This document shows positions 1 through 64,000 of a stretch of 64,000 nucleotides of DNA, piece after piece. The notes under the pieces were generated by a model. That model saw only the letters and a program-made list of their open reading frames with translations, was not told where the DNA came from and did no database searches. A program made the position numbers and the translations under genes. Each line of letters starts with the position of its first letter. The first letter of the stretch is position 1. The stretch covers positions 16,128 to 80,127 of the forward strand of contig JAJEAI010000111.1 in the NCBI GenBank assembly GCA_022824205.1, given 5' to 3'. This stretch comes from Candidatus Binatia bacterium. GTDB lineage: Bacteria > Desulfobacterota > Binatia > UBA9968 > JAJDTQ01.

Positions 1-677
1 GACCGGTGCGGCCCTTGGGTCGACATCCATACCGTGAGTTCCTTCCGGATGGGGTCGGGGTAGGCCAGCACGCCCCGCGCCTCCATGGACATGGCCACGA
101 GCCGGGGGCTCTTCATGTGGAGACGGCAGACGTGGTCCGCCTCGGCGAACGCCTTGTCGACGTCGCCGTTCTCCCTTTTCATGGTGTAGCAGTGGTTGGT
201 GCCGAGTTCCTCGTGGGCGAGGGTCGCGCCGTCCTCGAGGGCGGCCTCGGCGTCGGTGACCACGGGCAGGGAGTCATAGGTCACCCCGATGGCCGCGGCG
301 GCGTCTTCCGCCAGGGCGCGGCTCTCCGCCACCACCGCGGCGATGGGCGCGCCCACCGCGTGGACCGTGCCGCGCGCCAGCACCGGATGTTCCGGCATGT
401 TCATTTCCGGAGTGAGCATGGGCGCGCGCAACGCCAGGTCACCGGTGTCGTCGCCCGTGAGCACGCACACGACGCCGGGCATGGCCGCGGCCTCGGCGGT
501 GTCGATGGACACGATGCGGGCGTGGGGGTGGGTGCTCCGGTGGATCGCCACGTGCAGGATGCCCGGCAGCTTCACGTCGTCCACGTAGCATCCCTGGCCG
601 GTGAGCAGGGGCGGGTCCTCAACCCGGCGGATGGAAGCGCCGATCAGGCGGTTGGGGTTGCTTTGCTCTGTGCTCAT
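1..677 (-). CDS. Xanthine dehydrogenase/CODH-family molybdopterin-binding (large) subunit, N-terminal part, runs off window
   Basis: Own minus-strand translation from ATG at 677: MSTEQSNPNRLIGASIRRVEDPPLLTGQGCYVDDVKLPGILHVAIHRSTHPHARIVSIDTAEAAAMPGVV...; typical CoxL/XdhA N-terminus. Missing from ORF track because it is open at the window edge. Confidence 0.88.
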   Translation of the reverse strand, partial: MSTEQSNPNRLIGASIRRVEDPPLLTGQGCYVDDVKLPGILHVAIHRSTHPHARIVSIDTAEAAAMPGVVCVLTGDDTGDLALRAPMLTPEMNMPEHPVLARGTVHAVGAPIAAVVAESRALAEDAAAAIGVTYDSLPVVTDAEAALEDGATLAHEELGTNHCYTMKRENGDVDKAFAEADHVCRLHMKSPRLVAMSMEARGVLAYPDPIRKELTVWMSTQGPHR

Positions 678-725
678 GGATGTGTCCTCAAGGGTTTGGG
701 TAGTGTCTGTGGGCCTGCCCGAATC

Positions 726-824
726 GTCATTCCCGCGCAAGCGGGAATCCAGGTGGGGTGAGGGGGGAACAGGTCCGTTTGCCCCTCCCGACCCATGGAT
801 TCCCGCTTGCGCGGTATTGACGAT
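726..824. repeat. GTCATTCCCGCG(N)AAGCGGGAATCCAGG palindromic repeat pair
   Basis: GTCATTCCCGCGCAAGCGGGAATCCAGG at 726-753 and inverted partner CATGGATTCCCGCTTGCGCGGTATTGACG to 822. Confidence 0.85.
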
Positions 825-877
825 TCGGGGCAGACGGTCTCCTCCTTTGGGTCGGCTACAAGATACGACTTTGGGGT

Positions 878-1741
878 CTATGCCCGCGCCGCCGCGGCTT
901 CGATGGCCCGGCGCGCGTAGACCGCCGCCATGTGGCGTTTGTACTCTTCGTCGGCGTAGGAGTCCGCGTGCGGATCGATGCCGTCCGCGGCCCGCTCGGC
1001 CGCCGCGGCGATGACCTCCGGCGTGAGCGCTTGTCCGTTCAGGGCCGTTTCGGTGCCCGTGGCCCGGTGCGGCGTTCCGCCCACGCCCCCCAGCACCACG
1101 CGCGCGCCGGTGCAAGCGCCGGAACCGTCCAGTGTCAGCGCCGCCGCCGCGCTCACCACCACGTAACCCGAGGCCGGATGAGGCAGCTTGGCGTAGCTCG
1201 TCCGCGTGGGCGCGGCCGGCAACGGGATGTGTATGGCCGTGAGTATCTCGTGGGGTTCCAGCGCGGTGGTGAAGAAGTCCACGAAGAAGTCGTCCGCCGC
1301 CACCGTGCGCCCGCCTTCGGCCGAAGTCAGCATGAACGAAGCGTTCAGCGCCGTGAGGGTCACCGGCAGATCGGCCCCGGGATCGGCATGGGCGACGCTG
1401 CCGCCCATGGTGCCGCGGTTGCGCACCTGCAGGTCGCCGATGACCGAGGCGGTGTCCGCGAGCCCCGGCAGCAGGTTCCGCACGGTCTCCGACGCGGACA
1501 CCTCGGTGTGGGTGGTCAGGGCGCCGATGATCAGGGTGTCGCCGTCCTGCCGGATGCCGCTCAGACCGGGGATCCGGCCCAGGTCGATGAGCACCTCGGG
1601 CTGGGTCAGGCGGAGCTTCATGGCCGGCAGCAGGCTGTGTCCCCCGGCCAGGAGCTTGGCGTCCTCCCCGTGTTGCCGAAGAAGGCCGAAGACTTCCTCC
1701 AGAGAGGCCGGCGCCTCGTATCCGAAGCTGGCTGGATGCAT
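878..1741 (-). CDS. Xanthine dehydrogenase family FAD-binding subunit M (CoxM-like)
   Basis: [45 protein letters not shown]...; FAD-binding motif AGGHSLLP and [14 protein letters not shown]. Confidence 0.93.
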
Positions 1742-1745
1742 GCTG

Positions 1746-2222
1746 TTACCTCGGTTGCTGGGCCGCGGTGCGGATGGCCTTGACGATGTTCACGTAGCCT
1801 GTACAGCGGCACAGGTTGCCTTCCAGGGCGTGCTTGATGGCCTCGTCGTCCGCGTCCGGCCGGGTTTCCAGCAGGTACGCGGCGGTCATCACCATGCCCG
1901 GCGTGCAAAAGCCGCACTGGAGGCCGTGCTCTTCCTGGAAGGCCGCTTGGACGGGGTGCAGGGTGGCGCCGTCGGCCAAGCCCTCGATGGTGGTGATCTC
2001 GGCGCCGTCGGCCTGCACCGCCAGCACCGTGCAGGACTTCACCGCGGCCCCGTTGAGGTGCACCGTGCACGCGCCGCACTGGCTCGTGTCGCAGCCCACG
2101 TGGGTGCCGGTGAGGCCCAGATTCTCGCGCAGGAAGTGCACCAGCAGCAGCCGCGGCTCCACCTCGGTCGCGTGCGACGTGCCGTTCACGGTAACGTTGA
2201 CAGGTCTTGCGGGGTGTTCCAT
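1746..2222 (-). CDS. (2Fe-2S)-binding small subunit of xanthine dehydrogenase/CODH family (CoxS-like)
   Basis: Two 2Fe-2S motifs: [16 protein letters not shown] and CGFCTPGM...[13 protein letters not shown]. Confidence 0.95.
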
Positions 2223-2362
2223 GTCTTCCTCGTCAGAGTTGCTGGTCTCCGGCAGGTTCTCTCCGCGCCAGGCAGGTCATGGCCCGGCTGACCTACCGCG
2301 CTCCGCCAACCGACTTCAAACACTCCCATGGCGTTTCGTCAAGCGGCCCGGACGTCGTGCGG

Positions 2363-3673
2363 TTACGGTTGTTCCGTGGCCGGCGCCGCCTGCCGGGCGG
2401 CGGCCTCCGCGTGAGGTTCGTGTCGCGCGCCGGGTTGGCCCGAGCGCTTGCGCGGCCGGCGGCGTTTGCCCGCCGGACGTGCGCGCTTGGCCTCGCCGGT
2501 GTCCGGGTTCGGCTTGCGTGCCCGGGGCTTCTTGCCCGGCTGTCCTTCCGACGGCCGCGGAATGGATTGGCCCAGGATCTTTTCGATGGCCACCACGGAC
2601 TTGCTGTCGGCGGCGGTGGCGAAGCTCGTGGCCCGGCCGACGGCGGTCATGCGGGCGGTGCGGCCGATGCGGTGGACGTAGTCTTCCGGCGTGTAGGGGA
2701 GGTCGTAGTTGATGACGTGGGCAATGTTGTCGACGTCGAGGCCGCGGGCGGCGATGTCGGTGGCCACGAGGATGCGGTGACGCCCCCGGCGGAACCCTTC
2801 CAGGGCGGCGCGGCGCCGCTCCAGCGACAGGTTGCCGTGGATCTCGGCGGCGCGATGGCCGCTGCGTCTCAAGGTCTCGGCGATGACGTCGGCGCGGCTC
2901 TTGGTGCGGGTGAACACCAGCACGGATTCGTCGTTGCCCTTGAGGAGCGACAGCAGGAGCGAGGTCTTGGCCCCCGGCGTGGTGTCGTGGAGCGTGTGCG
3001 TGACGCCGTCCGCGGGTGTGGCCGGCTTGGCGACCACGGCCTTGAAGGGGTCTCGCAACGACATGCGCACCAGCTCCCGCAGGTCGGTGGGCAAGGTGGC
3101 GGAGTAGAGGAAGCTCTGGCGCTCGGGCGGGAGCGCGTCGATGACCTGGTTCAGTTGATCGGCGAAGCCCATGTCGAGCATGCGGTCGGCCTCGTCCAGG
3201 ACCACCACTTCCACCTCTCGCAGGTCCAGGTGTCCGTCCCACATGAGGTCCAGCAGCCGGCCGGGCGTGGCTACGATGATCTCGGGGTACCGTCCCAGGC
3301 CGCGGATTTGCGCCTGCATGTCGGCACCGCCCACCACCGTGGTGGCGTAGACCCGCAGCGAACGACCGAGTTGGTCGATGGTTTCCTGGATCTGGAACGC
3401 CAGCTCGCGCGTCGGCGCCAGGATCAGGCCGCGCGGCGGTCCTTCCGGCGAACCCGCGAGCCGCTCCACCATGGGGATCACGAACGCCGCGGTCTTGCCG
3501 GTGCCGGTCTGCGCGCAGCCGAGGACGTCGCGGCCTTCAAGGGCCGGGGGCAGAGCCTTTGCCTGTATGGGAGTGGGGGAAACGAAGCCGATCCTGGCGA
3601 GATCCTTGAGCAGTGGATCGGAAAGACCCAATGTGTCGAACGATGCGGAGTCCGAGTTTGACGAGTTTGACAT
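2363..3673 (-). CDS. DEAD/DEAH-box RNA helicase (RhlE-like)
   Basis: Q motif, AQTGTGKTAA, DEADRMLDMGF, SATLP, HRIGRTAR; basic C-terminal tail. Start chosen at MSNSSNSDSASF (3673) rather than the upstream ORF start at 3772. Confidence 0.93.
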   Translation of the reverse strand: MSNSSNSDSASFDTLGLSDPLLKDLARIGFVSPTPIQAKALPPALEGRDVLGCAQTGTGKTAAFVIPMVERLAGSPEGPPRGLILAPTRELAFQIQETIDQLGRSLRVYATTVVGGADMQAQIRGLGRYPEIIVATPGRLLDLMWDGHLDLREVEVVVLDEADRMLDMGFADQLNQVIDALPPERQSFLYSATLPTDLRELVRMSLRDPFKAVVAKPATPADGVTHTLHDTTPGAKTSLLLSLLKGNDESVLVFTRTKSRADVIAETLRRSGHRAAEIHGNLSLERRRAALEGFRRGRHRILVATDIAARGLDVDNIAHVINYDLPYTPEDYVHRIGRTARMTAVGRATSFATAADSKSVVAIEKILGQSIPRPSEGQPGKKPRARKPNPDTGEAKRARPAGKRRRPRKRSGQPGARHEPHAEAAARQAAPATEQP

Positions 3674-3827
3674 AAATGATTTCTTTGCGTTGAAGCGGTC
3701 TCGGAAGTATGGCTGATGGTTGACGGGCACACGCTTCAGCCGGGGTTTCGGTATTGAAAACTTGGCGGTCACCGTCCCGTCACGGGACCGCCAAGCTGGA
3801 TGGTTCGGTACGTGGAATGTACTTACG

Positions 3828-4154
3828 TTACCAGCGGCTCGGTCTGCCTCCGCCCGACCGCCTGTTGCCTCCGCCGCCGCCCGCGTTGCCGAAACCGGAC
3901 CTTCGCTCCTGCGGACGTGCCTCGTTCACTGTCAGCGTCCGGCCCTGAAGCTCCGTTCCATTGAGAGCGTCGATGGCCTTCTGGCAATCTTCGCTCGATC
4001 CCATTTCCACGAAACCGAAGCCACGCGACTGGCCGGTGAACTTGTCCGCGATGACCGTGGCGGACTCCACCGTCCCGTGCTCGGTGAAGATCTCCTCGAG
4101 CTGGCCATCCGTCACGGAATAGGGCAAACCGCCCACGTACAATTTCTGACTCAT
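3828..4154 (-). CDS. RNA recognition motif (RRM) RNA-binding protein with Gly-rich tail
   Basis: KLYVGGLPYSVTDGQLEEIF...SRGFGFVEM (RNP2/RNP1) and GGGGGNRRSGGGRPSRW tail. Confidence 0.93.
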   Translation of the reverse strand: MSQKLYVGGLPYSVTDGQLEEIFTEHGTVESATVIADKFTGQSRGFGFVEMGSSEDCQKAIDALNGTELQGRTLTVNEARPQERRSGFGNAGGGGGNRRSGGGRPSRW

Positions 4155-4452
4155 GTATTTCTCCAATGTTTGAGACAAAAGAAAACCAGTCTGTTCGACC
4201 CTGGGATCGCCGCCTTGGGCAAGAACATGCGTCCTTCACGGCACGTGGTGAATTTTGCTTTGGACTAGAGCTTCGACGGGAAGATTAGGCTGGAACACAG
4301 CTTGAATAAGGAGGGACTTTAACCGTATCCGGCCTCCGTGTCAACGAGCGCGGAGACCTCGGTCGCAACTACTCGCCACGTCGCTACCGGCTCGACACCG
4401 GTAGGGAACCGGGAATGGGGGATCGGCAGACGACCGAATGACCGGCGCGGGA

Positions 4453-4650
4453 TCAGATGTCCTCTATAGGAGGTTGCGGGCCGGGGACGATATCCGCGAT
4501 GTCGGGATCGATGTCATCGCCGCGTTCCGGCCGGTCTTGCCGGGCTTCCTTGCGTTCGGCGCGTCGCCTGGCCTTCTCCTCCTTCTTCTCCTGCTTCGCG
4601 CGTTCCCGTTGCCGCTTGGCAAAAGTGGTTCGTGGTTGGGCCATTCCCAT
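4453..4650 (-). CDS. Small highly charged hypothetical protein
   Basis: MGMAQPRTTFAKRQRERAKQEKKEEKARRRAERKEARQ...; strand-consistent with neighbours. Confidence 0.55.
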   Translation of the reverse strand: MGMAQPRTTFAKRQRERAKQEKKEEKARRRAERKEARQDRPERGDDIDPDIADIVPGPQPPIEDI

Positions 4651-4725
4651 AGTTTAGCGGTTCTCGCCGCGAACGCCAAATGGGTGACGGTTCCGGGCCC
4701 ACGCGAACCGGGCGCTCCGGTGCCG

Positions 4726-5244
4726 CTACATCGCCAATCCGTCAATGAACCGCGCGCCGGGTATGTTGTGGAGGTCTTTCGGGGCGATTTTGAGCTTGGA
4801 CGAACGGCTTCCCGAGCCGAGGATGACGTACTCTTGCGACAACAGGTTAGGGTCCGCGTACACCGGCAGACCCACGGGCAGCGCGAACGCGGTGACGCCG
4901 CCGATCATCATCCCGGTCAACTCACGGGTCTCCTCGGCGGATGCGAACGAGGCCCTCGACACCCCCATGAGCCTCTTGACCGTCTTGTTGACGTCCAGCC
5001 GCGCGGAAGCCTGGACGATGCACGCGCAATACTTCTTCTCGCCGCGCTTGGACGCCACGATGATGGTGTTGCCGCTGGTCTCCAGCGGAAAGCGGTACTT
5101 GGCACAGAAATCCGCGGTATCGGCGAACGCCGGGTCGATGTGAACGAGTTCGTAGGCGACGCCCAGTTCCTCGAGGGCGGCCATGACACGCGTCTCGATG
5201 TCCGTGGCGGCGTCTTCGGTGCTTGTCATGCGGTGCGCCTCCAC
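4726..5244 (-). CDS. YbaK/EbsC-family protein (aminoacyl-tRNA deacylase-like)
   Basis: VASKRGEKKYCACIVQASARLDVNKTVKRLMG...GMMIGGVTAFALP..VYADPNLL pattern of the YbaK fold. Confidence 0.85.
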   Translation of the reverse strand: MEAHRMTSTEDAATDIETRVMAALEELGVAYELVHIDPAFADTADFCAKYRFPLETSGNTIIVASKRGEKKYCACIVQASARLDVNKTVKRLMGVSRASFASAEETRELTGMMIGGVTAFALPVGLPVYADPNLLSQEYVILGSGSRSSKLKIAPKDLHNIPGARFIDGLAM

Positions 5245-5245
5245 G

Positions 5246-7525
5246 TCAGCTCCCGCGCTCCATCAGCCGGTACACCCGCTCCGGGCTCATGGGCAGGTCC
5301 CGCACCACCACGCCCACGGCGTTGCGCAGGGCCGCGGCGATGGCGGGCGCCACCGGGGCGAGGCCGCCCTCGGCCATGCCCTTGCTGCCGAAGGGGCCGG
5401 GTCCGTCGCCGTTCTCGATGAGGACGGAGTCGAACACCGCGGGCAGGTCCTTGAAGCGCGGCAGCGCGTAGTCGATGGCGCTGGGGTTGAGCAGCAGCGC
5501 GCCGTCGAACACCTGCTCCTCGGTGAGGGAGTTGCCCATGCCGAACATGACCGAGCCCTGTTCCTGGCCCTCGCACCGGAGCGGGTGCATGGCCTGGCCG
5601 ATGTCGGCCGACGAGACGTAGCTCACGCAGCGTGCACGGCCGGTCTCTTCATCCACCGCCATCACGGCGATGCCGGCGTTGATCTCCCAGGTGCGGATGT
5701 CGATGCGGTCACGGGTGAGGGCCTTGTCCATGCCCCGGCCCACCAGGGTGCCGGTGGTGCGCCCCGCCAACTCATCCAGGCTCATGACCGGCTCGCCGTC
5801 GCTCGAGAAGACGCCGTCGTCCAGCGACAGGTTCCGGGCGTCCCGGTCGGTGAGCGCCCCGGCCTGTTGCAGCAGCAGCTCCCGCAACTCCTCGGAGGCC
5901 CGCTGCACCGCGTTGCCCATGAGCACGGTGATGCGGCTGCCGTAAACCCCGGAGGCGCCGGGCGCGGTGCTGGTGTCGTAGGGGGCGATGTCGATGCGGT
6001 CGAGGCCGACGCCGAGGGTTTCCGCGGCGGTCTGGGCCAGCACCGTCTTGGCGCCGCCGCCGATCTCCGGCGCGTTGGCGTGCACGGTGAAGGTGGCGTC
6101 GTCGTTGAATTCGATGCGGGCGTTGTACTGGGTGGTGGACAAATCCTTGATGGCGCAGGCGATGCCGGTGCCGGTCTTCTCGCCGGGCCGGGCGAGGGAT
6201 TCCGCAGCGTGTTCCCGTTGGGACGCCTCGAAACGCTCCAGGCAGACCTGGAACGTGGCCAGCGGGTCGCCGTCGAGCGGCGGCCCGCCGAGCACGTACC
6301 GTTCACCGGAGCGCAGCAGGTTCTTGAGGCGGAACTCGATGGGGTCGTAGCCCAGCTCGGTGCAGATGCGGTCGGTGTGCGCCTCGCACGCCCAGCCGAG
6401 CTGTACGCTGCCGATGCCGCGGAAAGCCCCGGCGGGTACCTTGTTGGTATAGACCGAGTGGCAGTCCGCGCGCGCGTGCTCCACGCGGTAGGGGCCCACG
6501 GCGCGGAACGCGGCCTTGCGAGTGACCTGGATGCCGAAGTCCGCGTAGGCGCCGGTGTCGAGATAGATCCTGGCCTCGCGGCACAGCAGCGTGCCGTCCT
6601 CGCGCAACCCGGTGCGGATCTCGATCTCGGCCGGATGGCGGCGCGCCGTGAACGCGGTCTCTTCCATGGACAGGCGGAGCTGCACCGGCACCCCGGCCGC
6701 GGCCGCCGCCAGCACCGCCAGGTGCTCCATGCTCACGTGCCCCTTGGAGCCGAAGCCACCGCCCACGTAAGGGACCTTCACCGTCACCTGCCCGGGCTCC
6801 AGCCCGAACATGCGTGCCAGTTCGTCGCGCACCGGAAAGGGCGCCTGTGAGGAGCTGTGCACGGTGACGGACCGGTCGTCCACCATGGCCGCGGCGCAGT
6901 GGGGCTCCATGGGGTAGTGGAACAGCGACGGAAACGTAAAGCGGTCCTCGATGACGCGGGCGGCCTCGCGGAAGGCGCGCTCCGGATCGCCCTCGATGAA
7001 GTGGGTGCCGCCGCAGTGGTTGTGGGCGTAGTCGTACTCGAAGTCGTCGGCGCCCTCGGTGTCGTAGACGGCGTCCGCGTCGTGCACCAGCGTGCCGCCC
7101 TCGATCGCCGACCGCACTTCCGCCACCTGGGGCAGCGGCGTGTAGCGCACCTCCACCCGGGCCGCCGCCTCCACCGCGGCGGTCTCGCTGTCCGCCACCA
7201 CGATGGCCACGGGCTCGCCCTGGAAGCGGGCCTTTTCGTGGGCCAGCACCGGGCGGTCCTTCACCGACTGCCCGTAGGGCTTGAGTGCGCGAAGGCACCC
7301 GAGCCGCCCGAGGTCCAGGCTGTCGTAGGTGATGATGGTGTGGACGCCCGGAACCGCGCGCGCGGCTTCGAGGTCGAACCCGTCGATGCGCGCGTGGGGA
7401 TGGGGGCTCGAGACGAGCCTGGCGAACTTCATCCCCGGCACCGTAAGGTCCGCCGTGTAGACGGCGGTCCCGGTGACCTTTTCGTCCGCGTCCAGGCTGC
7501 GGACCGATCGGCCGACGTATTTCAT
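5246..7525 (-). CDS. Xanthine dehydrogenase family molybdopterin-binding subunit (second large-subunit homologue)
   Basis: MKYVGRSVRSLDADEKVTGTAVYTADLTVPGMKFARLVSSPHPHARI...; GGGFGSKGHVSMEHLAVLAA, GAFRGIGSVQ. Upstream ORF extension is repeat-derived (AWIPASAGM..RGND) so start set at 7525. Confidence 0.92.
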   Translation of the reverse strand: MKYVGRSVRSLDADEKVTGTAVYTADLTVPGMKFARLVSSPHPHARIDGFDLEAARAVPGVHTIITYDSLDLGRLGCLRALKPYGQSVKDRPVLAHEKARFQGEPVAIVVADSETAAVEAAARVEVRYTPLPQVAEVRSAIEGGTLVHDADAVYDTEGADDFEYDYAHNHCGGTHFIEGDPERAFREAARVIEDRFTFPSLFHYPMEPHCAAAMVDDRSVTVHSSSQAPFPVRDELARMFGLEPGQVTVKVPYVGGGFGSKGHVSMEHLAVLAAAAAGVPVQLRLSMEETAFTARRHPAEIEIRTGLREDGTLLCREARIYLDTGAYADFGIQVTRKAAFRAVGPYRVEHARADCHSVYTNKVPAGAFRGIGSVQLGWACEAHTDRICTELGYDPIEFRLKNLLRSGERYVLGGPPLDGDPLATFQVCLERFEASQREHAAESLARPGEKTGTGIACAIKDLSTTQYNARIEFNDDATFTVHANAPEIGGGAKTVLAQTAAETLGVGLDRIDIAPYDTSTAPGASGVYGSRITVLMGNAVQRASEELRELLLQQAGALTDRDARNLSLDDGVFSSDGEPVMSLDELAGRTTGTLVGRGMDKALTRDRIDIRTWEINAGIAVMAVDEETGRARCVSYVSSADIGQAMHPLRCEGQEQGSVMFGMGNSLTEEQVFDGALLLNPSAIDYALPRFKDLPAVFDSVLIENGDGPGPFGSKGMAEGGLAPVAPAIAAALRNAVGVVVRDLPMSPERVYRLMERGS

Positions 7526-7603
7526 CGAGAAAGCTCCATTGCTTGGGTTGGGTACCTCTATAACGAACCTGCAACGATACCGGAAACGAATGCATCCCGC
7601 ACT

Positions 7604-7778
7604 GTCATTCCCGCGCAAGCTCATTCCCGCGGAAGCGGGAATCCAGGCCCGGCCGACCACCTTGTCCTCGCCCTCGATGAGTCATTCCCGCGGAAGCGGG
7701 AATCCAGGGGTGGCGGTGTGGCGACCCCATTGCCCCAGGCCGCACCCCGCCTGGATTCCCGCTTGCGCGGGAATGACG
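7604..7778. repeat. Clustered composite palindromic repeats (three direct/one inverted copy)
   Basis: Copies starting 7604, 7621 and 7681, inverted copy 7750-7778. Confidence 0.88.
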
Positions 7779-8057
7779 TATTGGAGGGCCGGGAATGACC
7801 GAGGGCCGGTCAGGCATGGCGGAAACCGCCGTACATTGATAGACTGACGGGACGACGTCGACGAATCCAGCCGACCGCCCGCCCTCGGCACCAGCGTTCA
7901 GGGAATTTCCGCGCTGACGGGTCGCCCCCGGCGGACCTGTCAGCGCGTCCTCAACCGAACGTGGTAGCTGCTGAATTCCGGTCCGTTTTGTGGTATTCGC
8001 GATAGTTTCGAGTGCCGGCAGGACGGGTACGAACCGTCGTGCAGAGGTCTGTTCGAC

Positions 8058-12620
<4,563 letters not shown>

Positions 12621-12728
12621 GCCGACGCTACAACTCGGATACGCCTACGTTCCAGATCGTCATCCCCCAGCGAAGCTGGCTGTGTGGATACCCCGGTCGG
12701 ATACGAGTTGGCACCGATGCTTCGTCCC

Positions 12729-12885
12729 GTCATTTCCGCGGAACGGGGTGTGTCGAAACTCCCAAGGCACCCACGTCACAGAATGTCATTCCCGCGGAAG
12801 CGGGAATCCAGGGGCAGGGGAGCGGCACTACAGCGGCGTTTCCCCGCCTCGCCACCCCTGGATTCCCGCTTCCGCGGGAATGACG
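12729..12885. repeat. Composite palindromic repeat, full-length form
   Basis: GTCATTTCCGCGGAACGGGGTGTGTCGAAACTC...CACCCACGTCACAGAATGTCATTCCCGCGGAAGCGGGAATCCAGG...CCCTGGATTCCCGCTTCCGCGGGAATGACG. Confidence 0.88.
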
Positions 12886-13009
12886 ATTAGGCCGAAGTTC
12901 CGGCTGGAACTTCAGATTAGGGGGGTTGGTGCCGTTTCGTGTCCGAGCAGGGTATGGACCCAGTCTGGGAAGCAGGAATCCAGGGGCGGCGAGGGGTAAG
13001 TCAGCAACA

Positions 13010-14506
<1,497 letters not shown>

Positions 14507-14918
14507 CCGGCGTTTGGCTTCGCCGGGTTGCGCGGTTCCGGGGACCCGGAACTCAACGCGCACGGCGCACAACATCCTCCAACAAGAACTGAGAATTCAC
14601 GCTGTTGCTGCCGTCTTGCCACCCCGTGGTAGTGGCTTCGGCCTTGTTTCGTTGACTCTCGGTCGTACCACATCCTCCCTCTTCTCGACGTACTATCCTA
14701 TACGACTCCGTTCGGGGCAGTGTCCCCCCTTTCCCCTTAAACTTGGGGGGTCCTCGAGGGGGTGGTCTAGTATACTGTTATTACTATTACGGTTACCGGA
14801 GCCGTTGAGAAAATCGCGGTGCGATGAACCGAGGAATCGGCACCTGTCGGAATCCGTCAGGTAAGGCGCTCGCCAAGGTGCGCCGATCCAGAGACTCTTG
14901 CCCTAGAGGGGAGCCGCA

Positions 14919-16070
14919 GTGAGCCGAGAAGACCTGTATCAGCGCATCCTTTCGTCGTTGCACGAAACGGCGTTGGAGGACTCTCACTGGCCGGAAACCT
15001 CTGCCTTGATTGATGAAGCATGCGCGGTGAAGGGCAGTGCCCTGGCGGCCATCGAAGCAGGTCCTCGGGACATACCCAAGGCCCTCTTCGTGTGGATCTG
15101 CTCGGAGGGGCAACGCCAGACAGAGCTGGAGCACCTGTACTTCGAACGTTATTTTTCGCTGGATCAACGCATGGTTCGCGGCCGTCGATTGCCGGAAAGC
15201 CAACTGGTCCACGTATCGTCGCTCTATACCCCCGAGGAGCTCAAGACCTCCCTGTTCTACAACGAAGTGTTGCCCCTCTATAACAGCCAGAATGGCCATT
15301 GTGCGCGTCTCGACGGGCTGGGCAGTTCGCATATCGGATGGGCGGTCGAGGATCCGGTCAAAGGAGACGGATTGTCGTCCGCTCAAGTCCAGACGATCAA
15401 CGGCCTTATGCCCCACCTGCGTCAATTCGTACGCGTGAGGCAGGCCTTGGTCGATGCCGACGCGCTCGGCTCGTCCCTCGCCATGCTGCTCGACAACACG
15501 CGGATCGGCGTCGTCCAACTGGACCGGAGCGGACGGATAGTGGAGGCCAATGACCGTGCCGGTGAACTGCTGCGTAGAGGCGACGGGTTGGTCGACCGGG
15601 GCGGTTCACTACACGCGTTCTCACCAGTAGAAGACGCCGAGCTCCAGAGGCTCCTGGCACGCGCCCTCCCCGCGTTCGGGCGCCAGGGCGTCAGCGGCTC
15701 GATGGTGGTGGGACATCCGGTTCTCTTGCCGCGGCTGGCGTTGCACATCAGTCCTACGGTCGAAGGACAGCCGAACGTACGTCCTCGCCGTGTCGCGGCG
15801 CTTGTGCTGGTGGTCGATCCGGCGACCCGGATGGCCATCGATCCGTCCCTGGTGGCCGCCGCACTCGGCCTTACGAAGTCCGAGTCCCACGTTGCCGTGT
15901 TATTGGCCGAAGGAAACACCATCCGCGACATCGCCATCACGACGGGCCGGACCGAAAGCACCATCCGTTGGCATGTCAAACAGATCTTGAACAAGCACGG
16001 TCTCTCTCGGCAGATGGAGTTGGTGCAACTGGTGCTGCCCCTCGCCATCCTGCCGAAAGATCGGCCCTGA
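14919..16070 (+). CDS. LuxR-type helix-turn-helix transcriptional regulator
   Basis: C-terminal LTKSESHVAVLLAEGNTIRDIAITTGRTESTIRWHVKQILNKHGLSRQMELVQLVL is a LuxR HTH; GTG start. Confidence 0.88.
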   Translation: MSREDLYQRILSSLHETALEDSHWPETSALIDEACAVKGSALAAIEAGPRDIPKALFVWICSEGQRQTELEHLYFERYFSLDQRMVRGRRLPESQLVHVSSLYTPEELKTSLFYNEVLPLYNSQNGHCARLDGLGSSHIGWAVEDPVKGDGLSSAQVQTINGLMPHLRQFVRVRQALVDADALGSSLAMLLDNTRIGVVQLDRSGRIVEANDRAGELLRRGDGLVDRGGSLHAFSPVEDAELQRLLARALPAFGRQGVSGSMVVGHPVLLPRLALHISPTVEGQPNVRPRRVAALVLVVDPATRMAIDPSLVAAALGLTKSESHVAVLLAEGNTIRDIAITTGRTESTIRWHVKQILNKHGLSRQMELVQLVLPLAILPKDRP

Positions 16071-16278
16071 CACCCGCGCCGAATCGGCTGCCATTGACAT
16101 GCCAAAAGTGAAGCCCCCAATTCTTGGGGCGCGCGGAAGCGTGCCCTGACGTATCCTTCGGTCCGAAGTGGGAGAGATCCGTGCGGGCGTCCATGAGTCA
16201 CGAGACTGGTCCGATGAACCTTCGCCGGGCGAGCGGCGGAAGATTCTTCGTCAGAGCTTACAAGCCAAGGGGGTAGCG

Positions 16279-17424
16279 ATGCGTACCTACAAATTTGCCA
16301 CAAGGGCCAAGAGACTATTGGTGCTGTCGGGTTTCGGCCTATCCGTGATCGTACTATTATCCGGCTGCGGAGGAGGTGGGGGCAGTTCCATGTCATCCCG
16401 GGAGCCCGTCATGCCACCGCCGACAATGCCGGATCCACCCACCATGCCAGAACCCATACCAGAACCGATGCGCCAGCAAGTTCTCGACAAGATAAACGAA
16501 ATCCAGCAAGCAGAAGGCACCAGCGGCGACGATGTGGTGGCCGACATCCTCGGAATGGTGGGTCTCAGACCTTCAGGGATAAGCTCCACCTCTCGCGGAA
16601 TCGCCGGTACATTGCTGTCCTCGTCCGCAACCGCCGATGGCCAATCGAGCGTTGGTGGATACTTCATAGCCGAATATGATCCCGACGGGACGCTTCAATT
16701 CAGTTCGGAACTGCAGTTCCTTACCAGCGGTGAGCGTAGCCGCGTCACGACATCTGATCCAGAAGCCACCACCAAGACATTGACGAGCGTTCCGGCGGCA
16801 GGATGGAAGGGCGTGGAATTACAGGCAGACACTAATTCATGGCACAATTACACGGACCTGTTTTCCGATATCGAGAGCAATGCGGATACCGACTATCTCG
16901 CGATGGGTTATTGGTTACGTGAGCGAAGGGAAAGGAGCACCACGCGCACCAATTACGTTTTGGCCATCGGTGCGGGAGGCAACGATCCCTTTCAGGACGG
17001 CAACGTCGACGGCCTCACAGGCACAGCGACCTACGAAGGGCCTGCCACGGGCATCCACATGATCAAGGAGAACGCTAGCGCCGCCCCCGTGTTCGATTAC
17101 TTCGACGCAACGGCACGCCTTACGGCGGATTTCGGCGACGCGAACTCGGCGGGGAGTGTCTCCGGTACGATTGTGGATGGCATGACGGTCGGAGGCGAAC
17201 CCGTGCCCGTATTGACGTTGGAGTCCGCCAGTTTCGTTTCCAGCCGCCGCAGTTTCTACGGGAATACCAGCGGCAACGGCCTGACCGGCCAATGGGGTGG
17301 CAAGTTCTACAGCAACGGCGCAGCCGCCACCGATTATCCGGGTTCGGCAGCCGGAACGTTCGGGGCCAAGACGAGCGATGATCTCCAAAGTCTCATCGGA
17401 GCCTTTGCGGTCTATGAGCAATAG
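16279..17424 (+). CDS. Lipoprotein with C-terminal transferrin-binding-protein-B-like beta-barrel domain
   Basis: Lipobox VIVLLSGCGGGGGSS; C-terminal GLTGQWGGKFYSNGAAATDYPGSAAGTFGAKTSDDLQSLIGAFAVYEQ matches the TbpB-like barrel signature. Confidence 0.72.
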   Translation: MRTYKFATRAKRLLVLSGFGLSVIVLLSGCGGGGGSSMSSREPVMPPPTMPDPPTMPEPIPEPMRQQVLDKINEIQQAEGTSGDDVVADILGMVGLRPSGISSTSRGIAGTLLSSSATADGQSSVGGYFIAEYDPDGTLQFSSELQFLTSGERSRVTTSDPEATTKTLTSVPAAGWKGVELQADTNSWHNYTDLFSDIESNADTDYLAMGYWLRERRERSTTRTNYVLAIGAGGNDPFQDGNVDGLTGTATYEGPATGIHMIKENASAAPVFDYFDATARLTADFGDANSAGSVSGTIVDGMTVGGEPVPVLTLESASFVSSRRSFYGNTSGNGLTGQWGGKFYSNGAAATDYPGSAAGTFGAKTSDDLQSLIGAFAVYEQ

Positions 17425-17526
17425 GAAGCCCGTTGCCTGCGATCCTTCGAAATTAACGGCCAGTGTCTCCAGGGTCTGACGTAGTGCTCTCGTCCAGGCA
17501 AAGTTCTGCCGGTCCGTGTTCTTCCT

Positions 17527-18480
17527 TCAAACCCACGCCAGCAGAAACACCCCTCCGACGATCAACCCCGCGCCCACGCCGTCCTGCACCCGTACGATCT
17601 CGATTCCCTTCAGGGTGAAGTGGGCCAGCGCGAAGGTAACCAGGGGCTGGATGTTCCAGATGGGGCCGACGATGACGGCGGGGGCGTGGACCACGGCGAG
17701 GAAGGTGAAGATGGTGCCGATGGCGTGGACGACGCCGGACGTGGCGAAGCAGACGGTGCTGGCCAGAGGCACGCCACGGAAGACGATGCGGATGCGCAGC
17801 ACCTTGCCCGCCAGGAAGATTATGGCCAGTCCGGTGATCTGCGTGATGAGGGCGCCGACGATGGGGTCGCCGCCCTGGAGCACGCCGAGGCGCTTTAGGA
17901 TGGGGCCCAGGCTGTAGAAGGCGAAGGAAAGGAAGGCGTTGACGAAGCCTATCAGTGGGGCGGAGGGTTCCGTCGCGGTGGTCTTGACGTGGGTGATGAG
18001 GATGCCCACGACGATGGCGATGACGCCGCCGAAGGTCCCGGCGGTGGCGGTCTCGCCGAGCAGGGTGACGCCGATGACGGTGGTGAGGAGCGGCGAGGCG
18101 TTCTTGATGGACTGAGCGCGGGAGGCGCCGACTTGGTCGATGGCCCGCAGAAGGAAGACCCGGCCGAAGAACGCTCCCACCGCGCCCAGGACCACGAAGG
18201 TGACCACCGCGGGTAGCGGGACCGGCAGGCCGGCGCCGTCGTACCCGACGATCCAGACCAGCACCAAAAAGGGGACCATGGCCACCTGCTGGATCGTCAC
18301 CGCCGCGTCCACGTCCGACCCCACCAGCCCCCGCTTCACCAGCGGCGGTACCAACCCCCACACGATGCCCCCGGCGAGGGCGTAGATGATCCCCAGTCCC
18401 ACAATCGGCAGTGTTGTACGATGGCCGTTCGGCGTCAAACACGCGGGTATGGGGCATGGAATCCTTGGCGTTGTTGACAT
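17527..18480 (-). CDS. EamA/DMT-family transporter
   Basis: 317 aa, about 10 hydrophobic helices, two EamA-like halves (..ALAGGIVWGLVPPLVKRG.., ..LGETATAGTFGGVIAIVVGILI..). Confidence 0.88.
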   Translation of the reverse strand: MSTTPRIPCPIPACLTPNGHRTTLPIVGLGIIYALAGGIVWGLVPPLVKRGLVGSDVDAAVTIQQVAMVPFLVLVWIVGYDGAGLPVPLPAVVTFVVLGAVGAFFGRVFLLRAIDQVGASRAQSIKNASPLLTTVIGVTLLGETATAGTFGGVIAIVVGILITHVKTTATEPSAPLIGFVNAFLSFAFYSLGPILKRLGVLQGGDPIVGALITQITGLAIIFLAGKVLRIRIVFRGVPLASTVCFATSGVVHAIGTIFTFLAVVHAPAVIVGPIWNIQPLVTFALAHFTLKGIEIVRVQDGVGAGLIVGGVFLLAWV

Positions 18481-18552
18481 GGCAATTCAAATGCCGCGCC
18501 GATCCAGGAGGCGCTCGCTTGCATATTAAGCTAGCGTGTGTTATGTTGGCCC

Positions 18553-18807
18553 ATGAACAGCAGGCAACGCAAGACCCTTGTCGCGGTCTTCACCGATCCG
18601 GCGTCGGGCACCATCGAATGGGCTGCCATCGAGGGGTTGCTCCTCGCCGCCGGTGCACGGTTGATTGAAGGGCGAGGCTCACGAGTCCGGTTCGAGAAGG
18701 ATGGAGAGGTCGAAACGTTTCACCGCCCGCATCCCGCGAAGGAGGCGAAACGCTACCAGGACCTCGCGGCCCGAGCGTTCCTGGAACGGATTGGAGTGAC
18801 CCCATGA
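18553..18807 (+). CDS. hicA: Type II toxin HicA-like mRNA interferase
   Basis: AAIEGLLLAAGARLIEGRGSRVRFEKDGEVETFHRPHPAKEAKRYQDLAARAFLERIG; paired with HicB, 4-bp overlap. Confidence 0.85.
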   Translation: MNSRQRKTLVAVFTDPASGTIEWAAIEGLLLAAGARLIEGRGSRVRFEKDGEVETFHRPHPAKEAKRYQDLAARAFLERIGVTP

Positions 18808-19136
18808 CCAATACCATGACCTACAAGGGCTACTCGGCCCGGATTGAATATGACGACAGCGATGGGATCTTCGTCGGCCGCATCGCCGGTATTCGCGATG
18901 GTGTCGGTTTTCATGCGGATACGGTGAAAGGACTGCGAGAGGCATTTCGAGAGGCCGTCGACGACTACCTCGAGACCTGCGCCAAGATCGGGAAGAAGCC
19001 GCAGAGGGCCTTTTCCGGGCAGGTAATGTTCCGCGTGAGCCCGGAGGTTCACCGCAAGGCGGCGCTGGCGGCCGAGTTGTCCGGAAAGAGTCTCAACCAG
19101 TGGGCGGAAGAAGTGCTTGCGCGTGCAGCGGGCTAG
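18804..19136 (+). CDS. hicB: HicB-family antitoxin (RNase H-like fold plus C-terminal RHH/HTH segment)
   Basis: MTYKGYSARIEYDDSDGIFVGRIAGIRDGVGFHADTVKGLREAFREAVDDYLETC...GKSLNQWAEEVLARA. Confidence 0.9.
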   Translation: MTNTMTYKGYSARIEYDDSDGIFVGRIAGIRDGVGFHADTVKGLREAFREAVDDYLETCAKIGKKPQRAFSGQVMFRVSPEVHRKAALAAELSGKSLNQWAEEVLARAAG

Positions 19137-19207
19137 CTGTGAAGCCCCTCCTACCTTCTTTCCTGGTCAAACGCAGACGAACGAAGGACGGCGCGACGAT
19201 CTCCGCC

Positions 19208-19231
19208 AGGGGCGACCGGCCGGTCGCCCCT
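19208..19231. repeat. Perfect 24-bp palindrome AGGGGCGACCGGCCGGTCGCCCCT between convergent genes (possible bidirectional terminator/REP-like unit)
   Basis: Read directly; each half is the reverse complement of the other. A related copy GGGGCGACC-GCG-GGTCGCCCC is at 52326-52346. Confidence 0.8.
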
Positions 19232-19246
19232 GCATGCGTCTCAGGG

Positions 19247-19672
19247 TCACTGCGCGGGCAGCACCTTGATCTTGATGGTGTGCGCCATCTTCTTGCCGAA
19301 CGAGCGATGGAGGCCGTCGGCGAACTGCATGGTCAGGGTGTATTCCCCGGGCTCGAGCTTAATCGTGGCCTCCGTCTGCCCCTTGCCGTAATGCAGGTGG
19401 GTCTTGTCCGTCGGAATCACCTTCCCGCCGCGCATGGGACCCTGGTTGAGCAGGATGTGGTGATGCCCTGTCCCGGCGACCACGCCGGCTTCGGAAGGTT
19501 TGATCGTCATACCTTCCACACCCATCACCACCTTTACCGGGCTCCGCACCTCGGCACCATCCTTAGGCTCGATGAAATAGACACGCTGTTCCTGTGCCGT
19601 GGCATAACCCGCAAGAGCGAGGGATGTCGCGAATGCCGCGGCGGCGATCCGCCGGAGTCGTGGTCCGTTCAT
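19247..19672 (-). CDS. DUF4399-type exported protein
   Basis: Signal peptide then RVYFIEPKDGAEVRSPVKVVMGVEGM...GTGHHHILLN...LHYGKGQTEATIKLEPGEYTLTMQFADGLHRSFG. Confidence 0.88.
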   Translation of the reverse strand: MNGPRLRRIAAAAFATSLALAGYATAQEQRVYFIEPKDGAEVRSPVKVVMGVEGMTIKPSEAGVVAGTGHHHILLNQGPMRGGKVIPTDKTHLHYGKGQTEATIKLEPGEYTLTMQFADGLHRSFGKKMAHTIKIKVLPAQ

Positions 19673-19793
19673 GATGGGACTCCTTTCCGCTAAAGTGACG
19701 GAAACCCTATCAGCCGTCTCTCACATTGACAAGCCACGGATGATGACCTAGTGGGTTCAGGGTCGCGAATTTCCCGTCAGAGAAAGGGTCTCC

Positions 19794-21560
19794 ATGTCGG
19801 ACATCAAGAAATCGGAACAGCGCTGGCAGTCGGACGTCATCGTCGACCTCATGAAGCTCTACGACATCCCCTACGTCGCCCTGAACCCGGGGGCGAGCTA
19901 CCGGGGGCTGCACGACTCCATGGTGAACTACGGCGAGAACGACCCCGAGATGCTGCTGTGCAACCACGAGAAGATCGCCGTGCAGATCGCCCACGGCTAC
20001 GCCAAGGCGTCGGGCAAGCCCATGATCGCCATCGTGCACGACGTGGTGGGGCTGCTGCACGCCCCCATGGGCGTCTACTACGCCTACATCGACCGCTGCC
20101 CCGTGTTCATCATCGGCGCCACCGGTCCCATGGACGAGAAGTACCGGCGCCCGTTCATCGACTGGATCCACACGGCTTTCGCCCAGGGGGACGCGGTGCG
20201 GAGCTTCACCAAGTGGGACTACCAGCCCGGCAGCATCCACGGCGTGCCGGATTCGTTCGCGCGCGCCTATTCCATCATGATGAGCGAGCCCCAGGGGCCC
20301 ATCTACATGTGCTACGACTCGGCGCTCCAGGAGAGCCCGCTCACCGAGGACGTGCCGATGCCGCCCGCGTCGGCGGTCAAGGTGCCGTCGCGCATCGCGC
20401 CGGAGCAGGCGGCCGTGGCCCGGGCCGCGGAGATGCTGGTGAAGGCGGACAACCCGCTGCTGCTCACCGAGTACGCCGGACGCATGCCGGTGGGCTTCGA
20501 GCCCACGGTGGAGCTGGCGGAGACGGTGGGGGCGTCGGCCTTCGACATCTGCAAGCGGCTGGGCTTTCCCAACCGCCATCCCCAGAGCATGAGCTTCAAC
20601 TCCGACGCCTTCAACGGCGTGGACCTGGTGATGGCGCTGGACGTGGTGGACTGGACCCGCGGCTCGCACCGGCTCAACACCCAGACGCGCGAGATAACGG
20701 TGGTGACCGCGCCGGACTGCAAGTGGGTGGACCTGGGCTTCGCCGACATCGAGATCAGCAAGTGGGCCACCGACTACAACAAGCACAACAACTGGGACCT
20801 GCGGGTGATGGGCGACACCGCCATCACCATCCCCGAACTGACCAAGGCGTGCCGCGCGCTCATCGACGCGGACCCGGCGCTCAAGGCGCGTGTCGACGAG
20901 CGCAAGCAGGCGCTGGCGGACAAACACGACCAGCAATGGGCCAAGTGGCAGAAGCAGGTGGAGTCGGAGATGGACCAGCGGCCCATGACCGAGTCCCGGC
21001 TGGCCTACGAGGTGTGGCAGGCCATCAAGGACGAGGACTGGGTGCTGACCGCGGGGACTCTCAAGGACTGGGTGCAGAAGATATGGGACTTCGACAAGCC
21101 GTACCGGCACCCGGGCCGGGAGTTGGGCACCGGCACCCAGATCGGCATGTCCATCGGCGTGGCCCTGGCCCACAAGGGGCAGGGGAAGCTGGTGGTGGAC
21201 CTCCAGCCCGACGGCGACCTGATGTTCGACCTGGGCGCGCTTTGGATACCCATCAAGTACGACATCCCGATGCTCGTCGTCATGTACAACAACCGCGCCT
21301 ACTACAACGACTGGGCGCACCAGATCCACATGGCGCACCAGCGCGGCACCGACCCGCGGCGCGCCTACATCGGCATGGACCTGGAGGCGCCGCCGCCCGA
21401 CTTCGCGCACATCGCCCGGGGCATGGGCTGGTACGCGGAAGGCCCCATCGAGGACCCCGCCGAGGTGGTGCCGGCGGTGCGCCGCGCCATCGAGCAGGTC
21501 AAGGCCGGCAAGCCCGCGCTGGTGGACCCCATCGTCTGGCGCCGGGACATCAATACCTGA
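19794..21560 (+). CDS. Thiamine pyrophosphate-dependent enzyme (acetolactate synthase-like), paralogue 1
   Basis: 588 aa; LNPGASYRGLHDSMVNYG, CNHEKIAVQIAHGYAKASGKP, TPP motif QPDGDLMFDLGALWIPIKYDIPMLVVMYNN. Confidence 0.9.
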   Translation: MSDIKKSEQRWQSDVIVDLMKLYDIPYVALNPGASYRGLHDSMVNYGENDPEMLLCNHEKIAVQIAHGYAKASGKPMIAIVHDVVGLLHAPMGVYYAYIDRCPVFIIGATGPMDEKYRRPFIDWIHTAFAQGDAVRSFTKWDYQPGSIHGVPDSFARAYSIMMSEPQGPIYMCYDSALQESPLTEDVPMPPASAVKVPSRIAPEQAAVARAAEMLVKADNPLLLTEYAGRMPVGFEPTVELAETVGASAFDICKRLGFPNRHPQSMSFNSDAFNGVDLVMALDVVDWTRGSHRLNTQTREITVVTAPDCKWVDLGFADIEISKWATDYNKHNNWDLRVMGDTAITIPELTKACRALIDADPALKARVDERKQALADKHDQQWAKWQKQVESEMDQRPMTESRLAYEVWQAIKDEDWVLTAGTLKDWVQKIWDFDKPYRHPGRELGTGTQIGMSIGVALAHKGQGKLVVDLQPDGDLMFDLGALWIPIKYDIPMLVVMYNNRAYYNDWAHQIHMAHQRGTDPRRAYIGMDLEAPPPDFAHIARGMGWYAEGPIEDPAEVVPAVRRAIEQVKAGKPALVDPIVWRRDINT

Positions 21561-21636
21561 GGGAATGGACGGGTCGCTCGTCACGCCGGCGACCCTCCAT
21601 GCGACTCCGTTATCCGTTATGTCCGCGTCCTCCTTG

Positions 21637-21809
21637 TTCCGTCATTCCCGCCTTTCCTTCATTCCGTCATTCCCGCGAAAGCGGGAATCCAGGGGTGGGG
21701 CGGGGAGTCGCCCGCTTACCTATCCCCACCCCTGGATTCCCGCTTTCGCGGGAATGACGGAAGGGAGACGCGGGAATGACGGAATGAAGGAAAGGCGGGA
21801 ATGACGGAA
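21637..21809. repeat. Long nested inverted repeat built from GTCATTCCCGC units
   Basis: Left arm 21637-21700 (TTCCGTCATTCCCGCCTTTCCTTCATTCCGTCATTCCCGCGAAAGCGGGAATCCAGGGGTGGGG) is matched by the reverse complement of 21724-21809 except for one extra repeat unit in the right arm. Confidence 0.85.
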
Positions 21810-21917
21810 AGGGGCCGCGGGAATGACGTAAGGGGAGACCCGGGCATGACGGAAGACGGAGTGCGGTAAGTACGGAAAAGATGCGGGACAGACGTTTCTG
21901 AACGAGAGGGAACACAC

Positions 21918-23702
21918 ATGAGCAAGGCGGAGAAGATCGAAGCGGTCGAGATCAAGAAGTCGGACCGCAAGTGGCAGTCGGACGTCATCGTCGACATGGT
22001 CAAGCGCTACGGGTTCGAGTACATCGCGCTCAATCCCGGCGCCAGCTACCGGGGCCTGCACGATTCGCTGGTGAACTACGGCGAGAACGACCCGCCCATG
22101 ATGCTGTGCAACCACGAGAAGATCGCGGTGCAGATCGCCCACGGCTACGCCCGCGCCACCGGCAAGCCGATGATCGCCATCGTGCACAACCTCGTGGGGT
22201 TGCTGCACGCTCCCATGGGCATCTACTACGCATACCTCGACCGCGCACCCATCTTCATCATGGGCGCCACCGGCCCCATGGAGGAGCCGAAGCGGCGCCC
22301 CTTCATCGACTGGATCCATTCCGCCAGCGTGCAGGGCGAGGCCATCCGCCACTACGTCAAGTGGGACTCCCAGCCCACCACCATCGACGCCGTGCCCGGC
22401 GCCTTCGCCCGGGCCTACGCGGTGATGATGAGCGGCAAGCAGGGACCCATCTACATGTGTTACGACGCCGGCCTGCAGGAGGCCGCGCTGGACCACGAGG
22501 TGGCGATGCCGCCGGAGGACAACGTGCACGTCCCGGCGCAGGCCATGGCCGACCCGGCGGCGCTGGAGAAGGCCGCCGACACCCTGGCGGCGGCCAAGCG
22601 CCCGGTCATCGTGGCCGATTTCGCCGCGCGCCCGCCCCACGGCTGGGACCACGTGGTGGAGTTGGCCGAGACCTTGGGGGCGGCCGTCTGGGACTGCGAC
22701 TCGCGCCTCAACTTCCCCAGTGAGCATCCGCTCAACCTGAGCATGGACAGCGAAGGCTGCTACAAGGACGCGGACGTGGTGCTGACGTTGGACATCGCCG
22801 ACTTCGAGAAACCCACGCACGTGCGCGACATCGCCACCCGCACGGTGGTGAGCATGGTGCCGGAAGACGCCACCTGGATCGACATCGGCTACACCGACAC
22901 GGAGATCAGCAAGTGGGCCATGACCTATGCGCGTCCGTTCTACGCGCACCAACGCATGACCGCGGACCCCGTGACCGCGGCCCCGGCGTTGACGAAGCTC
23001 CTGAAGGAGCGCATCGACGCGACGCCGGGCCGGGCCGGGCAGATCGCCGAACGCACCGAAGAGGTCGGCCGGCGCCACGCCGAGGTCCGCGCCGAGTGGC
23101 TGCGGCAGGCAAAGGAAGACCGCTGGGACGCGGTGCCCATGACCGTGCCGCGGCTCGCGCTCGAGGTGTGGGAGGCCATCAAGGACGAGGACTGGGTGCT
23201 GACCTCCGGCACGCTGCACGACTGGGCGCGCCGGCTGTGGAACTTCGACAAGCCCTACCGCCACGGCGGCCGCGAGCTGGGAACCGGCACGCAGATCGGC
23301 ATCTCCCTGGGCGTGGCCCTGGCCCACAGGGGGAAGGGCCGTTTGGTGGTGGACCTTCAGCCCGACGGGGACCTGATGTTCGACGCCGGCAGCCTGTGGA
23401 TCGCCGCCAAGTACCAGATCCCCATGCTCATCGTGATGTACAACAACCGCGCCTACTACAACGACTGGAACCACCAGATCGTGATGGCCCGCAACCGCGG
23501 CACCGATCCCAACCGCGCGCACATCGGCATGGACCTGTGCGGCCCCGACCCCGACTTCGCCACCATGGCCCGCTCCATGGGCTGGTATGCCGAGGGACCC
23601 ATCGAGAACGGCGACGACGTACGGGCGGCCCTGGACCGCGCCATCGAGCAGGTCAAGCAGGGCAAGCCGGCGCTGGTGGACACGGTGACCCAGCGGCGGT
23701 GA
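21918..23702 (+). CDS. Thiamine pyrophosphate-dependent enzyme (acetolactate synthase-like), paralogue 2
   Basis: 594 aa; colinear and clearly similar to the 19794-21560 product (LNPGASYRGLHDSLVNYGENDPPMMLCNHEKIAVQIAHGYARATGKPMIAIVHN...). Confidence 0.9.
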   Translation: MSKAEKIEAVEIKKSDRKWQSDVIVDMVKRYGFEYIALNPGASYRGLHDSLVNYGENDPPMMLCNHEKIAVQIAHGYARATGKPMIAIVHNLVGLLHAPMGIYYAYLDRAPIFIMGATGPMEEPKRRPFIDWIHSASVQGEAIRHYVKWDSQPTTIDAVPGAFARAYAVMMSGKQGPIYMCYDAGLQEAALDHEVAMPPEDNVHVPAQAMADPAALEKAADTLAAAKRPVIVADFAARPPHGWDHVVELAETLGAAVWDCDSRLNFPSEHPLNLSMDSEGCYKDADVVLTLDIADFEKPTHVRDIATRTVVSMVPEDATWIDIGYTDTEISKWAMTYARPFYAHQRMTADPVTAAPALTKLLKERIDATPGRAGQIAERTEEVGRRHAEVRAEWLRQAKEDRWDAVPMTVPRLALEVWEAIKDEDWVLTSGTLHDWARRLWNFDKPYRHGGRELGTGTQIGISLGVALAHRGKGRLVVDLQPDGDLMFDAGSLWIAAKYQIPMLIVMYNNRAYYNDWNHQIVMARNRGTDPNRAHIGMDLCGPDPDFATMARSMGWYAEGPIENGDDVRAALDRAIEQVKQGKPALVDTVTQRR

Positions 23703-23760
23703 ACCGAATCGGACCGGCCGCGCAAGCGCCAACACCGAATCGACACCGACGCCCCGAATC

Positions 23761-24057
23761 GTCATTCCCGCGGAACAGGCTGTGTCAAAACCCCAGTTCC
23801 CAACGCTGCAAGGCCAGTCTGTCATTCCCGCGAAAGCGGGAATCCAGGGGCGGTGGTGGGGCACTACGGCGGCGTTTCCCCGCCCCACGCCTCCTGGATT
23901 CCCGCTTTCGCGGGAATGACGATTCTGGGGGTTGTTGCCTCTCTAAAATGGTGTCTTGGCACAGCCTGGGAAGCGGGAATCCAGGGGAGGGGAGGCGGTG
24001 GAGGGTCGTGTGCCCTGGCCCCACCCCTCCTGGATTCCCGCTTCGGCGGGAATGACG
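23761..24057. repeat. Two adjacent composite palindromic repeats
   Basis: 23761-23921 full form with GCGGAACAGGCTGTGTCAAAAC head; second degenerate copy about 23951-24057. Confidence 0.85.
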
Positions 24058-24146
24058 TTCCGTTGCGTAGTGGCGGCGGGAGTATGGACGCACCCGTTTC
24101 GAGGGATGACGGTCCCGGCTTCGGCACCCTCCCGATCCCAACGGTC

Positions 24147-24527
24147 ATGCGGTACGACTACTACGACATACGGGGCTACGAGCGCCTCATCGTCCGCATC
24201 ACCCTGGGGCTCGACCCCGACACGGCCGCCGACGTGGAGCGCTACGGCGCCGCCTCCGTCCTGTGGAGCCTCTACAACCGCTTGCGGGACGACCGGCGGG
24301 AGGTGTTTCTCGTCGGGCTGGGCAACGCGCTGGAGAAGAACGCCAGCCGCAAGGCGCTCTCGCAGATGGTGCTGTTCGCGTCCAACCCGGTGGTGGACGT
24401 GGACCACAGCATCGACATCCTCGGCGACTGGTTCGTCAAGAACAAGAAGGCCGACCCGGGCCTGTACGAGGCGCTGGACGCCTACTGGCGCCGCCGTTTC
24501 AAGCGCGGTTTCGACGAAGACGCCTGA
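24147..24527 (+). CDS. Hypothetical protein (126 aa)
   Basis: MRYDYYDIRGYERLIVRITLGLDPDTAADVERYG...RRRFKRGFDEDA; start uncertain, upstream ORF region is repeat-derived. Confidence 0.55.
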   Translation: MRYDYYDIRGYERLIVRITLGLDPDTAADVERYGAASVLWSLYNRLRDDRREVFLVGLGNALEKNASRKALSQMVLFASNPVVDVDHSIDILGDWFVKNKKADPGLYEALDAYWRRRFKRGFDEDA

Positions 24528-24552
24528 GGCGGCAGCCTCCGGCCGCCCACCT

Positions 24553-25626
24553 TCAGGCCGCCTGGATCCGCGCCCATGCCGCGTCGTAGAGCCGCGCGGT
24601 CTCCGGTCCCGGGTAACGGCTTGGTTCACAGGCCGCGAGCGTCGTGTCGTTCGGGAAGATGGCGGGGTTCTCCCGGTAGCCCGCCGGCAGCAACGCCTTG
24701 GCCGCGGCGTTGGGCGTCGCATAGCGAACGGCGTCCGCGATCGCCGCGCCGACTTCGGCGTCCAGGATGAAGTTCAAGAAGGCGTGCGCGTTCTCGGGGT
24801 GAGGCGCTCCCCGCGGGATCGCCAGCGCATCCTCCCACACCGCCGACCCCTCGCGGGGCACGACATAGCCGATGTCCTCGTCCTTCTCCATCGCCTGCAG
24901 CACGTCTCCGTTCCATTCCATGACGATGTCCGCTTCGCCCGAGAGCAGCAGGTCCTGCCCGGTGTCCGGCGCGAACGGCTTGAGGTGCGGCTTCTGCGCG
25001 ATGATCAGCGCCTCGGCCATCTTGATGATCTTCGGTCCCGTCGCATTGAGGGAATACCCCAGGTACTTGAAGGCGGCGCCCAGCACGGATCCCGCGTCGC
25101 TCTGAAGCGCGCAGCGGCCCCTGTAGCGGTCGGACCGGTAGAGCCAGCGCCAACTGTCGGGTATCCCGTCGCACCGGGACTTGCGGTAGCCGATGCCCAT
25201 GGTTCCCCACAGGTAGGGAACGGAGTGGCGGCGGCCGGGGTCGAAGGCCGCATCCCGGAAGGCGGGCTCGATGTTGGCCATGTTCGGGATGGCCGCATGG
25301 TCCAGGGGCATGAGCATGTCGTGCGCGATCATGCGCTCGACGGAGTCGTTGGTGGGCACGATCACGTCGTAACCTGGATTGCCCGCCTTCAGCTTCGCAA
25401 ACAGCTCGTCATTGTCCGCGAAGAGGTCCATGCGGACGGATATGCCGGTGCGGGCCTTGAAGTCCGCCAGGGTCGTCTCGCCGATATAGTCGTCCCAGTT
25501 GTAGAAGTTGAGCCTGGGCTCCTCCCTGGCGAAACCGCGCCGCGGCAGGATCGAGAGGGCTGCCGCCGCGACCGCTCCCCCGAGGAAACGGCGGCGTGTC
25601 AGACGATGTTCCGAAAGCGGACGCAT
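24553..25626 (-). CDS. Extracellular solute-binding protein, spermidine/putrescine (PotD)-like, Tat signal
   Basis: Twin-arginine leader LTRRRFLGGAVAAAALS; RLNFYNWDDYIGETTLADFKARTGISVRMDLFADNDELFAKLKAGNPGYDVIVPTN. Confidence 0.9.
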   Translation of the reverse strand: MRPLSEHRLTRRRFLGGAVAAAALSILPRRGFAREEPRLNFYNWDDYIGETTLADFKARTGISVRMDLFADNDELFAKLKAGNPGYDVIVPTNDSVERMIAHDMLMPLDHAAIPNMANIEPAFRDAAFDPGRRHSVPYLWGTMGIGYRKSRCDGIPDSWRWLYRSDRYRGRCALQSDAGSVLGAAFKYLGYSLNATGPKIIKMAEALIIAQKPHLKPFAPDTGQDLLLSGEADIVMEWNGDVLQAMEKDEDIGYVVPREGSAVWEDALAIPRGAPHPENAHAFLNFILDAEVGAAIADAVRYATPNAAAKALLPAGYRENPAIFPNDTTLAACEPSRYPGPETARLYDAAWARIQAA

Positions 25627-25782
25627 GGCGGTTCTCCTCGGCCCTTCAAAGCCGGCTGGCGGGATCGGCGGCCGCGGTTCCCTTGGGAGCCGGGCATCGA
25701 TGGTGAACGGCGAGGGCGCTGATGGCGGCGACCTGGGAGGCTTTGTCGCGCCCGGAGGCGGGAGTCCGGGCGCGACGTTTCG

Positions 25783-26604
25783 CTATTCGTCGAAGAACGC
25801 CAGCGTGCGGATCTCGATGCTCTCCCGCGGCGGCGCGTCCGCCAAGGTGTTGGGGTGCTCGAAGGCGGAGTGCGCGGAGAAACGCGCGCGGCCGTCCGTC
25901 TTCGAGTCGTAGCACTTGAAGACGATGGCCTCGTCCGGCTGCATGTCCGGGAAGTAGTAGAAGCGGTGCGCCGGGTTGTAGGTCAGGTGGTAGGTCTCGC
26001 CCAACCGGTTGGGATGCGGCCGCACGGTGGGGATCAGGTCCTCGGTGGCGATGCTCTGGGCGTCGCACATGGCCAGCGGCGAGCGCAGCACCGGGTTGAG
26101 CATGCCGCGCCAGACCTGCACCACGGCGAAGCGGCGCTTGAACAGGTCCTCGGCTTCGTCGGGCAGGAGGTCGCGCACGCGCTCCGGGCCGGACCACTCG
26201 GTGTAGTCGTTGTGCACGTTCTGCACCGGTCCCTTGGCGCCCTTTTCCTCGTGGCCGGAGCGCAGGGTGTGGTCGAAGATCAATACCCGGCAGGCGCCGG
26301 TGTGCTCCTTGATGAGCGCTTCCATCTCGGGATAGTACACCGCGCGGATCTCGTCCTCGTCGAAGAAGTCGGTCACCTTCGTGGGCTGGGGTCGCAGGGC
26401 GAAGCCGTTGCGCTCGATGGAGAGATCGGGATGCTGGCGTCCGTTACGGACCAGCGCCGTGTGGGTCTCGTACGTCCGGTCCTTGTGCGGGTAGCCGAGG
26501 CTGGGCTGGTCGAACGTCGTGACGGGCCGGGGGCCCTTGTGCACCATGTAGTTGAACGTCGCTTCGACGACGTCCTCGATGTTCTCGGCTGCGGCTGTGG
26601 CCAT
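25783..26604 (-). CDS. CmcJ/NvfI-family (putative Fe(II)/2OG-type) oxidoreductase
   Basis: VHNDYTEWSGPERVRDLLP...FAVVQVWRGMLNPVLRSPLAMCDAQSI...HRFYYFPDMQPDEAIVFKCYDS...AHSAFEHPNT. Confidence 0.8.
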   Translation of the reverse strand: MATAAAENIEDVVEATFNYMVHKGPRPVTTFDQPSLGYPHKDRTYETHTALVRNGRQHPDLSIERNGFALRPQPTKVTDFFDEDEIRAVYYPEMEALIKEHTGACRVLIFDHTLRSGHEEKGAKGPVQNVHNDYTEWSGPERVRDLLPDEAEDLFKRRFAVVQVWRGMLNPVLRSPLAMCDAQSIATEDLIPTVRPHPNRLGETYHLTYNPAHRFYYFPDMQPDEAIVFKCYDSKTDGRARFSAHSAFEHPNTLADAPPRESIEIRTLAFFDE

Positions 26605-26705
26605 GGTGTTCTCCTTGGTCGTGCGGCTTGGAAACGAAAGGCTTGGTACGGACCTGGAAATCTCCCCTGTATTATACACCGGCAAGGCGAATTGCGTGAA
26701 CCGGA

Positions 26706-27668
26706 TCAGCCCGCCAGCACCCCTTGCTCCGCCCACACGCGCTGCACCTCCCGGCTGGTGCTCACGAGCGCGAAGTGCGTGGCCATGTTCTTGAGCGAGT
26801 AGCGCTGCAGGTCGGCGTCGTAGGCGGCCACGCAGTCCTCCAGCACCACGTTGTAGTAGCCCCGGGCGAAGGCGTCCCGCACCGTGGCCTCGACGCAGCC
26901 GTTGGTGGCGGCGCCGGTGAACAGCAGCGTCTTGACGCCGAGGCGTCCCAGGGTGGCGTCCATCTTGGGGTTGGTGAAGCCGCTGTGGTGCCACTTCTTC
27001 ACCCTGACGTCGCCGGGCGCGGGCGCCACGAAGTCGCAGACGTCCCATCCCGGGGTTCCCGGGACGGTGTACTTGGCGTTGGCCAGCCCCACCCGGGCGC
27101 GCCGCGCCAGGATCGGGCCGTTGTCGTGCTCGTTGTCGTTGGAGGTCTGCGTGTAGATCACCGGCACGCCCGCGGCCCGGGCCGCTTCCACCATGACTTT
27201 CAAGGGTTCGCGCATGGCTTCGACGAAGCTCAGGTCGCCCTTCATGCGCGCGCCCCCGGGAGCGCAGAAGTCATTCTGCACGTCGATGACCACGAGCGCC
27301 GTGTGCGCCGGCTTGACCGTGTCCGACAGCTCCGTCCACACCTCCTGCACCTGGGGCTCCCACATCTCCTCTTCCGGGTCGAACTCGAAGTCCGCGATCT
27401 CGCGCGACTCGAAGATGGGCCGTCCCACCTCCCGCGCCACTTGCCGGTGCACCGGGTGGTCGACGTAGCGCTGAAGGCTTTCCGCGTCCTCGCACACGGC
27501 CACCATGGCGTAGTCGTAGTCGCCGTCGCGGCGCAGGTTGGGTCCCATGGACCAGCTCAGCAGGTCCGGGATGGAGTCCTTCATGGAGTTGTAGCCCGCG
27601 ATCATCCGGTCGATCTGATCGGGGGAAGCCTCGGGCTTGAGCTTGACGAACACGACGTGCTTGATCAT
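26706..27668 (-). CDS. Dabb (stress-responsive A/B barrel) domain fused to isochorismatase-family hydrolase
   Basis: N-term MIKHVVFVKLKPEASPDQIDRMIAGYNSMKDSIPDLLSWSMGPN (Dabb); C-term HTALVVIDVQNDFCAPGG...FTGAATNGCVEATVRDAFARGYYNVVLEDCVAAYD (isochorismatase Cys). Confidence 0.85.
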   Translation of the reverse strand: MIKHVVFVKLKPEASPDQIDRMIAGYNSMKDSIPDLLSWSMGPNLRRDGDYDYAMVAVCEDAESLQRYVDHPVHRQVAREVGRPIFESREIADFEFDPEEEMWEPQVQEVWTELSDTVKPAHTALVVIDVQNDFCAPGGARMKGDLSFVEAMREPLKVMVEAARAAGVPVIYTQTSNDNEHDNGPILARRARVGLANAKYTVPGTPGWDVCDFVAPAPGDVRVKKWHHSGFTNPKMDATLGRLGVKTLLFTGAATNGCVEATVRDAFARGYYNVVLEDCVAAYDADLQRYSLKNMATHFALVSTSREVQRVWAEQGVLAG

Positions 27669-27760
27669 CGGCGCCTCCGGACGGGTTCGTGGAATCGTGC
27701 GGTAGCCGGGGTAGAGAATATCCGAGAGCCGCCTCACAAGTCAATTTTCAACGCAAGCGA

Positions 27761-30340
27761 TCAGAAGTCCGTGTGCCAGTGGATGCCGATGTTCGAGCTC
27801 CGTTCGTTGGTCAGTTCGCTGTCCACCAGCAGGTTGTCGGCCAGGTTCAGCTCGACCACGATGGAGGAGCGCCGGCCGAGCAGGCTCTGTCTGGCGCCGA
27901 CGAAGACGTCTCCGAGGTTCTTGCCCACGGTCACCGACACGGAATCGGTGTCCGCGCCGGACAGCCGCACGTCGTCCAGCCGCGCGGCCGTGCGCAGGTT
28001 CTCCTGCAGCCCGAAGACCACCCCTTCGCCGAACAGGTTGGCGAGGGCGACGGAAAGCTGGATCGCCTGCGCCACGGTGAGCGCCTGCCGGGAGGCGCCG
28101 AACAGGAGTTGCGGCAGCACCTCCTCCTCGGGCAATCCCGACTGTGAGACGAAACGGATCCGCGGGCTCTTGGCGCGGCCGCTCAGGTGCAGCCCGCCCT
28201 GGTGCGTGTTCGTGCTTCGTTCCAGTCTCACGTCGAGCCGCGGTTCCGGCTTGGCGCTCCCGTCGAACACGATGCGGCCCTGCACGAGGTCGAAGGGTTT
28301 CCCGAGCAGGTCAAGCCCGCCGCGGACGCTCTGGAGCGTACCCGTGAGCACGGGGGCCTTGGGCGCGCCCGTGACCCTCAGGTCCATGTCCCATTCGGAA
28401 TCGACGCCGCGTCCGCGTATGAACACGCCGCGCTGGGCCCGCACCGCGAGGTCGAGGGAGAGGCGCGCCGGCCTGCCTTCTCGCGCGTCCTCGGGGGCGC
28501 CCTCGATGCGGATGCCTTCGAGCGCCGCCACCTCCGGGGGTGCCGCGTCCTCGAGGCGGTATTCGGCCCTGTTCACCTCCAGGTCGGCGCGGAGCGCCAG
28601 TTGCTCGAACGTCCCGTCGAGCGTCGCGGTGCCGTTCAGGCGCCCGGTGACATCGTCCCGGCGGATCAGCGTGGCTTCGTCGATGCGCAGGTCCACGTCC
28701 ACGCTGCGGCCCAGTTGGATCGTGCCGGTGGCCGCGAGCGTGCCCGGGCCCCGGTCCGACGCCGTGGCCGTGAGCCCGATCCGGTCGTTGCCCGCGAGCC
28801 GGGCCTGGATCGCCAGGTCGGCGAGCACGGTGCCCGCGTCGACGCTGCGGTATTCGCCGCCGGTCACGCTGCCGTGCCCGGAGAGCCGCGGTTGCGCCAG
28901 GGAACCCGCCACTCGGACGTCGATGTCCACGTCGCCGTCGAGTTGGTGCCGCGTCGTGGGAACCAGCGCCCATATCTGTTCGAGGCGGCCGCGCCAGGTC
29001 AGGGAGCCCTCCAGTTCGGCGTTCCTGGAGAAGACGGGCAGGCCGTTCTCTCCGGCGCCCGCGGCCATGGCGAGGCGCGCGCGCACCGGCGTGTCGAAGG
29101 CCCCGCGGATCTCCGACCGCGTCGTCAGGCGCGCGCCGTCCCATTCTCCATCCAGGTCCACGTCGACCACCCCGCCGTCCTCGAAGCCCTCGAAGACGAG
29201 GTCCCGTCCGCGGGCCTCCAGGCCCGCATTCGGCTTGGGCGGCCGGGTGTCGAAGGCCGCGTCCAGGTCCAGGGATCCGGTGATGGCGGGTATGCCCGCC
29301 AGACGGCTCATGGCGGCCATGGACAAGCCTCGTGCCGAGAACTCGCCGTCCAGCCCGGTTTCCGTGCCGTTGAGGTTCCCGGTGATGCCGCCACCGGAGT
29401 CGAGCCTCAGGTCGAACCCGGAGACCTCGAAACCGTCGATTCCGTAGCGGGCGTTCATCGGCTTCCCGAGCCGGACGGTCTCGGACGCGAACCGGGCGCT
29501 GGCGGAATCTACGACCACCCTGATCTCTTCTTCTCCGGCATGCGAGACCGTGGCGCGGCCCCGGGCGTCGAAGGCCCCCTCCACCGCGGTGTCGAAGGAG
29601 AGGCGCCAGTCCTCGGGGGGGCCGTCGGCGCTGAGCTGGAGGCGGGCGGGCGCGTCATCGCGGAAGCCAACAAGCGCCGCGACCACGCCGCCGGCCGCCT
29701 CTTCTGCGAGGGCTTCGAGACGCGCCGTGCCCGCGGCGAAGTCGCGCCGGACGTGCAGGGAAATGCGCCCCTCGACCGCGTCCGTGCGGCGCAGGCGCAG
29801 CACGATCTCTTGCAGGTCGTCCTTGTCGGACGCGTGTCCCTCCGCGTCGAACCGGATCGATCGCGGCAGCACGCCCTCGGCGATGAAGACGCGTTGCAGC
29901 CGGATTCCCTCGAGGGAGAGGGCGATGGGCGACCGCGGCCAGTCGAACGGGCCGCGCCGCCAGAGTGGCTGCGGCTTCAACCGCGGCAACTCGGCGCGCT
30001 CGGACGGCTTGCGCGTCACGGAGACGCCTGAGAACTCCAGGCGCCGGATGGCCAGCTCGCCGTCAAGGAGCCTTTGCGGCTCCCAGGCGAAGCTCATCCG
30101 CTCGACTTCCATCCACACGCCGGTGCCGTCCGAGACCTCCACGCCCACGAGACGGGTCAGGCCGTCGTCCCCGTCCTCGATGGAACGCACCTGTATCTCG
30201 AACGAGCCCGGCGAGCTGATCTGGTCGAGCGCGAGCCGGATGAGCCTGTTCCGTATGTCGGAGAACTGGATCTGAGCCTGCCCGGCGCACGGCAGCAGGA
30301 GGCCGGCGAGGAGAACGGCGATGGGCACGACGCGGCGCAT
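27761..30340 (-). CDS. tamB: Translocation/assembly module TamB-like protein
   Basis: Starts MRRVVPIAVLLAGLLLPCAGQAQIQFSD; C-terminal GRIVFDGSAKPEPRLDVRLER...LFGEGVVFGLQENLR...DSVSVTVGKNLGDVFVGARQSLLGRRSSIVVELNLADNLLVDSEL...GIHWHTDF. ORF-track extension to 31465 is a shadow of tamA. Confidence 0.88.
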   Translation of the reverse strand: MRRVVPIAVLLAGLLLPCAGQAQIQFSDIRNRLIRLALDQISSPGSFEIQVRSIEDGDDGLTRLVGVEVSDGTGVWMEVERMSFAWEPQRLLDGELAIRRLEFSGVSVTRKPSERAELPRLKPQPLWRRGPFDWPRSPIALSLEGIRLQRVFIAEGVLPRSIRFDAEGHASDKDDLQEIVLRLRRTDAVEGRISLHVRRDFAAGTARLEALAEEAAGGVVAALVGFRDDAPARLQLSADGPPEDWRLSFDTAVEGAFDARGRATVSHAGEEEIRVVVDSASARFASETVRLGKPMNARYGIDGFEVSGFDLRLDSGGGITGNLNGTETGLDGEFSARGLSMAAMSRLAGIPAITGSLDLDAAFDTRPPKPNAGLEARGRDLVFEGFEDGGVVDVDLDGEWDGARLTTRSEIRGAFDTPVRARLAMAAGAGENGLPVFSRNAELEGSLTWRGRLEQIWALVPTTRHQLDGDVDIDVRVAGSLAQPRLSGHGSVTGGEYRSVDAGTVLADLAIQARLAGNDRIGLTATASDRGPGTLAATGTIQLGRSVDVDLRIDEATLIRRDDVTGRLNGTATLDGTFEQLALRADLEVNRAEYRLEDAAPPEVAALEGIRIEGAPEDAREGRPARLSLDLAVRAQRGVFIRGRGVDSEWDMDLRVTGAPKAPVLTGTLQSVRGGLDLLGKPFDLVQGRIVFDGSAKPEPRLDVRLERSTNTHQGGLHLSGRAKSPRIRFVSQSGLPEEEVLPQLLFGASRQALTVAQAIQLSVALANLFGEGVVFGLQENLRTAARLDDVRLSGADTDSVSVTVGKNLGDVFVGARQSLLGRRSSIVVELNLADNLLVDSELTNERSSNIGIHWHTDF

Positions 30341-32202
30341 CAGAAGGCCTGCCCCATGGAGAGGTAAAGGTGGAAGTCGTCGTCCAGCGGCCGGGGGTTC
30401 AGGGGGACGGCGACGTCGACCCGGATCGGCCCGGCGGCGGAGAAGTAGCGGAGCCCGAGGCCGCCGGCCCACAGGATCCCGTCGAAGACATGGCCGTCGA
30501 TGTTCCGGGAAACCGCGCCCGCGGCGACGAACCCGACGGCGCCGAGGCTGTCGTTGAAGCGCAGGCGCAACTCGCCCTCGGCCTCCAGCGCCAGCCGGCC
30601 CCCCACGGGCTTGTTGTCGGCGTCGAGCGGGCCGATGGCGTAACGCCCGTAACCGCGCACCGATTCGCCGCCGCCGGCATAGAGCCGCCGGTTCGCCGGC
30701 ACCGAGCCGAGTCCGTCGGACAAGATCATCGCCCCGCGCCCGCGCGCGGCCGCGACGTAACGCGCGTGGGCGTCGAGACGGGAATAGGCGGACGCGGTGG
30801 CGTCCAGGGTGAGGAAATACGTTCCCGACCCGTCGAAGAGTCCCGCGTGGGGCACGGCATCCAGCCGGAGGCGCCTTCCGCTCTTGGGATCGAGCAGGTC
30901 GCCGGTGCTGTCGTAGGCCGCGAAGACCGGCGCGGCGGCGAGCCGGGTCTCCGCTTCGGTGCCGCCGTCGCGCACCGTGCCGAGCTCTACCTCGGCGCCG
31001 GCGCCCACTTCCCATTGGCGGTCCAGGCGCCGCGACAGGCCCACGAAACCGGTGCCCGTGAGTGCCTCGAAGGCCTCTTCCTCCTTCTGCTCCACGTTCA
31101 GGCTTGTCCGCAGGTCCTGGCCCGGCCGGAGGTACTGGGGTTTGCGCAATTCCGCTCCCAGGCTCTGTTCCACGCGTCCCCCCTCGGCCGTGAGGAGCAG
31201 GATCTCGTTGGCCCCGAGAAGGTTCCGGTGACGGAAGCTGGCGCGCGCCGACGGCCCGGCGTCGGTGTCGTAGCGCACGCCGCCCGCGATACGCCGCCGC
31301 AGGCGCTCTTCGAGGGTCACGTGCACCGGCAGGGCGGAGGAGTCCCCGTCGCGCGGCGCGGTTTCCGGGATGCGCACCGAGACCGACTTGAAGAGGTCGG
31401 TGGAGGCCAGGCGGCGCTGGTACTCCGTAAGCGCTTCGGCGTCGGCGGGTTGTCCGGGCTCCCATGGCAGGTACGTGAGCAGGTAGTCCTCGGTGATCGT
31501 CTCCAGGCCCGTGAAGGCCACCGGCCCGAACACGAAGGCCGGCCCGGTGGCAATGGCGCTCGCCACCGTCAGGGTGGCCGTTGCCGGATCGGCGGAGCCC
31601 GACCGCTTGACGAAGGCCGCGTAGGGGAACCCTTGGCGATGGAGCGCATCCACGGCCGCCCGCTCCGCGTCCACGATCGAGGCCGACAACGCCGGGCCGC
31701 CCAACGGAGATCCCAGCGTGCGCGCATCCAGCGACGGGGATGCGGCCGTGCCGCCGTCCTCGAGCAGAAAAACGTGCTCCGCCAGCGTGAACACGGGTCC
31801 GGCTTCGATGGAGAAGGTCACGGTGGCCCGTTCCGCTCGCGCTTCCACGCGTGCCGCCGCCGCCGCCGCATAGTACCCCTGCGAGTGCAGGATCCCCACC
31901 AGTCTGCCCTCGTCCTCGCGCGCGCGGCGCAGGAGAAAGTGCGTGCTGGGGGCGCCGTCGTCCTTGAACCTGTAGGTCAGGAGCGTGCGGCCGGCAAGTT
32001 CCCGAACCTTGTCCGACGGCGACCCTTCCAGGATGACTTCATAGGCTGCCGCCGGCTCGGGATTCGACTCGGGGGAGGGAACCGGCGGCTCCGTGACCGT
32101 GCAGGCGGCGGCGACCGCCAGACAGAAGGCGGCGTGAAATGCAGCGCGCACAAGCGTTCGCGGCCGTGCGGGGCCTTGGCAACGTGGCTCGATCGAGTTC
32201 AT
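30340..32202 (-). CDS. tamA: Omp85/BamA-family outer membrane protein, TamA-like
   Basis: POTRA-like N-terminus, C-terminal GGGESVRGYGRYAIGPLDADNKPVGGRLALEAEGELRLRF...GLGLRYFSAAGPIRVDVAVPLN...YLSMGQAF; stop overlaps tamB start (TGATG). Start assigned at MNSIEPRC. Confidence 0.88.
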   Translation of the reverse strand: MNSIEPRCQGPARPRTLVRAAFHAAFCLAVAAACTVTEPPVPSPESNPEPAAAYEVILEGSPSDKVRELAGRTLLTYRFKDDGAPSTHFLLRRAREDEGRLVGILHSQGYYAAAAAARVEARAERATVTFSIEAGPVFTLAEHVFLLEDGGTAASPSLDARTLGSPLGGPALSASIVDAERAAVDALHRQGFPYAAFVKRSGSADPATATLTVASAIATGPAFVFGPVAFTGLETITEDYLLTYLPWEPGQPADAEALTEYQRRLASTDLFKSVSVRIPETAPRDGDSSALPVHVTLEERLRRRIAGGVRYDTDAGPSARASFRHRNLLGANEILLLTAEGGRVEQSLGAELRKPQYLRPGQDLRTSLNVEQKEEEAFEALTGTGFVGLSRRLDRQWEVGAGAEVELGTVRDGGTEAETRLAAAPVFAAYDSTGDLLDPKSGRRLRLDAVPHAGLFDGSGTYFLTLDATASAYSRLDAHARYVAAARGRGAMILSDGLGSVPANRRLYAGGGESVRGYGRYAIGPLDADNKPVGGRLALEAEGELRLRFNDSLGAVGFVAAGAVSRNIDGHVFDGILWAGGLGLRYFSAAGPIRVDVAVPLNPRPLDDDFHLYLSMGQAF

Positions 32203-32290
32203 CGGGGTCGTTGAGCGCGCGAGCTTTCGAATCGAGCTGAAGGTTTCCGAGCCGGCCATTTCCGGGGCTGCGACCGCGGCCCTACACGGA

Positions 32291-32506
32291 TCAGCTCCCG
32301 CCGAACCCCACCGTGATCCGGCCTTCCTCCACGATGACCGGGACGTCCCGGTTGCCGTCATTCAACGAGAGCATGCGCCGCAGGCCGTCCTCGTCTTCCA
32401 GAACGTTGATGTACTCGACGGTGAAGTTACGGTCCGAGTAGTCCGCACGGGCACTCGACGTGTAGTGTCAGAAGTCGTGTCCGAAGATCAGAACCTTGTC
32501 CGCCAT
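32291..32506 (-). CDS. Glutaredoxin-like UXX-star-type selenoprotein (in-frame TGA read as Sec)
   Basis: Own minus-strand translation from ATG 32504-32506: MADKVLIFGHDF[TGA]HYTSSARADYSDRNFTVEYINVLEDEDGLRRMLSLNDGNRDVPVIVEEGRITVGFGGS*. TGA at 32468-32470 sits at the redox position of a Trx/Grx fold; reading frame, cis-Pro (VPVIV) and GFGG intact after TGA. Not in ORF track. Confidence 0.85.
32432..32459 (-). promoter_or_regulatory. Candidate bacterial SECIS hairpin downstream of the Sec TGA
   Basis: Minus-strand RNA 3' of UGA: CACUACAC-GUCGAGU-GCCCGUGCGGACU-ACUCGGAC; GUCGAGU pairs with ACUC(G)GAC with one bulged nt, small CC/GG upper stem, apical loop about 19 nt from UGA with G as second loop nt. 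Confidence 0.6.
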
Positions 32507-32710
32507 GTCCGGTCCTTTCCGACGGGACGTGTCCTCTTTTCCTTACGGCTAACCGCAAAATCGACGGATGGCAATCGCCGCGGCACGGTTCGTGCCGTTG
32601 TTTCGCGAAAAAACCCGTCTGGGGGTTATTTGGACGGGAACTTGTGCTATGAAGCGTGCTGGACTGCAGTCGCGGTTTGTCGTCGGACGAACGGTCAGGC
32701 GAGGCAACGC

Positions 32711-33496
32711 ATGGTCGAACGCTTCAAGGAACTCGGCACCATCACCTTCAGTCTCGTGCTGTTCACGGTGATCTGGGAGTTGTCGGTGTGGGTCTTCTCG
32801 GTGTCCGAGTTCCTTCTGCCCGCGCCCTCGGTTGTGATCACGACCCTCGTCCTCAAGATCGGTCCTCTTCTCCAGCACTGCCTCGTCACTTTCCGGGAGA
32901 CCGTCTACGGGTTTCTGATGGGTCTCGTGCTGGGGGTCATCTCGGCCGTCATGATCGTCTACTCCCGGCTCCTCCAGAACCTCCTCTACCCGCTGATCCT
33001 CGTGGCGCAGATCGTCCCCAAGGTGGCCATCGCGCCGCTCCTGCTGGTGTGGGTGGGCTACGGCGAGATCTCCAAGGTGCTCATCGCCTTTCTGGTTTCC
33101 TGGTTCCCCATCATCGTCACCACGGTCCAGGGCATGCGCATGGTGCAGCCCGAGATGCTGGATCTGGTGAAGTCGCTGCAGGCTTCGGACTGGCAGATCT
33201 TCACCAAGGTGCGCCTGCCCAACGCGCTGCCGCACTTCTTCGGCGGCCTCAAGATCGCCATCACGCTGGCGGTCATCGGCGCCATCATCGGCGAGTTCGT
33301 CGGCGGCAACACCGGCCTCGGATACCTGGTCATGGTGGCCAACTACGAGGTCAACACCCCGCTCATGTTCGCCGCCCTCATCGTGCTGTCGGCGCTGGGC
33401 TTGGTCCTGTACGGCGTGCTGGTGCTGCTGGAGATGTGGCTGATCCCGTGGAGCCTCGGCGAGGAAGAGCAGCAGATGACGGGTTTCGGCATGTAG
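32711..33496 (+). CDS. ABC transporter permease (SsuC/TauC/NMT1-associated type)
   Basis: Multiple TM helices and LVWVGYGEISKVLIAFLVSWFPIIVTTVQGMR..LVKSLQASDWQIFTKVRLPNALPHFFGGLKIAITLAVIGAIIGEFVGG. Confidence 0.92.
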   Translation: MVERFKELGTITFSLVLFTVIWELSVWVFSVSEFLLPAPSVVITTLVLKIGPLLQHCLVTFRETVYGFLMGLVLGVISAVMIVYSRLLQNLLYPLILVAQIVPKVAIAPLLLVWVGYGEISKVLIAFLVSWFPIIVTTVQGMRMVQPEMLDLVKSLQASDWQIFTKVRLPNALPHFFGGLKIAITLAVIGAIIGEFVGGNTGLGYLVMVANYEVNTPLMFAALIVLSALGLVLYGVLVLLEMWLIPWSLGEEEQQMTGFGM

Positions 33497-33549
33497 CCGG
33501 GCTCTGGCGGCCGGTCAGGTCGCAGCGTTTGAACTTGGAACCGAAGTCG

Positions 33550-34323
33550 ATGACGGAAAACGGGAAAGCCATCGAAGTCAGGAACCTCACCAAGGTGTAT
33601 CCTTCCAAGGATGCGCCCATCGTGGCGTTGGAGGACGCCTCGTTCGAGGTCTACGAGCAGGAGTTCATCTCCCTCGTGGGCCACAGCGGCTGCGGCAAGA
33701 CCACCATCATGAAGATCATCGCCGGCCTGCTGGACAAGACCCGCGGCGAGGTGCTGGTGAACGGCGCGCCGGTCACCGGACCCAAGTCCAGCACCGGCAT
33801 CGTGTTCCAGACGCCGGTACTGTTCCAGTGGCGCACGGTCATCGACAACGTCATGCTGCCCATCGAGATCCTCGGTCTCTCCAAGGAGCAATACTATCCG
33901 AGGGCGATGGAGATGCTCGAGTTGACGGGGCTGACGGAGTTCAAGGACAAGTTCCCGCGGGAGCTGTCGGGCGGGATGCAGCAACGTGTCTCCATCAGCC
34001 GGGCCTTGGTGCACGACCCTTCGCTGCTGCTGCTCGACGAACCCTTCGGCGCCCTGGACGCCATGACCCGGGGCGAGATGAACATGGAGCTCCAGCGCAT
34101 CTGGAGCGAGAAGAAGAAGACCAGCCTGCTGATTACGCACAGCATACCGGAAGCGGTGTTCCTGGCGGACCGGGTCATGGTGATGACGCCTCGGCCGGGG
34201 CGCATCACCGACATCATCGACATCGGACTGCCACGGCCCCGCACCCCGGAGATGCGGCTTTCGGTGGAGTTCACCGAGTGTGTGCGAGAGGTGGGAAAGA
34301 CCATCGGGCTTCAGTATCTGTGA
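33550..34323 (+). CDS. ABC transporter ATP-binding protein (SsuB/TauB type)
   Basis: Walker A GHSGCGKTT, signature ELSGGMQQRVSISRALVHDP, Walker B LLLLDEPFGALD. Confidence 0.95.
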   Translation: MTENGKAIEVRNLTKVYPSKDAPIVALEDASFEVYEQEFISLVGHSGCGKTTIMKIIAGLLDKTRGEVLVNGAPVTGPKSSTGIVFQTPVLFQWRTVIDNVMLPIEILGLSKEQYYPRAMEMLELTGLTEFKDKFPRELSGGMQQRVSISRALVHDPSLLLLDEPFGALDAMTRGEMNMELQRIWSEKKKTSLLITHSIPEAVFLADRVMVMTPRPGRITDIIDIGLPRPRTPEMRLSVEFTECVREVGKTIGLQYL

Positions 34324-34369
34324 ACAAGTGGCGACGGAAGTCGTCAATCAATTTATGGAGGTACACGTC

Positions 34370-35374
34370 ATGAAACGCCTGTCCATCGCGCTTGCGATCT
34401 TCTTGCTGTCCATGGCCGCCGCCGGCAGCGCGTCGGCCGCCGACAAGGTCAAGTTCGCCCTCGACTGGATCCCCTACGGCAAGCACGCCATGTTCTATGC
34501 CAGCATCGACCAGGGGTTCTGGAAGGACGCGGGCCTCGATGTCCAGATGACCCGCGGCTTCGGCTCCGGCGACACCGTGAAGCGCGTGGCCTCCGGCACC
34601 GAGGACTTCGGCTTCGCGTCGGTGGGCAACATGATCGCGGCCAGGTCGCGGGGGGCCGATCTCAAGATGGTCGGCATGATCCACGACAAGACCCTGGAGA
34701 CCGTGGCGACGCTGGCGGCCAACAAGATCACCAAGCCGTCCGACCTCGAGGGGAAACGCATCGGCTCCCCCGAGGCCAACGCCTCGCGGGTCATCTTCCC
34801 GGCCTTCGCCAACATCAACAAGTTCGACCACAAGAAGGTCACCTGGGTCAACATGACCGTGCCCGCCACCACCCCGAGCCTCATGGCCGGCCGGGTGGAC
34901 GCCATCCTGATCTTCTTCACCGAGAAGCCGACGGTGGACGCGGCCTCGGCCAAGGTGGGCAAGAAGCCGTACTACATGCTCTACGCCGACTACGGCATGG
35001 CCACCTACGGCAACGGCCTGCTCGTGTCCGAGAAGACCCTCAAGGACAAGCCGGACCTGGTGAAGCGGTTCCTGGCCGCCACCTACAAGGGCATTGCCTG
35101 GTCGGTGGAGAACCCGCAGAAGGCCGTGGACATCTTCATCAAGCACAACCCGGCCATCAGTCCGGACCTGGCGCGGAAGCACTTCGACATCGCGGTGGAT
35201 TCGCTGCTCTCCAAGAACGCCCTCAAGGAAGGCATCGGCCACATGACGGAGCCGCGCATGGTGTTCACCAACGACCTGATCACCACGCACATGAAGCTGC
35301 CGAAAAAGACCGCGGTGGAGGCGGTGTACACCAACGCGTATCTGCCGAAGCTCTTCCCCAAGCGGGCCAAATAG
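34370..35374 (+). CDS. ABC transporter substrate-binding protein, NMT1/THI5-like
   Basis: Signal peptide MKRLSIALAIFLLSMAAAGSASA then DKVKFALDWIPYGKHAMFYASIDQGFWKDAGLDVQMTRGFGSGDT. Confidence 0.93.
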   Translation: MKRLSIALAIFLLSMAAAGSASAADKVKFALDWIPYGKHAMFYASIDQGFWKDAGLDVQMTRGFGSGDTVKRVASGTEDFGFASVGNMIAARSRGADLKMVGMIHDKTLETVATLAANKITKPSDLEGKRIGSPEANASRVIFPAFANINKFDHKKVTWVNMTVPATTPSLMAGRVDAILIFFTEKPTVDAASAKVGKKPYYMLYADYGMATYGNGLLVSEKTLKDKPDLVKRFLAATYKGIAWSVENPQKAVDIFIKHNPAISPDLARKHFDIAVDSLLSKNALKEGIGHMTEPRMVFTNDLITTHMKLPKKTAVEAVYTNAYLPKLFPKRAK

Positions 35375-35492
35375 CCGGGAAGGGCATGGCCCGCCGGGCG
35401 TTGACGCACCAACGCTCCGAGCGTCGTTCCCGCCGTCGAGGAGGCCGTGTCGAAACGCCGCAAGAGGTGGAGTGGCACGGCCTCCCCGTATT

Positions 35493-35618
35493 GTCATTCC
35501 CGCGGAACAGGCTGTGTCAAAACTCGCTACGCGGAGGCGTTACGAATACGTCATTCCCGCGAAAGCGGGAATCCAGGCGCATCTCCACCCCTGGATTCCC
35601 GCTTCCGCGGGAATGACG
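35493..35618. repeat. Composite palindromic repeat
   Basis: GTCATTCCCGCGGAACAGGCTGTGTCAAAACTCG...GTCATTCCCGCGAAAGCGGGAATCCAGG...CCTGGATTCCCGCTTCCGCGGGAATGACG. Confidence 0.87.
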
Positions 35619-35652
35619 GTTCGGGGCATTGACGCCCTGGAAGGACATGAGA

Positions 35653-36735
35653 ATGAGTGAACAGTTCGTCAGCAACCAGGAACTCATCGTACAGGCGCGG
35701 CGCAACCTGCCCCAGCCCGTGTGGGACTACCTGAGCGGCGGCAGCGAGTCGGAGACCACCATGCGCCGCAACCGCCTGGCCCTGGACTCGCTGGCCTTCC
35801 GCCCTCGGGTGCTCGTGGACGTCTCCGAGGTGGACACCTCCACCACCGTGCTCGGCCACAAGCTGCGCATCCCGGTCATGCTGGCGCCCATCGGGTCGCT
35901 CCAGCAGATCACGCCGGAGGGCGCCGTGGCCGCAGCCAAGGCCGCCAACGAGTTCGGCACCGTCAACTTCGTGAGCTCCGTGACCCAGCCCGAGCTCGAA
36001 GAGACGGCCGCCGCGACCCCGTCGGACAAGATCTTCCAGCTCTACATCCGGGGCGGCCTGGACTGGGTCGAAAAGATCCTGGCCCGGGTCAAGCAGTCCG
36101 GCTACAAGGCCCTGTGCCTGACCGTGGATTCGGCACACTACAGCAACCGGGAACGCCAACTCATGAACCGCTGGCTGCCGCCCAGCAAGCGGCGCGAGGC
36201 TGCCAACCAGGACCGCCTGTGGCAGGCCAGGCTCACCTGGGACACCATGGACGCCATCAAGGAGATCGGTGGGATGCCCTTTATCCTCAAGGGCGTGGCC
36301 ACCGCCGAGGACGCCGCCATGGCCGTGGAGCACGGCGTGGACGTCATCTACGTCTCCAACCACGGCGGGCGCCAGCTCGACCACGGTCAGGGGACCATGG
36401 ATACGCTCCCGGAGATCGTCCAGGCCGTGGGCGGCAAGGCCGAGATCGTCATCGACGGCGGCTTTCTGCGGGGCACGGACGTGCTCAAGGCCGTGGCCTT
36501 GGGCGCCAAGGCCGTGACCATCGGCAAGCTCCAGGGCTGGGCCCTGGGCGCGGGCGGTCACGAAGGTCTCGTGCGCGCCCTGCAACTCCTGGAGAACGAG
36601 ATCATCATCGCCATGGGCCTCATCGGCGTCACCCGGATCGACCAGCTCGGCCCGTGCCACGTGTGCAAGGCACCCCCTGCCGCGCTGCCGCACGAGATGA
36701 GCACCTTCGTCAACCTGCCGCAGCGGCTGCTGTAG
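35653..36735 (+). CDS. FMN-dependent alpha-hydroxy-acid dehydrogenase/oxidase
   Basis: LDSLAFRPRVLVDVSEVDTSTTVLGHKLRIPVMLAPIGS; VIYVSNHGGRQLDHGQGTMDTLPEIV; IDGGFLRGTDVLKAVALGAKAVTIGK. Confidence 0.93.
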   Translation: MSEQFVSNQELIVQARRNLPQPVWDYLSGGSESETTMRRNRLALDSLAFRPRVLVDVSEVDTSTTVLGHKLRIPVMLAPIGSLQQITPEGAVAAAKAANEFGTVNFVSSVTQPELEETAAATPSDKIFQLYIRGGLDWVEKILARVKQSGYKALCLTVDSAHYSNRERQLMNRWLPPSKRREAANQDRLWQARLTWDTMDAIKEIGGMPFILKGVATAEDAAMAVEHGVDVIYVSNHGGRQLDHGQGTMDTLPEIVQAVGGKAEIVIDGGFLRGTDVLKAVALGAKAVTIGKLQGWALGAGGHEGLVRALQLLENEIIIAMGLIGVTRIDQLGPCHVCKAPPAALPHEMSTFVNLPQRLL

Positions 36736-36763
36736 GCGAGTCGACCGTCAGACGCTACAAATA

Positions 36764-36917
36764 GTCATTCCCGCGGAACAGGGTGTGCCAAAACTCGTGA
36801 GGCACCCACGTTACAGAACGTCATTCCCGCGGAAGCGGGAATCCAGGGGTTGGGAGGGGCCAACGGCCGTATTCCCCACGCCACCGCCCATGGATTCCCG
36901 CTTCCGCGGGAATGACG
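36764..36917. repeat. Composite palindromic repeat, full-length form
   Basis: GTCATTCCCGCGGAACAGGGTGTGCCAAAACTCGTGAGGCACCCACGTTACAGAACGTCATTCCCGCGGAAGCGGGAATCCAGG...ATTCCCGCTTCCGCGGGAATGACG. Confidence 0.88.
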
Positions 36918-36953
36918 TCTCCGGGGGCTCGAGTCTATCCGGGGCCTTCCAAT

Positions 36954-38378
36954 CTAGGTCTTCCTTCCCGCGCCGCCCCGCAGCACCGAGCACGCCACCC
37001 CCAACAGGCCGATGCCCGTGGCGACGAGGAAGGTGTCCTGCAGCGCGGCCACGAAGTGGGCCGTGTCCTCGGCCGCGGGCAGTGCGTCCGCGATGCCCGA
37101 GTGCATGCGGAAGGCCAGGGTCATCAGAAAGTTCCCCACCGTGATCCCGAACACGTTCCCCAGGCCGAACATGGTGTAGAGCGTGCCCGTGGCCACGCCC
37201 CGATGCTCCAACGGCACCGAAGCGATCAGCGCCGTGTGGTTGGCGGGGAAGAAGAGGGCGGTGCCCAGTCCCCCGAGTGCCAGCACCAGCGTCGGCAGCG
37301 CCCAGTGGGAATCCGGTTCGAAATAGACCCCCAGCACGCAGGACAGCGCGAAGAGCACCGCCCCGGCGGTGGCGGGGATGCGCGGCCCCACCTTGTCGGA
37401 GATGACGCCGCCCACCGGCGACAGCGTGGTGGCGAAGATCGGCGCGCTGAGGAACAGGACGCCCATGAAAGACGGGCTCAAACGCAGCACGTCCTGGAGG
37501 TAGAACGGTAGCAGGTACACGGTGAGGGTCATGACGATGGAGACCAGCAGCAGCGTCGCCGTGCTGAAGGCGAACATGCGGATGCGGAACAGCGCCAGAC
37601 TCAGGATGGGGCTCGGGGTGCGGCTCTCGCGCCACAGGAAGCCTGCGCCGAACGCGGCGAAACCGGCCACCGCGGCGACGCGCCAGGCCGGAGTGAGCCA
37701 CTCCATGAACTGGCGGTCGAGGATGCCCATGAGCGCCAGGGTCGTGCCCACCAGGAGGACGGCGCCGAGATAGTCGATGGCGGAGCGTTCGGCGCGCGCC
37801 GCGCCCGCGTCGGGGTTGTCCCGGCGCCGCTGGTACGTGAGTCCCAGGGCGGCGGCGGCGACGCCCAGGGGGACGAGAAAGAAAAAGGCCGCACGCCAGT
37901 GGACGTACTCGATGATGAACCCGCCGAGCCCCGGACCGAGCAGAAAGCCGCCGTGGTGCGCCGTGGTCATGAGGCCTTGTGCGCGGCCATGAGTCTCCTC
38001 CGACGACGCGTCCATGGCCAGTGCGCGGCCCTGGGCCTGGATCATGGCAGCGCCGATGCCCTGGAGCGCGCGATAGACGATGAGTTGGGCGATATCGCCG
38101 GCAACGCCGCACAGGAACGAGCTTGCGGTGAACAGCACGATCCCCCAGATGTAGACGCTCAGGCGTCCGTAGACGTCACCCACGCGCCCGAACACCAGCG
38201 ACAGGGCGGCGGTGGCAAGCTGGTAGGAGATGAACGCCCAGGAGATGCCGATCATGTCGGTATGCAGGCCCGTGGCGATGGACGGCAGCGAGATGGCGAA
38301 GATGCGGCTGGCGGTGCCCGTGGTGAAGGTGACCAGCAAGGCGGTGCCCAGCAGCAGGGCGTTGGCGCGTGATGTCAT
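36954..38378 (-). CDS. MFS transporter (DHA2/EmrB-like drug efflux)
   Basis: 474 aa, about 14 hydrophobic segments; VFGRVGDVYGRLSVYIWGIVLF and YRALQGIGAAMIQAQGRAL. Confidence 0.9.
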   Translation of the reverse strand: MTSRANALLLGTALLVTFTTGTASRIFAISLPSIATGLHTDMIGISWAFISYQLATAALSLVFGRVGDVYGRLSVYIWGIVLFTASSFLCGVAGDIAQLIVYRALQGIGAAMIQAQGRALAMDASSEETHGRAQGLMTTAHHGGFLLGPGLGGFIIEYVHWRAAFFFLVPLGVAAAALGLTYQRRRDNPDAGAARAERSAIDYLGAVLLVGTTLALMGILDRQFMEWLTPAWRVAAVAGFAAFGAGFLWRESRTPSPILSLALFRIRMFAFSTATLLLVSIVMTLTVYLLPFYLQDVLRLSPSFMGVLFLSAPIFATTLSPVGGVISDKVGPRIPATAGAVLFALSCVLGVYFEPDSHWALPTLVLALGGLGTALFFPANHTALIASVPLEHRGVATGTLYTMFGLGNVFGITVGNFLMTLAFRMHSGIADALPAAEDTAHFVAALQDTFLVATGIGLLGVACSVLRGGAGRKT

Positions 38379-38513
38379 CTTGAATCGGTGGCGGGTCGTA
38401 AAGTAAGAAGTTGAAGTAAGAAGTTAGGTAACAGATTGAGGGATGCCGCGGTAGGAGTCTGGAAGCGTCGTCTCTTGAATCCGCTGGCCATCGAGTCCTC
38501 TGAGAGAAACGGA

Positions 38514-41459
38514 ATGAGGAAGAGGTTTCCGCCCGTGGGTTTTCTCCCCCGGTTCCTGATCGCGTGCGCCGCCATGGCCGTGACGGGGTTTGCCGTGCTT
38601 CCGGGCTCGGGTCAGGCGCCCCCCGGGGCCGAGGCGCTTCGAGCGGCGGACCCTTCCGGCGCCACCGAGCCCTCACGGGTGACGGCGCCGCCACAGGCGA
38701 CGGCCTCCCCTCGGACGACCGCAACGACGCCCACGGACGCTCCCGCGCCGGCGGCCGAACCGCACCCGGGCTCCGCTCCGGACGCCGTGGTGAACATCGA
38801 CTTCGACGAGGCCATGGTCGAGGACCGTATCGGCTTCATCCAGCGGCGCCTCACGGAAAGCCGGTCGCGGGTCGAAAGCCTCCTCGGCACCATCGAGCTC
38901 GGGGTGTTGAAGGTCCAGAAGAAGACCCTTGCCTTCCGCCGGGAGTTGGAGAGCCTGCGGGCCGAGCTTACGGAGCAGGAGCGGCTCACCGCCCAGGACA
39001 TGCGCAACAAGGAGCGGCTCGTAGACCTGGTGGAACGGTACGGGGCGGGCGACTGGGTGGCGCGCCACATCAAGGTGGAACTCGAAAGGTTCCGCCATCG
39101 GGGACAGCGTACCGTCGCCGCACCCACCGACGAAGAGTCGTTGCGCCGGCGGCTCCGGGAGTACCGGCAGGCGCTGTTCGAGCTGGGCACCCTGCTGTTC
39201 CGCGTGGATGCCGACGCCCGGGATTATGCCCGCGCCCTGGGCGCCGAGAAGCCGTCGGCGCGTGAGAGCGCGGAACTGGACAGGATACTCGGAGAGCGCA
39301 AGACCGCACTCCAGGCCCAGGAGCGGGTGCTGGATGCCCTGGCGGAGTACGCAACCCGTTTGGCGGACCTCAAGCGCGAGCGCGAGAACGAGCTCGAGAG
39401 CCTCTACACCCTGGTCCTGGACAGGATGCTGTGGCTCCGAAACCGGGAGCCCCTGGGGCTGTTCCCGCCCAACTGGGCGCTTCTCGGGCAGGCGATCGAC
39501 GGCGCCGTGGCGCTGTCCGGGCGCGTCTACGGGTTGTTCCAACTGGAACGGCGGATGGCCTACAGTCGTTTCTCGGCGGCATGGTCGCCGTGGGCCGCGG
39601 CCGTGCTGGTCTTCGGCCTGGCGCCGTGGCTCGCCCTGAGGGCCGGACGTTTCTTGCGGGGGAGGTTGGACGATCACAGGGCGCGGGGGAGCGACGCGCC
39701 CGCCTATCGCGGGGCGCTGCTGCTGGCGCTCCAGACCGCGGTTTGGCCGGTCTACATCGTGCTGGTCACGACGGCGCTGCCGCAGTTCGGCCTGTCCCAC
39801 AACGATTCCCTCGGGCCGGTGGTGGTCGAGGCATTGCAGCTCACCGCGCTGGTTCTCTGGATCGCGCTGTTCGGCGCGGCGGTCTTTGCTCCGGGCGGAC
39901 ACGGCCAGCGGCGCTGGGGGTTGACCCCGGAGGCGGGCGGCGTGCTTCGCGGAGGGGTGGCGGCAGGGTGCGTGGCCGCGTTGGTCCTGTTGATCCCGCG
40001 GTACATCCTGTTGAACGCTCCAGGCGACGACGTAGCCGCCAGCCTGGCCCTGGCGCGCCTTCTCATGATCGCCTTCGCCCTCCTGGTGCTCTTCCTGGCG
40101 GCGGTGGGATGCAGCCGGCGACGCCCCCTCATGCAGGCGGTCCTCGGGCAAAGCCGCGCGCAGGAGGGGTTCCTGTGGTCGGTGTGGCCCCTGGTCCATC
40201 TCCTGGTCGTCGCAGTCCTCGCCGGCACCATCGCGCTGAACCTGATGGGCTATCAGTACGCTTCGCAGTTCCTCTGGCAGAGGATCATGGGGTCCGGGCT
40301 GCTGGTGTTGGCGGCGTGCATCCTCTCCTTCTATCTCAAGAGCGGAGTGCGCGCGGTGTGGAGGGGTGTCTCCGCCGGACGGACGGGCGCGGACTCGGAG
40401 GGCGGCGCGGTTGGCGCCGGCCTCCGAGCCCCGTTGCGCGTGCTCGTGGACCTGCCGCTCGCCATCCTGGGCGCGGTGGCGTTGCTGGAGGTCTGGGGCT
40501 TCTCCGTGCTGGAATTCCTGCGCACGCCGGCGGGCGAGACCGTGCTGGTGCGGACCACTCTGATCGCGCTGGTGATCGTGGCGGGGATCGCGCTCGTGAG
40601 GCTGAGCAACGCCGCGGTGCTCTCCATCCTGCGACCGCGGGTCCTGGATCGGGTGGGCAGCCGGGAAGCCGGACGCAAGCTTCAGACCCTGGGGCCGCTG
40701 GCGCAGACTTCGGTCAAGCTGTTGGTGGTGCTCGTGGGCGCGCTGCTGATCCTGCAACTCGTGGGCGTCGAGACCGGCCCGCTCCTGGCGGGCGTCGGCA
40801 TCTTCGGTCTGGCCGTGGGCTTCGCCGCCCAGTCGCTCATCAAGGACATCATCAACGGGCTGTTCATCCTCACGGAGGGCAGCGTGGGCGCCGGCGACGT
40901 CGTGGACGTGGGCGGCGTCACCGGCGTGGTGGAGAAGGTCACCCTGCGTTCGGTGCGCATTCGCGATCTGAGCGGCAACGTGCACTTCGTGCCCAACAGC
41001 ACCATCGAGCACGTGGAGAACATGACCAAGGACTTCTCCCGCTACCTGCTGGACGTGGGCGTGGGATACCGCGAGGACACCGACGAGGTGGTGGCAGTGA
41101 TGCGGGAGGTGGACGAGTCCATGCGCCAGGACCCGCAGTTCCGCTGGGACATGCTGGAGCCCATCGAGATCATGGGTGTCGACCGCTTCGAGGACTCCGC
41201 GGTGATCGTGCGCGCCCGGCTGAAGACCCGGCCGATCCAGCAGTGGCGCATCGGTCGCGAGTACAACCGGCGCCTCAAGAAGGCGTTCGACGAGCGCGGC
41301 ATCGAGATCCCGTTCCCCCACCGCACCATCTATTGGGGCGAAACCAAGCAGGGCCAGTTGCCGCTCCAGGTGCAAGCCAAGCCGGGCGCCAAGGCGGCGG
41401 ACCCGGCCGCTCCGGAAGTCCCGGGAACGGAAGGCAAACAAACGAAAGAAGAGGAGTAG
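38514..41459 (+). CDS. Mechanosensitive ion channel, large MscS/MscK-like
   Basis: Periplasmic coiled-coil N-term, multiple TM helices, MscS pore/beta domain GVGIFGLAVGFAAQSLIKDIINGLFILTEGSVGAGDVVDVGGVTGVVEKVTLRSVRIRDLSGNVHFVPNSTI. Confidence 0.93.
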   Translation: MRKRFPPVGFLPRFLIACAAMAVTGFAVLPGSGQAPPGAEALRAADPSGATEPSRVTAPPQATASPRTTATTPTDAPAPAAEPHPGSAPDAVVNIDFDEAMVEDRIGFIQRRLTESRSRVESLLGTIELGVLKVQKKTLAFRRELESLRAELTEQERLTAQDMRNKERLVDLVERYGAGDWVARHIKVELERFRHRGQRTVAAPTDEESLRRRLREYRQALFELGTLLFRVDADARDYARALGAEKPSARESAELDRILGERKTALQAQERVLDALAEYATRLADLKRERENELESLYTLVLDRMLWLRNREPLGLFPPNWALLGQAIDGAVALSGRVYGLFQLERRMAYSRFSAAWSPWAAAVLVFGLAPWLALRAGRFLRGRLDDHRARGSDAPAYRGALLLALQTAVWPVYIVLVTTALPQFGLSHNDSLGPVVVEALQLTALVLWIALFGAAVFAPGGHGQRRWGLTPEAGGVLRGGVAAGCVAALVLLIPRYILLNAPGDDVAASLALARLLMIAFALLVLFLAAVGCSRRRPLMQAVLGQSRAQEGFLWSVWPLVHLLVVAVLAGTIALNLMGYQYASQFLWQRIMGSGLLVLAACILSFYLKSGVRAVWRGVSAGRTGADSEGGAVGAGLRAPLRVLVDLPLAILGAVALLEVWGFSVLEFLRTPAGETVLVRTTLIALVIVAGIALVRLSNAAVLSILRPRVLDRVGSREAGRKLQTLGPLAQTSVKLLVVLVGALLILQLVGVETGPLLAGVGIFGLAVGFAAQSLIKDIINGLFILTEGSVGAGDVVDVGGVTGVVEKVTLRSVRIRDLSGNVHFVPNSTIEHVENMTKDFSRYLLDVGVGYREDTDEVVAVMREVDESMRQDPQFRWDMLEPIEIMGVDRFEDSAVIVRARLKTRPIQQWRIGREYNRRLKKAFDERGIEIPFPHRTIYWGETKQGQLPLQVQAKPGAKAADPAAPEVPGTEGKQTKEEE

Positions 41460-41464
41460 ACTCC

Positions 41465-41902
41465 ATGGCACGAAGCAGCGCGAGACTGAGCCTCGAAAAG
41501 GCCGCGATCATTGTGGACGAAACCCTGGCCGAATCCCGTCGGCTGGAACTCAGGCCCATGGCCGTCGCCGTGCTCGACGACGGCGGCCACCTCAAGGCCT
41601 TCAAGCGCGAGGACGGCGCCAGCATCCTGCGCCCGCAGATTGCCATCGGCAAGGCATGGGGCGCCCTGGGCATGGGCGGCTCCAGCCGTTCCATCGCCGA
41701 CCGCCTCAACGAGCGCCCCACCTTCCTCGCCGCCCTCACCGCACTGGCCGACGGCAAGGTCGTCCCCGCCGCCGGCGGCCTCCTGATCCGCGACGGCGAG
41801 GACGTGGTCGGCGCCGTGGGCGTCAGCGGCGGCACCTCCGACGAAGACGAGGACATCGCCCGGGTGGGGGTGGCCGCGGCGGGGCTGGAGTGCTTCGACT
41901 GA
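41465..41902 (+). CDS. GlcG/HbpS-family heme-binding-like protein
   Basis: ELRPMAVAVLDDGGHLKAFKREDGASILRPQIAIGKAWGALGMGGSSR...GGLLIRDGEDVVGAVGVSGGTSDEDEDIA. Confidence 0.92.
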   Translation: MARSSARLSLEKAAIIVDETLAESRRLELRPMAVAVLDDGGHLKAFKREDGASILRPQIAIGKAWGALGMGGSSRSIADRLNERPTFLAALTALADGKVVPAAGGLLIRDGEDVVGAVGVSGGTSDEDEDIARVGVAAAGLECFD

Positions 41903-42118
41903 GGTCGGAATGAGAGTGTCAAGAAACAAACGTCAGTGCTCTTGGCCGACTACACGATTCCTGTGGGCATTGGTGCGAGCAACGAGGATTATGGACTGCA
42001 CATGATTGCGGTGTGGAACTTAGGCTGAATTTGGGGAGGAAGTTTGCGACCGGAACGGTACAATATCCTGGTCAACAAATCGGTATCCGCTTGTCTAGCG
42101 GCCCTTGAAGTGGGACGC

Positions 42119-42172
42119 TTGAGGTGAGGCTGGGTTTAGCTGTATAGTTACAAGGTAACACAAAGGAGGTAT
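42119..42172 (+). promoter_or_regulatory. Candidate promoter/operator/RBS of the PIN-toxin operon
   Basis: TTGAGG (42119-42124) - 18 nt - TATAGT (42143-42148); palindrome GTTAC-AAG-GTAAC (42147-42159) overlapping the -10; strong SD AAAGGAGGT before ATG 42176. Confidence 0.5.
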
Positions 42173-42175
42173 TCG

Positions 42176-42760
42176 ATGCCGGTCATCCGTATCTCGAGTG
42201 AAACTATGGAACGGCTGAAGAAGTGGGCGGAGCCACTTGAAGATACGACGGAATCAGCCTTCGTTAAGGTACTCAATGCTGCGGAACAGACGTTGGCCGC
42301 ACCGCGTAGCGTCCCAACTCGGCAAAAGGCTGAACCTGTTCGGCCGTCTCCCCGCGGCAGGTCGCAGGACAAACTGCCGGAGAAAGAGTTCCGGCGGCCG
42401 TTGATGGAGATCCTGTACGCGTCAGGCGGGAAGGCGCGAGTGGAGGAACTGCGCCCTATCTTGAAGGAGCGGCTTGAGCCACGCTTGCGGTCCGCCGACT
42501 ACGAGCCTGTCTCGACCGGTGATCCGAGATGGTGGAATGCGGCTTGTTGGGCCAGAAACGGCTTGAGAAGGGATGGCCATCTGCGGGACGATTCACCTCG
42601 AGGTCTATGGGAACTTTCCGAGAAGGGGAGGCGTCAAGTCGAAGCTTGGCTGTCGGAGGTGCCGGAGAACTTCATCCACCACCTGCTGGCCATGCCCAAT
42701 GGCGGCGAAGACAGTGATTTTGACACTCCACGCACCGGCCCGCGCCAAGTTGAGATATGA
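42176..42760 (+). CDS. Putative antitoxin with SeqA-like N-terminal segment and Mrr_N-like winged-helix domain
   Basis: N-term MPVIRISSETMERLKKWAEPLEDTTESAFVKVLN; C-term EFRRPLMEILYASGGKARVEELRPILKERLEPRL...PRWWNAACWARNGLRRDGHLRDDSPRGLWELSEKGRRQVEAWL resembles Mrr_N winged helix; overlaps PIN gene by 4 bp (ATGA). Confidence 0.7.
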   Translation: MPVIRISSETMERLKKWAEPLEDTTESAFVKVLNAAEQTLAAPRSVPTRQKAEPVRPSPRGRSQDKLPEKEFRRPLMEILYASGGKARVEELRPILKERLEPRLRSADYEPVSTGDPRWWNAACWARNGLRRDGHLRDDSPRGLWELSEKGRRQVEAWLSEVPENFIHHLLAMPNGGEDSDFDTPRTGPRQVEI

Positions 42761-43182
42761 GCTATCTCGTCGACACGAATGTGATATCCGAACTCCGGAA
42801 GCGCCAGCGGGCCAATCCACTCGTAGTCGATTGGTTCCGGAACCACGAGCCAAAGGAAATTTATCTGAGTGTCCTGACTCTGGGCGAATTGCGGCGTGGA
42901 ATTGAACGTGTCCGCCGTCGAGACCCCAGGACAGCCATCGCACTCGGACGGTGGGTGGACCATATTCGTCACCGGTTCGCGGATCGTATTCTAGATGTGG
43001 ATCAAGCCATAGCGGATCGTTGGGGTTGCCTCGGTATCCCCGATCCGGTACCGGATATCGATGGGCTCCTCGCGGCCACCGCACTGGAACATGATCTTGT
43101 CGTAGTGACGCGGAACGTGAAGCACATCGTCCCGACGGGTGCCCGGTACGTCAACCCCTTCGAGCAGCACTCGACGCCTTGA
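42757..43182 (+). CDS. PIN-domain ribonuclease toxin (VapC/FitB-like)
   Basis: MSYLVDTNVISELRK...NPLVVDWF...LSVLTLGELRRGIER...PDIDGLLAATALEHDLVVVTRNVKHIVPTGARYVNPF; PIN acidic residues present. Confidence 0.93.
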   Translation: MSYLVDTNVISELRKRQRANPLVVDWFRNHEPKEIYLSVLTLGELRRGIERVRRRDPRTAIALGRWVDHIRHRFADRILDVDQAIADRWGCLGIPDPVPDIDGLLAATALEHDLVVVTRNVKHIVPTGARYVNPFEQHSTP

Positions 43183-43235
43183 GTTGACCGCCAATTCCCT
43201 TCACCTTCGTTCGAACGGCGCAGGAAGGACAGGTC

Positions 43236-43391
43236 ATGCGAGCGGTGGTGCTCACGGGTCACGGTGGCCTGGATCGGTTGTGCTTTCGGGAAGACTGGCC
43301 GAGACCCTGTCCGGGACCGGGCCAAGCCCTCATCCACATCGCCAAGCGCCACGTGGGCAACATTGTAGGGACGATGGCGGATGATTGCTGA
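43236..43391 (+). pseudogene. Truncated zinc-type alcohol dehydrogenase/quinone oxidoreductase N-terminus
   Basis: MRAVVLTGHGGLDRLCFREDWPRPCPGPGQALIHIAKRHVGNIVGTMADDC*; N-terminus of MDR-family proteins, then sequence degrades and stops at 51 aa. Confidence 0.7.
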
Positions 43392-43518
43392 GGCTTCCGG
43401 CCGCGCGTTCCGCGTCAACGTCGACCCTGGACGCTCGGAACTCGATTGTCTATATTGAGTGACTCACCACACAGAGCTGGAGAGTCAATTCACCACATAC
43501 ATTTCAGGAGGCATTTCT

Positions 43519-44715
43519 ATGGCTGGCAACGGGAAAGAGAAGTGGCAGGAGCCCTCGGGTGAGATGCAGAAGGCGGGCTACGGGAAGTTCCTTCGGCCCA
43601 ACACACCCTATGACACCTTCATGGAAGAGCAGGAGATCCCCATCTACCGGGACATCGGCGTGGAGAAGGTGCAGGACCTGCCCATGAAGTTCTGGAAGCG
43701 GGCCGGAGGAAACGCCAGCTTCATCCAGCTCCTGGGGACCGAGGGGCTTTGGGGTTGCTACGTCGTGGAGGTTCCCGGCGCCGGGGCCCTGAACGAGCAG
43801 AAGCATCTGTACGAGGCGCAGTTCTTCGTGGTGGAGGGCCGCGGGACCACGGAGGTGTGGGTGGAGGGCAGTGCCAAGAAGCATACCTTCGAGTGGCAGC
43901 AGGGTTCGTTGTTCGCGATTCCGATGAATGCCAACTACCGCATCGTCAACGCCACCTCGAGCCCGGGGTTGCTGCTGGCCGGGACCACGGCACCCAACAT
44001 CATGAACCTGTTCAACAACACCGATTTCATTTTCAACTGTCCCTACGTCTTTTCCGACCGCTACAAGGACACGGACGACTACTACAAGCCCAACGAAGAG
44101 ATCGAGCCGGATCCGGTGCGCGGCCTGGCCATGCGCCAGACCAACATCATCCCGGACATCGTCACCTGCGAGTTGCCGCTGGACAACCGCCGCTCGCCGG
44201 GCTACCGGCGCATTGAGCCGCACATGGTGGGGAACAGCTTCTACCTGTGGATCGGACAGCACGAGACCGGCCGCTACTCCAAGGCCCATGCCCACGGCTC
44301 CGCCGCGGTGCTCATCTGCGTCAAGGGCAAGGGCTACACCTACACCTGGCCCTCCACCCTGGGCCCGACGCCGTGGAAGGACGGCAAGGCGGAGGGGGTG
44401 AGGCGGCAGGACTACGAGCCCGTCGGCATGGTGAGCGCGGCTCCCATGGGCGGCAACTGGTTCCACGCCCACTTCGGCGTGAGCTCGGAGCCGTTGCGGC
44501 TGTCGGCGTGGTTCGGCCCCAATGCCCCCGGACGCGAGCGCGGCCGGCCCGGCGAGAAGGCCATCGACTACGGCGCCATCGAGATCAAGGACGGCGGCAC
44601 CGCCATCGCCTACCGAGACGAGGACCCGTTCCTGCGCAAGGAGTTCGAGGAGACCCTGGCCAAGGAGGGCATGAAGACCAAGATGCCCGCCGAGATCTAT
44701 CAGCCGGAAGCCTAG
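43519..44715 (+). CDS. Cupin-domain protein (about 398 aa, bicupin-like)
   Basis: LYEAQFFVVEGRGTTEVWVEG..HTFEWQQGSLFAIPMNANYRIVN and YSKAHAHGSAAVLICVKGKGYTYTW...VSAAPMGGNWFHAHFGVSSEPLRL. Confidence 0.85.
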   Translation: MAGNGKEKWQEPSGEMQKAGYGKFLRPNTPYDTFMEEQEIPIYRDIGVEKVQDLPMKFWKRAGGNASFIQLLGTEGLWGCYVVEVPGAGALNEQKHLYEAQFFVVEGRGTTEVWVEGSAKKHTFEWQQGSLFAIPMNANYRIVNATSSPGLLLAGTTAPNIMNLFNNTDFIFNCPYVFSDRYKDTDDYYKPNEEIEPDPVRGLAMRQTNIIPDIVTCELPLDNRRSPGYRRIEPHMVGNSFYLWIGQHETGRYSKAHAHGSAAVLICVKGKGYTYTWPSTLGPTPWKDGKAEGVRRQDYEPVGMVSAAPMGGNWFHAHFGVSSEPLRLSAWFGPNAPGRERGRPGEKAIDYGAIEIKDGGTAIAYRDEDPFLRKEFEETLAKEGMKTKMPAEIYQPEA

Positions 44716-44724
44716 GAACCGCTC

Positions 44725-46221
44725 GTGGCCGACACAGGATCCCTCGGTTTCACCGGTTCCGGCAGGCACATCGTTGACGAAGACGAGATCAAGCTCACCA
44801 GCGTGGGCGTGGACATCGGTTCGTCCACGTCCCACCTGGTGTTCTCGCGCCTCGAGCTGAGCCAGGAAGGCACCCGTTACGTCGTCAAGAAGCGCACCGT
44901 TTTGAGCGAATCGGAGATTCTGCTCACCCCCTACACCGACGACCTGACCATCGACATGGAGCGCCTGGAGCGCTTCATCAACGCGCAGTACGAGCGCGCC
45001 GAGCTCAAGCGCGAGGACGTGGACACGGGCGCGCTGATCCTCACCGGCGTGGCTGTGCGCCGGCGCAACTCCCGCGCCATCGCCGAGCTGTTCGCGGAGG
45101 AGGCGGGCCGGTTCGTGTCGGTCACCGCCGGCGACGGGCTCGAGACCACCATGGCGGCCCACGGCTCCGGTGCCGTGGCGCGCTCCGGCAACGAGGACGC
45201 GGTGGTGCTCAACATCGACGTGGGCGGCGGCACCAGCAAGATCGCGGTGTGCGCAGGCGGCAGGGTGCGCGAGGTCACCGCCATCGACGTGGGCGCCCGG
45301 CTCCTGGCCATGGACGGCGCCAACAACGTCGTCCGCATCGAGGAGGCGGGGCGGCGCCACGGCGGCAAGGTGGGCGTCGAGCTGGAGCTGGGCCAGGTCA
45401 TGAACGAGCAGAGCCTGGAGGCCATCGCGTCGGAGATGGCGGACCGCCTGTTCGAGGTGGTCAACCAGCAGGATCTGACCGACGAAACGCGGGAGCTGCT
45501 GCGGCTCCCGCCGCTGGCGTACCGCGGCAAGGTGGACGCCGTGACCTTTTCGGGCGGCGTTTCCGAGTTCATCTACGGCCACGCCGGCGATGGCTTCGGC
45601 GACATGGGCGCGCTCCTGGGGCGGGAGATCCGCCGGCGGGTGGAGAGCCTGGACATCCCCATCCTGGAGCCCGCGGCGCGCATCCGCGCCACGGTCATCG
45701 GCGCCTCCCAGTACACCATCCAGGTGAGCGGCAGCACCATCTTCATCTCGCCGCAGGACGCGGTACCCGTGCGCAACGTCCCGGTGGTGCGCATCGACTT
45801 CGAGTGGGGCGACGACATCGATCCCGCCAAGGTCATCGGCGCCATCGACAACGCGCTGCGGCGCCTGGACCTGCGGGACGGCCGCCAGCCGGTGGCACTG
45901 GCGTTCCACTGGGAAGGGTCCGCCACCTTCGCCCGGCTGCAAGGCTTCTGCGGCGCGGTGGTGGAGGGCCTCAAGCCGGTGCTCGACAAGGGCCACCCGC
46001 TGCTGCTGGTCAACGACGGCGACATCGGCGGTATCCTGGGCCTGCACTTCAAGGAGGAGATGAAGCTCGACAAGCCCATCATCTCGGTGGACGGCATCGC
46101 CCTCCAGGAGTTCGACTACATCGACGTGGGCGCGCTGATCCCCTCTTCGGGAGCGGTGCCCGTGGTCATCAAGTCACTGGTGTTCCCCAGCGCGGAACAG
46201 AACGCGGCCATCCGGCAGTAG
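44725..46221 (+). CDS. EutA-like ethanolamine ammonia-lyase reactivating-factor homologue (actin-like ATPase)
   Basis: SVGVDIGSSTSHLVFSRLEL...VVLNIDVGGGTSKIAVCAGGRVREVTAIDVGARLL...FSGGVSEFIYGHAG.FGDMGALLGREIR. Confidence 0.85.
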   Translation: MADTGSLGFTGSGRHIVDEDEIKLTSVGVDIGSSTSHLVFSRLELSQEGTRYVVKKRTVLSESEILLTPYTDDLTIDMERLERFINAQYERAELKREDVDTGALILTGVAVRRRNSRAIAELFAEEAGRFVSVTAGDGLETTMAAHGSGAVARSGNEDAVVLNIDVGGGTSKIAVCAGGRVREVTAIDVGARLLAMDGANNVVRIEEAGRRHGGKVGVELELGQVMNEQSLEAIASEMADRLFEVVNQQDLTDETRELLRLPPLAYRGKVDAVTFSGGVSEFIYGHAGDGFGDMGALLGREIRRRVESLDIPILEPAARIRATVIGASQYTIQVSGSTIFISPQDAVPVRNVPVVRIDFEWGDDIDPAKVIGAIDNALRRLDLRDGRQPVALAFHWEGSATFARLQGFCGAVVEGLKPVLDKGHPLLLVNDGDIGGILGLHFKEEMKLDKPIISVDGIALQEFDYIDVGALIPSSGAVPVVIKSLVFPSAEQNAAIRQ

Positions 46222-46338
46222 GCAACGCGGGAACGCCAAGGCACACGGGAGGGCTCCAACCGTGACCGTACGGCGCGGTTGATGGAGCCCGTTTCACGGG
46301 TCTTGCGTCGGCCCTCCATTGGCAGTAGAGGACGAGTC

Positions 46339-47703
<1,365 letters not shown>

Positions 47704-47733
47704 GCGGAGGGTTCCCGCCCATCGCGCGGGCGG

Positions 47734-49512
47734 CTAAGCTTCCGGCGCGAACTGCAGCGCCGCCAGCCGGGCGTAGAGGCCGCCGCCGCTCATCAGTTCC
47801 TCGTGGGTGCCGGTGGCGACGATGCGGCCCCGGTCCATGACCACGATGCGGTCGGCTTTGAGCACGGTGGCCAGGCGGTGGGCGATGATGAGGGTGGTGC
47901 GGTTGGCCATGAGGTGTTCGAGGGCCTCGTGCACCAAGTGCTCGCTCTCGGCGTCCAGCGAGCTGGTGGCCTCGTCCAGAAGCATGACGGCGGGGTCTCT
48001 GAGGATGGCCCGGGCGATGGCGATGCGTTGGCGCTGGCCTACGGAGAGGCGCAGGCCCTTTTCGCCGAGAAAGGTGTCGAAGCGCTCGGGCAGGCCCTGG
48101 ATGAACTCGTCCGCGAACGCGGTGCGCGCGGCCTCCGCTACCTCCGCGTCGGTGGCGGAAGGGCGGCCGTAGCGGATGTTCTCGCGGGCGTTGGCGGAGA
48201 AGATCACGGTTTCCTGCGGTACCAGTCCGATGCGGCCGCGCGCGGCCTGGGGGTCTGCTTCCCGGAGGTCGACGCCATCCAACCGTACGGAGCCGCGCGC
48301 CGGATCGTAGAACCGGAGCAGAAGCTTGAACACGGTGCTCTTGCCCGCCCCGGACGGTCCTACCAGAGCCACGGTTTCCCCCGGCTCGACCGCCAATGAG
48401 AATTCGTCCAGCGCATGTTTGTCGGGTCGGGAGGGGTACCGGAACGCCACCGCATCCAGGACGAGGCTGCCTCGTGGCGGCTCGGGCATGGATAGGGGAG
48501 CCGCCGGCACGGTGATGACCGGTCGCGCCTCGAGCAGCTCCAACAAGCGTTCCGTGGCTCCGGCGGCACGCTGGACCTCGCCCCACACCTGGCTCAGGCT
48601 CGCGGCCGAGCCGGCCACGAAGATCGCATAGAACACGAACTGTATCAGGACGCCCGGGGACATGCGGCCGCTCAGCACCGCTTCCGCGCCCAGCCATAAA
48701 ACTCCCACCACGCCGCCGAACATGAGCGTGATCACCAGGAAGATGAGCAGCGCGCGGCTGCGGACGCGCACCAAGGCGGCCTGGTAGGCGGCTTCGGTGG
48801 CGGCGCCGAACCGTTCCATCTCCGTGCGTTCCTGGGTGAATGCCTGCACCGTCTCCACGGCGTCGAGGTTTTCTCCGGCCAGGGCGCTGGTGTCCGCCAC
48901 CCGATCCTGGCTCAACCGGGACAGGCGGCGCACCCGGCGTCCCAACACCAGGATCGGCAACAGCACCAAAGGGATCAGCACCAACACCGCGCCCATGAGC
49001 TGCGGGCTGGTGACGATGAGCATCACGAAACCGCCGGCGAAGATCAGCAGGTTGCGCAGCGCCATGGAGGCGCCCGAGCCGATCACGGTTTGGATGAGGG
49101 TCGTGTCCGTGGTCAGGCGCGAGAGGATTTCGCCGGTGCGGGTGACCTCGAAGAAGGTGGGGTTCATGCTCAGCACGTGCGCGTGGATCTGCTTGCGGAT
49201 GTCGGCCACCACCCGCTCGCCGATCCGGGCGACGAAGTAGAAGCGGCTCGCCGAAGCCACCGCCAGCACCGCGATGACCGCCAGGAGCAACTGGAAGCGT
49301 TGGCTGATGAGCGTCCGGTTCTCCGCGTCAAATCCGGTTTCCAGGATCTGCCGGGCGGCGATGGGGAGGACCAGCGTGGCGGTCGCGGCCGCCAGCAGGG
49401 ACGCGGCTGCCAGAGTCAGCAGGATCGGATAGGGCCTCAGATACGCGGCGAGCCGCCGCAGGGGACGCAGATTCCGGCTGGACGGCCGGGAGAGGTTGTC
49501 GGGTGCTTGCAT
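47734..49512 (-). CDS. ABC transporter, fused permease/ATP-binding (MsbA/ABCB-like)
   Basis: TM domain plus GPSGAGKSTVFKLLLRFYDP, LSVGQRQRIAIARAILRDPAVMLLDEATSSLDAESE. N-terminal ORF extension before MQAPDNLSRP is repeat-derived. Confidence 0.93.
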   Translation of the reverse strand: MQAPDNLSRPSSRNLRPLRRLAAYLRPYPILLTLAAASLLAAATATLVLPIAARQILETGFDAENRTLISQRFQLLLAVIAVLAVASASRFYFVARIGERVVADIRKQIHAHVLSMNPTFFEVTRTGEILSRLTTDTTLIQTVIGSGASMALRNLLIFAGGFVMLIVTSPQLMGAVLVLIPLVLLPILVLGRRVRRLSRLSQDRVADTSALAGENLDAVETVQAFTQERTEMERFGAATEAAYQAALVRVRSRALLIFLVITLMFGGVVGVLWLGAEAVLSGRMSPGVLIQFVFYAIFVAGSAASLSQVWGEVQRAAGATERLLELLEARPVITVPAAPLSMPEPPRGSLVLDAVAFRYPSRPDKHALDEFSLAVEPGETVALVGPSGAGKSTVFKLLLRFYDPARGSVRLDGVDLREADPQAARGRIGLVPQETVIFSANARENIRYGRPSATDAEVAEAARTAFADEFIQGLPERFDTFLGEKGLRLSVGQRQRIAIARAILRDPAVMLLDEATSSLDAESEHLVHEALEHLMANRTTLIIAHRLATVLKADRIVVMDRGRIVATGTHEELMSGGGLYARLAALQFAPEA

Positions 49513-49566
49513 CAGCCCGCGCGACCGGGAATCCGCGCCCCCAATTCCTGGCCAGCCCCTCCCCGC

Positions 49567-49660
49567 CCATGGATTCCCGCTTCCGCGGGAATGACGTTTC
49601 GGGGGGGCATCGCCATTTCCTGCCGAATGGGTTTTGGCACGGCCTGGACAGCGAGAATTC
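49567..49660. repeat. Partial/degenerate composite palindromic repeat
   Basis: CCATGGATTCCCGCTTCCGCGGGAATGACG at 49567-49596 followed by a degenerate GGGTTTTGGCACGGCCTGGACAGCGAGAATTCAG copy. Confidence 0.75.
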
Positions 49661-49716
49661 AGTGGGGGAGGGGACGGCGCGGCGTTGCGTCCCGCCGCCA
49701 TTCTCCCGGCAACTGG

Positions 49717-51174
49717 TTAGACGTCGACCACCACCACGCCCTTGGGTTCCAGGTAGTAGTCCAGCGCCTCGGGTCCGTGCTCGCGCCCCACGCCGCTGGA
49801 CTTGACGCCGCCGAAGGGCAGTTCGTCGTAGCCGTAGTGGAGCGAGTTCACCCACACGTTCCCGGCCTCGAGCCTGTCGATGGCCTTGTTGGCGTACTTC
49901 ATGTTGCTGGTCCAGATGGACGAGCCCAGGCCGAACTCGGAGGCGTTGGCGCGCTCGATGGCCTCGTCGATATCCTTGAAGGTAAACACCGGCAGCGCTG
50001 GCCCGAAGCACTCCTCGGTGGCGATGCGGGCATCGTCGGGCACGTCCGTGAGCAGCGTCGGCAGGTAGAAGTGGCCGTTCTCGAACTCGTCGCCCTCCGG
50101 CCGGGCGCCGCCGGCCACCGCCTTGGCGCCCCGCGCCTTGGCGTCCTCCACCTGCTCTTCCACCTCGGTGCGCTGGTAGTCCACGTGGAGCGGCCCCATG
50201 CGGCTTTCCTTCTTCATGCCGTCGCCCACGGCCTTCTTCCGGAGGCCCGCCGCCAGCTTGTCGACGAAATCACCGGCAACGGACTCGTGCACGAACAGGC
50301 GCTTCACGCCCAGGCACATCTGCCCGCAGTTGAAGTACCGCCCGATGTCGGCCATCTTCACCGCCATGTCGACGTTGGCGTCCTCCATGACGATCATGGG
50401 ATCGCTGCCGCCGAGCTCCAAGGTCACGCGCTTGATCTCTCTTCCGGCCACCTCCATGACGTGGCGCCCGATGGGGGTGGAGCCGGTGAAGGCGATGCGG
50501 CGGATGCGGGGGTTGCTCAGGAGTTCCTCGCCCACCGAACCGCCCGGCCCGCTGACGTAGTTCACCGTGCCCGCGGGGAGGCTCTTCTTGCCGCCGGCGT
50601 AGGTGGCTTGGCCGATCAGCTCCATGCACAACGCCGTGGCCAGCGGCGTGGTGGAGGCCGGCTTCACGATGATGGTGTTGCCCGCGGCCAGCGCCGGACC
50701 CACCTTGGTACCCATGAGGGTCAGCGGGAAGTTCCACGGCACGATGGCGCCGCACACGCCGATGGGCTGCCGCACCACCATGCCGTAGGCGTTCTTCTGC
50801 GGCAGCGGCACGTGGGAGCCGCGCACCTTGGAGGCCAGCCCGGCGTAGAATTCCAGGCCGTGAATCAGGTGGTGGATCTCGAGTCCCGCCTCGAACAGGG
50901 TCTTGCCCTGTTCCTGGGTCAGGAGCTGCGCGATGTCCTTGCTGCGCTCCTGGATGAGCTCGCACGCGCTCTCCAGCGCCTTGCCGCGGTCCTCGGGGGT
51001 GGTGTCGGACCATTCCTTGAAGGCCGTCTCCGCCGCTTCCACGGCTTGCCGGACATCTTCCTCGGAACCCTTGGCGGCGTGGTCCACGACCTGGCCGGTG
51101 GCCGGGTTGCGTACTTCGTAGGTTTCCTTCTTCACGGCGTCGACGAGTTCACCGCCGATCAACAGCTTGGACAT
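49717..51174 (-). CDS. Aldehyde dehydrogenase family protein
   Basis: VVPWNFPLTLMGTKVGPALAAGNTIIVKPAS, FTGSTPIGRHVMEVAG, TLELGGSDPMIVMEDAN, FNCGQMCLGVKR. Confidence 0.95.
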   Translation of the reverse strand: MSKLLIGGELVDAVKKETYEVRNPATGQVVDHAAKGSEEDVRQAVEAAETAFKEWSDTTPEDRGKALESACELIQERSKDIAQLLTQEQGKTLFEAGLEIHHLIHGLEFYAGLASKVRGSHVPLPQKNAYGMVVRQPIGVCGAIVPWNFPLTLMGTKVGPALAAGNTIIVKPASTTPLATALCMELIGQATYAGGKKSLPAGTVNYVSGPGGSVGEELLSNPRIRRIAFTGSTPIGRHVMEVAGREIKRVTLELGGSDPMIVMEDANVDMAVKMADIGRYFNCGQMCLGVKRLFVHESVAGDFVDKLAAGLRKKAVGDGMKKESRMGPLHVDYQRTEVEEQVEDAKARGAKAVAGGARPEGDEFENGHFYLPTLLTDVPDDARIATEECFGPALPVFTFKDIDEAIERANASEFGLGSSIWTSNMKYANKAIDRLEAGNVWVNSLHYGYDELPFGGVKSSGVGREHGPEALDYYLEPKGVVVVDV

Positions 51175-51257
51175 TCGATACCTCCGGATTGTGACGTTGT
51201 CGGGTTGTTTCCGCATGAAGCCTGGGCCGGGCCGCGGGGCTTCGAACCGTCTCCTGT

Positions 51258-52046
51258 TTACTGGCCCGTGAACTTGGCGGTCCGCTTCTCCAGGTACGCC
51301 TTCACGCCCTCGTTGCCGTCATCGCTGGCGAAGGTCTGGGTCAGCACTTCGCGCTCGAACGCCAGGCCTTCCGGCAGCGACGTCTCGATGCCGGCGTGGA
51401 CGGCGCGCTTGATCTTGCCCACGGCCATGCTGGCCTTGTTGGGCGGCACGAACTGCTTGGCGTAGTCCATGACGTCCTGCATGAAGCTGTTGCGCTCGTA
51501 GATGTAGTGGAGAAGCCCCATGTCGTGGGCTTCCTCGAACGCCACCTGCTTGCCGGTGGCGCAGAGCTCCAGGGCCTTGGCGCGGCCCACGAGGCGCGGC
51601 AGGCGCTGGGTGCCGCCCATGCCCGGCATGACTCCGAGGTTCACCTCGGCCAGGCCCATGCGGCCGCCGTCCTTCTTGCCGATGCGGATGTCCGCGGCCA
51701 TGGAGATCTCGAGTCCGCCGCCGATGGCATGGCCGTTGAGCGCGGCGATCACCAGCTTGGGGGTGTTCTCCATGCGCATCAGCACCTCGTGGCCGTGGAG
51801 CGCGAAGTTGGACTTGTAGGACAGGGTCCGCGTTCCGAGCATGTTGATGTCGGCCCCGGCCGAGAAGAACTTCTCGCCCTTGCCCGTGATCACGATGACG
51901 TGGGTGTCGTCGTCGAACCGTGCGGCCAGCAGCGCGTTATCGAGATCCCGCAGCATCTCGTGGGTGTAGGAGTTGACCGGTGGGTGGTTGAGCTCGATCA
52001 GGCAAATGCCATTCTCGTTTCTTTGTTCAATCGTGCCGTCTGCCAT
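51258..52046 (-). CDS. Enoyl-CoA hydratase/isomerase family protein
   Basis: KFFSAGADINML, ALNGHAIGGGLEISMAADIRIGKK, GLAEVNLGVMPGMGGTQRLPRLVGRAKALEL. Confidence 0.95.
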   Translation of the reverse strand: MADGTIEQRNENGICLIELNHPPVNSYTHEMLRDLDNALLAARFDDDTHVIVITGKGEKFFSAGADINMLGTRTLSYKSNFALHGHEVLMRMENTPKLVIAALNGHAIGGGLEISMAADIRIGKKDGGRMGLAEVNLGVMPGMGGTQRLPRLVGRAKALELCATGKQVAFEEAHDMGLLHYIYERNSFMQDVMDYAKQFVPPNKASMAVGKIKRAVHAGIETSLPEGLAFEREVLTQTFASDDGNEGVKAYLEKRTAKFTGQ

Positions 52047-52210
52047 GTTTGCCTCCTGAGAAACGTTCCTTGAAAGATGGTGCCGTACTATCCGCGTTGC
52101 TCTGCTCGCCGCGGTTTACCGCACGGCGAAACGACTCTTGCGTCCCGATATGCCGGATTCGAGCGGGGAGTAGCAAACGTAGGACACATTGGGAATCAAC
52201 CGGACAGGAC

Positions 52211-52419
52211 GCTAGTGTGGTGTCTGGTTAATTCGCAGCATAATCTGCGGGTCATTTTCCCCGTCGGCGGCGTTACGTCACCCCGGGCTCGACCCGGGGT
52301 CTTCCTCGCGTGGGACCCGCCACATGGGGCGACCGCGGGTCGCCCCTACGGGTCATCGCGCCTTGCCGACGACAATCCTGCGCATCTTTGTCAACAATTA
52401 CGTGGGACACCACACTAGC
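52211..52419. mobile_element. MITE-like non-autonomous element with 14-bp perfect terminal inverted repeats
   Basis: GCTAGTGTGGTGTC at 52211-52224 and GACACCACACTAGC at 52406-52419; about 209 bp, no ORF, internal palindromes; TA inside the ends is compatible with IS630/Tc1-type TA duplication. Confidence 0.7.
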
Positions 52420-52608
52420 GGGGGGCCGCTTCCGGTTCGCCGATTCATGTGAATTAACGGCCAGGGGCGGACAAGTCAATACTTGACGGAATGCGCCGCA
52501 TGGATGGGGTCCTGTCCGCGGCGTATCCGGGTATGCCAGGGCTGGCCGCGTCCCGCTGGGCGCCCGGTGTTCATTGGAAAATCCGCCCTCGTGTGGCAAG
52601 AGTACACG

Positions 52609-53775
52609 ATGGCCAGGCAGAACGCGCGACAGAAGACCATTCGAAGCGGTTTGGAAGGGCTCCGCAGCCGGGGTCTGGACACGGAATCGCCGGAAGTCGC
52701 CATGGTGGAGCCGCTGGTCGAGCGGTTCGGCGCCGGGCAGGCCGAGTCCATGGCGGTGGCCTACGTGCTGGGCCTCATCCGGGATGCCGCCTCGGTGGAG
52801 GCGCTCAAGTCTCTCGAGGGTCGCGCGGGGCGCAAGGATGTGCGTCGGGAGATCCGCCGGTCGCTGTTCAAGCTGGCCGAGGCCGGCCTGGGCTCGCCCC
52901 TTTCCGGGGAAGCGGAGACGGGGCCGGGCGGGGCGAACTTCAGCCTCGCGCCGGAGATCGAGGGCTACCTGTCGTCGGTCACCGGCGGCGGCTCGCGAAT
53001 GGTGATCCTGACCCGGCCGCAACCCGGAGGCGGGTTGCTGGTCATGCAGGCCGCGGTCAATGACCGCCGGGGCCTGGAAAGGCTCGGAGGCAACGTCATC
53101 CGCCGCAGGGACCTCCGGCAGATGATGGAGGACATGAAGGCCCAGCTCGGCGTCTCCATGAACCCGGTGCCCTGGAAGTACGCCGACTGGGTGGTGCACG
53201 AAGCCTACCAGAAGGTGACCGATTCGCCGGGAGAGGGGGTATCGGACTATCCCCGGCTGAGGCCCCGCCTGACCGCCGCCAATCCGGTGCGGCGTTCTCA
53301 CCCGGTCTTCGATCTCGTGGACCCGGAGGGTATCGGTCGCGCCGAGTTGTCCGAAGCCTCGGAAAAGCTCCTGGAGGAGCCGGAGCTCCGCACCTGGTTC
53401 GTGGAAAAGGACCTGCTGGAACCCTACCTGCAACGAATCGAGGAGACCGAACAGAGCCGCATCGTGCTCAACCCGATGCAGAAGGAGGAACGGTTCCGGA
53501 GCATCGTCCGGGAGGCCGTGCAGGGGATTTTCCTCGGGGAAACGGCTCCGGCATTCGAGGGCCGTTTCGAGGACGCCGCGTTTCACCTGCACGTCTCCGG
53601 TCAGGAAGCGAAGGCGAGGACCCTTCTCGGGGTTGCCCTGGCCATCCGCAGCGGTGACCTGGGGAACCTCGGCGTGCCGCTGCTCGAGACCCTCGTCATG
53701 CGCAGCCTCGGCGTCCACAAGGCACAGGAGAGAGAACAACTCGAGGAAGAGCCTTCACTAATTGTGAAGCCATAG
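52609..53775 (+). CDS. Hypothetical protein (388 aa)
   Basis: MARQNARQKTIRSGLEGLRSRGLDTESPEVAMVEPLVERFGAGQAESMAVAYVLGLIRDAASVEALKSLEG...; long ORF, strand-consistent. Confidence 0.7.
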   Translation: MARQNARQKTIRSGLEGLRSRGLDTESPEVAMVEPLVERFGAGQAESMAVAYVLGLIRDAASVEALKSLEGRAGRKDVRREIRRSLFKLAEAGLGSPLSGEAETGPGGANFSLAPEIEGYLSSVTGGGSRMVILTRPQPGGGLLVMQAAVNDRRGLERLGGNVIRRRDLRQMMEDMKAQLGVSMNPVPWKYADWVVHEAYQKVTDSPGEGVSDYPRLRPRLTAANPVRRSHPVFDLVDPEGIGRAELSEASEKLLEEPELRTWFVEKDLLEPYLQRIEETEQSRIVLNPMQKEERFRSIVREAVQGIFLGETAPAFEGRFEDAAFHLHVSGQEAKARTLLGVALAIRSGDLGNLGVPLLETLVMRSLGVHKAQEREQLEEEPSLIVKP

Positions 53776-54020
53776 CCGATTTGTTGATCGTGATGCCCAA
53801 AGGGGACCCTTTGACTACGGAAATAGACCGCAACTGAGATTATTTTTAGATTATTTATTCCCCGAAAGAGCATTGAATGCGAAAAAAATGCGGAAATTAC
53901 CCGATTTTGGGGAAGCGAAGCCGGTATGTGATCTGCCATAATCGCGAATATTCGTAGCGGAACACGTGGTATCGAACGAGTGGAGGCCACTGCGCCGATA
54001 CGAGGGAAGGAGCGGAGAAC

Positions 54021-56723
54021 ATGCCTGACGATTATTCGAAGGACACGTCAACCACGGGCCAAGTGGCCGTGGGGGGCACGGCGACGGGCGAGATCGAGGC
54101 GAGGGGCGACTGGGACTGGTTCGCGGTGGAGTTGGTGGCGGGGCGCACATACGTCATCGACCTGGAGGGAAGGGACAGCCAAGGCGGGACGCTGGACAGC
54201 ACGGTTTTGCGTGGGCTCTACAATTCCGAGGGCACCCGCATTTCATCGACGCAGACCAACGACGGGGGCCTTGGGGACGACGCGCGGCTGACGTTCACGG
54301 CGACGGTGACCGGGACCCACTACATCGCGGCGCGCGGGTACATGAATGCGACGGGGACGTACACGGTTCGGGTGACGGATGCCACGCCGGTGGACGGGGA
54401 TGCGGATCGTTCCGGGGCGGTGGCTCTGGGCGACCTGACGGAACTCGCCGGGCCGCGCTTTCCGAGCTACTCCCTGGACGGCGTCGGCGACCGTGTGGAC
54501 TACTTCGAGTTCACGCTGACGGAAGCGAAGAACGTGGGGCTGGGTCTCAGGCGGCAGGACGCGGATGCGGACCTGTTTCTGGAGGACGAACAGGGCAACG
54601 TGCTGGCCCGGAGCGAGCAAGAGGACAAGGCCAACGAGTGGATCAGCGAGACGCTTCTGGCGGGCAAGTACTACGTGCGGGTGGAGGCACAGGAGGGAGG
54701 GACGAACGACTACAAGCTGCGCTACGGGGTATCGGAGGCGGACGCGGACAAGGTGGCGGAGCTGGAGGCGGCGCGGAACGGGACGGCGGAAACCGTCACG
54801 CCTCGCGTAGCGCTCGGGCAGGAGGACACGTCCGATCCGCCGGAGGTCTCTCCAAGCGTCCCCGAGTCGTCGGGCGAGGATTTGTCGGAAGACAATTCGA
54901 CGGCAGGCCGGGTGCGCGTCGGCGAGTCGGTGACGGGCAACATCGGGAACTCGGGCGACCGCGACTGGTTCGCGGTCGACCTCAAGGCGGGCAGCGGCTA
55001 CCGCTTCGACCTGGAGGGTTCGGATACCGACGGCGGCACCCTGCGTGACCCATTCCTGCGAGGGATTTACAATTCGAACGGCGAGCTGATCGACGGCACG
55101 GCGGACGACGACGGAGGCGAGGGCCGCAACAGCCAGGTGACGTTCACGGCAGCCGAGGACGGTACGTACTACTTGTCGGCCGCGGGCTACGGGAGCAGAC
55201 AGGGCACCTACACGCTGTCGGCGAAAGAGCAGGTGGACGATTTCGCGGCCGGTACCGAAACGACAGGCGCGGTCACGGTGGGTGGCACCGCCAGCGGCGA
55301 GATCGGCGCTAGCGGCGACCGCGACTGGTTCGAGGTAACTCTCGAACAAGGTAAGAGATACCGGTTCGACCTGGAGGGCACCTACACCGACAGCGGTACC
55401 CTCTACGATCCGTACCTGCGTGGAATCTACGATTCCGAAGGCAAACTCGTTGATGGCACCACGAACGACGACGGCGGCTCCATGTTGAACAGCCGGTTGT
55501 TCCTGACGGCGAGTGAGAGTGGCACATACTATGTGTCCGCCGGCAGCGACGAGGTTACCGCACCCTCGAAGAACGATACGGGCACCTACAAGCTGTCCGT
55601 GACGGACGTCACCAGCGACGTTACGGACGATTTCACGGACGGGAACGATACGACGGGCGCTGTTACGGTGGGCGGCTCGGCCACCGGGGAGGTAGAGTTC
55701 GATGGGGACCGCGACTGGTTCGAGGTCGAGTTGGGCGCCGGCCAGCGGTACCAGATCGACCTCCAGGGGTCGGATACGGAGCAGGGCACCCTCGAAGACC
55801 CTCGAATTTACGGAGTCTACAATTCGGACGGGAATCTCATCTCCAACACCTCGAACGACGATGGCGGTAGCGGGTCGAACAGCCGCGTTTCGTTCGTAGC
55901 GTCCGATACCGGAACCCACTACATTTCCGCCGCGTCCGATTCGGAGGGCACCGGCACGTACACGCTTTCGATTTCGGCGGACAACTCCCAGGATGACTAC
56001 GCGGAGTATTCCGGCAACGCCGGGACGGTTACGGTGGGCGGCTCGGCTACCGGGGAGGTGGATGCACGCCGCGATCGCGACTGGTTTGCGGTCGAGTTGG
56101 TCACCGGCAAGCGCTATCAGATCGATCTTGAGGGGTCGGACACGGACAAGGGCACGCTGGGAGACCCCAATCTGTACGGCATCTACGATTCCGAGGGAAA
56201 CGAGATCAGTGGCGTCCGTGACGACGACGGCGGTTTTCTCTACAACAGCCGCCTGATTTTCGAACCGGAGGAGTCCGGGACGTACTACATTTCCGCCGCC
56301 GGCGCCACCAGTTCCGAGGGCACCTATACCCTCTCCGTGAAGGAGTACGCCGATGACTACGCAGCCGGTACCGGCACGACGGGGGCCGTGACGGTGGGCG
56401 GTTCCGCCACCGGTGAAATCCAGCACGTGGCGGATGTAGACTGGTTGGGCGTTACGCTGGCGGCGGACACGACCTACCGGATCGAAGTCAAGGGCAGAAT
56501 CGACGCGGACGACGTCGGCGGTACATTGTGGGATCCGCTTCTCAGGGTCTACGACAGCACGGGCAGCGCCATCGAAAACGCCTGGGACGACGACGGCGGC
56601 GTTTTGCGCAATGCCCGCCTGGACTTCACGCCGGACACAGCGGGCAAGTATTTCATCGCCGTAGAGGGGCCCGGCAGCTTCGACGTCGGCACCTACACGG
56701 TCGAAGTCGCGGAAACGATTTAG
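54021..56723 (+). CDS. Repeat protein composed of about seven PPC-like (pre-peptidase C-terminal type) beta-sandwich repeats
   Basis: Iterated about 105-125 aa unit: DDYaxGTxTTGAVTVGGSATGEIxxxxDRDWFAVELxxGkrYqIDLEGsDTdxGTLxDPxLxGIYdSeGnxIsgtxxDDGGxxxNSRLxFxxxesGTYYISAagxxsxxGTYTLSV. Confidence 0.85.
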   Translation: MPDDYSKDTSTTGQVAVGGTATGEIEARGDWDWFAVELVAGRTYVIDLEGRDSQGGTLDSTVLRGLYNSEGTRISSTQTNDGGLGDDARLTFTATVTGTHYIAARGYMNATGTYTVRVTDATPVDGDADRSGAVALGDLTELAGPRFPSYSLDGVGDRVDYFEFTLTEAKNVGLGLRRQDADADLFLEDEQGNVLARSEQEDKANEWISETLLAGKYYVRVEAQEGGTNDYKLRYGVSEADADKVAELEAARNGTAETVTPRVALGQEDTSDPPEVSPSVPESSGEDLSEDNSTAGRVRVGESVTGNIGNSGDRDWFAVDLKAGSGYRFDLEGSDTDGGTLRDPFLRGIYNSNGELIDGTADDDGGEGRNSQVTFTAAEDGTYYLSAAGYGSRQGTYTLSAKEQVDDFAAGTETTGAVTVGGTASGEIGASGDRDWFEVTLEQGKRYRFDLEGTYTDSGTLYDPYLRGIYDSEGKLVDGTTNDDGGSMLNSRLFLTASESGTYYVSAGSDEVTAPSKNDTGTYKLSVTDVTSDVTDDFTDGNDTTGAVTVGGSATGEVEFDGDRDWFEVELGAGQRYQIDLQGSDTEQGTLEDPRIYGVYNSDGNLISNTSNDDGGSGSNSRVSFVASDTGTHYISAASDSEGTGTYTLSISADNSQDDYAEYSGNAGTVTVGGSATGEVDARRDRDWFAVELVTGKRYQIDLEGSDTDKGTLGDPNLYGIYDSEGNEISGVRDDDGGFLYNSRLIFEPEESGTYYISAAGATSSEGTYTLSVKEYADDYAAGTGTTGAVTVGGSATGEIQHVADVDWLGVTLAADTTYRIEVKGRIDADDVGGTLWDPLLRVYDSTGSAIENAWDDDGGVLRNARLDFTPDTAGKYFIAVEGPGSFDVGTYTVEVAETI

Positions 56724-56729
56724 GCCCCG

Positions 56730-57122
56730 TCAATCCGGCAGCACCGCGATCGCCTCGATCTCCACCAGGTAGTCGGGGTCGGCCAGGCCGCTGACCACCA
56801 CCAGCGTGCTTGCGGGCGGGTTGTCGCCGAAGTACTTGAGTCGCGCCGGGTTCAAGCCGTCCCGGAAGCGTGGGTCGGTGATGTAGGTGGTGATCTTGAC
56901 GATGTCCGCGAAGCTGGCCCCGGCCTCGTCGAGCACCGCCTTCATGTTCTTCAGGACCTGCTCGGTCTGAGCCGACACGTCACCCTTGCCGACGACGTTG
57001 TTGTCGGCGTCGACTCCGGTCTGGCCGGCGATGAAGAGCAGGCGCTTGCCTTCGGCCAGGATGCCCTGTGTGTAGCGCGGGCGGGGATCGGGAATGCTCT
57101 TGGGCGCGAGTTCGGTTCTCAT
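56730..57122 (-). CDS. RidA/YjgF/UK114 family protein
   Basis: YTQGILAEGKRLLFIAGQTGVDADNNVVGKGDVSAQTEQVLKNMKAVLDEAGASFADIVKITTYITD. Confidence 0.93.
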   Translation of the reverse strand: MRTELAPKSIPDPRPRYTQGILAEGKRLLFIAGQTGVDADNNVVGKGDVSAQTEQVLKNMKAVLDEAGASFADIVKITTYITDPRFRDGLNPARLKYFGDNPPASTLVVVSGLADPDYLVEIEAIAVLPD

Positions 57123-57225
57123 GACTTCCTCCTGCGACGTGTGCTGAAACGGACTTTGCGTTTGCTGCGCCAAGCATAGGGGATATCCCTTGCCGATGCC
57201 AGACCGGCACGTCACGGGCGACGGC

Positions 57226-59709
57226 CTACTGGTACAGGTGCGCGTCGTCCACCGACGTGTCCGGCTTGCGCACCTGGGGGGTGAGGGAGGGGAGGCCGGG
57301 GCGGGCGCGAAGCAGGAAGTCCACGGGGATGAAGTCCTTGAGCAGGGGGATGGGCAGGCGCACGCCTGCGTAAGGGCTCACGGCGTCGTTGCCCACCACC
57401 AGCTCGTCGGCCACGAACGAGTCGGGCGCCTCGGCGCGCACGCTGACGCCTGCGGCGGTGACGCTGCCGCGTACCGTGGGCAAACCGTAGGCCCCCTGGG
57501 GGTCGGTTTCCCTTCTGCTCAGCAGTTCATGGTCGAGGATGGCGGAACGGTCGCGGGCGGCCCGGCCGGTCTCGCGGATGAACTCCAGGTCGGCGGCGTC
57601 CGCGGCCGGGTCGCGGGGCTCGAACCGCATCAGGTCCTCCGGCAAGTCCTCGATCCCGTCGACTCCCAACGCCGCGCCGGTCCCCCGCGCGGCCAGCTCG
57701 TAGCGCCTTTCGCGCAGCATCATCTCCAGGCCCTCGACGCGTGACCGCGCCACCGGGTACGTGCGGGTCAGCACACCCCAGGGTGTGTCGTAGTGCAGCA
57801 GGATCGCGTCGCGCCCCAGGACGTTGAGGCCGGTTTCGTCCAGCTCCAGGTTGTGGCTCTTGCCGTCGAACAGCGCCGGTTTGAGCCCCAGCGCCTGGGG
57901 TCCGCGGAGGCGCGGGTTCTCGGCGAGGTACTGCTTGCTGAGGCGCAGGCCGCGGTTCCCTGGCGCCGCCAGCCGCGCCAACCGTCCCTTGGCCTCCTCC
58001 CCGGCGGAAGTATCGGGGTAGTGTCCCAGCACCGCGGCGTAGAGTGCCCGCTGCCGCGCCTGGGACTCCGTCCCGTCGGCGACGCGCAGCAGCGTCCGTC
58101 CGGCCTCCTCTTCCAGTTCCCGGACCTCGTCCGCCGGTGTCTTCCCGGAAAGACGGTAGTACTGCACCGCCTTGTGCGGATGGCCCCGGTTTTTGTAGGC
58201 GTCGCCCAGCGCCTGGTAGATGTCTCCGGCCTCCCCGGACTCCGGCCGGGCGCGGACCGCCCGGGCGGCCGCGTCCACCACCGTCTGGTTCGACACCGGG
58301 TTGCCGCTGAGCATCTCCAGCAGATTGCTGGTGACCATGAGGACGTTGGCGGCGCCCAGGGTGGCGGCTCCGGCGATTCCGTGGGTGATGATCGGCGCCG
58401 CCCCGATCAACGCGTTCTTTTCCAGGAAGTTCTTGCCCAGGAGCGCGAACCGCGCCTGCGCCAGGCGGTAGCGCGCATGCTCCCGGTCGTATGCTCCGCG
58501 AAGGTTGTATTCCGGACTGTCGAGCAGGATGCGTGCGCGTTCGCGGGCGCGCTCGGAGGGCGCGGCGTGCGCGATGGCGGCAAGCGTGCGTTTGGCGTCC
58601 GCGTGCCGGCCGTCCAGCTCCAGGGCGACGGCGGCCACGTCCTGGGCCAGGGAACCCAAGTGCGCGCCGGCGTAGCGTCGCGCCAACTCCCCCGCCTGCC
58701 TCCGGGCGGCTTCGGCGTTTCTCCGCACCAGGGCGTGGAGCAGCGCGTGGATCTCTCTCCGTTCCGCGGCGTCAACGCCGGAAAGGTCGTCGGTATCGGC
58801 CACCGAGCTGGTCCGGCGCCATGCCTCATCGCGCGCCTTGTGTGCCTCGTCGATCTCCCGGAGGCGCTCCTTCACCGGTTCCGCCTCCGGCGCCACGGCT
58901 GCCGCCAGCCGGGCGTGGAACTCCGCCTCGTCGATCCTGTCTTCCGCCAACGCCGCGGCCGCCTGGGCGTCGTGCCGATGGAGCCACACGACGGTCTTCT
59001 TCGCTTCGAGCGCGGCTACCTTCCGTTTGACTCCGGCGCCTTGCGGGTGGTCGGGGAAGCGCGCGAGAAAGCGCTTGTATAGCACCAGGGCCTTGCGCTC
59101 GGCGGCGGGCATGCGTGGCTCGCGGCCGCGGAACAACCCGGCGAGGGCGGTATCCACGGCGGCGGTGAGGTACGAACCCGACACCCATCCGATGAGGTCC
59201 AATGAGCCGAGCATGCGGTTCAGCAGCTCGTTCCAGCGGCCGATGTCGCTCTCGGCCACGAGTGCGTCCGCCTGTTCCAGCTCGTCCTGGGCCAGGCGGG
59301 CACGGAGGAACCGGCGCCGCGCGTCCGTGGAAGCGGTCTCCAGGGTCTCTTGCAGCACCCTTCGATAGGCGTCGCGGTCGGTGAGGCCGGCGTGGTGCAG
59401 GTCCTGGAGGGCGTGGTTCAGCCCGCTCGCCCGCTCGCCACGGGCTTTCAGTTCGCGGTCTCTCTCCTCCAGGTAGCGAACATGGTCGGGGAGCCTCGAC
59501 GGGCGCTGGGCCAGAGCATCGATCAACGCGCGGCGCGCTCGCTGCTCGATGGCGTCGGGAAAGTAGCGTGCGGCGGTGGCCGCCGGCGCGAAGGGATCGA
59601 AACCGTGCAGCGGGTCCAGCATCCGCGGATGCGCGTCGCCGCGGACCTGCGCCGCGGCAACCACCGGCAGAGCCAGGAGCAGGCACAGCAGCGTCGCGGC
59701 GATCCTCAT
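57226..59709 (-). CDS. Large exported TPR-like repeat protein (827 aa)
   Basis: Signal peptide MRIAATLLCLLLALPVVAAAQ; helical repeats (GDIYQALGDAYKNRGHPHKAVQYYRLSG). Start overlaps stop of 59706-60626 gene by 4 nt. Confidence 0.78.
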   Translation of the reverse strand: MRIAATLLCLLLALPVVAAAQVRGDAHPRMLDPLHGFDPFAPAATAARYFPDAIEQRARRALIDALAQRPSRLPDHVRYLEERDRELKARGERASGLNHALQDLHHAGLTDRDAYRRVLQETLETASTDARRRFLRARLAQDELEQADALVAESDIGRWNELLNRMLGSLDLIGWVSGSYLTAAVDTALAGLFRGREPRMPAAERKALVLYKRFLARFPDHPQGAGVKRKVAALEAKKTVVWLHRHDAQAAAALAEDRIDEAEFHARLAAAVAPEAEPVKERLREIDEAHKARDEAWRRTSSVADTDDLSGVDAAERREIHALLHALVRRNAEAARRQAGELARRYAGAHLGSLAQDVAAVALELDGRHADAKRTLAAIAHAAPSERARERARILLDSPEYNLRGAYDREHARYRLAQARFALLGKNFLEKNALIGAAPIITHGIAGAATLGAANVLMVTSNLLEMLSGNPVSNQTVVDAAARAVRARPESGEAGDIYQALGDAYKNRGHPHKAVQYYRLSGKTPADEVRELEEEAGRTLLRVADGTESQARQRALYAAVLGHYPDTSAGEEAKGRLARLAAPGNRGLRLSKQYLAENPRLRGPQALGLKPALFDGKSHNLELDETGLNVLGRDAILLHYDTPWGVLTRTYPVARSRVEGLEMMLRERRYELAARGTGAALGVDGIEDLPEDLMRFEPRDPAADAADLEFIRETGRAARDRSAILDHELLSRRETDPQGAYGLPTVRGSVTAAGVSVRAEAPDSFVADELVVGNDAVSPYAGVRLPIPLLKDFIPVDFLLRARPGLPSLTPQVRKPDTSVDDAHLYQ

Positions 59710-60626
59710 CGACCGCGTCTCCGCATCTGCTCCATCATGCCCTTCAGGCCCTCGATCTTGCCGTTGGCTTCGATCTTCTCCGGCGCGCCGTCCTGCTGTG
59801 CCACCTCGGCGTATAGCTTCAAGGCCGACTGGGCGAAGTCCTCGAAGGTCCTGAAGTCGAAGTCGAGCCCCTCGGGCTCGTTCAGCAGGGCATACTCCCG
59901 TGCCAGACTCGCATAGTAGTCGCCGAAGTCCAGCACGTGGCGGTAATACCGCTTGCTCTGCCGGTGCCGGGCCAGGAGCTCGCTGTAGGCGACGGCGACG
60001 AGTTCGTCGCCGTCGTTCAGGCCGCGGCGGTTGAGTTCCACGAAGGCGACCTTGGCGCGGTCCACGCGTTCCGCCACCACCCGGGCCAGGAACTCCAGGG
60101 GCGTGCCCGCATGACGCTCGACCAACGCGTTCCATGCGCGCACGCGTTCGTCCAGCGCCGTGATGTATTCGGACGGATCGTCCGCCGGGAGGGTGGTGGC
60201 GGCGATGCGCTGGAATGTCTCCAGGGCGTCGATGCGGTGCCGAGCCGCCTCCGCCAACTCGCCCCCGGCACGTGCCACGCCGCGGTAATGGCGGAGAGCC
60301 CGCGGGTAGTCCCTCAGACGTTCGTAGGCGCTGGCGCGGGTGAACGTCACGATGTCGCGGTACCCGTTCCCGTGCTTGCGCTCGAAGTCCTCCAGGCGCA
60401 GCAGAGTGGCCTTGAGGATGCTGGTGCCGGCCACGTCCTTGGGCACGTTGAAGCGGTACACGTCGTCGCGTCCGAGGCGCTGGAACTCGCTGACGATCTC
60501 CACCAGGTTCGCTGGCTGCGCGTAGCGCGGCTCCGGTTCGGGATGGTCCGTGCCCGCGCATCCGGTGGCCAGGAACAGCGCCAGCGCAAAAGGACAAGCA
60601 GAATATCGCAGAAAGACACGGGGCAC
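59706..60626 (-). CDS. Lipoprotein with TPR-like helical content
   Basis: MPRVFLRYSACPFALALFLATGCAGTDHPEPEPRYA (lipobox LATGC); SAYERLRDYPRALRHYRGVARAGG. Confidence 0.78.
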   Translation of the reverse strand: MPRVFLRYSACPFALALFLATGCAGTDHPEPEPRYAQPANLVEIVSEFQRLGRDDVYRFNVPKDVAGTSILKATLLRLEDFERKHGNGYRDIVTFTRASAYERLRDYPRALRHYRGVARAGGELAEAARHRIDALETFQRIAATTLPADDPSEYITALDERVRAWNALVERHAGTPLEFLARVVAERVDRAKVAFVELNRRGLNDGDELVAVAYSELLARHRQSKRYYRHVLDFGDYYASLAREYALLNEPEGLDFDFRTFEDFAQSALKLYAEVAQQDGAPEKIEANGKIEGLKGMMEQMRRRGR

Positions 60627-60630
60627 GACA

Positions 60631-60987
60631 CTAGTGTCCTGTGGCGATGAGCGAATAGCACAGCACCAGCTCGCCTTCTTCCGCCGCGAAATCGTGGGGC
60701 ACGCCCGCGGGAATGTGGCACAGCATGCCGGCCTGGAGCGGCGTCAGCTCGCCGCCGGCCCGCAGCCGTCCCCGGCCCCGCAGCACGTGACATACGACGT
60801 CCTTGTCGTCGTGGACGATCTGCCGCGGGTCCGCCGTCGTGGTGGCGGCAAACGAAACCAGCCCGACGTTGAAGCCGTCGCCCTCGATGCAGCCCTTGTG
60901 GCGGATCTCCGCGTTGATGGCCGCCAGCTCGGCGAGGGCCTCGTCGATCCGCACCACCTGGACGCCGCGCGGGGAAGGGTTGGTCAC
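60631..60987 (-). CDS. Small cupin-domain protein
   Basis: DVVCHVLRGRGRLRAGGELTPLQAGMLCHIPAGVPHDFAAEEGELVLCYS. Confidence 0.82.
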   Translation of the reverse strand: MTNPSPRGVQVVRIDEALAELAAINAEIRHKGCIEGDGFNVGLVSFAATTTADPRQIVHDDKDVVCHVLRGRGRLRAGGELTPLQAGMLCHIPAGVPHDFAAEEGELVLCYSLIATGH

Positions 60988-60999
60988 ACCGGACTCCGC

Positions 61000-61941
61000 T
61001 TACGCCTCGGCCTCGGTGATGTGGCGCAGGATGGCGTCCATGGCGCGTCCCGCGTCCGTGTCCGGCACCCGGCAGGATCCCACCACCCGGTGGCCGCCGC
61101 CGCCGAAGCGGCTGAGCAGGTCGCCGACGTTGACCGTGGAGGTGGTGTTGAAGATGTTGTAGCCCACCGAGATGGCGGTGGTGTCCGCCCGCTGCGGATC
61201 GTCCGAGACCTTCATGGAAATGTTCCCCTCGGGGAAGAGCGTATAGAGCAGGAAGCGGTTGGCGTCGGTGAGATCCTCGGCGCCGCGCAGGTCGAGGTAG
61301 ATGACGTTGCCACGAAGCTCGGCGTGCTCCAGGAGTTGCCGCCGCAGCCGTTCCTGAAGGCCCAGGACCCGGGCGCCGCGCCGGTGGACCTCGGAGTCGT
61401 CGAGCACCTCTTCCAGAGTGCGGTCGCGGATCAGCTCGATCAGGCGGTGCCAGTAGGGTTCCTCCGTGCCGTCCTTGCCGTAGATGGTCATGGAGATGAG
61501 CACGTAGCCGGCGGGGTGCAGCACGTCCTCCCGCGTGAGGTAGCCGCCGTCGATCTTGTCCGTGTCCTCGAGCAGCTTCGTCACCCGGCCGGTGCGCATC
61601 AGCTCGAGGCCCGAGGGGTAGCGCGCCTCCGACGCGCTCGGCACCTCCGAGTAGTACTCGAACACCACGCGCGCCGCGCTCGGCGCCATCCGGAAGGCGC
61701 CGCGGCCCGGCACCACGGGTCGGTGGAAGCCCGCAGCCCCGTTGGTGAAGTGATGGTCGAACCACAACGTGCACGCCGGGTGGTAGGGGAGGTTGGCGAT
61801 GACGTCGCCCGCCCGGACGTCGACGGCGCCGTCCTGCATGAACTTGGGCTCGACGAAGAGGTAGGCATCGATGTCTTCGACCGCGGTGATCAGCGCGCCG
61901 CAGACGATGCCGTCGAAATCGGGCCGGGTCACGAGTCTCAT
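61000..61941 (-). CDS. DHH-superfamily phosphoesterase/exopolyphosphatase-related protein
   Basis: MRLVTRPDFDGIVCGALI...LWFDHHFTNG...RFGGGGHRVVGSCRVP; GGGH motif of DHHA1-like domain. Confidence 0.88.
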   Translation of the reverse strand: MRLVTRPDFDGIVCGALITAVEDIDAYLFVEPKFMQDGAVDVRAGDVIANLPYHPACTLWFDHHFTNGAAGFHRPVVPGRGAFRMAPSAARVVFEYYSEVPSASEARYPSGLELMRTGRVTKLLEDTDKIDGGYLTREDVLHPAGYVLISMTIYGKDGTEEPYWHRLIELIRDRTLEEVLDDSEVHRRGARVLGLQERLRRQLLEHAELRGNVIYLDLRGAEDLTDANRFLLYTLFPEGNISMKVSDDPQRADTTAISVGYNIFNTTSTVNVGDLLSRFGGGGHRVVGSCRVPDTDAGRAMDAILRHITEAEA

Positions 61942-63056
61942 GCGCAGAGCACCTCGGCCACCGGGGTCAGCGGCAGGTCCAGGGCGCTGGCCACGCCGCC
62001 GTGGGTCACCTGCCCGTCGTGGACGTTGAGGCCCCGGGCCAGCGGCGGGCTTTCCTGCATGGCCCGCGGGAGGCCCTTGTCGGCGATGGCGAGACCGTAG
62101 GACAGGGTGGCGTTGGTCAGCGCGTAGGTGGAAGTGTGGGGCACCAGCGCCGGCATGTTGGCGACACAGTAGTGCACCACCCGCTCCTCGACGTAGATGG
62201 GGTCCCGGTGGGTCGTGGGCCGCGAAGTCTCGGCGAACCCTCCCTGGTCGATGGACACGTCCACGATGGCCGCGCCGCGCTTCATCTGCCGCACACGGTC
62301 CCGCGGCAGGAGCAGGGGGGTGCGGTCTCCGGTGATGAGCACGGAGCCGATGAGCAGGTCGGCGTTGACGATCTCCTCTTCGAGGTTGGCACGGTTCGAC
62401 ATGAGGGTGGTGAGCCGGCCGCCCAGGATGTCGTGGATGTAGCGCAGCCGCGCCGGGTTCACGTCCAGCACGCTCACGTCGGCGCCCATGCCGGCCGCCA
62501 CCTGGCACGCGGAAGCGCCCACGGTGCCGGCCCCGAGCACCACCACCTTGCCCGGCCGCACTCCGGAGGCACCGCCCAGGAGCACGCCGCGCCCGCCGTG
62601 CTCGGCCTGAAGGCACCATGCCCCCACCTGGAGCGACAGGCGTCCGGCGATCTCGCTCATGGGCGTCAGCAGCGGCAGCGAGCCGTCGTCCAGCGCGATG
62701 GTCTCGTAGCCCAGGGCGGTGACTTCCTGATCGCACAGGGTCCGTGTCAACTCGGGCTGGGCGGCCAGATGGAGGTAGGTGAACAGCACCAGCCCCGGTC
62801 TCAGGCAGGCGAACTCCTCGCTTAGCGGCTCCTTGACCTTCATCACGAGGTCGGCCCGTTCCCACACCTCCCGCGCCCGCTCCACCACGGTGGCGCCCGT
62901 GGCGGTGTAGGCGCGGTTGGCGATGTGGCTGCCCCTGCCGGCGTTGCGTTCCACCAACACCTGGTGGCCGTGGGCGATGAAGGCCGCCGCCCCCGCGGGC
63001 GTCAGAGCCACCCGATTCTCCTCGGTTTTCAACTCCTTGGGGACGCCGATGACCAT
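61938..63056 (-). CDS. ald: Alanine dehydrogenase
   Basis: MVIGVPKELKTEENRVALTPAGAAAFIAHGHQVLVERNAG.GSHIANRAYTATGA...VVLGAGTVGASACQVAAGMGADVSVLDVN. Confidence 0.95.
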   Translation of the reverse strand: MVIGVPKELKTEENRVALTPAGAAAFIAHGHQVLVERNAGRGSHIANRAYTATGATVVERAREVWERADLVMKVKEPLSEEFACLRPGLVLFTYLHLAAQPELTRTLCDQEVTALGYETIALDDGSLPLLTPMSEIAGRLSLQVGAWCLQAEHGGRGVLLGGASGVRPGKVVVLGAGTVGASACQVAAGMGADVSVLDVNPARLRYIHDILGGRLTTLMSNRANLEEEIVNADLLIGSVLITGDRTPLLLPRDRVRQMKRGAAIVDVSIDQGGFAETSRPTTHRDPIYVEERVVHYCVANMPALVPHTSTYALTNATLSYGLAIADKGLPRAMQESPPLARGLNVHDGQVTHGGVASALDLPLTPVAEVLCA

Positions 63057-63087
63057 GTTTCATTGGTACGTGAGCACCCTTGGGGTG

Positions 63088-63377
63088 TCAAGAAGGGCGC
63101 GCCGGGGGATGTATGAGAGTTTGTGTCAGCAGGAGGAGAGGGAGTGTCCCAATGGGGGAGCCAAGCACCCACCGAGTCATCTTCCGCAGCCGTCCCCCTT
63201 CGTGGTGCCTCCGAGTCTCCCCCTCAAATTCATGTCTCGACACCAGCTTGAGTATTGGCCCCATTACGGTATGATTGTACGCCATGGACCTGAACCTCCC
63301 TGTTGATGGTTGGGTTCGTGGTGTGTAATTTGGTATGTAATTCCCAAATTAATCCTATTTGTGAGACAGGACACTAG
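63088..63377 (-). mobile_element. Remnant of IS4-like element (5' end plus N-terminal transposase fragment)
   Basis: MAYNHTVMGPILKLVSRHEFEGETRRHHEGGRLRKMTRWVLGSP... resembles the DUF4372-type N-terminus of IS4-family transposases; IS-like end CTAGTGTCCTGTCTCACA reads inward from 63377. Confidence 0.6.
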
Positions 63378-63386
63378 GATGTGGCC

Positions 63387-63773
63387 ATGCTTGATGACAG
63401 GACTCTAATAGCACTGAAAACTCTGAGTGTAATTCAGCGAAGTGTTCCAGATGTAGCGTCAAGATTGAGAGAAAACCCTACGTCCTTTGTCGTAGGCATT
63501 CTCGAAGGAGCTGGGTTACAAGCTCCCGAGGGATTCCATGCGCATACTGTCGGGGTAGGGGAAGGACTCCCTGACGAACCCCACCGTGGTACGAAGGATC
63601 GAGAGGTCTATTTTTTCCCACTAGATGGTGAAATGGAGTACTATCTTGTCGAGGGTATTCCATCTGGTGACGATATGAGCCTCATGGACGGGGATAGTTG
63701 TTGTAAGTGTATTTATAAGTGTTGTGTAATACAGACGCCCGATCCGTCGCCGGTTCCGTCGCCGGTTCCTTGA
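63387..63773 (+). CDS. Small protein with leader-like N-terminus and Cys-rich C-terminus (possible RiPP precursor)
   Basis: MLDDRTLIALKTLSVIQRSVPDVASRLRENPTSFVVGILEGAGLQAPEGFHAHTVGVGEGLPDEP...LMDGDSCCKCIYKCCVIQTPDPSPVPSPVP; AT-richer than surroundings; function is inference. Confidence 0.45.
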   Translation: MLDDRTLIALKTLSVIQRSVPDVASRLRENPTSFVVGILEGAGLQAPEGFHAHTVGVGEGLPDEPHRGTKDREVYFFPLDGEMEYYLVEGIPSGDDMSLMDGDSCCKCIYKCCVIQTPDPSPVPSPVP

Positions 63774-64000
63774 GGCCCTGCTCAATGGCGACACCCTTGA
63801 GCAGATCGGGGTAGACCCGGTGCTCGGGGTGCGGTCGGGTGGTCCGCGGCGCCTGGTAGATGGCCTCCAGGCCCATCAGGCGCATCAGACGTCGCACTCG
63901 GTGACGCCCCACCCGGATGCCTTCCCGCCGCAGATGACGGGCCATCTGGCGGCTGCCGTAGAAGGGGTACTCCAGAAACAACTCGTCGATGCGGCGCATC
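63682..64000 (-). pseudogene. IS3-family transposase OrfB fragment, truncated at its 3' side, running off window
   Basis: MRRIDELFLEYPFYGSRQMARHLRREGIRVGRHRVRRLMRLMGLEAIYQAPRTTRPHPEHRVYPDLLKGV is HTH_21-like IS3 OrfB; the DDE core expected next is absent and replaced by AIEQGLKEPATEPATDR... Confidence 0.8.

Follow-up and report, generated by a model that had tools for sequence, protein, structure and literature searches.

The window, by which we mean the whole 64,000-nucleotide stretch of DNA analysed here, very probably carries on its minus strand, from 32506 to 32282, a real gene of a catalogued selenoprotein family with two predicted selenocysteine (Sec) codons, of a kind that standard open reading frame calling misses. 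The frame opens at ATG 32506, encodes MADKVLIFGHDF up to a first TGA (TGA1) and continues for 58 residues to a second (TGA2), after which it reads TCC-GTG-TAG and ends at 32282. With both TGAs decoded as Sec, the product would have 74 residues, an active-site motif UHYT and a tail GGS-U-S-V. The features of the locus are as follows:

32282..32506, minus strand: complete gene for a 74-residue UXX-star family 1 selenoprotein, MADKVLIFGHDF-U-HYTSSARADYSDRNFTVEYINVLEDEDGLRRMLSLNDGNRDVPVIVEEGRITVGFGGS-U-SV, with stop codon TAG
32468..32470, minus strand: TGA1, predicted Sec13, at the position of the glutaredoxin active-site cysteine (UxxT); homologues carry U or C here and glutaredoxin profiles align across it
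32291..32293, minus strand: TGA2, predicted Sec72; TGA in 35 of 35 homologues read, with a stop three codons on in 34
32282..32284, minus strand: true stop codon TAG, from the sequence and the reading of homologues
32513..32520, minus strand: purine-rich sequence resembling a ribosome-binding site, GGAAAGGA, from the sequence

The initial annotation of this DNA had reported ATG 32506, an in-frame TGA at 32470-32468 and the encoded peptide, all of which are present in the sequence, and it recognised the right kind of product in calling it a selenoprotein. Two things escaped it, the second Sec and the real C-terminus: the 'normal stop' that it placed at 32293-32291 is itself a TGA, on the evidence below the second Sec codon, and the true stop is the TAG at 32284-32282. 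The identity of the gene, its two Sec codons, its family membership and the decoding machinery are established here by computation.

Membership of the family was assessed by profile search. The 74-residue protein matches NCBIfam NF041114 (UXX-star selenoprotein family 1) across the entire model (1-70/70) at 100.7 bits (E=3.8e-29), against a curated cut-off of 72 bits, while the 71-residue version plus TGA, without the C-terminal extension, scores 97.8 bits (E=3.1e-28); the extension makes the match both better and longer, taking it to the last column of the model. By these E-values, homology across TGA1 is far above chance. The parent family, NF041212 (Uxx-star subfamily), is broader, with a name that admits forms without Sec, and scores 81.1 bits against a cut-off of 66. 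In the profile search the protein stayed below the cut-offs of UXX-star families 2 and 3 and of every classical glutaredoxin model, with 22.0 bits for PF00462 (classical glutaredoxin) against a Pfam gathering cut-off of 22.9. The match to NF041114 bears out the earlier description of the product as a glutaredoxin-like member of the UXX-star family, and the placing of TGA1 at the redox cysteine position was also correct.

All of the NF041114 traits are present in the protein: the family's length, a score over the full model, a UxxT motif with TGA, and a second Sec with two residues between it and the stop. On our own reading of it, the name UXX-star fits this C-terminal U-x-x-stop. The protein differs from most members read in its active site (UHYT, against UPYT or UPFT) and tail (USV, against UGV), and has GHDF before Sec where members have GKDT. 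To mycoredoxins, glutaredoxin 3 and NrdH-like redoxins (TIGR02200, TIGR02181 and TIGR02194) the likeness is one of fold, nucleophile position, cis-proline (VPVIV) and GG turn, whereas the protein falls far under the cut-offs of these models, lacks the last helix and the fourth-position cysteine of CxxC, and bears a C-terminal Sec. The gene is a newly found member of a family that is already catalogued.

Both TGA positions were followed through 35 homologous genes read to their ends, five taken from named genome records and the remaining 30 from genomes within the phylum. The second site is TGA in every one of these, never TAA or TAG; the next stop stands exactly three codons past it in 34 and four past it in L057, and the second residue after the C-terminal Sec is V or I throughout. 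The first site is TGA in 30 genes and cysteine in five (L011, L028, L030, L038 and L057), a substitution that a genuine Sec site should show, and the alignment across TGA1 with U or C that had been proposed as a check on the gene was found. At L011:5037-5039 the first site reads TGT (Cys), with TGA retained at the second, so on sequence a C-terminal Sec can apparently persist without an active-site Sec. Among phylum matches over the cut-off (n=104, counted by hand), the matched stretch holds two TGAs in 76, one in 24 and none in four, and several of the matches with one or no TGA, among them G072, G352, G254 and G229, end short of the second site. The homologue in G198, a genome of the same order, has both TGAs and ends UEV-TAG.

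These counts bear directly on the version given in the initial annotation, in which TGA1 alone is recoded and TGA2 is a normal stop. TGA2 is a legal stop, and the 71-residue domain preceding it already matches the family, but we consider this version very unlikely given the invariant TGA at the second site, the two codons (three in a single case), the second of them V or I, that separate it from the stop, the hairpin after TGA2 described below, and the extension of the NF041114 model past TGA2 to its last column. In addition, a table in a review published in 2026 assigns 2 Sec and the motif UxxT to NF041114, under the name 'distant Grx-like protein 1' (PMC13188914). The possibility that a glutaredoxin-like gene has been broken by a nonsense change, or by sequencing error, would suit a fragmentary assembly and two in-frame stops under the standard code, but its probability is negligible: dozens of independent genomes share both TGA positions, the genome contains the full Sec machinery, and codon-position bias continues between the TGAs. 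Over that interval the window differs from L011, its nearest relative, at 14/3/16 sites at codon positions 1/2/3, and from L012 at 15/5/18, as expected of a translated frame. The pseudogene and miscall readings were both rejected on the conservation of the TGA positions; the presence of TGA at the matching codon in most homologues makes a miscall unlikely.

The model of the bacterial Sec insertion element (bSECIS) describes a loop of 3-9 nt with G in the first two places, on a stem of 4-16 bp, 16-37 nt from the UGA (PMC13188914). Two candidate elements were identified:

32265..32282, minus strand: candidate SECIS hairpin for TGA2, GGGC.GC-GGUC-GC.GCCC, from folding and comparison with relatives
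32432..32459, minus strand: possible SECIS hairpin for TGA1, inside the coding region, with its loop about 20 nt after TGA1, from a stem-loop fold

The candidate after TGA2 conforms to the model, having an apical loop GGUC from 16 nt past TGA2 and a stem of 6 bp with one C-A mismatch, and taken alone the window's hairpin is not better than shuffles. It starts at the stop codon and extends beyond it because the second Sec lies so close to the end of the gene. Both L011 and L012 have the same GGUC loop after TGA2 on a perfect stem, and the similarity of the window to these two relatives runs through the hairpin and ends soon after. Averaged over 34 sequences, the longest stem without a break after TGA2 measures 6.94 bp, compared with 5.23 bp in 1000 shuffled sets (maximum 5.91) and 4.6-5.4 in control regions. 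A SECIS element after TGA1 is plausible; the placement of its hairpin fits the bSECIS model (PMC13188914), with a fold no better than shuffles. Single-sequence folding gave z-scores near or above zero for both putative elements of the window, so that the case for the hairpins rests on comparison rather than on the window alone. An Rfam scan of the UXX-star locus returned no match.

The trait of Sec decoding (tRNA-Sec, SelA, SelB, SelD) is complete in the genome to which the window belongs. The tRNA-Sec scores 73.1 bits and has anticodon UCA, while selA, selB and selD adjoin one another on contig C39, all far over cut-off; the search for selA, selB, selC and selD that had been suggested as a check therefore recovered all four. 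The assembly consists of 209 contigs and is 97.3% complete with 4.9% estimated contamination, and consequently the sel genes, lying on other contigs, could in principle stem from another organism, a binning error that is possible and not needed to explain the data. The selD gene (G000:C39:8365-9291; L025/L059) itself contains a TGA in frame close to its N-terminus (EVKAAGU), and SelD of this genome is, judging from its sequence, probably a selenoprotein too. Three outcomes had been named beforehand as counting against the gene, namely a genome without sel genes, a miscalled TGA and a lack of homologues across the TGA, and none of them came true.

AlphaFold2 was run on six sequences with C in place of U. 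The model of the protein is beta-alpha-beta-alpha-beta-beta, with a mean pLDDT of 81 and a C-terminal tail of low confidence (pLDDT about 57). Its best PDB matches by Foldseek are mostly glutaredoxins and related redoxins, with a TM-score of about 0.7 and E-values of about 1e-3 to 1e-2, never below 1e-3; a sequence search of the PDB with the protein found nothing. The last glutaredoxin helix is absent from the model, which places the second Sec just after the GG turn. In glutaredoxins the GG turn adjoins the glutathione site, and for this reason Sec72 could lie within reach of Sec13.

We propose that SelB and charged tRNA-Sec, together with hairpins just downstream of each UGA, would insert Sec at codons 13 and 72, and that translation would stop at the TAG two residues past Sec72. 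The product would be a minimal thioredoxin/glutaredoxin fold, cut short ahead of the last glutaredoxin helix, with Sec13 at the nucleophile position without a resolving cysteine (UHYT) and Sec72 on a short flexible tail directly after the GG turn. Sec13 may then act as the nucleophile and Sec72 as its partner or as a soft-metal co-ligand, the two selenols cooperating either as a diselenide or selenenylsulfide redox pair or as a soft-metal or metalloid site. No reported biochemical function of UXX-star family 1 was found in the literature; the protein most likely acts either in redox reactions, as a selenol protein of the monothiol type, or in the handling of soft metals or metalloids. We lean towards the redox role for the two selenols. 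That they serve mainly as soft-metal or metalloid ligands in a genuine two-Sec protein seems to us the less probable option, albeit one of real weight, being favoured by the lack of a resolving cysteine in UHYT and by the statement in the 2026 review that UXX-star proteins may use Sec as a ligand for metal (PMC13188914). Set against it are the fold and active-site position, which are of glutaredoxin type, and the immediate neighbours (TamA/TamB, NitT/TauT-like ABC transporter and FMN dehydrogenase), which include no recognised metal-handling genes.

Downstream of the UXX-star gene on the same strand lie TamA (Omp85/POTRA), TamB and then a Dabb/isochorismatase-domain protein (26709-27668); divergently upstream are a NitT/TauT-like ABC permease, an ATPase, an NMT1-type binding protein and an FMN-dependent dehydrogenase. 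The position between tamA and a divergent ABC permease, as first described, is thus confirmed. A terminator-like sequence, AACCCCCAGACGGGTTTTTT (minus strand, 32605-32635), occupies the gap upstream of the gene before the permease. A cluster at 19782-36735, comprising the ABC importer, FMN dehydrogenase, Dabb/isochorismatase hydrolase and others, is common to the window and L011, and in part to L012. Further parts of the cluster shared with L011 are:

25786-26604: 273-residue protein
19782-21557 and 21918-23699: TPP enzymes

The UXX-star gene of L011 and of L012 is flanked by the same ABC genes and hydrolase, but TamAB is missing from the interval. TamA and TamB (27761-32214) separate gene and hydrolase in the window and in neither of these relatives, which suggests an insertion or rearrangement with an edge shortly past the hairpin of TGA2. 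Identity between L011 and the window is about 87-98% for the neighbours and 72-76% for the UXX-star protein. The shared neighbourhood was absent around L013-L015 and the same-order G198 within the flanks examined; hence it appears lineage-specific, and is a lead rather than evidence of function. A speculative and rather unlikely proposal is that the double-Sec protein of this lineage functions as a component of the conserved cluster (NitT/TauT-like ABC importer, FMN-dependent dehydrogenase, Dabb/isochorismatase-domain hydrolase, 273-residue protein and TPP enzymes), reducing or protecting one of its enzymes.

Gene callers truncate or miss genes of this kind, and even a careful reading that caught the first Sec overlooked its successor. 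A protein of 74 residues with two Sec codons, the second decoded through a hairpin beyond the stop, would be a compact system for studies of serial Sec insertion. The neighbourhood conserved in close relatives offers a lead on the function of the family; if the partnership with the cluster is true, UXX-star proteins would gain a partner pathway open to testing.
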